This document shows positions 1-64,000 of a DNA stretch of 64,000 nt, piece after piece (the stretch's first letter is position 1; every line of letters begins with the position of its first letter). The stretch lies in contig CADCXA010000034.1 in assembly GCA_902806565.1 (NCBI GenBank), positions 186,001 to 250,000 of the forward strand, read 5' to 3'. The notes under the pieces were generated by a model. It ran no database searches. It was not told where the DNA came from and worked only from the letters and a program-made list of their open reading frames with translations. The translations under genes were made by a program, and so were the position numbers. This DNA is from Hypoxylon rubiginosum. Lineage: Eukaryota; Ascomycota; Sordariomycetes; Xylariales; Hypoxylaceae.

Positions 1-541
1 GCCGATCCACTTCAAATTTAGGAAGAGTTTCTTCTTCTCCAAGCCAAAAGAAGCCACAGGGGAGGCTAAGACGGGTTGGGTGCCCCGTGCCCCCGCCCGA
101 AAGCCAAAGCCAAAGCCCGCTGTCCGAGGCCAGCTTAAAAGCCAGCTACCATTAAGGGCACGTGATGGGCTACGATGGAAGTCTATTAAGGGCAAGTGGT
201 TTTTTTTTTTGTACATAGGTGTTACACCTCTGTTCCTCCAATTCATCTATCGGATCTAGCCATAGACCTCTTTTTTTCGGCAGTCTATTAGCCACAGTCT
301 TCAGGTTATAAGATGTGTTAATTAGGGTGGGATTCTCCTTGATTCGTATCTGCTAATATCTCTTTGGTCTAGATCTCAATGTCTAGCTATACATCGCCAA
401 GTATGCCTTAGGATGTATACCTCCTAGTGGCCATGTTGGGGGCTAACATATATATAAAGGGGGTCTATCGTTCCATATGAACGTACGTTATCCATTCTCA
501 TTATTTTGTCGGGCGAGTCTTGTATAGGCAACGGATATGTA
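1..541. other. Intergenic, downstream of VPS33
   Basis: No reading frame here resembles a protein. A T-run sits near 190-210. The stretch probably holds the 3' UTR of the minus-strand VPS33 gene, which ends at 542, and then spacer. Confidence 0.5.
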
Positions 542-2910
542 CTACTGTGTTGTAGTCGGAGCCGTGTTCTTAACTGGTTCTCTCGCGAACGATTCCTTCT
601 CCATTGCTGCGTCCATCATCTTATTCCCGCTAATGATAGATGTCGTGCAGATAACGATATTTCGCCGGGCTGAAAATGGTATCATGTTAGTGAATACAAA
701 GGATTATGAGAAAGGGGTAGGGACATCGAAACCGACCTTCTTCTTTCTTCGCGATAAATCGTAGCGCAGCGATCTCGGTGAAGGTAATACCACCTACGAA
801 CACAACAAATACCGTCTTCTTATCACCACCTCCGGATAATAGAGCCCGAGCCTTGACGGCCTTGTCCTCGCCTTTCTGCAGCTCATCAAACGTTTGGCCT
901 CGCGCATGTTTCACAGCCTCGTCAAAGCCTCGCCACCCTTGCGCACTGCTACCAGTGGTTGCGCCTACACCGCTTACTCCATTCCCGCGTGTGATGGAGA
1001 GAAGATACTGCTTCTGTAGTAGACACTGAACTAGGCGTATAGAAAGCGGCGCATATCCACTATAGACATAGGCGATATCGTTCGGGTCATGCTCATTGAC
1101 CTCGTCGACGATCAAGCGGAGCTGTTTCCGCAAGTAGGTATAATTAGTTTTGGTCCCCGTTGCGGTCCCCGAGCCCGGCATAGGAATCATGCTCGCCATT
1201 GGCGAAGTGCGCGATAGGAATAGTTGGAGCTTTTCTAGGTTATGGAGAGTCAAGAGATGCTGGTAGCCGTAGCCCTCTAGAACTAAGCGCCTGAATTGGT
1301 CGAAGTCTTTTGATTTGATACCGCCAGATATGCACGAGTAGATGCACAGAAGTCGGAGTATATCCCGTAACGGTACGTCCCTTGCTATCAACTCTTCGAT
1401 GGCATCGAATTGAGAACTCGGATCGGCCCCTGCGGCGAGGTTCTGCTGCACTTCTAGCATACGACTGAATTGATCCGCTCTTGTATGCTTCATAATCTCC
1501 TCCGCAAGTCCAGTATGAATTTTCAAGCTTTGGTGCTCAGTTTGGTAACCCGGTAGTTTCTTTACGAAGTCTTTAAGTTCCGCTGTCGTCTTAGATGCAT
1601 GTCGGCTGTCATAGTCACTCTGTAATCTTCGAGCAACCTTGTTAAGGAGTGTGCCAACTATTGCGAAGTTCGCATCGCGGAGTCCCTCGTAGAGTTTATC
1701 TGACGAATCTAGTTGGATCTTCCGTTTCCTCGAAGTTGAAGCAGCTGTCGGAGCAGATGCTGTATTTTGAGACGCAGCTTGTGGAGGCGCACCCACGATA
1801 GTAGAATCGATATCGGTTTGGTTATTTTGGATACCCCAGACCTCGTCGATCAGCCCTTCATACGTCAGCTGGGTGAGTAAAGGTGTAACAAAATCCACTT
1901 CGCGGTCGATTATGATGACGCTTTCTATGGTGTTACTCGGAGTAAGCCCGGGTTCAGAGCCTTCGCTTGCGTCCTCTCCAGCTAGAATCTCCTGCCGCAT
2001 CCTCGTAAGCAGTTCCGCTACGCGCTTCGCATTGTCGCCTTTACCGATAACGCGTGGGAAGAGCCCATGTTTCGATTGGATACCCATCAGGGCTTTCGCC
2101 ATTAGGAAGGTCGGCGTTGCGTCTTTGAATAGGAATAGGTCTTGGAAAGAAGAGTCGAGTTCTAAGGATAAGACATCTCGTTCAAGCGGGAAGAAATACA
2201 GCGGAAGTTCGGCTATGTTCACATCGCCTAGCACGCCAGCTTCCTCGAGAATCTTGTCGGATACCAGTGTACGGCGAGGGACCCAGAAGACGTGGAATTC
2301 ATGACCGGTTTGACTCTCGCGCTGTAGCCGCTTAATCTGCTCTACGTTATATGTTAGCACGTTATGATGGCGCCTCATGCAGCTGATTTGGCAGAAGAGA
2401 CACTATAGGTCGCGCTTATGAGATGTTCCTTTTGGGCGGTTTTAACTGGCAACGTGGATTGGGACGGATGAATCCATGATGCCTACTGTAAGCCCGTGGT
2501 TCTTAGGTGCTAAACGGAGCATCGGAGGGTGAAAAGAAGGCTGATAGCGATGACAAACCTGCTATGGATTGAGCATGGCGAGCACACTCTCCCCGTGCCA
2601 TGAATACTACATTGCGCTGGCTGGTATCGGCATTCTTATTCTCTAGAAAGAAGAACTTGTCTACGCCATAATCTTGCAGGGTCGATACTTTGACGACGAC
2701 GCCAATCGGGCCGGCCAAGCTACGCTCGATGACGAGGTTTTTCTTGCCACGAACCTATAACAATTTGGTTACTTTTTGCGACCGTCTAGGCAAAGCGGTA
2801 TGATGGAAGTTCTAGGCAGCCTTACTTACGGCTTCGAGGAGATAGAGGAGATCCTTACGAGCTTTCTCTCTGATCTGTTCGGCATCGAACCCCACATGAG
2901 GAGCCATCAT
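542..2910 (-). CDS. VPS33: Vacuolar sorting protein Vps33 (Sec1/Munc18 family)
   Basis: This is the SM-family subunit of the HOPS/CORVET tethering complexes, which template and proofread SNARE assembly in endosome and vacuole fusion. There are four exons: 2910-2830, 2754-2559, 2341-737 and 669-542. The introns have GTAAGT, GTTTGT and GTCGGT donors, and the joined frame gives 669 residues, the normal family length. The Sec1 fold spans the whole protein; the stretches ESVIIIDREVDFVTPLLTQLTYEG and VGGITFTEIAALRFI are family hallmarks. Read without splicing, the C-terminus appears to end about 42 codons early, but the 67-nt intron 736-670 restores the conserved VICTTSIISGNKMMDAAM. Two ATGs lie in tandem (2910 and 2907); the second fits the usual M-A-P-H start, so the true start could be 2907. 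The next gene, UBE2W, lies upstream on the same strand. Family assignment is secure; the exon borders are inferred from splice signals and frame. Confidence 0.95.
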
Positions 2911-3811
2911 GAGCTCGAGCTCTTCATGGGGGTGGTGCTTCTGAGAGAAAGAGGGTGGGTAGGTGGTGAAGGTTTACGAACCCTGAGCTGGAGCTGGATG
3001 GATCTGGATGGCTGGATGGAGCTTTAGGTAGGATGACAAGAGGTACGTAGCTAAAAGGTCGTTTGCGAACTTGCATATGTCCGCTGTGGGTAGCCGTGAG
3101 CTTATCGCTTATCGAATGTCTGATCATTTCCCTCTTTTCGGTTAGTGAACTAGAGCCGGGAGTGCGACGTCACAGCTCCGCACCAATTTTGAGCTTATCG
3201 ATGAAGCGCCAGATTCGAAACTTAAGGGACCAACAGACCAACAGACATTCATTACACCAAAACTCCAATTGCGACTCATCACTAGAGGCTGACTAGTATA
3301 TCTAGGTATGGTTGCAACAAGTATTCGGAATGTCTTGTTCTCTCATAATAGGAGGCAAAATCTCTTTAGTCCTACCTACCCCTTAATGTAGGTACCAATG
3401 CTAGCCTCTGGGACATGCTCTCAATAGCTGAACCCGCCTGTAACATTAAATTAAATGGTATTGCGATCTTAGCAGGTGGCATTCTACCTAGAACGTCGTG
3501 GGATTGTAATTCACAGAAAAGCAGCCGTAAAGAAACCTTCGCTATGATCGTGGTGTCCTAGTATGTTTGCGCCTTAGGCTGCCACATCCCGTCCACGTTT
3601 TCATGTCAACCAAAAAGAACTCCGCCTCCTTGATGAGCCGAGCCGCCACACCCGTAAGTGTTCAACTCCAATTTTCCAGCAATATCTAGCCCAACCAACG
3701 ACCATGCATGCGGAAAAGGAAATGTGTTGAGTTTCAGCGCAATGCAGAAAGCGCCCACCACTGATAGTAGGGTGGCTGGGACATGCGAACTCGCTATGCT
3801 GGATCCGAAAC
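2911..3811. other. Spacer between VPS33 and UBE2W
   Basis: Both neighbours are on the minus strand, so this holds the VPS33 promoter and the UBE2W 3' end. The short frames at 2924-3127, 3063-3296 and 3601-3885 show no protein-like composition and no family match that I recognise. Confidence 0.5.
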
Positions 3812-4416
3812 TTATACGTCATTGTCGTGGTAGTAGAAGTCGATGTCTCTAGGTCGCAGGCGATTTCCGCGTACGAAGTCTTCATCGCCTGGCGGTCGCT
3901 CGTTCCGGGTGTTCCCCGTCAGCATGCTCTGGAGGCTCATACACACGCTCTCCACGTTCTGAACGGGGCTCCATCCTTGCGTTCCGAGCAGGTCAAGACA
4001 AATGATGCCATTGGAATAGATGTGGGGATGCATAGGAATTGGTCGATCTTCTAGCTTGACGAAGGTTACCTCGGGAGGCTCTGCCATGCTCGCGTTAGCT
4101 CATCGTGCGTAGATGGACGGATAGCGGGGATGCATACCAATGGGGTACGCGTTGCTAAACTTGAATTTCAGACGGTAGGTCTGACCTGCATATAGAGGGT
4201 TCTGGTCGAGAACCTGGATGTCGAGGAACCATTCCTCCAGATCATCGGCGGAAACCAAGGCGATGCCAGGCGGTAGGCTATTGGAGATCTAGGAATGTAT
4301 AAATGTGTCTGGTTAACAATAGCGCGTTATGCGAAAACACAGTTACCGGCCCTTGTAAAAAGGAGAAATACCTTGGTTAACTCCTTGCCCAACCTCTTGG
4401 GACCTAGGCCGGCCAT
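3812..4416 (-). CDS. Ubiquitin-conjugating enzyme E2, UBE2W type
   Basis: Three exons (4416-4372, 4288-4138, 4080-3812) join in frame to 154 residues, the size of the UBC fold. The catalytic cysteine is Cys93 in YSNGIICLDLL. The residues before it read H-P-H (83-85), not the usual H-P-N; this is a known hallmark of UBE2W, the E2 that attaches ubiquitin to the alpha-amino group of substrate N-termini. The C-terminal FYYHDNDV matches the WYYHDD-type end of that family. Both introns have good signals: a GTATTT donor with a CCTAG acceptor, and GTATGC with GCTAACG branch site and GGCAG acceptor. Without splicing, only the 3' exon would be seen, with a false start at 4087. The UBE2W class is inferred from the H-P-H motif and the tail; E2 identity is clear. 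Confidence 0.92.
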
Positions 4417-6641
4417 AGTGGGCGCCAGAGGATTAGGCGCGTGAAATGGTGCAATACGGGTAGGTATTTGATGTTTCTCAGAAGGCGCAGTAGTGCTGCA
4501 ATTCCGATTTCGTGTTCCCTGTCAAGTCGGATGTGATGCGTCGGTTCAAATTATGCACTGAACCTGAACTGAGGTACGCCTCAAGAATAGGCTGAATAGG
4601 TTTGCGAAACGGCCGGGCGTATCTAGGGGGCCTGAGGGATGAACTTGTATTGAGAGACTCTCGTAGACAAGTAGTCGAGGGACTGTCTAGTAGTCGGGGC
4701 TCTACTTCGTAGGTTCGGATATCTTAGGTGGGATGAGGGATGAGATCTTCGATCAAACTAAGGTGAACATGTCTGCTCTGCTTAGCTTACCCCCAAGACC
4801 AGAGCAGCAGATGCTTTAACTAGGGGAGTCAAGGCGAAAAGGAGTAGAGGAACGGGTGAAGTTTTTGGATTAAAGAAGAAGCATGTAGATACTACCAAGG
4901 GAAAGGTAGGATTGTAAACTGTAGTGGACGGTGGAAGTCCCCAAGGGCAAGAAGAATAGAGTTGCCCCGCAAGTCAACAAAGCTACCAGCGGGCAGAGGA
5001 TAGAGGATGCAGAGGTAAAGTGCGGGACCGCCTTACTGCGTTACGTCCTTACCTACTGCGTCCAATGCGTCCAGTGCGTCCCGGCTAGGTGACGTTGGTT
5101 AGCGCCGACTACCTAGGTACATCTACCCCCTATGATTTAGCTAGGCACATGTATCATCTAATCGATAATATCGATAAAGGCCTCGCATAGAAATCTTAGA
5201 TCAATTCCCGCTGCAAAGGCAAAAGCAAAAACATACAACGTAAACAATTTATAGGTTGATAATTGCTAGATTGCTAGATTGCTTCTTTGGCATGTGACGT
5301 TTTCTTTATATTTATCATCTGAATCCTCTTCAAGGTACCAAGTTGTACCTACACATATATATTCATCTGTACCTGTTAGGCTCCTATGCTACTAATGTTA
5401 GGTACATAAGGTACTCGAGACCTTAGATTTCACTTGAATGAGCTGGGTGAGGCTGTTCTTATGCTCAGCCACAAAGTCCTAGCTATATGAGGCAACCCAG
5501 GGGAACAAGCTTGATGAGACCATCAACCGTAAGTACGAACTACCTAATCATCCACGAGTCATCCACGGTGTAAGTGATTGGGTTGCTCCAGTATTGCGGC
5601 TGAGCCGCCACCCTAATGTGATAGAAGACCCTTTTACCATAGCGAATACGCGAATACGTGATGCGAAACCCCACCCGGCACAAGGTACCCGACAAGGCTT
5701 TCTCCCTTTGTCACGTCAAACATAGCACATAATAGGAGGTAGCCTGGTAGCTAACATAGGAGGGGGGTGTTACCTCAATATTCAGCCTATCTGGAGGGAA
5801 TCAGAACAACAAATAGTTCCAGTTGTTGTTGATACATATACACAAACATCTCTACTCTACTACCTCCCTCCGAGGTATCCTTTCTAACACTTTACGTTAT
5901 TCAACTTAGCCATCATACCTCACCTCAGATTATACCTGAATATTATCAGATTATTGACAATAAGCAGACATCTCATCAAGTTATCAGTTGTCATATTACA
6001 TACACCAAATAGGTATTACATACACCAAAGCGGAAAAGCCCCCTCGCTCCATCGATCCAGTTTTATAAGGGACGATCAAAATTCAGCTTCTGCTCCTACC
6101 CTCCTGCCCTCCAGCCCACCCTCCTATCGCCCAAGCAGCCAAGGAGATTAGGTACCCTAAAAATAAGGAGGGGTTCTTTGAGGGGCCAGGTTTCTAGGTA
6201 CACGTATAGTACCTACATGTACGTGGAGTGCTTATAACGGATACCGTCAGGTACCTGTACTCGTATGTACCCTTTTAAGTGACGTCCCTTTCACTTTCAG
6301 CTGCGAAGAAGGTTTCAATGGTTTTTCTAAGCCCAATATTTCATATTCCATATTCCCACGTACACGTATACGTACATATAAATCTGACCTAAAAACTATC
6401 ATTTATCTAGCAGCTGAAGCCTCGTCGCCTTCCCTTTTTTTCCTTTTCGTCACTTAGGTCCAAGGGTCAAATTCTTCTTGAAGACAGTGGGCAGCAAATA
6501 CTCCAGACTACAATCCTTCAGCAGACATCCTTCAACAATTGACTTGGCCAACTCCGCCGAGACACACGACACTACAACCTTTCCAGGAAGCCCCTCACCA
6601 CCTATTCGACTTCAGCCCTTTTCGGTCTACCCCACATCGCG
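4417..6641. other. Divergent promoter region, UBE2W / CaMK
   Basis: This 2.2-kb spacer separates two divergent genes and must carry both promoters. I find no coding frame. It contains one TACCTAGGTA palindrome (5110-5119) and a run of alternating ACGT-type palindromes around 6357-6382. A C/T-rich tract about 6425-6455 sits near the likely kinase transcription start. Confidence 0.5.
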
Positions 6642-8231
<1,590 letters not shown>

Positions 8232-9417
8232 GGAAGGGGCCGACGGGACCCAACAGACGCAACCAGATACCCCCGAGCAGCTGCTCCAGAAGCATCGGTG
8301 GTGGCATGGCATTAGAGCCAGGATAAAATCGGCATATCACAAACTACTGAGACGCCGTAATGCGTAGCAAAGGGGTGACTAATATCGAGAAGGTGGAGGA
8401 GGGATTGATTGATCATTCTTGGAACCTAAAGGGAAGGGCGGGACACCGAGGCTTTCGTGTTCTTTTTTATCCTATTTCTTTTTCGCTTCTCCTCCAATAT
8501 CCATTTTACTTTCGACGAAGAGAGTCAGCTCCAGGGGCTGATTACCTTGTTCTTCGAGTAACCGCTAAATAGGCAGTGCTGCTGGATTAACAATACGGCG
8601 TTACGGGGTTCTCTGACATCTGTGTGTTATTAGTTTCCTCGCTATCTACCTATTTCCGGGAATATTCAATGCGAGAAGCTATAGTAGTAATGCTACGACG
8701 TTGTCTTATATTGAGTGCATAATGATTCACAAGTATTTCAGTTGATTGTTGATGGAAAGATCAGTATACATTTCCAAGCTAGCTAGCTACGTGAATCATT
8801 AACAAGTGCCCTCTCTCCCTCTTAGCCTCTTTTATTCCGTGCCTAGTACTAGGCAGCGGGGAAATAGGAGATAGGGAGACGAGGATTATCGTGAGAATCG
8901 TTTGGCCCGTGATAGCCATCAGCGATACATACATACATGCGTACGAGTACATTTCTTCGTGTCGGTCTGTTTTCGTTTCCGTTTGCCTTTTTTCTTTTTC
9001 TTTCTCTTTTTTCCCCATGATTTGGCTTGTTTTATTTCGTGCCGTCCCGTCGTTGGGTATCTTCCGAGCGGCCTCGTTGCCGGGTATAATAGTAGTGACA
9101 ATGATGATGTGTGGATGACGAAACGTCGACATGGTTTTTGTTTTTCATCGGTTTCCGTTTCCAATCATCCTCCCAACTCCGTTCAGTCCCAGTCCTTCAA
9201 GTCCGCCGAAACAGCCATGATTAATGTACATTAGTTATAAAAAAGACAATGGTTGTAAAATACAAGAAAAATGAATAAAAAACGGCAAAACGTGGGGTTG
9301 GTATATTTTCCACGCGTACAGGTGGACTTAATGTTCTTGATGACGACCAGGTCCATACCGGTGGCGATCGATATATCATACAAGGAGTCTATTCGACACG
9401 GCGTACTGGGATATGCC
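8232..9417. other. Convergent 3' regions
   Basis: The spacer lies between the convergent kinase gene and the 496-residue gene and should hold both 3' UTRs. A T-rich tract lies about 8960-9015. No frame here looks coding. Confidence 0.5.
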
Positions 9418-10908
9418 CTATACTCCCAACTCGCCGAGAACCTGTTCTCGCAAAGCCTCGTATCGTCGACTATCGAAACGCTTTCTACGCCAGCCGGAGG
9501 CGCGCAGACGCTCGATGCGCTGCTGCAGGGCCTCGTCAGAACAGCGAATAGTAGAGGCGGCAGAAGCTGGTCGGCTGATCGTTCTAGGGTTGTCGAAGAC
9601 AAAACTGTCTCGAAGGCCAGGCGCGGACCAGGGCATCGTCTTCTCGCTCGAGGGTGACTCCGAATCGAGCTCGGTAGGCAGCGTGCTTGCACGGTTTAGA
9701 CGAGGTGGCGTGAGGAGCTTCGGAAGAGCGGAAGACATGTCCGTGGCGACTGTAGGCGTTGCCGGGGCGTCGTCGGGTACGGTAAGGAGAGCCTCAACGC
9801 CATCGCGGTGCCAGGATACCTGCAAACGCAGGGCAGAGAGCTGCGCGGCAATTTTGTTCATCGACCGTGTCTGTAAGAAGGTGTCCAGGTTAAACTTGTC
9901 GTCGGTAGGACTCGGCAAATCCGTCAATAGGTGGTCGCCAGGCATAGGAAATTTCGCAATATCCAGTGGAGATTCAGGAGGCGTTTTCAAGGATATCGCC
10001 GACTCGGTCTTTGATAATCGTTCGGACTTGTTCTTCTCCGCCGGGAACAAAGGAAAGGAATCTTCGAGGTGCTGAGGGAAAATATCATCCTCCCACCCCA
10101 AAGTAGGGCTATCCGGGCGGATGTATGGCTCAGGTTGGAATTCGATCAGATCATTCAGCCCGGAGAAGGAAACCTTTTTCTTCGCCTTCACTACCGGCTT
10201 CGGGCTTGCTTTCGACACAACTCCATCTTCGGCTGAGCACACAGACGTTCTCGGCGACGACAACGTAGTACTCGAGGTTGATAAGCCTGGAGAGTGGAGG
10301 CTAGAGACAGTAGAGCTAGAAGAACCTGATCTCGTTCTGTGGGTCATGTTTTCTTCTGTGCCCTGAATCAGCACCTCGGCCTTCTGGTAATGAGCTTGAG
10401 CGTCGCGAAGCAGCCTGGTGCGATAGTTGGATGAGCATGAAAGGGGTCGCGCACATAGCTCGAAAGAAGAGGCGGCGTAAAAATGCAGGTAGATGAGGTA
10501 AAGAGGTTCCACAGCTGATGGGTCCCTGAGATTGTCCAAGACCTCACAGCATCTTGTCGAGCATGCCCGGTACTTGCGGTTAAGATACTTGCGCTTCACC
10601 TCGTCAATCGCGTTCTTCCATTCCACCGAGGTGAACGGGACAATCGAGAGCGCAGCCGGCGGGGTAAAAGAGCCGCGTGTTAGCTGCCGAAGGGATGGTA
10701 GCGACTGCTGGCGACGGTGAACTAGCGATGGTGATGGTGTCGGAGATGGTGATAGGGCGAGTGACGCTCTTCTGCCCGGCTCGGTAAGGGTTAAGCCAAC
10801 ACTCGATCTACTACCCGCAGAGGACGGGAGTAACAATGGTATTAGCCCACTCATGGTTGCGTTGAAGAACGATGAGACCGTCGCGTCGATTTCAGTAAAA
10901 GGAGCCAC
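9418..10908 (-). CDS. Conserved fungal protein of unknown function
   Basis: A single exon of 496 residues begins MAPFTEIDATVSSFF. It is Ser/Pro-rich at the N-terminus (about 25-85). An ordered helical block follows at about 92-180, with EWKNAIDEVKRKYLNRKY, a Cys-rich turn (STRCCEVLDNL) and LYLIYLHFYAASSFELCARP; it could be a short TPR-like solenoid, though I cannot prove that. The middle is low-complexity and Ser/Pro-rich. The C-terminus (about 455-496) is a basic helix, LQQRIERLRASGWRRKRFDS, that may form a coiled coil. Length, composition and one clean frame support a real gene. I recall similar unnamed proteins in filamentous ascomycetes but assign no function. It is convergent with the kinase gene. 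Confidence 0.8.
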   Translation of the reverse strand: MAPFTEIDATVSSFFNATMSGLIPLLLPSSAGSRSSVGLTLTEPGRRASLALSPSPTPSPSLVHRRQQSLPSLRQLTRGSFTPPAALSIVPFTSVEWKNAIDEVKRKYLNRKYRACSTRCCEVLDNLRDPSAVEPLYLIYLHFYAASSFELCARPLSCSSNYRTRLLRDAQAHYQKAEVLIQGTEENMTHRTRSGSSSSTVSSLHSPGLSTSSTTLSSPRTSVCSAEDGVVSKASPKPVVKAKKKVSFSGLNDLIEFQPEPYIRPDSPTLGWEDDIFPQHLEDSFPLFPAEKNKSERLSKTESAISLKTPPESPLDIAKFPMPGDHLLTDLPSPTDDKFNLDTFLQTRSMNKIAAQLSALRLQVSWHRDGVEALLTVPDDAPATPTVATDMSSALPKLLTPPRLNRASTLPTELDSESPSSEKTMPWSAPGLRDSFVFDNPRTISRPASAASTIRCSDEALQQRIERLRASGWRRKRFDSRRYEALREQVLGELGV

Positions 10909-13900
10909 GTGATGGTTATATTATGAGATGGATATATCTCCTCTATCGCCCCTGGATGTCGAGTCCAGTGAGACAGAAGCTGAGCCGTCCCGTGATAAGA
11001 ACGGTCGATTATGCGGGCTACCGAGTATTCGAGTGAAACACCAATACACAGCAGGATTTCATTGAAAAATCACACAAATGTGGCGAAGCATGCGTGTACA
11101 CGTTTGACAAGCTGAAGACTGGTTGCTGATGGTGGATCTTCGAGTATGATGAATGATGGTCGGGACCTAAACTGGAACAACAAAGTCTTCTTGACGATAT
11201 TCTAAGGCGGATTGGACACACCCCGATTTCCCTTGGCCGTAGTGTTGTAATTCCGACGGAGTCCGACGACGAGGCTCAAATTAGCAAATAAAAGAAACCG
11301 GGATACGGCTTGGTCCAAAGATGCGGATTTCGGCGTCTCCGGTGTGGGAAGTCGTTGGTAATAAGTACTACGTATCGCGCCCTTCGTGCCGATTCGAGGC
11401 GGCTAAAAAGGAGAGAAAAATGAAGTACTTGATAACCGCAGGCTGGGGATCTGAGACAAACACGTCCACCCTTTTTCAACCCGTTGGTTTGGTTAAGAAA
11501 GCAAAGCTGAAAGTTCGAGATGACGACACGGACGAGAGCCAACAACCTCAGAGTTTATGTACGGTACGAAGTATATCTGGAAAATAAACAAGGCGATGCA
11601 GTCGAGAAAGAGGGTTGTCCCTGTTGGCGCAAGCGGTATCCGAAGTATCAGAAGCAGAGAGAACAGCAACAATACGAGGCATTCGACGACGACGTCTCGG
11701 GTAGGGGAACTAACAAAACAACATCAAAAATAAAACCAAAGATACCTCCAGATAGGAAGAAAGTCCGGATATCATGTCTATTAATCTTGCAATTTCCCCG
11801 GGCCAGGTATCCACGAGCTAGGAGTCGATCATTTGTGCCAGTCTTGCAGTCTAGTCTAGGGTATCATGTGTAAATTTGCTTCGAGTGAGGTCAAAGCATC
11901 GCTGCAGGCATCTCGTCAGAGACGACAGGTACATGGTAGGTGCTCAAGCGGAAGTTTGGATTGGTCAGGGGGTATGAGAGGCAAGTGATCGACGCCGGCA
12001 TGGAAGAGGAAATCCCTTGAAAGCTGGGGCTAGGATGCGAAGAGGCTAGGTACATATGTAGCTCTCCATCGGGACTGGAGTACGGTACTACGATGTAATG
12101 CCCGGTGGGTGTGGAATTGGTTTGACAAGCAAAATTCGAGATGAATATGCATTCAGGCCTTGCCGTTTCTGGTCGATGGGTTTCCTCTCGTCGTCCACTT
12201 CTGCCACCATCTACGATGTGTAATGCCGTTGGCGTAGGGTGCCGTAGGGTGGCAGGCAAGGAGAGTGACACCAGAGGCTGGAGTTCATTCCTGTTGCGGA
12301 CTGGGCCATACCTGTATGGGGGTGGACGACAAGCCCAATTAGTGTAACAAATGTAACAAATGCTCGAGACTGTCAAGTGTCGAGTCGGTCGAGATCCGAG
12401 CGCAGGGAAATATGACAAAAATGGACATGGGTGGGAAGAAAAAAAAGAGATGGGACGAAATTCGTAGCGAATGAGGAGCGTGAAACCGGAAGAAGCAGAA
12501 GCAAGTGAGGCAAGTAATAGCGGACCGGGTGGTGGCGAAGTGGCAGACGGAGTGGCAGAGGGGTGGCAGACATGTCAGCCATGCCATTACGCTACTTTAG
12601 AGTCCGTTCCATCCCTGTTTTAAACTGCCCGTCGTGAACTGCCAGACGGCTAGACTGCGTGGTGGCAGGGGTGGCAGGCTGTGGTTGCTCCCCTTGCAGA
12701 ACTATTCCATTATTCCCTGCCCGAGATTCCCTGTGTTATGTAACACTGCAGCTACAGAGTACCGAACCACGCACTAACCACACACTAACAACACACTAAA
12801 ACTGCGGTCCGCGAGCTGCGAGCTGCGAGCTGTGCTGCGAACCCTTTTTCTCCTATTTTCCCCTTTTCCCCTTTTGCCCTTTTGATCCTACAGTTTTACC
12901 GACTACCTAGACGTCACCTCTCTTTAGACGAACAATGGCAATCAGTATTACAGTCATAACACATATCCAGCTATACGAGAGTCTAGTATGGTTCGTTCAT
13001 TCAAGATAATTCATGATACCCCGATGACAATCGACTTGTGTGTGTCTCGCTCGTATTGCCGTTCGCTCGAGTTTTTATGTAAACAAACCGCACCCTGGCA
13101 AACAAGACCAGAACAAACACCGGCGCACAGATGACGATATTTACAAGAGCGTAACATCGGCGCAATTAGCGGCCTAGATACCTAACCTCTATGTGGCCCA
13201 AGTCATCATACAGCCCCTTGTCTATGATCCCAAACCGTACACTCATCCCCTGCTTAAGATGCTAGCAGGCTAGGAACAGAATGAAAAAAAAAAAAAATGT
13301 CCAAGCTCCTGCTGCAATGCTACGCCGTCGCAAGAACATCATTCCAGTCCCCATCAATGATTGCGCTTGCTGGCTGCTGCGTTACAGCACATTAGTAGTG
13401 TACACACATACGAAGTAGATAGGTGACAACATCTAAACGCACCAGAACCAGCAATTCCAACGTCCATCGGCGACCGCCTCGCGAATGCCGACTTAGCGGC
13501 GGAGGATTTCTCGCGTGGTCTATTCATCCGGCCAATGGAAGGCCCCCTAATGGTCCGCGTCTTGGACTACTATGCAAGTATCCTGCCACTTCGCCAACCT
13601 TGAGTAGACTTCATCACGCTCACGTAACAATGATGAGGGGTTACAAGTGTGTCTACACTTAAACGGCATGCGGGGTGCGATATTCTACTCTTGGCGACGT
13701 CGTGATAGCCTCATCGAGAGTCCAAATCACACATCCCATGATCCCCTCCTTCCCCACCCCTTTTCTCCATCCACGATCTACCGGGTAGCTTGCTGATACT
13801 ATCATGGTCCCTTGACGACACACCTCTGCAGAGCTAATTCTTTACAAGGTGCCACTGTTACAAGATGCCGACGACCAGAAGCCAATAATCCATCTCTACT

Positions 13901-16900
13901 GTACGGGAAATCTCCTCGTAGGGAGATCATCAAGAAACATACTAACGTTGGAAGTCCCGGTCGTTATCTTGCATGTAAAGTCTGCGGGCCCCCATAGCCA
14001 TATCACACACAAAAGACGAGCGCGGTTTCGGGTTATAGTATAGCGAAAAAGAGTAGAGGCCGGCGAATGGGAATTGCTCGTAGAATATGGATCTTGCTTC
14101 ATGTGAGATTACTGTCCGATGAAGAGTTCGCAGCTGCTAGTGTCACGTCGGTCGTCCCCTCGACCTTCGCAATACCGGCGGAAGCCCACTTTAAGTCAAG
14201 ACCCTCCATCCTCTCATGGTTCTGCCATGGGAAAGTGGAGAGTTCGGAGAATTTGAATGCAATATTTGTATGCGAACTCTTCTCAAAACGGACATTATAC
14301 CCTGTATAGCTGACCGCTTTGACAGTTAAAGCTGGTGTGAGAGGGATTTGTTTCATGAAACATAATTGTGGAATCCATCTATATCGCATCTTTTGTTTCT
14401 TCTGCCGCCATACGAGACACTGGCATCGTTGATATATATCCTAGCCAGCCTCTACATATGACAGAACGTCCAGGTATCTAATGCCTGAAGCAGGTCAGTG
14501 CTACCGCGAACATGGCCGCTTGTTATATATGACCTTGACCTTGACCTTGTCCTCGTTATTGATGGCGACGCAGCTACCAGACCCTTTGACTGCCGCGTCA
14601 TGTAGTTCAGTTCCCTCTTCTGCCCAAAAATCTCCATCTGACCTCTCCTGCAGCATTATCGAGATTGACGAGGAATATTTCTTTGTCCGGAAGGCTGTTC
14701 CTGAGGAAGCCCCCCATCTCTCAGTCCTACACGGGTCCTGTCACAAAACAAATGGACGCCGTTGGTCTCGGCCCGTGGCCTTGGCTGTTTTGGCATTCTT
14801 GGCTCTGTTTTTTAGACAGTCGAATTCGGGGCGCCCAAGTCGTTTTAAGCTAGCACTTCGTATGTGTCAGTTAGGCTTAAAACGTGTCCGGATATGCACC
14901 AACCTTGATACCGTCTTCCTACGACGACGCACAGACCGACATATAGCTTCATTTTTAGGGGACCCGTTAAAGTGCTTTGCTGCTGTCAAGTGCTTATCAC
15001 TTGCGTGAACACGTCAATTTTATCACTTCCCATTTGTTTACGTAACCTAGAGCTTTCACAAAGCCGTACACCCGGCTATTGTGACTGCGAGGATTACGAA
15101 GTATATTGAAACGAAAGAGCATCCCAAAACATCCCCCTACGCGACATATTGAATGTGTGCCTCGGACATCATAGATAACTACCAGGTTACCAAATCCGCT
15201 ATAGTCACAACTACTATTGTGTCTAACGGCATTTCTATGATCGACTCGTCCTTTTCCCAGCAACCAGGTACGACATTGGTAGACGACGAGGCTGACAACA
15301 CCCAGTAACGACCACGTAATGAGCAATAACGTCAGCAGTCTAAAGTATATCAACCCCAAGTTAACTAGAAGGGCAGTTTGGCTGTTGGAGATACCTGTAT
15401 GAGAATATCAAGCTAAGGTGGCCATATCTTGCTTCATGGGTGACATGTCTACCGAGAAGCTCTTATTCCTTCCGACTTCTCTATGAAAAAATATCACTGC
15501 CCCTTCAAACCCTCCTATTTACCAACCCGACTTATAATCTTTGCGTTCAGATCTTTTCCTTCCGTCCTCTTTCCATGTCATTCTGTCCGGGTGGTTAATC
15601 CAGCCTTTCCGCCGCCGGTGAATTTTTATTTTCCCTGTTCTATCACAGTCCTAATGAATGCTATCTCCAAATACGTCAAAGTCGAGATAAACCATGCAAT
15701 ATATGCTCATCTAAGCCAGTGCAATAAAGGCACAAGCTAGGTGCTTTCGGTATCCTTTTTGGTACCCTTTTTGCCAACCTAATTACCATTGGTGTCCGCC
15801 AGCATCAGTTCGAAGATTGCTGGTCTGAATTCCAATACCGATGAAACTACCACATGTGAAGTTTGATCTTGCATCATAGCCAGGTACCTAGCCAGGCTCT
15901 TTGAAGGATGTAAAGCGGTGTGATTGTGCTTGATGTTCCGCACAAGCTTGGTCACAGCAAACAATCCTTCACCCGGAACGGGAAGGTCGTAGCACGGAGA
16001 ACAGACAGCAACCACATGAACCAAACCAAAGATGAGATCTCTTTCCTGGTCGTATCTACATCCCACACGATATCCTTTATTGTATAGATTCAACAGTAAT
16101 ATGACAGCTATAGTACCAGTACCAGACTACCGGTTACTGGAAAGAGTAGTTGTCGACCGGTCTACTTAAGAAATAGGGGTCTTGATGACATAATCATGTC
16201 GACAGTGTTTTCTTCCGTAGCCACGGAAAGCTAGACACAATTAACGTCAAGGAAAGCAGAAATTGCGAAGTGAAATATTGTGCCATCGTACACCGCAGTC
16301 CTGAAGAAGGCAGCCCTGCTAGCAGAGGCTCAGCAATTTCTACGACTATTATTACAGCTTCTGAAGGTATCCTACTCTGCTCCCATAACAGCATGATAAA
16401 GATACCTACCTTCTACCTGTTAGGTTTCCCGCGGGTGAAAGAGATGCTCTATTTACGGAACGCGAAACTTTTACTAGCATATTACCGAATCTGTTACGTA
16501 CATCTCATCAGGTTTCATAGAAGCGGCTGGAGCCTAGTTTATATCTTGTTGCTGAACTACTCAAGCGAATAACCTCAACTAGACTAGTATTTAATTAGCT
16601 AAGTAGTAAGGACTCTATATTCTAGGTGTGGCTTGCACAGAAATGACGGCTCGAGCACCGATGTAGAGCCAAAGCATTTCCTCCAGCTACCAAGATGTGA
16701 TCTTTAAAATCGACTGTTGACTCTCGTCCGGCTGTAGAAGAGTAATAGTACCGCCCTTCATGCTAGGTACGCTTGGCGGCGGCGCCATGCCGCAAAAATA
16801 CACCACGAAATACTCAGCAGCAAAGAGGCCCATCTTGTCAACTTCTGTCCTAGGTCAGGGCGTAAAACCGACTTGAGGAATGAGACGGTGCTATACGCAA

Positions 16901-18188
16901 GCCCATCGAAGTCGCCGACATAGGTAGCCCAGATATGTGACGACCATAAAACGCAGACTCGACATAATGCTGCAGTGCTTTATCGATTCCAAGGGCCGTA
17001 ATCCCGGTGGCCCGGTACTCGAGACACGGAAATGTGCCAGAACAGTAATTACCGGAATAGATTGCGATCATAGAACGCATGGAGGAAAATAACTATTAGT
17101 ATCTTCCTCCACGGCAAGCAATTGCCGTTTCCAGCAATATGGGACAACTGCCATGTGTCCACAGCTGCTGAACTCTGCGCCGCACGTTTAGGTGCGACGG
17201 CGATATCGCATCGGTGTTGGACCGCTGGGTATGGCAACTCCGTGTAGGACTACATCGCCGCCTTTTCGACCTGCCCCCGACTAACCCCGGGGGTAAATCA
17301 AACTCGACTCCGTCACGGGCGCCCACATACATCTGCCGTCACGCACGCGGTCACCGGCTACCAAGTTAGGTAGAGAGATCCCTAAATCTGGAGATGATGC
17401 GACGGCGATGACGACGTTCAAGCGGCTCGACGAGAAAAAAAGGCGCGAATGTTAGCAAGAAGAGGTCCGAGTTCTGGATCTTCGAGGGCGCCGACGAGAT
17501 CTTCCGGCTGGGTCGAGGATCTCGCCGAAGCGCCGGGCCCCGTCGTCGCGGAGCTGGAGAAGAAGGCGCGCGAGGATATCTGGCATGGCTCGATGAACAT
17601 GTTCATGATAAGAGTATCACGGGTTGATGTGTACATGATGATTCGCAATAGGCGATATAACACCTCTATGTAATTTAGTACGACTTCAAGAAAAGGGAGC
17701 GGATATATCCTTTAGAATAAAGCGGTGACTTGGCCAAGTATCCCAGGTAGTCTAGTAGGCAAATGCTCGATAGTGTAAGAGAGGTACGGAATTAGGACCG
17801 TCCTCTCTGTAGAAACGACTCTGTTGAACTATTTTACTTTACTTATCCAACTATACGTGTGTACTGACTTAATTACGAAGTACTTCCACCTATGAATATT
17901 AGTTGCGCCTATCTTAATTGCAGCCTTTGCTGCTAACCTCTCGTTCGCATCTTACGAGCCTTTGCTCCCCTGCTTGAGGCACACTGAGATTAGGGCGCGC
18001 GACGACAGTAATGGGTAAATATCGAGCGCCCGATAGGACTGTTGCCGCTTTGCTTCTGTAATTTGGAATTCAGCTAAAAGTTTGCGCGAAATTGGAAAAA
18101 AAAAAAAGGCTCATAAGTCTGCTACAAACTTGTCATGAAAGAAGGACAAAAAAACGAGAGAGAAAAAAACGAAAAAAGAAATTAGTCG
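10909..18188. other. 7.3-kb block with no supportable gene
   Basis: No frame reads convincingly as a protein and no exon chain could be built. The longest frames are 14481-15008 (+), 14997-15359 (-), 15779-16093 (-) and 11891-12418 (-). The minus-strand frames at 15779-16093 and 16850-17080 have fairly protein-like composition and could be decayed coding sequence, but I recognise no family. Other content: a short 7-bp tandem repeat at 12811-12832, an A-run near 13285-13297 and a GC-rich island about 17440-17590. I see no transposon termini, RNA gene or clear RIP signature. Confidence 0.45.
18163..18177 (-). terminator. Pol III terminator of tRNA-Ser
   Basis: Read on the minus strand, two T-runs (T6 at 18177-18172 and T7 at 18169-18163) follow the tRNA 3' end by about 12 nt. 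This is the usual RNA polymerase III stop. Confidence 0.8.
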
Positions 18189-18269
18189 CGACAACGACAG
18201 GATTCGAACCTGTGCGACCGAAGTCATTAGATTTCGAGTCTAACCCATTAACCACTCTGGCACGTTGCC
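18189..18269 (-). tRNA. tRNA-Ser(CGA)
   Basis: On the minus strand the 81-nt gene folds as a class II tRNA. The acceptor GGCAACG pairs with CGTTGTC, including one G-U pair, with discriminator G. The D-arm carries an intact A box (TGCCAGAGTGG), the anticodon loop CTCGAAA gives anticodon CGA (codon UCG), a variable arm follows, and the T-arm ACAGG-TTCGAAT-CCTGT supplies the B box. The long variable arm and the anticodon agree on serine. There is no intron. Confidence 0.95.
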
Positions 18270-18995
18270 TTAGGTCGATTGGAAAGTAAAGTTGTTATTA
18301 CCGACTATATCGCGCAAGCGGAACTGCAGGGCTATGCTGCGTCCTAGCCAATCAAAGCCACGCAACCCTTGCAATAGCAGCTAACAGCCAATAAAATAGC
18401 TCGGATGATATAGCTCCTATCGATCTGCTACCATCGTCACGTCGTGGCCACCGATCGGGATCTAGAGAAATATTGCCTCCTTATGTAAAGGGGCCCAGGT
18501 ATTAAGAACAATACTCGGCTTATAAGAATACGTCATCGCCTACGTATTTGTTGTTATTCTCCTTAACCTCTCGCCTCGATAGAACTTGAGAGTCTGTGTC
18601 ACCCCCGCCATTACGATGAGAAGTTTGCAGTATTTTTTTGGTGTGAAGTAAAGGCTTACTTACCCCTTTTCTATGCACTATGCACATTGACAGAGTATAC
18701 GCGATGCTTGAACATGTATGTATAAATAGCTATTGCGAAGAAGGAAGTAACTCCAAGCGCCCAATGCTGCTGTAGGAGCGATCTCTTATCATGTTTATTT
18801 ACAATGCCCTGTAGAGTTCCGTTCTACCTCTTTTAACCCATGCATGCACCCTCTATGATGACCACAAGATATAATAATACATGTCTCCCTAAAAGAAACG
18901 CCAGGCTTCAAATAGCAACCCTCCCTCCATGTGATGTGTCTATTCTTCAACCCATCTGTACCTCCTACCTACCTAGGTAGTCGGTTCACATTCCT
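18270..18995. other. Spacer with no gene seen
   Basis: No coding frame. A TACCTAGGTA palindrome lies at 18970-18979, just before the stop codon side of the DUF7053 gene. The half nearest 18995 should be that gene's 3' UTR. Confidence 0.5.
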
Positions 18996-19827
18996 TCACG
19001 CGCCCCCGTTCTTCTTCGCGTCCTCCACCATCCGCGCCACGATCCTCGCGTGTATGCCCTCCCAGTTGTTATCGACCTGGCCCTTGACGATCCCGACGAG
19101 CAGCCTGGAGCAGGTGATCTCGCAGTCCTCCACCAGCTCTAGCTCCCCTTCCTCCCCATCGTCACCACTACCACCGCCAACCTCTTTCCTCTCCCGCACG
19201 AGCCACCGCGTCTCCATCACCACCGCCAGCGGGCTCCGTATGCGCACGAACAGCCCGTCCCGCACGTCCACCAGCTCCTCCCTGCTGACGACGCTCGAGC
19301 TCCACACCGGGTTCGGCACGTGGTCCACGACCTCGTATACCTTGACGGCCGGCCGGCTCACGGGCTCCACGTCCCGCGGTAGCTGGTACGCCAGCCGCGC
19401 CGCCGCCGCGTCCATGCCGCCGCTTTCCTTTTCTTCTTCTCCCGTCGGCGCTGCCGGTTCTAGCGTCCGGTGCGACACGTGGTGCGGATCCGTCTTCAGG
19501 AAGAATTCGTGGTCGTGTAGTAGCGCGACTGCTGCCTCCTTGGTGATCTTGCTGGCTGCTACTGCTGCTGCTGAAGAAGAAGAAGATGATGATATTGACA
19601 ACGGGATCGGCGTCGTGTTGACCAATTTAGTCTTCCCCGTGAAAACTGCCCGACTTGTTAGCAAGCTAGCTACATATCATGTCATGTCATAGGTAGGAGA
19701 CATATCGGGGGTTGTAGGTAGGTAGTTCGCGAATAGGAAATATGATTCACTATTCCATTGGCACTGCTAAGGGGAGGGGGGAAAATGTGAGAGGGGCAGG
19801 CATATATGAATTTGACTTACACGACAT
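18996..19827 (-). CDS. DUF7053 family protein
   Basis: Two exons join to 218 residues. The first codes seven bases (ATGTCGT, 19827-19821), and the second runs 19645-18996; the 175-nt intron has a GTAAGT donor, TTGCTAACAAG branch site and GGGCAG acceptor. The start becomes MSFFTGKTKLVNTTPIPLS. Conserved stretches are AVALLHDHEFFLKTDPHHV, GLFVRIRSPLAVVMETRWLV, CSRLLVGIVKGQ and WEGIHARIVARM, the pattern of the fungal DUF7053 family. The fold resembles a lipid-binding START/SRPBCC cavity, but that is inference. A Ser run and a Gly/Asp/Glu-rich loop are low-complexity insertions. Function unknown. The gene is GC-rich compared with its flanks. Confidence 0.85.
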
Positions 19828-20788
19828 TTTTCTGTTTAATGTTCTATTTTTATTCTGTTCTTGTTCTGATTTGGTTGTTTGAACTAGTGTCTGCGTCTCT
19901 AGGTAGAAACCGAAGAAAAAAACTGAGAATTATGTATCAAGGCTGGTAAATTACTTTTGCAAAGCAGAAATGTTCTCGCAGGTTTATCTGAAAGCGAATT
20001 TCCTGTCGACTGAGTTACCTTTTTGATCAGGTCTGTTGAAGCGTCCAATGTCGCTTATCTACCCGCCAGCCCAAGCGGCAATAGGTGACATTTCAGCACA
20101 TAACCCCCCTGACATCATCAACCGTTTAGGGGGGGCAAGGGGGGCAACAGGGCGCCATCGTATGCGTATTCCCAAGCTCCCGAGGTTGCCGCATAGGGGT
20201 ATCACCAGCATAGCCTACGGGGGCTGAGAGGGGCCTGAGGAGGCAGGGAGGGTCCCTACCACCAACTTACAGCACGGTCCGCTCCCCGCGAAACCACTCT
20301 AGGCACACTACCCAAACTCCATCACGTTTCAACCCGAGAAAAAAAGGGGTACCAATCTTGCTACAGTCCTTACATTAAGTAGGGTTCTATATAATAAGCT
20401 CACCTACCTGACCCCGGTGCTGATCAGCCCGACCGAAATGTTGATCCTGTAACGAAAGCGGCACATATCAGTTTGAATCACAGCTGAAAAAAGTGACCCA
20501 ATACTCAGACACTTAAGGAAGATCATTAATAGGTAGATTGTCGCTATCAGAGCAGTCGCGGAATACAATTATGTTGTATTCTCTTTCTCTCCCCTTCTCG
20601 CCAAGCCCAAGGCTAAAACTAAGCCTCTGTTTCCTAATAATAAGGGTATCTTAAATATGACCGTCCCTAAATCACATCGCATTCTCTAAAACTTTTGTTG
20701 TGTTGTGGTGTCGTATACCTACTAATCCTTACAAAACCAACTCTACAAGTCTCGGCGCAATCACAAACCGTCTAGCTATTTGGCCGCT
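19828..20788. other. Spacer between DUF7053 gene and MED14
   Basis: It holds the DUF7053 promoter and the MED14 3' region. A G-rich, slightly repetitive segment lies about 20128-20150. The frame 20036-20227 (+) has no support as a gene. Confidence 0.5.
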
Positions 20789-23700
20789 TTAATCGTCCAG
20801 AATCACGACTGCTTGTCCCCCCTGCGCTCGAGGCTTCGTGGCTGCCATGTTCCTGTGATACGAAGTGTGCGCTGGGTTCTTAGCCTGCACTTGTCCTTTA
20901 GGTTGGCTCTGTTTTATGAGCGTCGGCGACTGTATCGCAAGTCGCCTAATGGCCTCGTCGATTGCTCTGATCAATTCTCCCACCCGATGGTCCGTCTTGC
21001 TTGCGGCGCAACCAACCAAAGACTCCCACTGTTTGTCTTCGGCCTTGAAGACCTTATCGAGCGCTTGCTTAAACTCGTCATCAGGCGTCTTCACCGGTCC
21101 GGGCTCCTCGCGGAATATGTGCCATTCAACTTCTTCGCGACGTTCGCGAAGCTTGATCTGCAAGGTCACCCGCCGTTGGGAGCTGACAACCCTATTGGGT
21201 CCAGGCAGATAGTAGCGCATCATGAACCAATCGAGATGGTATGCGAAAACTTCGACCCGGCCTTGGTTTCTCACTGCAAAGTCCTCCCAAGCATCTTCAA
21301 CTGAGTCGAGAGCACGATGTATCGGCAAAGTGCTCGACAAGAAGAACGGCAGCTTCAAGCAGCGCAAATCCGAATTTATCAGATGTCGGAAATGATCCAA
21401 CGCGCGTAGTTGTGGATTCCCTTTCTCAAACGAAAGCTCGATAGCATCAGGACTAAGAATCAACGTCACCTTCCTACGCTCGTCGTGTAGCTGCCCAGCC
21501 ATATCGCCCTCCGACTTCGTTCGGTGGGTATACGTGACCACAACCTTAGTAAGTGTGATTTCTTCGCATTGAATGTCTCTGTCGCTTCGGCGTATTGCGT
21601 CGATACAGTCGGCTAGTTTGTCGATAGCCTGCAGCCGGTGTGCAAGCGTATCGAGTATGGTACTACCAACTTCTGCTTCCAAACGAAGCGCGAACACCCC
21701 GAGACGCTTGTTAAACGCCACATCCCGTTCAACGTGACCCTTAAGGAGACCAAATCTCGAAGGGTCGGAAACTCTGAGTCGAGCATCCAGGAATACGCGC
21801 AACGACTCTTTCGGCGTTTTTTCTTTCGGTTCGGCGTCGTTACTAGTGGCGCCATCACGGTCTAGTAGCCGCAGCTTTGCAGATGAGTTCCGGGTGCCTT
21901 TAAACATAATCTCCACGAAATCGAGTGCCCAACTTGCCACCCGTTTCTCTGATTCGTGTGGTTGTTTGAGAATATCTGAAAGCCTTGCGAAAATAGCAGG
22001 TACCTTCATGCTCGCGGGGAGGGAGTAGTTATTTCCATCGTACGTGATTTGTTTTATTCGTCGCTGGCGTAGAGTTCTGAGATCCGTTGCGTGCGAGATC
22101 ATCGCGGCGGTAAACATGGTCAAGTTAGAGAAGAACCTATCTCCGAGATTTGGCGCATGAGAGCTGAGCGGTATATTGGCGAACGAAGAGATCCGTGCCT
22201 CTTCGTTGTGGTTTTTGCTATAGTGATATTGTTAGTCGTGGCTTAGAAAAGGAATGTATTCCGATAACTCACACTTCCATCAACCACCACTTGTCCCCGC
22301 TCAGACTCAGGTTTACCATAATATACCATGGGTCTGTCCAACCACGTCGCCTAAGCCACAGGAGCTGACCCATTTCTCGCAAGCCTAGTGCCTCCTTGAC
22401 GATATTCGGTTTGACGGGACCTTTGGATTTGTACCATCCTGTGCTCTTCCCCCGTCGGTTGATTTCATCCAAAACGTAGTTCCACCTAACGGACTCCAAA
22501 CAAGCGAGACCGTCCTGAATAGGATCTTTTGAGTACCAGTTTAGTCTCTGCTCCCCCCTGCAAGTGGTACTTGACTGCGGCTTCATCGAGAACATGCCGG
22601 TAGTAGAACTGATTCCGACGGTTACATAGCAGCCATAGCCCAATTGCATCTTGAGTGACGATTGTGTCGGATCGTCTCTGTCGACATCCAGTACGAGACC
22701 GGCTTCCCTCTTAGTAAACCGTCCATTCGATTTTAACCTAGAATGGATCGAGAAGAGGATGAATCCAACGTGTCTACCGATGACACGATTTAGTAGATCT
22801 TCTGTTGAGATATCCGCATCATTTAACGAGATATCCATGTCCATTACTTCTTTGTTGTCCTTGAACCAACGCAAGGTGAGATGACTGCATGATTTCGGAT
22901 CTTCGGCACCGCTAGATTTCCTGCCGCTGTGGACGCCCAAAATGATCCAGCTCCTCGGGCCCTCCGGCGGATAACGACCGACCCAATACTGAATCGACAT
23001 GGCCCGGTTCAACCGCTCTACCTTGAGCGTGTCTACCCAACGACCCCGGCGGAGTTCGAGAGCCTGGCGCATGTACTCAGAAATCTTATGAGTTAATACG
23101 AACTCATGAAGATATTTGTAGCATCCGTTTAGCCCATCCTTTTCTAGGGCTTCGTTGACTTTGCCTTCCAAATACATTCTCAGCGCATCGGACAGTTCGG
23201 CCGGTGCTGGCGTAAAGATGAACCGAAAATCAATAAACCAAAATTGCTTGTCGAAGTCCTCGTCGGCTATCGTAAGGTCGACCTCGAACTCGCCAGGAAC
23301 TTTGAAGGTGACACGGCCAGAAGCGATGGTGTAGTCACGAAAGTAGTAGGGGATGCTATCGTAGTCTTCTAGATTGAGGCGGATGGAGAGGAGCGTGTTC
23401 ACGTTCTCGATCCATTGCAATTGCTCTTTCGCAGTTAGGGGAGGCGGCTCGAGGTAGTTGAGATCCGGCATCCAGGGGGCGGCTCCGGTAGAGAGTACAT
23501 AGTGCGCAGTGTGTAGGTCGGGATTCGGGAGTCGTGCAAAGGTCAGTCCACTCTTGATAGTTATCATGTGATCTAGTATTTCCAGATACTTGGCTTGTTG
23601 CTGTCTGAGAAGGCCCATCAGGTCAATAAGCTTGCTTACGGATTCGGCATTTCTGCTCCATCTCGTGATGACTGCCAGCTTCACCCACTCGGCATGTTTC

Positions 23701-24197
23701 TCCTGGACGAAGTTCAGGAGTCTACTCTTCTTGGTAAGATTTTCCGGAGAAGTGTCGTCGGTCGCGGCGCCAACGTGGGCGGAATTGCCATTTACAGCCG
23801 TCGCGGGCAGCTGGATCTTAGCCAAAGCCATAATTTCGTCTCCTAGCTGATTGTGGGTTTTCTGCGCAAGGCGCGAGAGTAGGAGCCCCAGAGGGACGAA
23901 GCCCATCGTGACATGCTGTATTTCGTCTGGGAGGTCATTCATACGCGACGGATTAGTATTAAGTCGCTGTGGCTGCGCCGGCTTCGCGCCGTCGCCATTC
24001 CCTTCTCCGTTTATCATAGCGGACGTTCCCTTAGTATCCCCAGGCGCAGGCCCAACGGGTGCGCCATTCTGTCGGTCGGAGGTCGACTGGGGCGCGAAGG
24101 TACCGTTGCCATTGACGAACTGACTGTGATCTCTGTCATGATTTGTAGGTAGGGGAGCCCGAACGCCGTTCTCCATCATGACGACACCGGGCATCAT
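20789..24197 (-). CDS. MED14: Mediator complex subunit 14 (Rgr1)
   Basis: Two exons (24197-22273 and 22217-20789), split by a 55-nt intron (GTGAGT donor, ACTAACAA branch site, TATAG acceptor), encode 1117 residues. The N-terminus is Asn/Gly-rich and disordered. The conserved Med14 block begins about residue 90 with DLPDEIQHVTMGFVPLGLLL, then RLLNFVQEKHAEWVKLAVI and DYDSIPYYFRDYTIASGRVTF. Med14 is the backbone that joins the head, middle and tail modules of Mediator in the nucleus and links activators to RNA polymerase II. Reading the two open frames as separate genes would be wrong: the second begins with the in-frame continuation VKNHNEEARISSFANIPLSS. Start choice rests on the first ATG of the frame. 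Confidence 0.93.
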
Positions 24198-26495
24198 ATG
24201 CCTCGAACCCCCTTCCGCCGGCGCGGCGCGAGACTAGAGTAGGGCTCACCAAGACGTGTGCGATATCGATCGATAGACGAGTAGGAGACGGCAATGCGAT
24301 TATGCACTGAGGCATGTGTAGGTAGGTGGATGCGTGGGCGAAGGGAGGGCAAAATTCGGTTTGACGCGATTTAGTATGACTAGCGGTTTTCGTTTTGTTG
24401 GCACGGGGAGTATTATCTTTTCTTTACTTTTTTTTTTTTAACACCTAGGTAGGTTAAGCTGCGGGTAGTCGAGGAATACGAGGATTCAAAAATAATACCT
24501 CTTAGCAGGTAATGAATGAAGATTCGGGCATGCGTACCTATGTAGGTGGGTGGGTGGGCGCAAAGGTGGAAGAAGTGGTTATGGGCAGTAAAAGGAAGGG
24601 GAAACGAGACCAAGAGACGCGATGCTCGGGAAAATGTCGCTGGTACAAAGAATGGCGAGAGGTGGAATGGATTTCATGCGTTGAATGAAATCGTCGAGGC
24701 GAGGCGAGGCAAGGCAAAAAGGGCGGGTACCGGATGACGGACAGAACCCATAGAGAAGGCATAGAAATTCAAAAGATGGGCGCTTTACTTTCTTTGCCTG
24801 AATGTTGTCTTGGCGGAACTTGGGTTCTTTGATTGCTTTGGTACCCTCCCGCCTTTCAGCTGCCTTGTCGCTACCTATCGCACTAGCCACACTTGGTAGC
24901 TGCATTGTACCTGTACTTGTTTGTACCCCTACCCTCTAGCCTCTACCTTCTCTTAGCTGCCTAGGGCTGTTAGGCTAATTGAAGCCACAAGCGATAGCCC
25001 CGATAAGTTTTAGTGGTCTATTTCCCTATTTTCCCTATAGCTTAGGGGGAGGTGCCTTCTAAAGTAAAATTATTAGAACCCCCTATTACCCTACCTATGT
25101 ACTGCTAAATAGACCAGGTGGACTCGTCACTTATCACGGATATTTTCTTCATAGCAACCACCAGTCACGAACTCTTTTTGTTCGTTTGTCTCTCTTGTAA
25201 GACAGGATGAACACGTAGATAGTATCGTGAGTCACTCAAACAACCCATCTATATGCTACATGCTACAGCTCGCAATTTTGGCTACAAGTCTGACCATTGA
25301 GATTCATCCTCATCCATGCCCATGTTTCGCGGTTGCAGTACCACCTGCCTACTAAATTGGAACTCCCCTACCAACCCTTTTCCCCCCTTCTTTTCTGTCT
25401 CTAGGCACATGTAGGTACCTAGGTAATCAACATTGCTGTCTGGACACTGAAGATGTGGTCACTTCCCCTTCTTCCCCTCCTTGCTACTGCCATTGGTTTC
25501 GTGGATTGATCATTGATCATTGTGGTCGCAGTGAGACGAGCCTAACCAGCGGATATGGCCCTCGAGTGGCCTATAGGAAGTGCCCCCGTGACCGGAAGTT
25601 GTTATTAAAGATTGAATTCTCACCTCACTTTTACTACTCTGCTCGTTACAAACCTGCCTACCTGGGTAGCTGGTAAGTCTAGCGCTATAGTCCGTGCAAG
25701 TAGACAGCGTAGATGTCAGCACATACTTAAGCGACACTAGTATTGTATTCGCACCTTTACGAACTGCTCGATGCCATCTCAAACCCCGCCTTATTCCCTT
25801 GCAGTACGGCACAGGCCCATTTCGATGGTCCTGTCGCACATATCTCAATAGTGCCTTAGGTATAGTATAAATCGAATAAGAAAGTAAAACCCGACATCAT
25901 CTTATACTAGGTCATTCTGGACCGCAGGTAGGTTGAAGCTGTTTGCGGGTTATTAATCCCCCTCTCCTTTTGGCAAGTACTTTTTCATGTTTCCTATTGT
26001 CAAAATTCATATAATCCGGAGACCAAAGGTGTAGGGGTGTCAGGTAGTATTACACGGCAGTGTAGGTTACCTGTTAGTTAAAAAGAAAGTGGTGCAATAC
26101 CTAACAGACATGGTTGGGTAGCTTGGGCCGGCCTATAGAGAAGTTGGATTCGGAAAAGATGCGATTATTGGATTGCAAACAACATGATGGTGACAAATAT
26201 GAAACAATTTCTAGAAACCGGGCGCCTTGATATGACTTGGGTAAAGTTGCCTTATAAATCGTATAGAAAAGTCGCCTTTCCTAAGATGAAGAGACTCCGA
26301 AGACTCCGGTGGTTTCCGGGTGGGGCCGTACGCGGAATATCCGGAATCGGGAGTGACGTCGAAGCTGATAAAGTAAGGCAAGATAAAGTATATCTAAGTG
26401 AAAGCTCCCATCAAAACGAAGCAGAAACATATCACTGCCGCAAACCTAAAAACCTAAACTTCAATTTAATAAATCAAACAACGGAGGCAAATACC
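24198..26495. other. Divergent promoter region, MED14 / aldo-keto reductase
   Basis: A 2.3-kb spacer between divergent genes. One TACCTAGGTA palindrome lies at 25416-25425, and a near copy (CACCTAGGTAGG) around 24442. A T-run sits at 24428-24439. The frame 26184-26627 (+) overlaps exon 1 of the reductase but has no support as a separate gene. Confidence 0.5.
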
Positions 26496-27680
26496 ATGTC
26501 GTCAAACAGTTTCTCGCTAGCCAGCACGGTTAAGGTAAGTAATGAAGTAATGTACCTCACTTTGCGCTATTGCGCTAAGACGTTCGCTATCGCAAATCTA
26601 TCTCAAAGTCTTATCTCACTCAGCTGACGTAATCCCTACCTGCTACGCAGCTGTCGAGCGGCAAGCTCATGCCGCAGATCCAGCTCGGGCTTTACCAGAT
26701 GAGCGGCCGGGAGGCTAGGTCGTCCGTGCGATGGGCACTGGTCTCGGGATACCGGGGCTTTGATAGCGCCCAGATGTATCGCAACGAGAAGGAGGCCGGA
26801 CAGGGGATACGGGACTTCCTCCACAGCGCTGAGAACACCGAGGGGATCAAGCGCGCGGACCTCTTCTACACGACCAAGCTGCTCAGCAACAGTACGTCGT
26901 ACGAGGCCGTGCGCCAGTCTATTCGCCAATCTGTCCGGGCCTGTGGGCTTGGCTACATCGACCTGTTCCTCCTTCACAGTCCCTTCGGCGGCCCTGCAGC
27001 GCGACTAGCGACCTGGAGAGCCGTCGAGGACGCGATCGAGGCGGGTGAGATTAAGTCGGGTGGCGTTAGTAACTTTGGGGTCCGCCATGTCAGTTTTGCC
27101 CCTATCTATGCTTTTAGTCTTCTAGCAGAGGAGGGCAGGTTTCATGAGCTAACCACCCAGACTTAGATCGAGGAGTTGATGGCGTCTAACCCAAGAATCC
27201 CGCCGGCTGTCAACCAGATCGAGCTTCACCCTTTCAACACCCAACTGGCCATCCGGGCCGTATGTGCCAAGTATGGGATAACCATCGAGGCCTACTCCCC
27301 GCTGGCCCAGGCCCAACGAATGAAGCACCCGGTGATTCATGCGTTGTCCAAGAAGTACTCGTGCACACCGGCGCAGCTTATGATTAGGTTCGTCACCCCC
27401 TTAATCAGCAGAGAAACTCTCGTATAATAGACGTATCATACTAATGGCCCATGTAGGTGGTCACTCCAGTACGGGTTTGTCCCGTTGCCTAAGAGCACGA
27501 AGCGTGAACGTCTTCTGGAAAATGCGAACATAGGCTGGTTCGAGATTTCAGATGCAGACATGGAGAAGCTGGATGAGCTCGACGAGAGACTGATCACTGA
27601 CTGGTAAGTTAGACCTAGATATACCGTATTAGAGAATTCGACTAATACTAGGTTGTAGGGATCCCACAAATGCGCCATGA
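26496..27680 (+). CDS. Aldo-keto reductase
   Basis: Five exons (26496-26534, 26651-27088, 27167-27387, 27457-27603, 27659-27680) give 288 residues, close to the usual AKR length. The enzyme should be a cytosolic NADPH-dependent carbonyl reductase. The catalytic tetrad is complete: Asp51 and Tyr56 in GFDSAQMYRNE, Lys89 in FYTTKL, and His122 in DLFLLHSPFG. Later hallmarks are KSGGVSNFG, PAVNQIELHPF, IEAYSPLAQ and FVPLPKST, the last being the cofactor phosphate site. Exon 5 encodes only the terminal W-D-P-T-N-A-P. Stopping at the unspliced TAA after ITDW would lose that tail, which is common in this family. Intron 2 ends in a CTAACC branch site and TTAG. The substrate cannot be told from sequence. 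Confidence 0.93.
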
Positions 27681-28363
27681 ACTTACAACAGAAAGATAGC
27701 AGGCCAGAATTGGTACCGGTGTTCGACACGAAAACTTCACTGCTGGTTTTTGTAAAAAAAACTTCTCACATGTCTTCTTTTTGAGTTTACTATCGTAGAG
27801 CGGATATCAAAGTGTTACTTATTTAGTATTTTTTATGAAAAAAACTTGTTCAAGACCAACGTCGAAACGCTACCGTTGCTACTAACTCGTGTAATGAATC
27901 TAGGGGTGGTTCAGGGGAACCTTTACGCCAATTTCAAAGTATTTATTCGACTATGCTTGAGCTGCTCGAGACGCTTGAGCGCTTGGCATCGAAGCTTTAC
28001 ACCGACTCATAAAAGGGGTTAACGCAGAACTGGAACGCCATCAAGTACTATTGGAGGCAACTCTTACGAAGCAGTGTCAACGCAAAGCTGGAATATCTGA
28101 ATCAGGAGCACGAGATAGACTTTCCACGACAGAGCTACTTGTCTCAACGCAGCCACGACTGTCCCAGAGTGCAGGGTGTGGTTGTATGTCGAGACAAGTT
28201 CATATCTTAACTCAAGTTTATTCACTCTTTGGCAGGAGATAGGAGGTGCTCAGGCACTAACTTAGAGTTGAAGGCGCGTCATGGCAAAAGACGGTGAAAT
28301 ATGCTTTAGCTATCGAGAAGTTCTGGTTCGTGGGTTCCCGGGCAACATATTAAAGTCCACGCA

Positions 28364-28480
28364 GTTCCAGCTGCAGCTGCAGTTCCTTTTCTTTCCCTTC
28401 ACAGTTCCTTTCCAGTCTCAGTGCCAGTGCCAGTTCCAGTCATAATTCTAGTTCCAGTCATAGTTCCAGTTCATTTCCAG
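28364..28480. repeat. Imperfect TTCCAGT-type repeats
   Basis: Many degenerate copies of a short unit related to AGTTCCAGT, with a CAGCTG-rich head, fill this stretch. It lies about 170-290 bp before the ATG at 28650, so it may fall in promoter or 5' UTR sequence. Confidence 0.6.
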
Positions 28481-28502
28481 AACCACTACAAGACAAAGAC
28501 AG

Positions 28503-28600
28503 AAACATCTTGAACATCCTAAACTTCCTAAACTTCCTAAACTTCCTAAACATCTTAAATATCCTGAACATTCTAGACATCCTACACACCCTAAACATAC
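28503..28600. repeat. 9-bp minisatellite (CCTAAACTT type)
   Basis: Three exact copies of a nine-base unit (AACTTCCTA) sit in the middle, flanked by diverged copies such as AACATCCTA and AACATCTTA. This looks like a short tandem array upstream of the orphan gene. Confidence 0.75.
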
Positions 28601-28628
28601 AAACCATACAACCAACAACAAAACTACC

Positions 28629-28638
28629 TATATATATA
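28629..28638 (+). promoter_or_regulatory. TATA-like element before the orphan gene
   Basis: A TATATATA stretch ends 11 bp before the ATG at 28650. That is very close for a TATA box in front of this ATG, so it may be a fortuitous AT tract or may imply a start further downstream. Confidence 0.3.
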
Positions 28639-28649
28639 CCTCGGTAAAT

Positions 28650-29336
28650 ATGTCTAACAACGGCTCGTCTGGCAACACATCCGCGGTCGATACCCCAGAA
28701 TATGCCTGGATCATCGAGCGCGGCACTTGGCTGCTCGAATTGAAGGCGTATATAGACGAGCGCCTCCAGGATCCTAGTGATATTTTCACTCGGCGGGAAC
28801 TGGAGGAGATCAACCAGCAGGGCCTCCAATACTACAGGACTGGCATCTGCATCCCGGTGTGCCGGCGGCCGCGCCGTCGATAAAAGAAAAAAAAAATGGC
28901 CCGGGGCATGCAGGATGCCGCTCTCCCACAAGGCGCCGACGCCGCGTCCGCGTCGTCAACCGCCGTCATCACCACCGCCACTACTACCGTGGTGCGGATA
29001 CCTACACCCTCTCTTGCCCCCCAACAAGCAGATACGGGTCGAGATGAGACACTCCAGCGAGACGGTGTCGAGACGCAGGCCCCGCAACACGCGGCAGGCC
29101 GGAACGCTGACGATACCGACAAGGAAGTCCACATCCTCGACGGAGACCAAGTCTTCTCGACCGACTACTGGTTCTTGGAGACGAACGGGACCATGAACGA
29201 CGGCATGACGAAGTTAAGCTCCCGGCAGCTGAGGGAGACCAAGAGAATCATCGCCAAGGGGAGGGAGGAGGGAGTCTCGTTGATGGCCCAAGTGTTCACA
29301 CCAGATATCAACGTTCTTCATCGTTGGGCGGTTTAG
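28650..29336 (+). CDS. Small hypothetical protein, probable one-intron gene
   Basis: Two frames, 28650-28883 and 28896-29336, are in the same phase but are parted by one TAA. A candidate intron 28857-28913 (weak GTGTGC donor, ATGCAG acceptor, 57 nt) removes the stop and keeps frame, giving about 209 residues. The N-terminal part (EYAWIIERGTWLLELKAYID) and the C-terminal part (VHILDGDQVFSTDYWFLETN, then SRQLRETKRIIAKGREEG) look like real protein; the middle is Ala/Thr-rich and disordered. I do not recognise the family. Other readings are two short genes or one broken gene. The A-rich tract right after the stop (28884-28896) makes a sequencing or slippage error possible too. Confidence 0.5.
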
Positions 29337-29650
29337 CAATGTCCTGAATTTCAGACCTGCACACTAAATAAGCGTTTAACCTTGTTCACCGTTGTCCGGT
29401 CCCATTTCACACTTCCTTAGGTAGACTTTTAGAATCAGACATTAATCATCGCCAAGTTATCACCAAGCTATCGTGTTACAGCGGACGTTCGTATATGTGA
29501 TCGTAAGATAATAGATTTTACATGTTTCTAATGCGTAGCCCAACGTGTGTAGAGTTCCCCTATGCAGCCTTTTTTTTTTAAAAGTTAACAAACGCGCGAC
29601 AGCGAACAAAAAAATTGTTAATCGCCACCGAATCCTCTACGATACAGACC
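29337..29650. other. Convergent 3' regions
   Basis: A 314-bp gap between the orphan gene and the convergent PMR1 gene. It holds a T-run at 29572-29580 and no coding frame. Confidence 0.5.
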
Positions 29651-32600
29651 TTAAACCGCCTGGCTGTACCCGCCGCCCAACCGTCTGCGCCCGTATTTGT
29701 ACCATTTCCTGGCCTCGTCGGCCCAGAACACCGAGCTCGCCAGCGCGAACAGCCTGACGAGATCGAAGAACCCCAGAGCCTCCGTCTGGAAGACCTCCTG
29801 GAGCCACGGGAAGTAAATTACAAGTAGTTGACCGGCCATGCTCAGCGACACCGCCCAGTTGAACAGCTTATTGGAGAACAGGCCCACCTCGCCCCTGAAG
29901 ACCGACTTGCTCTCCGACCGGCAGGTCAATGCGTTAAACATATCAAACAGCACAAAACAGGTGAACGTCATCGTCGTATCGCGCCGGGTGACTTCACCAT
30001 CCGATAGCATCTCGTGCGAATACACGACCATCGTACCGGCCATGATGATCGCGGCCGATGTAAGAACGCGCTGGAGCAGGGCTTTCGTGAGGACCGGTTC
30101 GCTTCGAGAACGGGGCGGGCGAGACATGACATCGGGGTCGACTTGCTCTACACCTAGAGATTGGGCTGGAGGGCCGTCCATGATAATATCTTTCGATTGG
30201 TTAGCCATGGATAAAAAACTTGGGAAGTTGAATACTTACTAATCCAGAGAATCTGCATGGCGTTCAAGGGAGTCTTGAACCCCATGCAGGTACATAGGAA
30301 GACCAGAGCAAGACTAGCTACGCTAGTGCTGAGCTGGAATGTAATGAAGTTCTGGATGTTGTTGAATATGCCCTTGCCTTCCTCGATGGCGTGGAGGATC
30401 GTAGAGAAGTCATCATCTGTCAGGATCATATCGGAAGCCTCTTTGGCTACGTCGGTCCCGTGTAAACCCATGGAAATACCAATATCGGCCTTCTTTAATG
30501 CTGGCGCATCATTGACTCCGTCCCCGGTCATGGCGACGATATCGCCACGGGATTGGAGGGCTCGGATGATTTTCATCTTGTGATCCGGATTTGTACGTGC
30601 AAATATCGTTGTGTTCTGGATTGCTGCGGCAAGATCGTCTTCCGTCATCGCGTCAAGTTCATCGCCAGTGAGGACAGGCTTCACCGCACCCTGGCTCGAC
30701 GAATGTTCGCGTGGTGCAGCAATGTACATACCAAGCTCCCTCCCGATAGCCAATGCTGTGGTTGGGGAGTCACCAGTGATCATAATGACCTTGACGCCAC
30801 CCCTCATTAACTTTCGAATAGAACGAGAGACTCCAGGTCGTGGAGGATCGCTCATTCCTACCAGCCCTGCGAAGGTCAGACCCTTATATAATTCATCGCT
30901 GTGAGATAGCCCTGGACTTTGACTCCTATCCCCATTAAGCGGCGTGGTGCTTCGAGTAGATGTATGCCCTGATCTACCTCGCGAGGATTTGGCAACTGGT
31001 CCGCTGGCAAATGCCAAGACTCTAAGCCCCTTTTCAGCCATTCTTTCGGCTGCTTGTAATGCCTCTTGACGTCGGACGGAATCTATAACGACCTCGCGTC
31101 CATCGGCAGTAAGATACGTGTCGCATGCGTTGAGGACTTTGTCGATGGCGCCCTTCATGTATGCATATTCCTTGTCGCTATTTCCAGGTTGCGCGCCGAT
31201 CACCACTCCCATCCACTTCCTCTCGGAGCTGAAGGGTGTTTCGGCCGTTCGGGGACCAATCGAATCCCTCACGTCATGTTCCTTAAACCTATCAAGCAAA
31301 TCGAGCATTGCGACATCAGTCGGCTGTCCAACCCATCGCGTGTACGGCGCAAAATCTCTACCCTGAGAACCCGGCAGTGCGGTTTTGGTGGAATGAGCGA
31401 GACGTCCGTTATTTGCGATATTGCCAATCCGTAAAATTCTCATTGCTGCAGTATCGGGTGTCTTTTCTATCACTTCATCATCTGAATCCACGTCAATTGG
31501 CTCTTTCGAACCAAAGTACCACATCTTAGCCGTTGTCATGTGATTCATGGTCAATGTTCCCGTCTTGTCAGAGCAGACAACGTTAACGGAGCCTAGGGTT
31601 TCAACACTCGGCATCTTTCGAACAATAGAATTATGCTTCGCCATGCGATGAACGCCGAGGGCGAGGGTGACCGTGACAATTATAGGTAATCCTTCGGGAA
31701 TCGCCGCGACAGCAAGGGATATGGATATAGTAAAGATCTCGAGGATTTTCTTGCCTTGTAATAACCCGACCAGCGATATTAAGGCAATAATGCCGAACGA
31801 TATCTGACTGAGTTGTTGTCCTAGGTGGTCCATATTCTGCTGCAGGGGAGAACGGGGGCTTTCGGTTCCCGACACGCTGGTGGCAATGGTCCCAAAATGT
31901 GTGTTACCACCAGTCGCGAAGACAATACCCTGTCCGTGACCAGACTTGACCAGTGTTCCCATGTACGCAATATTGTTAGCCCCTCCTTGGTTTCGCGGGT
32001 CATCTCTAGGTCCTTCATCGTATGAAGGAGGTGATAAAGCGGACGGGCTTGGGTGGCGCAATGCAGTCGGGTCGGCGATAGAAGATGTGTGATGGCTGCG
32101 GAATCGCGCGTCGGCGGTCATTCTCAGGGGCTCGTTTTCTCCAGTAAGATTCGACGCATCAATCGTCAGATCGGCAGCTTTCGTAATCCGGATATCAGCT
32201 GGAATACGATCCCCCGTCGTGAACAGCACCACATCTCCCGGTACCAATTGCGCTGCCATAACTTTAGACGAAGTGGCCTCCAACAATTCCTCATCTGGCA
32301 TCTCCGATTCAGATCCAAATGGCTTCTCCTCCGGATCACTGACAGCCGGGGGCCATGATGGATTCCTATTACTAGCACTAGACCGCGTAGACTGTGCCCT
32401 GACCAGATGGGCATGATTGGGGACTAGATGGTTGAGGGCTTCTATCGATTTCTCGGATCGATATTCCTGTACGAACCCAACTGTGACGACGATCGTCACA
32501 GCGATGGTTATACTGACAGCATCATCCATATTCCCAACGAAAATGGAGAGGAACGCGGATATGAGTAGCAGAATAATCAGGGGTTCTCGGAATTGCATTA

Positions 32601-33052
32601 TGAATCGTAACCACAACGGATCGGGGGGTTCGTGAGGTATCTCGTTCGGGCCCCAGTCTCGAAGTCGCGAGAGGGCTTCGGGGGGCGTCAGGCCATGGTT
32701 TAAGGAGGTCTGAAGCTGGGTCGCCGTCTCGGATGGGGTTAGGAACGAATATTCTTCCGCTATAGACTACAGCGATGAAAAGTATTAGTGGTCTATTCTA
32801 GTACTCTACTATGATAGCAAGGAAGAACACGCCTCTCCGTCGTAAACTAGACACTCTACTAGATGAAAAGCTTACCCGTGATTGAGCAGATGTGGTTCGA
32901 ACGTGCCCCGGTCTTCTCGAGGTAGACCGGGATCGTTCGATCAATTCCTCTCCATCTTGATCATGATCTCGATCTATTCCATTGATAATGGGTATTGTAA
33001 ATGGAAGTAGTGACTCGCCGCTGGACTCGCGATCGCGCCACAGCCATGGCAT
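29651..33052 (-). CDS. PMR1: P-type Ca2+/Mn2+-ATPase of the secretory pathway (Pmr1)
   Basis: Three exons (33052-32876, 32766-30240, 30189-29651) encode 1080 residues. This P2A pump loads Ca2+ and Mn2+ into the Golgi. Landmarks, with approximate positions: the LTGE actuator loop (266-269), PEGLP in TM4 (416-420), the phosphorylated Asp459 in [19 protein letters not shown] hinge motif, and [13 protein letters not shown] in TM6, completed only by splicing the 50-nt intron 30239-30190. The N-terminus ([19 protein letters not shown]) is disordered; exon 2 begins [13 protein letters not shown]. Filamentous-fungal features include a Ser/Pro-rich insert of about 30 residues in the actuator domain and another after [10 protein letters not shown] in the nucleotide domain. 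The PMR1/SPCA class rather than PMC1 is judged from overall length and the absence of a long C-terminal calmodulin tail. Confidence 0.95.
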
Positions 33053-35670
33053 TTTGTAAGGTGGAAGGACGGGCGAGCCGGGAGAATGCAGTACTGCATG
33101 GAGCTAAGCAGTATCGACGACGTAAATATTGAAGGTGGTAAGCAAAGAGTTATGAGATGAATTACGAAGTAGCCGAAGAATACATATTAGCGACTAGTAG
33201 TGCTGGTAAAGAATAGTATGAATATAAGTGACGTGTTTATTAAGTTGGTTAATGCTTTTAGAGAAAAGATCCTCTTGGCAACCTTTTTTCTGGGTTTCGG
33301 CCAAATGCGCGATCTGAAAAAGACGTGGACCTTTTGACCTGTTTCCAATTCGGGGCCCGTCCATTAGGTCCCCATTGGGTCCGCTAGGTACCGTCTTATG
33401 CGTTAAGATGCGGGTGAATACAAGCTCCTAATCCTGGAACTCTGCCTGCCGACTTCGTACCTACCGTACCTACCGACCCCTGCGAGCCTACCTAACGTAG
33501 TATTTTAGCGCATCTTAGCACGCTAAAGCGAGATCCTTTTCCCGTCCCCCTTTTCCCCAACTTGCGGCGACGCTGTGGCTGCAGCTATTCAGCCTCCTCG
33601 AGCATGGGCTGAAGCTAGGAATTAGAAGTGAGCAGCCATTTACTGGAAGTTCTGACACTTTAGTATTGGCTTTTTTTTAATGCCAGACAGCTCTAGTTGT
33701 GACCTAGGTAGATATCTTTCAACTTGTAACAGGAACTTGTTAGTTTAAACAATCATGTCCAGTGCCTACCATAGAGGTGTTAGTTGTAAAGAGTCCTGAA
33801 GAATATCGATCTACCTTATGTAAGTAAACTTCATACACACTGGCTAAGGCTATACGTAAGAGCCTAAGCATATATGTAACGAGAACTGGTAACCTTATAT
33901 AAGTCGGCTGATGCTACACTACCAAGATCACATTAAGAAATGTCTCCGGTAGTTGGGTTGGATTTGCTTTAGCTTGATCAGATCCATCAGATCCATCAGA
34001 TCCATCAGATCCATCTCGGTCTCAGAGCAGAGTATAGCTACCTACCTAGGTATGTAAGTAAATTGTGACAACGCTTACGTGGATACTTTGAAACGTAACT
34101 TGGAGGTTCTCTAGAAGTAGCTTATGCCTCGAAAAATCTAGAGTGTTAACTGTTTGCGAACCGATTTTGTAGTGTCTCAGTTAGTGTATGCTGTACTAGC
34201 TGCGTGACCCGTCCTTCGGCCGGGGAAAAGGGGGGGTTTCCTGGCCAGCTTTCTCTACGCCACAGATGAGTCTGAGCTTTCCAAAAGCTCTGATTGGCTA
34301 GCCACACCTCAGCGCACGTCCGATGAATTCTTCGTAGAATCAATTGATCTTTTCCACTACCTCTTAAAAAGGGCAATAATTTATATAATTCGATAGAGCT
34401 CGTTTTGCGTGACCTTTCTATCCTATTTGCATTATTCCCAGGCCTAGAGCGATAAAATCGCAAAGGAAAAGGTTGAAAAGTGCGGGGCGATTCTAAGTAT
34501 CTGATTGGCCGGTGAAATTGTGGCAGTACTAATGAAATAAAGAGAAGTTGATAAAGAGAAGTTGATGTGGCATGCTTGTGTTCTACAATCATGACTCGAA
34601 CGCCGATATGTTCTAGTTGAGAACATTGAGTACTTCCTAGGTATGTTATGTACCTGAGTTGATGAGCTCGACTTACTGCTTGCCTTAATTTGCGAATGAA
34701 CCAAGGGCCCTAAAGTCTCGATGACACGCGGACAAAGCAAAAAATTGAGGCTTTGTGTATTCAGTGCGGCACGAGTGTCTCCCGCAAACTTTGATAAACT
34801 GCCAATATAAAAGACTGAGGCAAATTGTAAAGAAAAACTCTTGAAAATAAGTGTAACTTAAGAGAATGTAAACGTACGTACGTTTAACCAGCCACTGGAT
34901 TTTCGACCCGGAAGAGGTTTAGGTACTTGAGATTTACCTACAACCAAGATTTCTCTAGAGGGGTACCCGATTACTTTCAGGTGCCTGCAATTTCAAGCCA
35001 CAGCTTGAACCAAATAAATGCCAATCAGAAGCACGGAACTGTGTGGTATGCCCCACTAAAGATCCCGGTAGACCTCCAGCCACTTGGATTTTTTTTGCAA
35101 GGAAACGGATGATTTTTTTTTTAGACGCTCAGACACCCAGACACCCTCTTCAGCAATCATTCGCTTGCGGTCAGTGGACAGCCCAGGCCCAAATCTTGCA
35201 GCACCTTTATCCCATACGCAATTCCCCCAGTTCCCCTCCAACTTCATAATTTCAATCTTCAATCCATCCGCCTTCATTCCCGACTCTGCGGACACACCTG
35301 TCATCCGCCCGATATATATTTGTCGTCGCTCTTGACTACGATCCTGCTCTTGCGCATCATATCGGGTCTGCGCATTGCTTGCGCTGATTGAAATCGCGCC
35401 TCGTAAACTGCAGAAAGTCGGTGCGAGCGTTGGTTGTTCTACGCGATCTGCGCCCAAAACAACGCGCTCCTATTTCTCTTGTTTACACCACCCGAATATC
35501 TCCCACCTTTCATCATACCCTCAACTCGTAGGGTCGAACACTTAACGCGTCGTCGCATCTAGGGTCATTGCACTATTCTTTTAATGTCATAATAGTCGAG
35601 CTTCTACTTTGCGTTGCTCTATCGCTTTGACCTACTGCTCCTCCAACCTTGCTCTTTCATCGCCGTCGCG
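33053..35670. other. Divergent promoter region, PMR1 / RAD21
   Basis: A 2.6-kb spacer carrying both promoters. It has a four-copy 9-bp tandem repeat (33979-34014), a TACCTAGGTA palindrome (34043-34052) and T-runs around 35089 and 35115-35122. The frames 34146-34592 (-) and 35056-35457 (-) have no recognised content and are probably chance frames. Confidence 0.5.
33979..34014. repeat. Tandem CAGATCCAT x4
   Basis: Four exact copies of the nine-base unit CAGATCCAT stand head to tail in the spacer upstream of RAD21. Confidence 0.9.
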
Positions 35671-37665
35671 ATGTTTTACTCAGAGACATTGCTACAGAAG
35701 ACCGGGCCACTGGCCCGTGTCTGGCTGTCGGCTAATCTGGAGCGCAAGCTCTCTAAGACACACATTTTACAATCTAATCTACCCGACAGCGTCGATGCTA
35801 TCATCACACCGAACCAGGCACCAATGGCGCTCCGTTTGAGTGGCCAGCTCTTGCTTGGTGTCGTCAGAATCTACAGCCGGAAAGCTCGCTATCTCCTCGA
35901 CGACTGTAACGAGGCCTTACTTAAAATTAAGATGGTACGGTGCTTTTCTTTGCTGTTCCCCATTGTCTACCTGCTAATTATCTTTTAGGCCTTCCGCTCC
36001 ACGGGAAACAATGATATCCCCGAGAATTTAAACATGCCGAATCGGGAAGCCCTCATGCTTCCCGATCAAATCACACCCGCCGATAACCTGAACATCTTGC
36101 CTCCGCCGGACGCCAACTGGCTGTTGGGTCAAATGGAAGACGTGAGCTCTACCCCTGCTAGCTCGGGCACTCGAGGTCGTGGTCGACCAAGCAACCGCGA
36201 TATCAACTTGCAAGAGGACTTCAACAACAGCCAGTTTTTGCACGACGATAACATGGATGAGGATGAAGTCGCGCTTGCTCCTATGGATGACTTGGAACTG
36301 GAATTGGATTTCGGAATGGATATAGATGAGCGACCACGTATGGATAAGAGTATCGAAATGGGTCGAGATGCACCTGCGGCTCGATCAGTGGAGGACGATA
36401 TTTTTAGCGAATTGGATATGGGACTACCCGCAAAGGGTGCTGAACGTGAACCGTCACTGAATCTCGACTTTGGAGACGATACTGTCAGGATTGCGGACGG
36501 GGATGGGGATATTCCAATGGCGATGGACGATGATTTCCAGTTCAACATTGGCGAGCAGTCGGTAGCACCTGAGATGGGAGGTGCTCCTGCTCTTGATCGT
36601 GCCCGCATCTCTGAATCGCCTCTATCCGATATTGACGAAAACATCGCACGAGATGTGGAAGAATGGACACGCGTGAACAACACTAGCATTTACGAACCGG
36701 GTCAAGAACCCGAAGAGCCTGAGCCTATTCCTCAGAAGAAGTCAAAGAAGCGCAGGATCTTCGGGTTAGACCCGTCTACCCAGCTGACTAGTGCACATAT
36801 CAAAGAGCAGCAGCAAAACCACGAAAACATCCTAAAGGCACCGAGCTATATCTCACGGGACCCGTACTTCTTGGCCCTGGTCGAGTTGAAAAATAGCGGC
36901 AACTTTGTCTCCAGCGTGTTGGGTGATGGCCGTAGCAAGGCATGGGCCCCGGAGCTGAGAGGGTTGTTGTCTCTCGATTCTGTCAGACCGATCAATGACC
37001 TTAAGCGTAAGAGGGATAGCGGAGTCGCTGACGTTGGTGAGGAAGAAGAGCAGGGAGCATCTAAATCACCTCGCTTGGAACTGGGTGAAGATGATGACGC
37101 GCTAGTGATGCCCGACGCCGGCCTTGGCGAACAAAGCGTCGCTCCCGATGGCACGATCCTTGAGATCCCTGCGGACGACGAAATCATACTCCAGGATGAT
37201 GACAACGACCAACCTCGTGAAGGAAGCCCGATGCCGGCATTCGATGAGACAACCGCACCTATAGTTCACCCTGCCGACAGCGGCCCGGTCTCCCTAGGCA
37301 CCAAACACGCAGTCCACGTACTCCGGGATCTATTCGGCTCCGAAGCAGCTATCAATGAAGAGAAGCGAAAGACGTCGGTGGTATTCCAAGACCTCCTACC
37401 CGAAGGACGAACATCGAAGGCGGACGCGACGAAAATGTTCTTCGAATGCTTGGTACTTGCGACCAAGGATGCCATTAAGGTTGAGCAGAAGGAGGGCGCA
37501 CTTGGCGGACCTATTCGGGTCAGAGGAAAGCGTGGCCTATGGGGCGCTTGGGCCGAAAGAGAGGCTGGCGGCGAAATCGCCAACCAGGAGGAGCAAGTAC
37601 CGCAAACCGACCAACCGGAACCCGCTATTGCGACGCCTTCTAGAGCCGTGGCGGCCGCGGCGTGA
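35671..37665 (+). CDS. RAD21: Cohesin kleisin subunit Rad21/Scc1
   Basis: Two exons (35671-35934 and 35989-37665; 54-nt intron) give 646 residues. The N-terminal Smc3-binding domain begins [20 protein letters not shown] and runs to about residue 100 ([20 protein letters not shown]). The acidic middle holds one clean separase-type site, S-I-E-M-G-R (209-214, bases 36349-36366), matching [DS]xExxR. The C-terminal winged helix that binds Smc1 is at about 550-620 ([20 protein letters not shown]). Rad21 closes the cohesin ring around sister chromatids until separase cuts it. An in-frame upstream ATG at 35614 would add 19 residues, but homologues begin MFYSE. The mitotic paralogue rather than Rec8 is favoured by the full N-terminal motif. 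Confidence 0.94.
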
Positions 37666-38845
37666 CCAACTACCATTGGGGAATTAGGGGGGTTGTAATG
37701 GCAAGACGAAGTAATGGTTCATGTATAAACTTCTCTGCGCTTGGGATATTCCCGAGGGTTTACATCACATGGTGGTACGGCGTCACGGCGTATGGAAGGG
37801 ACTCGGGCACGGAGATACCAACAGCTGCGGGTATATCGGTCGTCAAAATCATGATTGGGTGTTTCGTTTTGGCTTCGAGATGGGCCTGGTTGCATTCTGA
37901 ATTGTTAGTGTTTAGTACTAGAAGATGGTTGTAAGAAACCAGCCTGGCGAACGGTGACTTCGCCAGGTATTTACTTCCTGAGACTTTGTCTTGAAAAAAA
38001 GATTTCATGCTAGTTCAATTCTATAGCATTTCTGCCTCGGTTAAATTAATGACCTCTTTTTAGAAGTGAATCTATTGCTATTATATATACCAATAGGTAC
38101 CTAATGTTGAACATTGTGATACCTGTAGGCAAAAGGGGGTCGGGTCAGCTGTTGTACATAGGTATGAGGCTAAAATATGTGGCGGTGCATGCCCTTTACT
38201 GCACGACATATGACAGACACAACAGTCCCTGCCCGTATTATACGGAAATAACGTCAGTGCGGATCTGCAAGGCCACCAGGCAAAAGTTACTTTGAAGTAG
38301 TGGTATCGCAACGGCGTGGACCCACGTGTCAGCCTCAGGGTCTAACTTCCCGACTTCCCAACTACAACCTTCCACTGAGCATTTGGACGACTGTAAGAAA
38401 CAATGCACTGGCGACCCAAAACAACCACTGTTTTAGTCTTGAACAATACCCCATTATATCATTTATATTTTCTCCCATCGATACGGTGCTCGGATATTCT
38501 TAGATTGCGTTTGCTTAGCAACCTCGATGCGCCTGGTTGAACCAAGTCACAGTCACCCAACTCTGTAGAGAACCTACATACCTAACTGATGACGACAATC
38601 GCAACAACGGTAACAAACTCAGATACAATTTAGCGGGCAACCCATCTTTATAAGAAACCCGCATCTATCCGACCAAACTTCCCTTTTATTTTCGAGACCT
38701 ACACAAGCTCTTTGACCAACAAACAACGCTACCTACATACCCAAGTACTTAGCTCTTCCTCTCGGCAATACCGACAATCGACTCGTCCACCCACAGACTC
38801 ACCAAAAGTTTCGAATCATCGCAAGCTTTTCTTACTATCCTGACC
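37666..38845. other. Spacer between RAD21 and Elongin-A
   Basis: It carries the RAD21 3' UTR and the Elongin-A promoter. I see no coding frame that resembles a protein. Confidence 0.5.
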
Positions 38846-40395
38846 ATGGTCAAGTCACTTGTTGAATTGTGCACTGCGGTGTGCGTTCGCAACGTTCGAG
38901 GTAAGCAGACCTTACTCACTTCCACAGTCACCGTACCCATCGCATTTCCCATCGTCCCCATCCGCACCTTTCTTAGTCCATCGACAACCTAGGTAGCTCG
39001 TGAGGTTCCCTTACTACCTGACCATACTTCCATCATAGTGTAAACATTGGATCTTGGATCTTTTATCTTGTCCCTCTTGATCCTCCTCATCACTCAGCTG
39101 TCCCAATCTAATATTCGAATAATGCTCACACTATGCCTCCTGTATTAGACATACACGATGTGGGCGGTGCGCCTTACCATATTCTCCGCCCCATTCTCCT
39201 AAAGGTCGACTCCGCTACACATCTGCGCGAGCTAGAGGAGCAATCACCACATATCCAAGGTGATAATGCCGAATGTTGGATACGTCTCATCAAGCGCGAT
39301 TTTCCCGTCGAATACAGGAAGGAAAAATTACATCCCAGCAATCCTGAATCGTGGCACAAAGTCTACGCGAAGTATCAGAAGTTGGACGTAGATCGGAAGC
39401 GAGCGGCGAATGAAAAGCTGAACAACGCCTTCAAGAAGATCGAGCAGGAGAAGGCATCCAACGTCACCGCAATCGTCAACTTTGACAGAAAGAAATTCGG
39501 CAAACCTCCGATCAAAAATGTTGGATTCCCAGGGAGATCCGGCGCTACGGGATACGGCTCTACGGGATCAGGAGCAATGCGATGGGGTGGTGGTTCGCGC
39601 ACCAAGATAACTTCGGCGCAGAGTATCATGAAGAAGGCTCGTAGAGAAGCTGGAGAGATCGCTCTTCGCAACAAGCTTTCTACGCCGACAGGTCAGCTCC
39701 ACGTGCGACAGGGACAAATTACCAAAGCTCCGTTGGGAATGCGGATGGAACATGAGATCAAAGCGCTTCCTGCCGTGCCACGAATTCACGCGCCCCATCA
39801 GCGCAAGCGACCGCAATGGGAACTCGAGCAGAAGGAGCGCGAGGCACGATTGCTCAAGGCGAAGAACGGTTCTACCACAAAGGAACCGACTTTCATTTCG
39901 GACAATGAGCTAGACGATGGCGACAACACGATAGCTTCGTCAAGCAAGAAGCAGGGCTCGGGTGGGCTAGATGTCGACGAATTGGAGAATCTCTTCGACG
40001 AAAAGAAGCCTACCACACCTTCCAAGGCTGGCAAACCTTCGGCGATGTCTCAGAACAAGAGCTCAGTTTCGCGCCCACCCAAGTGCGCACCTCTGAACCC
40101 TCTCGCCAAGATGAAACTCGGTCACGCATGGAGAGACAAGCCTATGACTCTTGCCCCCGTGGAGACGCCCGTGTCGAAGTCCTCTCCTGCTACGCCTCGT
40201 TCACGTGCGACACCCTCGAACCGGTCAAAGCAGTCCTCACCGACCGCCCCTGCGACCAGCCCCAGTGCCGCAGCTGGCAGCAGTTCGGGTTCCGAGCAGC
40301 CTAGGCCTCGGCCCCGTCCTATGATAGGACAGAAGCGAAAGGAGCCGCCTAGCATATTCATGAAGCCGAAGCCCAAGAACCGACGAATGTCTTGA
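38846..40395 (+). CDS. Elongin-A (transcription factor SIII subunit)
   Basis: A 55-nt first exon (38846-38900) encoding MVKSLVELCTAVCVRNVR joins exon 2 (39149-40395) across a 248-nt intron with a GTAAGC donor and ATTAG acceptor. The product is 433 residues. Residues about 4-12 resemble the BC box that binds Elongin C. The Elongin-A domain follows (DIHDVGGAPYHILRPILLKV, then ELEEQSPHIQ, CWIRLIKRDFP). The rest is basic and disordered, with WELEQKEREARLLKAK as a helix and a Ser/Pro/Ala-rich tail ending KPKPKNRRMS. Elongin A acts in RNA polymerase II elongation and in ubiquitination of stalled polymerase. Taking the ATG at 39133 as start would lose the BC-box-like region; the spliced form matches the family start. 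Confidence 0.9.
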
Positions 40396-41388
40396 GGAAC
40401 ACAGAGACTCTCCCCTCGTAGGGGTGTAACATTACAATGGTCTGGGGATACGGCAAATGAGGTGTTTTTACGGCATGAGCACTATTACGACGGATATGGA
40501 TAAGAGCCCTTTAGCTCTCTTTTTAACTATCTAACCCTTCGATATCCTCCGATCCTAGATACGCGGATGGAACTGGGTTTTTTTCTTCTACCCCTTTACA
40601 GAATCTTTCGGAAAGGCTGGCAAATGCATGGTATTAAAGGCTGGATCAGGCAGTTGCATGGAATTTGGCGTCTACGGAATTTGTGTTTTATCCCTCCCCT
40701 TCGATATGACGGATGGTGGAAGTCAGCAAGAGTCTATATCTAAGCTGCGGGAAGTAATTAGGGACGGTTATACAAGAAGGCGTTTGCATTTGGTCCAGCT
40801 AGGTTACGGACCTATCGGTTTATAGGACGTCATAAATTCAACCTCCGTTGCGATATGAAAACCGGAAATTCCGTGTTGTATTCGTCTATCTGTGTTTTGT
40901 ACTAATGTTGCTCTCGAGGTTGGCACCTTCATATCTCTGCGTACGAACTTGCACCATAAATTGTAGGGGCATATGTCTTGATACAACGCCTAAAACCGAT
41001 ATAAATCACGTTCGGGCTGACGCAAACGATACTCTTCGGTTCGTCTAAATTTCGAGGCTACGCTATCTTGCTACAGCACGTCGTTCCTGAGCAGCTGAGA
41101 TCTATGTAGGAGGTATTTTCCGACGTAAGTCGTGAGAAAAAGGGGGTACATGGTTCTTTCGTAGGTAAACTAGAGGGTCATGCCATGAGTGCTATGCAAT
41201 ACAACGCGGAGGTTCCGCCATGTTTCCCAAGCTCGTGCCACCCCTTAGACCCCTTTCCCCTCTTCATTACCTCCATCTATCTTCGCGCCAGCTACGCAGC
41301 AAGCAATAGGTACGATCGCGGTCGACAAAGGGCGCAACGCTCGGCCGAGCGACTCAGGCTAGGGTTTCGGATAAGGGGAGGGAGATGT
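40396..41388. other. Convergent 3' regions
   Basis: A 1-kb spacer between convergent Elongin-A and RUB1. The short frames at 40628-40825 and 40848-41048 are not protein-like. Confidence 0.5.
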
Positions 41389-41568
41389 CTAGCACCGGCC
41401 GCCGCGCAGGGTTAGGACCAGATGCAGCGTGGCGTCGGGAACGATGCCGCCTTCGGTCATGGTGACTTGGTCGTGTCTAGGGAAGTGTCAGCCGCTTTCA
41501 TTGTAATCCCATCGCATATGGCCCAGAGTGTAGGGCAACAGGTAGGCGGTGGAAAGCTGAATTTCGGG

Positions 41569-41609
<41 letters not shown>

Positions 41610-42030
41610 ACTGGGGAAGATGTACAGTTGCTTGCCGCCGTAGATGAGTCGTTGCTGGTCGGGCGTGATGCCCTCCTTCTCTTCTACCTTCTTCTTAACG
41701 TCCTCGATCTATAAAAAAAAGCCGATTGTCAGTCCTAGCCAATATGCTGCCGATTTGTTCGCTTTCGCCTCCTTGAGGGTGAGGTACACGATGACGCGAT
41801 ACGGCGGCTGCTTCAAGATGCCCTCTTTATGCGAAACGGGCTATATGTAGAGTACCAGCGTACCTTGGAGGTGGGCTCGACATCGAGGGAAATCAGCTTT
41901 CCAGTGAGGGTTCGGACCCTGTTCTGTTTGTTAGCTTCGTGGTCTCCATCCGTCTGCCCGTTCGTTCGCCTCGCGTAGATGATGCTATGGTGGGGTAGAA
42001 GAGTAGAGGGCGAACGTACTTGATCATCAT
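41389..42030 (-). CDS. RUB1: Ubiquitin-like modifier Rub1/NEDD8
   Basis: Four short exons (42030-42020, 41918-41864, 41708-41626, 41476-41389) join to 78 residues. No single open frame shows the gene; I built it from splice signals. The product starts MMIKVRTLTGKLISLDVEPT, continues with VEEKEGITPDQQRLIYGGKQ, and ends LHLVLTLRGGRC. The mature form ends at Gly75-Gly76, so a protease must remove the final Arg-Cys. Residue 72 is Thr, as in yeast Rub1, where ubiquitin has Arg; this residue separates the NEDD8 pathway from the ubiquitin E1. Rub1 activates cullin-RING ligases. Starting at the first of two tandem ATGs gives the standard 76-residue numbering. The third intron carries an AG/CT microsatellite. 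Confidence 0.9.
41574..41604. repeat. (AG)n microsatellite inside RUB1 intron 3
   Basis: An almost perfect AG dinucleotide run of about 31 bases. On the gene strand it is a CT tract early in the intron 41625-41477. Confidence 0.95.
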
Positions 42031-42877
42031 CTTGGCGGTGGTTTTTGGTCTGACGACGTGAAGATTTTGTGGTTTAATGAGGACCCTTTGCCCTTGCTAC
42101 AAGAAGAAAGACGACACGTCTGCCGGCAGGAAGAAGAAGACGACGATGTTAGTAGCTTGCGCTGATTGTTTGCGATCACCAAAGGAGAAAAAGAAATACG
42201 ATACGGGAGTACAGAGGCGATATGATGTCTTTAGGTACCCGTGAGGACATGGCGGGGCTTATCGATCCCGCCTGGGCTAGCGGGGCATCTAAGAAGTCCC
42301 GCCCAGCCGCCTAAAAGAGCTCCCGCTAACCCGTATCTAATACTGATTCAATATTACTAATAACACAAAGGTATAAGCAGATCGATCAAAGCTCTCTACA
42401 AGAAAATATAAAAATTGCCAGATATTTCTTGATATAGAAAACAACGTAGTGATATAGTGCCATGCCGTAGATATTACCAAAGCTGCCTCTTTTAGTGTTT
42501 AGCAATTCGAATACAGTAGTGAGCAACCTATTTGAAGCTTCCTAATTATCGATAGCTACGATGGTGCCCCTGAAATAGCCACTGCTTTTTATGACCTTAG
42601 GAGCCTTGCCTACATTCACCTAGGTGCTTTGTAAGAGAGTGAACTTTTGCCTCATTATCGGACCTTGAAGTTCGTAAACGTTGTTTATATTCGTTAAAAC
42701 TGTCTAGACCTGTAGTGTGTGTCCAGTTACGGTGTCAATAAGCTTCGGACTAGAATATCGTGAAAGAGATTTCATATTTTACAGCGATTAGTCCCTACCT
42801 ACCTAGGTAAGTAGTGAGGTAAACATACAGCGGAGATTTTGTCCTGATTTTGATTTCCCCCCGGCACCTGGTGCATA
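42031..42877. other. Spacer between RUB1 and prohibitin-2
   Basis: RUB1 promoter and PHB2 3' region. It includes a TACCTAGGTA palindrome (42800-42809) and an AT-rich stretch about 42340-42480. No coding frame. Confidence 0.5.
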
Positions 42878-43960
42878 TTACTTGCGATCATCCGAAAATA
42901 CATTCAGGCCAAGACCCTCTGAATCAAGGAGCAGCCTATTTCTACCACCGGATTCCTGCATTTGAGCAGCGATGAACCTTGCGTTCTCAATCTTCTTCAG
43001 CTCGACGTATGCCTTGCTCTTCTTGATCGCCTCTCCAATGAGCTCTGCCGATCGTGCTTCACCCTGAGCCTTGACAACCATGGCCTGCTTCTCCTGTCTC
43101 GCCTTGTCGACGACGAAGGCTGCTCGCTGGGCCTCCTGCTGCGCTACCTGCTTGGCCTCGACCGCAGCCGTGAACTCGGGAGAGAAGGCAAGGTGCTAAA
43201 TGAAGTAAATATTAGCAAGATAGGCAAACCTAGATTTCATTAAAAAGATGGATTTTGAACGCACCGTGAGAGACACATCGTCCAGCAGGATATTGAATCT
43301 CGCAGCTCGCCTTGAAAGGTTGTCACGGACTAGCCTAGCGACGTTCTCTCGCTGCGTGATCAGCTGACTGGCATTGAACTGGGCCACCACACTCTTCAGC
43401 ACCTCATTCACGATCGAAGGCAACACTCTCTCGTCGTAATCCTGCCCCAGCGTCCTGTAGATCTGCGGGAGAGCAGCGACCTCGGGCCGAGACAGCACAC
43501 GGCAGGTGATGTTCACCATCTGCAAGTCCTTGGTGCCAGTGAGAGAGGAAACATTTCTCGGCTTCGCGCGCACGTCGTAGGTAATCGGCGTCTCGAACCA
43601 GGGGATCATCAAATGGGTTCCTACGCGGTAGCTAGGTAAGTATGGTGTATTTCGAAAGAAAAAAGTTCGGCCGACACTCTGCGCACTGGATGGCTCGGAC
43701 GAGATTAAGAAAAAAAACCAACCTTCGGTATAGATCTCCTTGCTGACACCACTTATCCTCCGGTACTTGATAGCTCTATGACCACCGTCCACGTTGAAGA
43801 GGGAGTTCTGCAGGACGAAGAAGCCAGCCCCGAGCAGGACGGCAGCACCCGCTGCCATTCCTGCACCAGCAGGAGGGCGGCCGCCGGGGAATCCACCGCG
43901 GTTCTGGCGGACCATGGATCGCATCCTCTCTACGTAATCGTCAATCGGCGTGCGCGACAT
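42878..43960 (-). CDS. PHB2: Prohibitin-2, mitochondrial inner membrane
   Basis: Three exons (43960-43723, 43620-43265, 43195-42878; introns of 102 and 69 nt) give 303 residues. The protein starts [20 protein letters not shown], with a Gly-rich stretch and then one membrane anchor (about 34-54, [20 protein letters not shown]). The SPFH/band-7 domain follows ([17 protein letters not shown], then [20 protein letters not shown]), and the C-terminal coiled coil ([20 protein letters not shown], then [20 protein letters not shown]). Phb1 and Phb2 form rings that scaffold the inner membrane and regulate the m-AAA protease. A longer N-terminus than Phb1 and the IDDY start support Phb2. The exon 1 to 2 join (YTEG/THLMIP) is exact for the family. 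Confidence 0.95.
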
Positions 43961-46900
43961 CTTGGGCGGTGATATGGCGGTAAGGTGGTGATTGATTGTG
44001 GTGGATGATGGATGACGGTTGCTACCGGTAGGTCGAGAAGAGAGCTCTTAACTCCAGTAAATGCCCGTGGTCCGTTTTTTCGAGGCTACGGTGCAGTGCT
44101 TTGCTTGGCAGATCAAGTGGGGCCCGAGGAAACCGGGGTTGATTACATAATTATCTCTATCTTATAAAAAACGTCCACTCCCGATTCCAAACAACTCCTA
44201 ACTCACAATTGTCTGAATTATCGTCTACCCATAAATCATTATCACGCCCTTTGCGTCCTGCTACTGGGTTATGGGCCCAGACCTGCAAGGCTCTCCGTGA
44301 GGTCATGTTCCGACAGTTGAATGTTACGTGGACAATAGCCTCATTTTATGGGTTATTTTAGGGGGCGTACAATACCAACAGCCACTGCAATCCGAGTTGT
44401 GAGAGCTGCGGGTGGCGAGGTTCGAAAAATGGTCCTCTACTATGGTATACGTAGTGCCGATCAAAACCCGAACTAAGAATAGCAGGTGTTAAAGCGTGTG
44501 GCACACATGATTCCCGTACTAGACCTTCGGAAACACTATCGTGGCGGGCCCTCGACTCTTAACAAGAGTTAATGATGACTACAATAACGCACACATGGGA
44601 CAACTAGAGACTCTAGTTTAGATAATTCATGACATTTACCTTGCCCTTCCCATATCAGTAAAAAAACTTTAGTTAAAGGGGCGAAGAGACGTTCACTAAA
44701 GACTATCACCCTTTTCCACCTCATCCAAATAGCCCTCCGAATTCTTTCTCCACGGCCATCCAAGCCCTTCTAGCAACCATTCCTCTGTACCAGCGCCTGA
44801 CGAAACAGCCCCCCACCTAGTCACCGCCGTCAACACCTCTTCCGATCCCACCCACGCACTCTGGGAGCTCTATCTACGAATTATTAGCCGCGAGTACGTC
44901 CCGGATCCATATACTGGAGGCCGCTTAGCCCCTGCCGACCCCCTGGTCCCTGGCAGCTTCTACCACTAGACTCCTGACGCCGACTACATGGTTTATACGC
45001 AAAATAGCCCGTGGGTTGGTCCTTAGTGGCTAGGCATTTGCTGAACTCAGTGACGAGGAACGAAGATCCATACGGGCCCAGATGCGGTATTTTGACGGCC
45101 TGATCTGTATTTATGCACCTTTTTCGAAGAGTTCAAATACCTACATGGAAATCTGCGCTCATTGTATCAAGCGGCTTGGTGGCCAATCGACGAATTCGGT
45201 CTAAGAAACCATGAGTTCGATGTTTGTCCCATCCTCAGAAGAAGAGGAAGAAAAATCAAGGGCTGCCAAATATATCATTCAGACTTCCGAGTTTACTTTT
45301 CGATGCCAGCCGGCGACTGATGTAGAACGTCTCGAGACGGCATATTTGCAGATGGCTGTATACAATAAGGCATTATCCTCTAATGCCCCCCGGACCCAAA
45401 TAATGATGACGAGCTGGTGCAAGATTATCTCGTGCCTAGCATGACGGGAGAGCGATCAACGAGATGACCACACACCGGTAACCACCGAGGGTGGAAAGAA
45501 AATGGGATGCCTTGAGGCATCGACGAAAACGGCGAGTTCAGATACTCAACATAGATTTGCTTCGCGCCTCGTGAACGACATGGACCAAGAGCTGATGGAG
45601 TTGGAACTAGTGAACACGAAAACTTGGGATCGGGATATTTCAGAGAAAAGGAATTCTCCCGATGAAGATCATGGCCATGGGGAGCCACAAAGCGAACCAG
45701 CACCGGCCCCCGCGTATTCTTCCCGTGGCTCTGCTACCCTGGAAGTTGGTGACGCTATGAGTTATTGTACGAAAGACTCGTTCAAAGCAATCCCGCTTAA
45801 GCAGGACCCGGACAAAGGAGCAAGAATCAAGGCGCCAGGTCGAGATGATGCTCTCCATGATCAGACGCGGGTCGATCATGTATCACTGCGGGTGTTCCCA
45901 GAGTTCGAGGCAGCCACTACGTCAAATATTGGCGGCCCTCGTAGGCAACGAGAATTAGTTGAGTTTATTACCGGTGAGGAGAGGCACAGGAAGAGCAGAA
46001 ACGATTAAAAGAGGAACAGGAGCGCGAATGTCTCAAGAAAGAGCTCGGTCTGTCTAACCTAGGAGAGTCGTTTCTTATCGTATCGCCCACGTATTGGCGC
46101 TCTTGGCCCAATCTAGTTGTGGCACGTCTTTTTCTTCTTGTTCACTATCACTGTCTCTTTGTCTCTCTTCGGCGAAACGCCCACCGCCAGCATTTTGGAA
46201 TGTTGGCGTCAAAACTTTCGGTTCGGACCGCGTTCCCGCTAGTCATGGTCTCAGTTCTAGACCAAGTTTGACAGACGAAACAACTACGTACTTCCAAAGA
46301 CTAGTACTAAGCCTATCTAATGTATGACAGGTTAATTCTAGGGCAAGTCATTTACTCACAGCAAAAAGGGTGGCGTGTGTACTGACACTCGACCCAACGT
46401 CGACTTAACTCCCCTCCAGGGCAGGTAAACCAGATGAACCATATATTGTTACCACCTCCCTTTAAGTTGCGATTAACCAGTAACAGACCACTTAGTTCAA
46501 TTCTATAGGAACGAGCAACAACCGCATCGTCACGGTGTGAATTTTGGAAGCATGGGAAGGAACTACGCTGTGGCACGACGTGTCCTAGCTATGAGCTAGC
46601 GGTCACGGTTACGTCCTAAGTCGAGCCTCCTTTGTCCTGGCTCCGAAGCTCCTAGTGGCTCAACTGGTCAATGCTTGTCGATATTATAGCTAGACCGGTA
46701 GCTAGCATGGTTGGTCAGCTTCCTAACCTCATCACTACAAGTGATGCCTACTCCTTGAAGAAGATCGCATATTATCTACGAGCCCCCTGTCTCATCGGCA
46801 TGTATAGTAGTCGCACTAGTTCGCTCCAGGCTACTGCCTCGTATATTGCGCGAAACAAAATTTAACGGCAGATACAAGAAAGCAGCACTAAGGGGGCAGA

Positions 46901-47231
46901 TTCTCTGCAAAGTTCATGACCTGAAAACAGCGAATTCTCGAGGGCATGATATTTCGGGCTCTACATCTGTTTGCGTCCAGGAAGACTTTGAGTGCAATGC
47001 TGGCATGACTGCAGCCCTCGATATTCTGATTCCAGGACACCGTGGCAATCCTGCTCAATGCCATAGGTAAAGAAAGGAGCTCTAAGCCCCTGAGCGCTGA
47101 CAGGGAGACTGTATCGGCGATAGTCAGCTCGGCGACATTCAAGACTGAATGAGTCATGACTTACTTGCTGTAGGTGCGTACGTACGTACCTATGCTACAG
47201 ATACGGCTGCAACGAGGCAGCTAACGAGGAC
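43961..47231. other. Gene-poor stretch upstream of the borosin gene
   Basis: This 3.3-kb stretch marks the change from housekeeping to accessory sequence. No intact gene is found. Part of it (44740-46330) looks like decayed coding sequence and is listed separately. A further short frame, 46671-46865 (+), has no support. Confidence 0.5.
44740..46330 (+). pseudogene. Probable decayed coding region, family not recognised
   Basis: Protein-like stretches appear on the plus strand in shifting frames, for example THALWELYLRIISREYVPDP, then AFAELSDEERRSIRAQMRYF, then AWWPIDEFGLRNHEF, broken by frequent stops. One frame, 45502-46008 (168 codons), is open but very polar and low in conserved character; a short Lys/Glu-rich piece follows. 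The order and composition suggest one old gene, or two, broken by mutations. I could not match it to a family. It could also be chance, so the confidence is low. Confidence 0.3.
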
Positions 47232-47238
47232 TATAAAG
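47232..47238 (+). promoter_or_regulatory. Candidate TATA box of the borosin gene
   Basis: TATAAAG lies 138 bp before the ATG at 47376. A GTACGTACGTAC palindrome lies about 60 bp further upstream. The distance suits a fungal core promoter with a 5' UTR of about 100 nt. This is inferred from position only. Confidence 0.45.
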
Positions 47239-47375
47239 GTAAGCAATGTGGAAGGCAATTTGATTCCAAAGTGCTCTCATCAACAAGCCTAGTAACTATT
47301 ACCAACCATTATCAAAAGAACCCTTACCCTACCGGTATCAGCCTTTTACCCTCCCTCCTTCAACCAATAGTCAGG

Positions 47376-49850
47376 ATGAATACATACGAGCACCGCAGAC
47401 CGGCTTCACATGGCTTTCGCCCTGGAAAGTTGGTGATTGTTGGATCAGGGATTCGAAGCATCTCGCAGTTCACCCTAGAAGCCGTGGCTCACATCGAACA
47501 CGCGGATAAGGTGTTTTACTGCGTTGCGGACCCCGGGACAGATGCCTTCATCGAACACCATAACAAGAATGCCACGGACCTTTACGATATGTACGATGAT
47601 GGCAAGCCCCGTCATCAAACATACACCCAGATGGCAGAGATCATACTCCAGGAAGTGCGCAAGGGCTTCTCCGTTGTAGGGGTCTTTTATGGACATCCAG
47701 GCGTCTTTGTGAACCCTGCGCATCGTGCCGTGAGCATCGCCGCCAGCGAGGGCTACGACGCCACCATGTTGCCTGGCGTGTCCGCAGAGGATTGTCTCTA
47801 CGCCGACCTCCTCATTGACCCGTCTCGCCCGGGATGTCAGACCCTAGAGGCAACGGATGTACTCTTACGGAAACGCCCCATCGCAAAGGACTGCCACGTC
47901 ATCATATTCCAGGTGGGTGCGGTCGGCGACCTAGGCTTCAACTTCAAAGGTTTTACAAACACTAAGTTCCAGGTCCTCGTCCGGCGCCTGTGGGAGCTCT
48001 ATGGTCCCGGTCATCCTGTGGTGCATTATGTGGCATCCCAACTGACGTTTGCCGCCCCAATTCGGGATCGATATACCATCCAGGACTTAGAGAAGCCGGA
48101 GGTAGCCAAGCGGGTTACCGGCATCTCGGCCTTCTATCTTCCACCCAAGGATCTACTACAGCCAGACGAAGCGGTAGCCAAATCTCTCGGACTAGTCTCG
48201 AGACCGACAACCACAGCCTCTTTCGGACCCTATGCGCCCGACCAGCCCTACGGTCCACGTGAGCTAGCGGCTGTCAAAGCTCTAAACAACCACAAAGAAC
48301 CTGCCAACTACAAAAAGACGCGAGCATCTCCGGCCTTGTACCAAGTCCTCGAGTCGCTGGCTCTGAATCCTAAGGAGGTCTCCAAGTTCCATTCCTCACG
48401 GGAGAAGTTCATCGCGCGTATCGATGGCCTCACAAAGCCAGAAGAAAAGGCTCTTCGATTTGCCAGTGCCGGGCTGATCCGCCAAGTACTGAAGAGCTCC
48501 GTCGACGATGTCGCGACGAAATTCGTCCAGGACGAGTTCCGCGACCCCACTCTGGCCGCGCAATATGCGGAGATCCTCAAGCAGAACCTCAACCAGGTCG
48601 ATGGTATTGACAAGATTACCGCGTGGCTGAAGAACAAAGGTTACGACACTACCCCGGACGCGATCGGAGAGGCCTACCAACGAGAGCTGTCACGTAATTT
48701 GGACAGCTACGATGGAAAGTATACCACCAACGTGGATGGCAAGACCGGTCCGCAGGTTCTTGTGCAGAAGGGAACAGTCTTGGTAGATGGTACCAAAATC
48801 CTGGGATTCAGCTTCAATACAAGCCAGCTATGCTGGGCGGCCGATGATGGGAACCCCTCGTCTGCCATGCTTCACTTTCAGCTGCTTACCAACGACAACG
48901 GCAAACCCTTGCCCCCTGGGTCGTATATAGGCCCACAGTTCTATGGTGTCTACTGGTCTAAAGACAGCTCGAAGCCTACGGGGAATAACACCTTGGGCAA
49001 GATCGGGGAAGTGCCTCCACCAAACCCAACGCCCCCGGTCAATCCCACACCCATTTCTACCTGGCTAGATACCTACCAGGCTTATATCAAGTCTTCGTCA
49101 GGGGGATGGGACAAGGCTGGAGAACTGGGGATTACTGGGAGTGGAACCAATCCGACGGTGACGTATAAGGACGCAACGATTCAGAAGTACTCATATCAGA
49201 ATGAGACGATCAGCTGGTCATCAGCCGATGGCAACCCCAATAACGCCACTCTTTCCTTCTACATTAAGAAAGACACCAAGGATGATTCCCCGCCCGGGAA
49301 CCAGTTCTCAGGCAAGTACTGGGAGCGTGGTCAACCCCCGCCCGCCGCCTTCAACCTTTGCGGCGTGATCGGCAGCTCGAACTCCGTGGATGCGGCAGCC
49401 AAGGCCGCGGCGACCGCAGCACTCTGGAAGACCATCGGCACCAACCTGGGGGTGGGCGTCGCGACGTTTGTACTGGGCGACGCCGTAAACAAGGCAATCA
49501 AAGCGTTCGTCGAATGGGTCCGCAACCCCACACAGCAAAACAAGGAGGCGCTAGACCAGGCCAGCGAGGAGGCTGGAGAGGTGGGAGAACAGCAGGAGGC
49601 AGTTGAGGCAGAGGGCGTAGAGCTAAACCCGGGAGGAGACATCGTCGATTCTGGCGACGTACCCGCGCAGGCTGCGGAAGCTGCAGAAGCTGCGGAGGCT
49701 GCGGAGGTTGCGGAGGTTGCGGAGGCCGCAGAAGTTGCAGAAGCCGCAGAGGTTGCAGAAGTTGCGGAAGTTGCAGAGGTCGCGGAGGTCGCGGAGGTTG
49801 CAGAGGTTGCGGAGGTTGCAGTGGAAGTTGTTGAAGTTGTTATTGTATAA
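47376..49850 (+). CDS. Borosin-type fused peptide alpha-N-methyltransferase/precursor
   Basis: One intronless frame of 824 residues. The first ATG of the frame is 47376. Residues about 18-258 form a SAM-dependent TP-methylase domain of the OphMA class: VGSGIRSI (22-29), [12 protein letters not shown] (103-114), [10 protein letters not shown] (131-140), GISAFYLPP (249-257). The catalytic triad of this class is present with exact spacing as Tyr73, Arg79 and Tyr83, and Tyr105 is the further active-site tyrosine. In this family the enzyme methylates backbone amides of its own C-terminus. A helical clasp-like module (about 315-372) follows, then a second helical module (376-443) that looks Nif11-like, two W-x-x-A-D-G-N-P beta modules (about 455-530 and 592-650), a hydrophobic helix (672-716), an acidic linker, 16 [A/V]AE triplets (766-813) and the tail [11 protein letters not shown]. 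The methyltransferase call is strong; the core peptide is inferred. Confidence 0.88.
49671..49814 (+). repeat. 9-bp coding minisatellite, 16 [A/V]AE units
   Basis: Sixteen units of GYN-GCN-GAR or GCN-GCN-GAR stand in perfect frame at the 3' end of the borosin gene. The protein order is AAE x4, VAE x2, [12 protein letters not shown] x7. Third bases vary freely (GCG/GCA, GAA/GAG, GTT/GTC), so the array is not fresh slippage and the protein pattern seems to be kept. Confidence 0.97.
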
Positions 49851-51069
49851 ATCGGAAATGTGAGGTATGCAGGGCACGCCAAATTTGTTTGCTAAAGGTA
49901 ATATTTAATTACATTAGGTAGATGGGTACCTTGTTCACAAGCCGTATTCCAAGATGGAAGTTCCCTTTCAGATAGCCTACAGCATCCGTGATACGTCAAG
50001 GGGGAGTACCGCTGCTGTCTCGACCAAAAGCATCTCAACGACGATGGGACCTCCGGCGAGATGATTGATAGCGGTGGACTAGAGCCGTATTAGACGACTA
50101 TCGCAGAGAGATAGTGGTTCAATGTCTCGTGAAGAAGCAGTTATTCAAAGGGGTTGAGCTGAAGACCTTGAATTTTAGACCGATGTCTAAAAGTTCCGGC
50201 GCAATCGCCAGGTACCTGGAGGGAAATCATCGCCAATCGTGTTCCGTACTTCTTCGACTGGAACGGCCCGCCCATGACAACCGACACGGCCTGTTCGTCA
50301 AGTCTCGTCGCAGTACATGAGGTCCTGGGAAGTGGGAAATGCCACCTAGCCGTAGCTACTTGGTCTTTCGGCCTCTTACGGTACAGGTATATCGACTTGA
50401 TTCTCTCTCTCTCTCTCTCTCTTTTCGCTAACACGTAAGACTTGGTAATGAATTGTCGTATGCTTACCTCCTTTCAGGACAAACTACGCCATAAACTCTA
50501 CAATTCGCCACTAGAGAATATACCGTTTCACCTGACCCCCAGGAGTAAGCGAGTTGATGGATTGCTGACGTTCGAGAAGACACGGCACTCTAACTAACCG
50601 ATCGTGCAGAATCAATTGTATCAGTCTGCGCAAGTAATGAGTTTCAGGGGTAACATGTCATCTACGGGATTCGGCTTCCAGCCGCTAAGGAAGGCCCTTT
50701 AGCGCTAGAATGTGGTAGGAGGTAGTGAAGTTATGCGCTATAACCCCCTGCAGTCCAGTGTAGCTACAGTGGTCTTTAGCGAGATAATTCTCATTTTGAT
50801 CTGCAGGTGGTGACAATTACTTCCTCAATTCACACTGGTCTGGCTTTTGAATTATGTTTGCTTGGCAAGTATTCCAATGAGTAAAATAACATGAGCTTTC
50901 CTAGGTAAACTAAGCCTCTTCTCGTCGTTGCTGAGCGTATCTATTAGAGTTCCTTCGAAGACAATTATCATGAACACGGTCCGGCTCTACTCCAAGACCT
51001 TTGTTTTCTTAGTCAGCCCTCCTTTTCATGTGTGAGAAAGCAAGAATATAACGATTTTTGATCGGTTCT
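49851..51069. other. Spacer between borosin gene and 7TM gene
   Basis: Convergent 3' regions of the borosin gene and the minus-strand rhodopsin-domain gene. It contains a (TC)10 microsatellite and no coding frame with protein-like content. Confidence 0.5.
50402..50421. repeat. (TC)10 microsatellite
   Basis: Ten TC dinucleotides in a row, about 550 bp beyond the borosin stop codon. Confidence 0.95.
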
Positions 51070-52470
51070 CTAGACTTCACCATTATACTGTCGTAAATTT
51101 CTATCATTCTCCCGGTTGACAATGATTGACATCTCTTGATCATCATCGGCATGACGGTCCGACCCCGTTTGATGACCTTTTTGAGACTGTGTTGCAAGGC
51201 GCTCACGAGACCAACCAGCCTCATTGTTGCATGATTCTCCTCGTCCTTTGAAATGTGATAAAAGGCTAGATACTTTTCGGAAGGTCAGAAGACCCCAAAA
51301 AGCCGGGGCGCAGAAGACCACTAGTAGGAGTAGCATGTCGGCCGTCGAAGATAAAGCAATTTCAGCTAAGATAAAAGTGAAATCCGCAATATGTGGTAGC
51401 TTGACATGAGCGGTGAGGCGAAAAGCCGCGATCGCACAAGCTGCGCTATCCTTCCATATCAGCAATGCGGAAGAGTCGAGGAAGACCATCAATGGACCTA
51501 CATTAAGCCGACAGCGAAGACAAAAGATACCCAGAGCCTCTTCATCTTCGTCATGTTCAGGCCCCAGATAGCTTTCTGCGGAGAAAAGAGGATGAAAATG
51601 TCTGTGATGAAGTTGATAATAGCACCTGCGAGATAAAGACGGTTGCCGTCGAAGCAGGAACCGGGGATAGTCGTATCCCATATCTTCTGCATCGGAATGC
51701 AGATGAAGTTCTGAGCAATAATTATCGCCGTATAAAATAGAATGTTTATACCAAGCACGGCCTGGCTCGACCAGTAGAAGGCATTCCGAGAACCCAATGG
51801 ATTGAATATTCGCAGCCATTGCAGAATGATGGCAACTTTCAACAACCCCATACTATGGGTATAGAGATTGGCGCCAATATGGTAGATCTAACAGCAATTA
51901 ATGACTTAGATATTTGTAAGTATTTATGAAAGGGGTGTTATAGAAGAAGAGAATGCAAAGAGAAAAGAGTCTTAACTTACGTAGAGGATTCTCGACATAT
52001 CACTCGCACGTACATTCCACATATGGACATAGAATCCAGGGTAGATAAGCAGACCTATACAACAATATACCACCCAGCCGACGTAGAGTCCCTAATTCAC
52101 CATGGTTAGCCAACAATGAAACTTATTAAGGATCCCCTCCCTTCAAGGAATATCTTACATATCCTGCGATTGCGAGGTCTTCATCCTGTTAGTAATTATT
52201 CTGTTGTGGGAGGCGGTTCGGCAACTTCTCTGCCGTAGGTTACTTACAGTCCTCGAACTGAAGTCTCTTTAAATACCTGGCCTGAGAGTAGAGACGGGCA
52301 AGAAGAGCTCCAGTGCCCAGCAACAGGAAAAATGAAAAAAGAGCATATCCCGAAGTATTGTATCCTCCACGATTGTTAAAATCGGAGCTGACACCGGGTG
52401 GAGGCTCAAGGGCAGGTAGCAGCAACTCTTGAGAGGCGTTTCGGGCAGTGAACGAAGAGTTGTTTGGCAT
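51070..52470 (-). CDS. Rhodopsin-domain integral membrane protein (Pth11/SAT4-like)
   Basis: Five exons (52470-52248, 52178-52159, 52091-51981, 51887-51502, 51445-51070), one of only 20 nt, give 371 residues. Exon 2 reads YLAIAGY and completes the family motif E-D-Y-L. Seven hydrophobic segments can be traced, starting with YALFSFFLLLGTGALLARLY, then GLYVGWVVYCCIGLLIYPGF, SMGLLKVAIILQWLRIF, AVLGINILFYTAIIIAQNF, LAGAIINFITDIFILF, VSFVFAVGLIAACAIAAFRL and MLLLLVVFCAPAFWGLL. The Cys pair FICIPMQKIWD and PGSCFDGN is typical. The tail is polar. There is no CFEM domain. The family is common at the fungal plasma membrane, often next to secondary-metabolite genes; a sensing role is known for Pth11 and only guessed here. 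It is intact, unlike its neighbours. Confidence 0.88.
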
Positions 52471-53715
52471 TATGACAACTTTGAACTTGTTTGAACGACG
52501 CCAACGAGATAATGGAGGTGAAAAAAAGAAGAAACCCCCCCACCTGAAGGCATTTCTTGGAAGGAGTAAGAAACACTACATATTCAACAGGTAATTATAA
52601 CTGAGATGCTGTCTCCTTTCAATGGGAAGACTAGACCGCAGAAACCCTTCTAATGGCCATAAACGTAGTAGTTAAGTTAAGCATTGTGACCTCTTTGGGT
52701 TACATTACATAATGTTTAAGGGTTCGGGCCGTCTCCTATAAGTCTACATATTTAGGATTGCGCCTGTTCAAGAAGCATTCTGCGACGAAGGCCTCTACTT
52801 AATCACGCAAACGCGGCAGCGAGATGATCCGATGGGTTGCAGTCACACAACATATACGCAGCCACGTGTTCTAGTTCTAGAGTAGGTAATCAACAGGAAT
52901 ACATGTCTAAGAGCTGCTACACCTCTCTAGATCCTTCGTCTTCGTCTCGCCCTATAAGACGATAGTGAGTTTGCAAATCAATATATGTTTGACTATTCGT
53001 ATGGAAAATGCGTACATAGTCTGAAACTGGATTCACTGCCCCTTCATTTGGTTCGGAGTGCTCTCGGAGGACAGCCTACCTATACCTACCTAGGTACATA
53101 GGTACCTGGGTAGATATTAATACTTAGGTAGTATTTCGTGCGGTATGACGTTGTGGCGCAGGTACCTAGGTAGGTAAAAGATGAGAGGAGAGGAGAGCTC
53201 ACCTTTGACTAAAGAGAGCTGACGTTTTAATAAAAGAAACCGCCAGAGCCACCAGAATCGCCAGAGTCGCCGTGCGTATAGCTGTTCTCATGTACTAAAA
53301 TATGACGAATATTGCACTTTGCGACATGTGTTGGCACATTAATGAGATTGCCTCCGCCATTTCAGGGTGAACGAAAATTATGACCACCAGTTTTAAGCGG
53401 CATTGGAGTCATGAACGTGGCGAACCCCGATTCAGAATTGCTAGCAAGCCAGCTAATATGGACGATTCCCTTTACCAGAACATACACTTGAATCTCGTCC
53501 TCACCTCTCTTGAACAAGCCTCAATACTGATAGCATACAAAGTGAAGCATGACATAAGCGCCACCATCTCCGTGTACGAGCATCTTCCCTTAACGAGCGG
53601 ATAAAGGGAACACGAAGGCCCACGAAGATGGCAGCGGGGCCATTCGCCATGGACGCGAGCTAGCCTAGAGCCTAAAAGCGAATACATCTGCACGACCAGA
53701 AGCCTATGAAGAAGG
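52471..53715. other. Spacer with clustered TACCTAGGTA motifs
   Basis: Promoter side of the 7TM gene, then about 1 kb of spacer. It has two TACCTAGGTA palindromes (53087-53096, 53163-53172) and related GGTACC/TAGGTA pieces between them. The frame 53380-53604 (+) has no recognised content. Confidence 0.5.
53087..53172. repeat. Paired TACCTAGGTA palindromes
   Basis: Two exact copies of the 10-bp palindrome stand 66 bp apart, with more CCTACC and GGTAGG half-sites between. Other exact copies are at 5110, 18970, 25416, 34043, 42800 and 56585, all outside coding sequence. The role is unknown. Confidence 0.85.
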
Positions 53716-54295
53716 CTATCGATATTCTAGAAAGCTCCTCGCCGACAAAGAGTGAGATGGTTTTCCAACCGCGAGTTCGATCGCCTTCCTCGTCAGGATC
53801 ACGCCGCTAACCATGGCCGTCCATACGATACCATGCGTGTTTGATAAAGATATCGGCCTAATAGCCACCTGGAATGACTGGTGGTGAAACAAGCCGTACG
53901 CGACAGTAATTATTACTTCTCGTAAGAAAGCCTCATCACCACCACCGAGGTCGTTGTAAGGCCAGGTCAACACCGAGATGATGACCCCCTGCCTCCATAC
54001 GCTAAGGACGTAATTGAGACACAGAACAGCAGGAACGGCTCCTATCATGAGGAGACATTGAATGCCACGGTGCTAGGTATTTTCTGCAGAATCTGTACTG
54101 CCGAAGGGGAAGCCGAGGAAGGACTTCGAACCAGTAGATATAAGGCAAAGGCACTGGATACGCCAAATACCGTGTTGGGTCTCGCAAATGTGACAAAATC
54201 GCTCTCGACAAACCCGTGAGTACCTAAGCGGAATGAATTGTAAAATCGACAGTAGACTGAGGAAATAAGCTCCCATCATGCGTACTTACCCTCGA
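53716..54295 (-). pseudogene. Relic of a UbiA-like prenyltransferase
   Basis: The minus strand reads VESDFVTFARPNTVFGVSSAFA, then ILQKIPSTVAFN and a stop (54047). The next frame continues MIGAVPAVLCLNYVLSVWRQ, then PYNDLGGGDEAFLREVIIT. Fungal UbiA-family membrane prenyltransferases share the order S-D-x-x-T-x-x-x-P-x-T-x-F-G, then a membrane helix, then Y-N-D-L-G-G-x-D. The segment that should lie between, with the N-K-P-W-R-P-type Asp-rich active site, is missing at the frame change. A deletion of roughly 40-50 codons plus a frameshift would explain this, so no active enzyme is expected. Family assignment rests on two short motifs and the hydrophobic pattern; an intron cannot restore the lost core. 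Confidence 0.55.
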
Positions 54296-54610
54296 AGCTG
54301 TAAGTTGAGTGGCTATAGGCGTAACTAGGAAAAACAAGAGTGTCGCCCTAGTTAGGTCACGTTGGACGAGGCTATAATTGGAATTTGCCTCTACGTGGTA
54401 ATACCGTATTGCTACAAGCCTAGTTCTTGCCCATCAAGAGTTTGCCAGTCTGCGTTATATGGAACCCACACATATCCGAAGTCGTGATCCGCACGGTTAG
54501 GCAGGTAGCTAGGCAGCTACTATATCGAGAGCGGTCCTTAAATTAGACTCTGAGAACTTCTTCTAAAGGACGGATCATATTCCCAATTTGTTCCAAGTAC
54601 CTTCAGATGG

Positions 54611-55604
54611 TTAAATGGAAATTAGAAAGAAAAAAACACTGTCCTTTAGAAGATCAACTCCTTGATCCTCGACTTGCGCCACGGTAAATCGGGGTCCTTG
54701 ATCCCAGAGTTTGAGAAGCCTGGGGTCACTATAGAGTTCTTCTTCAGAAAGCTCCTCTCCATAGTTTATCTGGTGGGTTGGGTTACAGATAATATGTAAA
54801 TTTCCTGCCAATCCCGATTCAAGGATCTCCAGCGTAAGAACGAACCGAGTATCATCCCAGGATTTTCTCGTAAGCGATTCTTTTAGGCGCCAATCGTCGA
54901 TGCTGGTCGATAAAATCTTCCCTGTAACAAATTCAGCGGCTGTCATATTAGAGTCAAGGGCCGTGCTAACCAAGTTGAGCGAGAATCAAGGTTTGTTTCT
55001 TATTACCATTTGTGTCGCAGTCATACTGAGCTCCCACGATATTGTTGGGGTTCACAGCAGTCAGATCGTGTAAGCTAAGGCTCGATAAGTCGGCTTCTTT
55101 GGGTATCATGACCGTACGATCCGCGCCCAATGATAGAAAGAGTTTTCCGAGACGGCCCAAAGGAATATAGTCTATGCCATGCTTGTAGTCGTTACCACGG
55201 AGTCTTGAGTTAACTCGGCTGAGAGCTTGGCCTCCTTTGATCCAGTTTGCCTCTGTAAGTGCGGTTCTAAATTCGACATTCGTCAATTTTGGGGATTCTT
55301 CGACTTCGAAGTGCTCCTGGGCCCGTTTCAAGAACGACTCTACCTCCGGATCAAGTCTAGCACAGAGCATATCCATAGCTGCTACTGTATTCCCACCCTC
55401 GATTCGAAATTGTTGGTATTCTTTTAATAGATTCCTGGATTTTGTTTCATTAGGATCCAATGTGGACTTCGAATGTTCTGATATTGATCCTAACGTTACG
55501 GAAACGCAGCGCTGTTGAGCCAAACCGATAGAGCCAGTTGCGAATCCAGAATCACCAATAACGAAGTTTGGTGGGTTGGTACTTTTCTTTCCAGGGTCGG
55601 CCAT
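54611..55604 (-). CDS. Unrecognised protein, two exons, 308 residues
   Basis: Two overlapping frames (55604-54966 and 54973-54611) are joined by a 67-nt intron 55006-54940. The donor is GTAATA, a CTCTAAT-like branch site precedes the GACAG acceptor, and the join reads CDTN/AAEFVTG. The product is 308 residues, soluble, with no signal peptide or membrane segment. Helical stretches include SRNLLKEYQQFRIEGGNTVA and EVESFLKRAQEHFEVEESPK; a later block has DDTRFVLTLEILESGLAGNL. I recognise no domain. Codon use and the clean long exon argue for a real gene. A true frameshift instead of the intron is the main alternative. It lies between the UbiA relic and the Pol III element, and is intact amid decayed neighbours. 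Confidence 0.65.
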
Positions 55605-57100
55605 CGTAAAGAGTTGTGCACTTGAAGCAAGTATCGATAGATTCCCGAGGTATCTGGGACGTTAAGTAGCCCAGTGTTGTGTTCTGCGATCGAGTGATGT
55701 GTAGAAAAGCAAACGTCATAATGGCTTACTTGCTAAGCCAATCCTGCCACGTCACCGGCACGCTATGGAGTATTAGTGACGAGGTTTCCGTCAACATGGC
55801 GAGGCTTACGTACGAGTGTCTCTGTGATAGAGGACTGATGGCAGTCTGACTGATGGATGACTCGATGGTTTTATCCTCTTATACAGTGACTTTAGGCGTT
55901 CCGATTTTAATCCTCGACAGCAATAGGAGTCAGGCAAATGTGGAACTAGGTATACAACGTATCTGAGGGTTTTGTAGCAAACCGGTAGCGGCCAGGGAAA
56001 CTAGCAAAAAATGTGCCTCATCAATTTTGCTTGTCAGTTTGGCCCTTTCCCCTAACTGGCTCTCTCAAGACAACTGGTGTAACCTAATGTCAAATAGCAG
56101 CCGGCTTGCACAACAGTGGTTCCTGGCCTGTACTTTTAATACGCGTGTTGCGTACTATCAAGCAGTCAGCTCGGGCATGTAGATTTGGGGTTGGGGTTGG
56201 AACCGTGATAGGACAGACAGCTAGCTACTAGAAAGATAGAGGTATTTCTAGCCTGGGTTTCGTATCGAAGTCTTTTGGTGGTGCTCTCATTGAACATTAA
56301 CTTGTGCCGCTTGTTGCGTAATAGCCCCTATTCCATTCAAATCACACGGCTGTATCCTAATGCATATCAGTGTTGTTGCTAGTTGTGTAGGGGTCGTGCT
56401 CGGACATTTGGCCTACCATGGTGTTTTCATCGTGTAAAGTCAAACTGGTATGATCTCTTATGGCCAGACAGCGCTCCCCTCATAACAAGAGACCGTGCTC
56501 TTCACGATTCCCATCGGAAAGACTAGAAGATTGGATTTGGTCTTCAAGGTTAGTCTCTCTACTTGCTATTCTTTCCCTGGTACCTACCTAGGTAGGTATA
56601 TTTCGCTACGTTCTGATACATTTTCCGTGCCTGGAGTTCTTGCCTGCCACTTTTCGAAGACCGTTGAACACGTCCAAATCTTGGTCGAGGTCGTTACGAA
56701 ATGAAAACATACGGAATGACATTATGTCAGTGTATGCAACTTTTAGAACCAGAGGCACTTGTGGTGATAGAAGCTATTAGCTACATAACGTTGGTAGGTA
56801 CTTTAGGTAGAACGTGTAGCACAGGTGGGATACGTGGCCAACACACTGCTGTTTGCCTGGTCCTGGCTTGAAATTTGGCACCTGGGTGCACCCTGTGGCA
56901 TCAGTAGCAGCACACTCGCAGTCGCCTGGCCGGCGCATGGTAGTGAATGACGCCTGGGCTGAGCGTTTCCTTATTGGCCGAAGGGGGTCTGCCATCCGCC
57001 CAGCAACGAGCCGCGCACGCGCCAACCAAACCAACCAAAGGCATATATTCCATAGCAACAGAGCATTTTCCATCGGCCGGGTGTTCATCTAACTATAGGT
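55605..57100. other. Spacer upstream of the 308-residue gene
   Basis: It should carry that gene's promoter. A TACCTAGGTA palindrome lies at 56585-56594. Frames at 56495-56704 (+) and 56777-57088 (-) show no recognisable protein. Confidence 0.45.
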
Positions 57101-57239
57101 GGCCACCGAGTCATTCGGTGGCCTAGTGGTTAGAGTCGACGCCCGGCCGTCCCAGTAAAATCCTCCCGAGGATTTTCGTAAGCCAGGTTCGAGCCCTTCC
57201 GGGGGGCTCGAACCTGGCTGAGCTTTTGCATTTTTTTTT
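57101..57239 (+). ncRNA. Pol III element with tRNA-type A/B boxes and three hairpins
   Basis: TGGCCTAGTGG (57119-57129) fits the A box and GGTTCGAGCCC (57186-57196) fits the B box, each to consensus. Nine T's (57231-57239) could end transcription. The T-stem and acceptor do not pair as in a working tRNA. Instead the stretch folds into three perfect hairpins: GGCCACCGA/TCGGTGGCC (57101-57123), AAAATCCTC/GAGGATTTT (57157-57176) and a 16-bp stem (57181-57196 with 57204-57219, 7-nt loop). This suggests a tRNA-derived element such as a SINE head, or a structured small RNA. No internal tail repeat or target-site duplication was found by eye. Confidence 0.6.
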
Positions 57240-57344
57240 AACTTGTTTAAATTTTTTTAATGTCCCTGTTCCTTTTTCCCCCACCAGTCAGTACTTCTAA
57301 TTAAAGACGACACTAATGCTAATTAGCCTGCCTTCTCATACGCG

Positions 57345-58474
57345 TATTCTCTTCTATTAGCTCAGGTTCAATGTTATGGAGGATTTCGTCTTCAGCAAAC
57401 CTTTCGACATGTTAAGGCATCAAAGTAGCATCATATCATCACTGTTCGTTTACAAAGAACATCATCCCTTCTAGGCCTTGTCAATACCGCACCTTAGCTC
57501 ATCCAGATAGCCTCCAAAGTTGCACCCCAAATATTCCAAATTGGAGGTTGGTTCAAGACGGCAATATGGTCCCACGAGAACATCGCTATACAATTCAAAT
57601 CTGGCCTCAAAGATCCATCGTCTCCTGATCTAGTGCAATTTTTGCTAGAACAAGGCGAGGCCTAACTCCCGGGAAGATACTCAAGACGCGAGGATAGTCT
57701 CAATTCAATAGTAGCTAGAAGGTTAGTACATCTTATTGAACCCGATCTAGACATCACTTCTATTAATTACGTGATTATTATACGTTCTAGTAAGCCAAAT
57801 TTCAGTAGTGCTTTCGGGGTTACTGTCCAAGTTGGCACAAAAGCTGCAGCATATTGTATTAATCCACCGTGAGCTTGAATATTTAGGCATCATTGATACG
57901 AAACTCCCGATTTAGTTATTATATCTGAATGCTACAATTTAGGAGGCTCTACGATTATACCTAGTGCTGCCGACGGGTGGTACTAGGAAGACGGGTAGCA
58001 CTGGTGTTGAAACTGCAGGCCCGTTCGTTCCTCCGGAAACGACATTCGTGAACCCCCACATTATATACAGCGAAGTAAGCTATTCACTTAATCCGGGAAC
58101 TCGTACAGTATCGCTAACTAATGGATTGTACATAGGAGAAGATTGTTTTGAGCAGGTAAATGAATTCAACCCTAAACGGTGGACTACTCGTGGCGAGACG
58201 GTTCGAAATCTGGCAGCTTTTAACCCTTGGGAACAGGTAGGTCTCCTAGATGCCCGGGCTCTGACAGGGTTCTCACAGGTAGTCAACAGGGCGCCACAGC
58301 TGTATCGCCCGTGTGATGGCAAATGACATGCTTAGGGTCACTACAGCCTACATCATTCAGAAATTCCACTTCCGTCCTGCTCCAGGTGAAACTAGCGAAC
58401 GCGTCCTGGAAGATATAAAAGACCAATTTGCGCCTAATCTGGGGGGTTTAACTCTGTGCTTTGAGTTGAGATAG
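57345..58474 (+). pseudogene. Cytochrome P450 relic
   Basis: P450 motifs appear in order but in three frames. An early FSKPFDMLRHQSS piece resembles the region after the C helix. The frame 57964-58326 then has NPHIIYSEVSYSLNPGTRTV, GLYIGEDCFEQ and FNPKRWTT, like the ERR triad/meander region. The haem loop reads GTGRSPRCPGS only in a second frame, with the ligand Cys codon at 58251-58253. The C-terminus (VTTAYIIQKFHFRPAPGE, then QFAPNLGGLTLCFELR, stop at 58472-58474) is in a third frame. Stops are frequent before 57950. No splice sites repair the haem-loop shift, so this is a broken gene. It may be the remnant of a tailoring enzyme of the nearby borosin locus, but P450s are common in fungi. 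Confidence 0.75.
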
Positions 58475-61400
58475 TGCATGTACCTTCACTATATTGTGGC
58501 ACGGAGAGTTATGAACCTAAGGGCCACTAAGCTCCGTATAACCCTACCCGGATGGTAAGGGCTAACTAACCAAGACCCTGACAGAGTGTCTAGATTGATG
58601 GGGTTAGTTCGAGGAGAATATTTTCACGGACCGTTCATCACTATTCACCTGCTGTATATAGAGTCTTGCATTGATTTATTATACATGCGTTAATTTCTAA
58701 GTATCATCATAGTTACCTAGCATATTCATGATGGCCGGTAGGTCATGAACTGATAATGAAGCCACATCTTAGATAGCCGGTGTATTATTACTACCATTCT
58801 CAAGCATCAAACTGGTAAGTATTCATTCACCCTTAGCATGTTTTAGGGGTGAACACGCGTCTATTGATTAGGTCTTCGTCTGCATATAGCTCTTAGGCCT
58901 TGCCTGAACCTTAGGCGCAGCAAGCTGTCCCTATACAGGTATACACAGACTACCTAGGCACTAGACAGACAAGGTACCTATCCGTTGCTCTACCACTCGC
59001 ACCAAGGCTCTTAGGATACTCGAGCATATCTCCCAGGGGTCATCGTAGAGTACACGTAGAGCTCTCGACAATAGTTCTCCACTCTCACATCAAAATCGCC
59101 CGTGATACGCCTGTACATGATCTTCAAGGTCCCTGAATAGGGGGTAGCCATAAAAAGAGCAGCAGAGTAAAGAAACTAGCAGTTGGATAGGGGAACCCTA
59201 CCTCTATCCTGGACGATCTGTTCTTGAGCGGAATGATCGTCCGGCCTGCTCGATCTACTTACCTGCCTGACTACTTGCCTGCCTGCCCTGAATCTTCCGC
59301 CTGAACGACTTGCTAGTCCCGTAACACGGAGAGCGAGCCTACATCCCAACAACTTTTCAGTGATACTGCCTGTCGGACTAGCGGTCGCTGTCGTCGCCAG
59401 CAGGCTCTCGACCATTGTATCGACTACTTCGAGTCCATAGATGTTCGCACGGTAGAGACATGCTCAACCTGGATATTCTTCGTAGGCGTCATGAAGTCTT
59501 GGAAATGAAGCCGAGAACTCCCGTTCACTCCCGATATCCCGTCGAACCTGTCTGCGACTCGGTTCTGTGTAGACTTACCTACCTACCCCGTGTCGCTAAC
59601 GCCTCGACTTCTTCGCCAAGTGATGCGCCTAGCGGTTCCTGCCTGCCTCGATGTGCTGCTCCATGGGAACCCTTGTCCCGTGTCGATGCCGGGGAGATCC
59701 TAGTAACTACTTAAATTTTCATATGGCAGTTCATAAGATGGATGGAACCTGGGGGCCGCGTTGTCGAGGCCGGAGCGTCGTAGTAAGCTTGGACCGCAGC
59801 GGTTCTTACTGGGGGATGATCCCGTATTCTGCAGCGGCTGGTTAAAGAGCCAAAGCGCGTCCAGGAGAGACGCAGCTTCTTCTTGGGTCGGTGCGAAGCT
59901 GGCTAACACAGCCCGCAGTTCCTCAGCGGAACCCGGCAGCGCCCCCCCATCGTTTCCACCGGACCGGCGTTCCAGAAGGTAGCGCACCACCGTTGTTTAA
60001 TGCGCTGGGCCAAGAAAGGGGGGGGGGGGGGCGACGCGTTCGGTGGGCTTCGACGGAGGCGCCTCCTGAATCTCGGTCAAGCACGCGGCGAGAAAAGAAA
60101 TGGCGGACCCCACGCAAGCGGAATTGGCACCCTACCCTGCTAGGGTACCATCTCTCGGTGCGAGCCGAAAGACTATATATAAATTGCATGGGTCCCTCAA
60201 CCTCGAACGCCGTGCGACCAAGACCCATTCCCGACCGCCGAGTAGGAAGAATCTCCGTTTTGCAGTTGCCACTTCATCTTAGCCAGCTGCTGCAAGTTGA
60301 CGCGTAAGTGATGGTCTCAATATCTAGAATCGTCGGAGTCGCGGGGGGGCCTTCTCCCCGAGCTCCTGGGAGGTGATCTGAAAGGTTCGCTTCTGAGTTC
60401 CGGACTGGGCATTACTGTATCGTCCGCACAGGCCAGGGACGAGGGAGGAGTGTCGGCCCCTGGATTTAATGGAGCCCCCAAGCAAGTGTAATTGCAGGAT
60501 GTTCGGCTTGTAACATCGTAGACGTTACACAGCAGCAGAGGGAAGTCCAAAATTATATAGGTTGAATATCCGGTGGCGACAATGAATCGGACCACACCCA
60601 AACATTACGGGTGAGGAGAAAGAGAAGGGCTTGATACCACATCGACAGGCTTCCCCTCAGGAATCGTCGACAAAGTCCGAATCAGCCGTTGCGGAGAAGC
60701 ATATTTTGGGATGCTGCTCACCTCAGGGCGAGCATGTGAGTTTAGATTGCGGCTCGTTGCACGCACACGTTTTTACTTGGCGATTGGGTGCACAGCTATA
60801 TTCACGCCGTCATGCCCGCGGCCGCGGATTGGGCCTACAATCCGGGACTGTTAGCTTTCCTTGTCGCCCTGCAGCTTTGGTGCGGCAGAGTCGAGTGGAT
60901 GGGGAATGTAAGGGAGCGATTGTAGGAGCAATCAGAAAAAAACAACCCCCAATCTTTGCATTGACCGGATGCATGCCGACGGATTGGGTGTTGGTTTGCC
61001 CACCGAGTCTGAGCATTGAGCATGTGAGGTCGACGAAATAACTCATAGCATCTCTCTCCATCTTCGTTAGAACGACTCCATCCCGATTCCCATCGAAGCT
61101 TTGGAACGAAAGAAGCAGATTTGCCCCTTTCCACCCTCGATCCCGATGCATCTACCCGAAATACAACGATGGGAGCTGAACCTGTTGTGATCTTTGAAGG
61201 GGTGGGTCATAGTTCACGTCGATCCAGATTCCAAGCCATGCAGCCAAGGAGCGGACCTAGCTGAGCAACCTGGGAAAATCCTTCGAGGTACCTTGCTCCG
61301 AACAAGTTCTGCCTGCAGGATCTCTTTGATTGCCGACGGGAAGTATTCCCACATATCGAAGATGTCTTAGCTTCGAAGACAAGGCTGCGAGAAGACTTCA

Positions 61401-64000
61401 CGACTGTGTTGATGTCATACTGACTCTAGTAGCTACTCGATTAGGAATGAAGCTAAGGATCCGGTCGTCGCTCTAGGCCCTTCGCTCCCCCGGCTAGGAT
61501 ACCAGCAAGACGGACTTGGCGCCGATAAGGATTCGATCTAAAGGTGGTGGCATGAGCGAGGGTGGATTCAGGAGTTGCTCTATCCGCGCGCCTGAAAGGC
61601 TCACGCTCCATACTTGGCGTGTCAGTGTGTCTGACGACAATTATAGCTTTGTTGACTCGCGACGACGGTTGGCTAATAACAAAGAAAATGGCGACATGAT
61701 CGCCGACACGTCTAGCTGCGGAGGGAGGATTTCCATTTAGTCTCGGCTGCCACGCCGGTATCTGAGGCTGCCTATGCCCCGTCTGATGCGATATCCGAGC
61801 AACTAGACTCAATAGTGGCCTATTCTATTCAGCTGTTCGCCTTGGCCAGCCAAGTCCTAAGATCACAAGAGCGATGACGATGGTGAGATGACTAGGTAGT
61901 TAGCTAGCTAGCCAGTACCAGAATGATTTGCATTTCGGACCCTAAGAAGGCGTGCGCAAGTTTTCTCTATTCCGATAGGAGCTTTAGGCTCCAGAGGAAT
62001 GGATGTACCGTGTCGACGCAAGCATTGTCGCTTCGTCGTGCCGAACGAGATCCCCATAGCCTACACCTGGTACTAGGGTGAAGGGCCTGATGATACCATA
62101 TAGTGGTTGTTGTTCCTGGCAGACACTTAAAGCTTGCGTGGCCCCTGTTCCCTCGAGGACCATGTTTGGACTTACGCCTCCCCCATGGCTTCTCTCCGGA
62201 TTTGATATTATACGTAGCGCTGTGCGCGCCAAGCGCATCAAGGGGGTAGCAGAAGGGCTCTCCCTGGATGCGCAGTCAATCAAACATTAATATCTGAAGT
62301 CGGTGATGAACCATTGATAACGTGCAGATTTCCCCCACAACTCCTCAATGGACTAGCCGAGATCTCCGCCCCCCAATCTCAACCCCCCATTTCGCTTGGG
62401 TAGCATCAAGATTCTCGAGATAGGATGAATTCAAGCTATTACGTCGGCATCATTGTGGCAGAGCTTTGCTCGATAAGTTGCGACACGACAAGCCCTGCGA
62501 CGCAGTAGTGGTGGTGACGGCGGTGGCCAGGCGAACTCCGAGTCCGAAATAGCATCAACGTGTGTAGCGAGGGATATCGTCAGATCCCCTTTATTGAGGA
62601 GGATCTGGGAGGTGACCCTGTCGGCACCAGACCCTTGCAATGTCATCAAACTCGCCTATCTATCTCACACATAAGATTTGCAACACAACGGTCCGCGTCC
62701 GTTTTATCGTCAACGTTCTGGCCACGCTCGTATCTGACATACGCATGGCTGAGGAAGAAAAGAAAAAATTCACCCAACTTAATAATAGAAAGGCTCTTGC
62801 AGCCGCCACCGATCTCAAAACGCCAATAGGATCAGGCCCTGACAACACCGACAATAATCAGAGAAAAGTGGCTTACCTACAAAATTACCCCAGCGCCGAT
62901 GATGATCGGAGTGTGAGGTTTGACGATCCGGGGTGCCCACCCGAAAATGCCGGTTGGGGGTCTGAGATGAGGCAATGATAGTTATCAAAAGTAAAGTTGC
63001 ATATTGCACGAATGTCCTCGAGTGATGATATCCTGATCTGATGCTGTTGGCGTGACACAAGATGGAAATCTGATTTCCGGTTCGGCTCGTGCTTATGGAA
63101 ATGCCCATCTACAGTTTACACCGACCTGCCCTATCCTCGAATACTCGGCTCTTTGCACACCGAGAGAGAGCAGGCCGGTTTATCTGGTTGACCCCTTTTT
63201 CTTTTTTCTCTCGCCGGGGCGATACCTGGTCAAGGTGATGGGAAAATCTCGGCAAAGATGCTGGACTGGACTCCGTACTCCGTTACGAAGATCAAGAGAA
63301 GTATTTCTGTGGGGATTTTGGGGTACATATTACAGGGATTCGACCCCGTGGAGTGGAACAGTTGGGTAACCCCCACGCCCCCGTCAATACGTAAGTGTGG
63401 ACGAAGTACGGGGACTAGTATCGCGGTACCTGCTGTTCAAGTATCGTACATACCTAGAGGCGTTAGTACCGGCAGGTAAGACATGAGTCTGAGACTATGT
63501 GGGTGTGTGTAACGCAACACATGACCTGGGGGCTTGGGGGCTTTCTGTCTTCTCTCGTCTGGGGTTGTTGTCTCTCTTGAAGCGCTGAGAACCCTGTCAC
63601 ATTACACGCATATCTCCTTTTGTTCCCCAGGGTGGATGGGACTGCAACTATGGCGATCGTGACCTATTCCTAAGTTAGACTAGGAAGCACCCGGGAGTTC
63701 CTATCTTACTCTGAACACGTTTGTATGACATATATAAAAAACGATATCGAGGAAGCCAACGACTTACTTAGTGGCTTCCCATGTACGTGGTCTCCTGTAT
63801 GTGGAAATGCACATAAATATGATTGACGCGTGGCATATGACCCATCCCTATTCTGGTTGGCCTCCCTTTCAAAACACTCATGTGAAATGCCTTTTCAGAT
63901 CGTAATTCCAACTGTGTCTCGCAGTTGATGTACTGACCAGGTTGGGCAGCCAATGCAACGATCTACTTCACCCCACGCCTCTCATTTACGCTTGCTGGTA
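58475..64000. other. Gene-poor end of the window
   Basis: No supportable gene. Many short frames exist; the ones with most protein-like composition are 59700-59990 (-), 61984-62283 (-) and 62640-62978 (+), but I recognise none and could build no exon chain. The stretch is more GC-rich from 59.4 to 62.7 kb than the spacers before it and could hold decayed or edge-of-window genes. Confidence 0.4.
60018..60031. repeat. G14 homopolymer
   Basis: Fourteen G's in a row. Such a run is prone to length error in sequencing and could hide a frameshift in the frames around it. Confidence 0.95.

Follow-up and report, generated by a model that had tools for sequence, protein, structure and literature searches.

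Introduction

The closest described counterparts of the gene studied here are the fused borosins. More than 10 further fungal precursors of about 400–850 residues, all of them fused, were validated by Miller et al. (2021; PMC8429565). According to Xu et al. (2024; PMC11395268), the cores of type III fused borosins alternate acidic and other residues, and the bacterial, self-methylating KchMA carries up to 11 modifications at residues 742–796, predominantly at nonpolar positions, Ala, Val and Leu among them; the tree published there places fungal and bacterial borosins in separate clades. Our definition of type III is taken via these two papers rather than from Quijano 2019 itself. Here, we analyzed the gene at 47376..49850 in the window, the whole 64-kb stretch of Hypoxylon rubiginosum DNA, and found that its 824-residue product is a type III-like fused borosin precursor, a long layout that was already known. 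A previous sequence-only reading had put characterised fungal borosins at about 400–420 residues, which the validated range given by Miller et al. (2021) shows to be wrong. It had also called the layout novel, and this does not hold either: long fused precursors including KchMA are published type III (Xu et al., 2024), and the best 13 (P0002–P0014) of the 95 relatives found at E ≤ 0.001 are 761–1,088 residues long. What is new here is the model of the inserted region, the shared junction ahead of the tail and a relative in a bacterium whose repeating tail is almost the same.

Results

The borosin gene and its surroundings

ORF analysis gave a complete borosin precursor gene in a single uninterrupted frame (47376..49850, +). 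The ATG frame consists of 824 codons and TAA with zero internal stops, which bears out the chain length read earlier, and the surrounding open frame spans 47160–49850 (+). Over its whole length the frame could be aligned with proteins of Clonostachys (832 residues; 58% identity, 14 gap positions) and Erwinia (52% identity, 5 gap positions), and these alignments with few gaps support the earlier claim that the gene is intronless. When the whole genome (48.3 Mb in 70 contigs) was searched with the 824-residue protein, the single match was its own gene.

Frames in the window carry Elongin A, Band 7, Rad21/Rec8, MED14, cation-transport ATPase and fungal rhodopsin domains, indicating that the window is fungal chromosomal DNA. 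The recognised genes to the left of the borosin gene are housekeeping genes. Downstream, a 49-residue beta-ketoacyl-synthase fragment (about 50211–50357, +; 43.3 bits against a cut-off of 20.8) resembles the remnant of a polyketide synthase, and on the right side the closest gene recognised is represented by a fungal rhodopsin-domain exon (about 51498–51887, –; Pfam PF20684, 6e-27). A P450 trace near 57.9 kb stayed below its cut-off. No tailoring cluster was evident around the gene in the window, where frames beyond 59.8 kb were sampled and gave no family. For the prolyl oligopeptidase (POP) that is clustered in omphalotin-type gene clusters, exon-by-exon searches of the genome gave 19 matches to the S9 peptidase family (PF00326), none of them inside the window, and zero matches to the POP propeller (PF02897); both searches could miss an intron-rich POP.

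The methyltransferase domain and the clasp

By homology, residues 17–273 (47424..48194, +) form a backbone N-methyltransferase domain. phmmer aligned the protein with dbOphMA over residues 11–376 (E = 9e-115) and with OphMA over residues 15–375 (E = 2.5e-112), values that exclude a chance match. The catalytic stretch (47583..47690, +) contains Tyr70, Tyr73, Arg79, Tyr83 and Tyr105, and Ser136 and Gln179 are also present, so that the OphMA-class landmarks named in the sequence-only reading, Tyr73/Arg79/Tyr83 and Tyr105, are borne out. These residues align with those of OphMA at a constant offset; we take the OphMA equivalents to be Y63/Y66/R72/Y76/Y98, a numbering also used for the mutants named in titles of PDB entries. 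In a 31-row alignment, Y73, R79 and Y83 were invariant and Y70 and Y105 nearly so. The methyltransferase is followed by a clasp with helices resembling the borosin-binding domain (residues 281–374; 48216..48497, +), as judged from the phmmer alignment to OphMA, which runs through residue 375, and from the structure model, in which short helices lie between residues 319 and 372. With an OphMA-like methyltransferase domain, the catalytic and substrate-binding residues and the clasp helices all found in one chain, homology indicates that the product is very probably a borosin-class fused methyltransferase/precursor.

The junction and the repeat tail

The putative leader-core junction comprises 15 residues (751–765, NPGG...DVPAQ; 49626..49670, +) and was recognised by its recurrence in relatives. 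Among eight relatives compared, NP...(D/E)VP(A/S)Q was common to four, namely P0002, P0003, Erwinia L005 and Xenorhabdus P0027, while P0005 and P0007 have DIPVP in its place and the motif was not found in P0004 or P0024. Behind the junction lies the putative core (49671..49850, +), delimited by its tandem repeat of 16 units and by codon analysis, in which the AE(A/V) repeat is followed by VEVVEVVIV and the stop codon. The last 63 residues thus run from VPAQ through sixteen AE(A/V) units to VEVVEVVIV, and residues 766–824 are composed of A, E, V and I only. There are 18 acidic residues in these 63, of which 16 keep a strict period of three. This candidate core therefore has the features of type III cores, a position at the far C-terminus and an alternation of acidic and other residues. 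Among 36 tails inspected, about eight are clearly acidic or Thr/Asp repeats (P0001–P0005, P0007, P0024 and P0034, P0001 being the 824-residue protein), and those of P0008 and P0025 could be argued to be so. The long relatives P0005 and P0007 carry Thr/Asp repeat tails (TTTTD) after DIPVP; they share the scaffold but differ in core chemistry.

Comparable tails occur in Clonostachys and Erwinia. Clonostachys solani P0002 (832 residues, an unnamed product) has the same modules and an AEA/AEV tail, with 58% identity over residues 7–824, but the spacing of its tail is AEAEAAEA and it ends in ...VIAEVII. The Erwinia phyllosphaerae homologue (L005/L088; L005 is NZ_JAHSPF010000005.1) shares the full layout, including the barrels, the helix, the DVPAQ junction and 16 AE(A/V) units, with 52% identity over residues 13–824; it differs from the 824-residue protein in an additional domain at the N-terminus, about 185 residues long, which itself contains a short AEV repeat. 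This second short repeat is located at about residues 122–157 of the L005 ORF (4407–7427), ahead of the methyltransferase. The neighbours of the Erwinia gene are tRNA-Leu(caa), an Ash-family protein, DUF5375, a P4-type primase and a LuxR-type regulator (L088, 4384–11790), and the gene is possibly satellite or island cargo. No integrase was identified near it among the ORFs scanned, and its DNA had no match in E. coli genomes.

The AE(A/V) run could instead be an acidic low-complexity extension produced by slippage, with the enzyme decaying or, in the manner of split borosins, acting on another peptide. The DNA of the tail is a 9-base tandem repeat (49665–49819, 17.2 copies), and an array of 17 copies with 82% matches indicates that slippage is at work there. 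In addition, 13 of the 18 Val codons of the tail are GTT, a codon with a share of 11% elsewhere in the gene, and many long relatives have no fused tail. However, the Erwinia tail has the same pattern, register and nearly the same length (61 residues against 63). It comprises 16 units, matches the positions of the acidic residues (6–51) and ends in VEVLIV. Across the 52 in-register tail codons, the two proteins have 47 residues in common, yet an identical codon encodes only 12 of these 47, and codon positions 1, 2 and 3 agree at 52, 47 and only 16 of 52. The tail is also the segment most similar to Erwinia (53/61, compared to 171/265 in the methyltransferase, 36/93 in the clasp and 47/99 and 44/107 in the barrels), an identity that is inflated by low complexity and that an independent expansion of the AE(A/V) unit may also have produced. 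Furthermore, the junction and the hydrophobic end recur in some relatives. Taken together, these comparisons make an extension that is not a core unlikely.

The inserted modules

The earlier claim of extra modules between the clasp and the C-terminus proved correct. We modelled residues 385–745 as a monomer with AlphaFold2, using 26 relatives (mean pLDDT 91.2, pTM 0.84). The model order is four short helices, barrel 447–545, barrel 562–668, a helix of 46 residues (671–716) and a helix at 720–750. The first helices belong to a second small helical domain (residues 375–446; 48498..48713, +) with model helices at 376–389, 391–403, 410–420 and 427–440. Beta-barrel 1 lies at 48714..49010 (+) and beta-barrel 2 at 49059..49379 (+). 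Profile-profile comparison of the two (probability 99.5%, E 5e-23) places them as homologous to each other. Barrel 1 occurs in all 31 rows of the alignment, and 29 of the rows also have barrel 2. The long helix and the one behind it (49386..49625, +) were assigned from the model and from hydropathy; the long helix contains a moderately hydrophobic stretch of 12 residues and an IGxNLGVG-like motif. Searches of the PDB by structure and by sequence gave no confident relative of the inserted modules. We also considered residues 375–446 as a Nif11-type RiPP leader and rejected this: TIGR03798 (cut-off 32.3 bits) had zero matches in the 824-residue protein at E up to 1, the best score among relatives was 16.2 bits (P0008, residues 395–457), and the weak, sub-cut-off resemblance was confined to four of the 31 alignment members, the 824-residue protein not among them.

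The Xenorhabdus relative (P0027/L006) lacks the helical domain, the barrels and the long helix and retains the methyltransferase, the clasp, an NPGG...EVPAQ junction and a 16-residue tail, which is why we read the inserted modules as a spacer or leader; this relative may just as well be a copy in decay. No core is visible in many of the relatives that are bacterial or unnamed (e.g. P0015–P0021, P0023 and P0026), which end directly after barrel 2 and show that the modules can occur without a fused core. The barrels and long helix could alternatively be part of the product, the mature agent being a protein-sized effector with an N-methylated tail rather than a short peptide. The spread of the two-barrel module across fungal and bacterial relatives is in line with this, as is the absence of S9 peptidase matches from the window. 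The Kyte-Doolittle 19-residue maximum of the long helix, 1.29 in the 824-residue protein, 1.33 in P0004 and 1.13 in Kitasatospora P0024, also rises to 1.94–2.17 in Clonostachys P0002, P0003, P0005, P0007 and Erwinia L005. However, the Xenorhabdus protein has the junction and a short tail without the two-barrel module, and no sequence or confident fold match points to an effector, so that we regard an effector as quite improbable.

Phylogeny and possible transfer between fungi and bacteria

In a tree of 15 fungal and 13 bacterial named sequences, the 824-residue protein, Clonostachys and Viridothelium grouped with the bacteria Erwinia, Xenorhabdus and Trinickia (support 97.8/99), and the type I fungal group was separate (98.9/99). 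AU tests did not reject, at the 5% level, trees in which all fungi were forced together (p = 0.052) or all fungi but Viridothelium, a partial sequence (p = 0.176). In a tree of 52 sequences, the Erwinia group stood next to the clade of the 824-residue protein (84.7/76) and Viridothelium was placed elsewhere; deep nodes were weak. The groupings suggest gene transfer between fungi and bacteria. The 824-residue protein had no match in phage records and seven partial matches in plasmids, and the alignment of its relatives gave no confirmed match in viral contigs. Plasmids H3 and H4 of Mycetohabitans endofungorum, a bacterium living inside a fungus (listed host Rhizopus microsporus), carry borosin-type methyltransferase genes with 34% identity over 60% of the query. 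Borosin-type methyltransferases were also listed from the sponge Oscarella lobularis (P0164) and from eukaryote sequence sets (P0025 and P0028, the latter labelled 'Scripp...').

Tentatively, these proteins may represent one type III lineage, present in filamentous fungi and Enterobacterales, that crossed kingdoms in either direction and whose core was kept nearly unchanged in its residues by selection on the peptide while its codons drifted. In that case the gene would yield a long acidic repeat peptide of regular spacing, N-methylated in part and conserved in function, in contrast to the hydrophobic macrocycles of the omphalotin family. We hold this possible, if doubtful, given the AU p of 0.176 for fungal monophyly with Viridothelium left aside.

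Discussion

A metabolic tetrapyrrole or diphthamide methylase carrying an extension has practically no chance of explaining the gene: the Pfam TP_methylase match (60.5 bits, above the 27.8 cut-off, as the sequence-only reading had led us to check) is generic, the weak NCBIfam matches are far from the curated cut-offs (CobI/CbiL, 16.6 of 163 bits; YabN, 38.4 of 525 bits), and the OphMA and dbOphMA phmmer matches together with the PDB comparison refute it. The similarity of the protein to OphMA, dbOphMA, MroMA1 and SonM far exceeds that to any tetrapyrrole methylase among its matches, and the earlier assignment to the borosins stands.

We consider that the 824-residue protein methylates the backbone of its own tail, with a probability of roughly 85% by analogy with characterised borosins. 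From OphMA and KchMA we infer that the N-terminal domain would act as a SAM-dependent backbone N-methyltransferase in an interlocked dimer as in OphMA, and that the helical domain, the two beta-barrels and the long helix after the clasp would form an extended spacer or leader. The (Ala-Glu-Ala/Val)16-VEVVEVVIV tail would be the core. Its backbone nitrogens would be methylated chiefly where the residue is an uncharged Ala or Val, with methylation probably proceeding from the N-terminus towards the C-terminus, and a protease would afterwards free the core, probably at or near the NPGG...DVPAQ junction. Several points weigh against self-methylation of the tail. A low-complexity repeat built of only A, E, V and I can come from slippage, and many relatives keep the inserted modules but show no visible fused core. 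KchMA, the long example with methylation data, has by all signs a different core sequence, as judged from P0024, and the exon-by-exon genome searches gave no enzyme to which cleavage or cyclisation could be attributed.

Backbone N-methylation renders peptides more membrane-permeable and protease-resistant. The AE(A/V) tail is a very regular substrate, with one charged residue per three, on which it could be learned which positions such an enzyme accepts; the Erwinia gene would allow this to be studied in a tractable bacterium, and the barrel-free Xenorhabdus version is a natural test of the purpose of the inserted modules. With a fungal-bacterial pair whose repeat tails are in register, both the specificity for the core and transfer across kingdoms become open to direct testing. 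If confirmed, such a transfer would qualify the published tree with its separate fungal and bacterial clades (PMC11395268).

Compared with known systems, the 824-residue protein shares the methyltransferase, the clasp and the catalytic residues with OphMA and dbOphMA (type I, the omphalotin family), at about 50% identity to OphMA over residues 15–374. In type I the core follows soon after the clasp (about 400–420 residues in all; OphMA, 417), whereas here about 390 residues lie between the end of the clasp and a tail that is acidic and repetitive, and we therefore rejected a type I layout. According to their descriptions (PMC11395268), on which the likeness to type III rests, KchMA (Kitasatospora, WP_084224105.1) and AboMA (Anomoporia, P9WEN4) likewise combine methyltransferase, clasp/BBD and core in one chain, with the same alternation of acidic and other residues in the core and the same catalytic residues; the methylated sites of KchMA occupy a place along the chain comparable to that of the 766–824 tail here. 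The sequence compared was Kitasatospora P0024, which appears KchMA-like. It aligns with residues 22–774 at 35% identity, with its catalytic residues offset by 21 (hand count), and its tail is D/V/I-rich, whereas the core of the 824-residue protein is a regular (AE[A/V])16.
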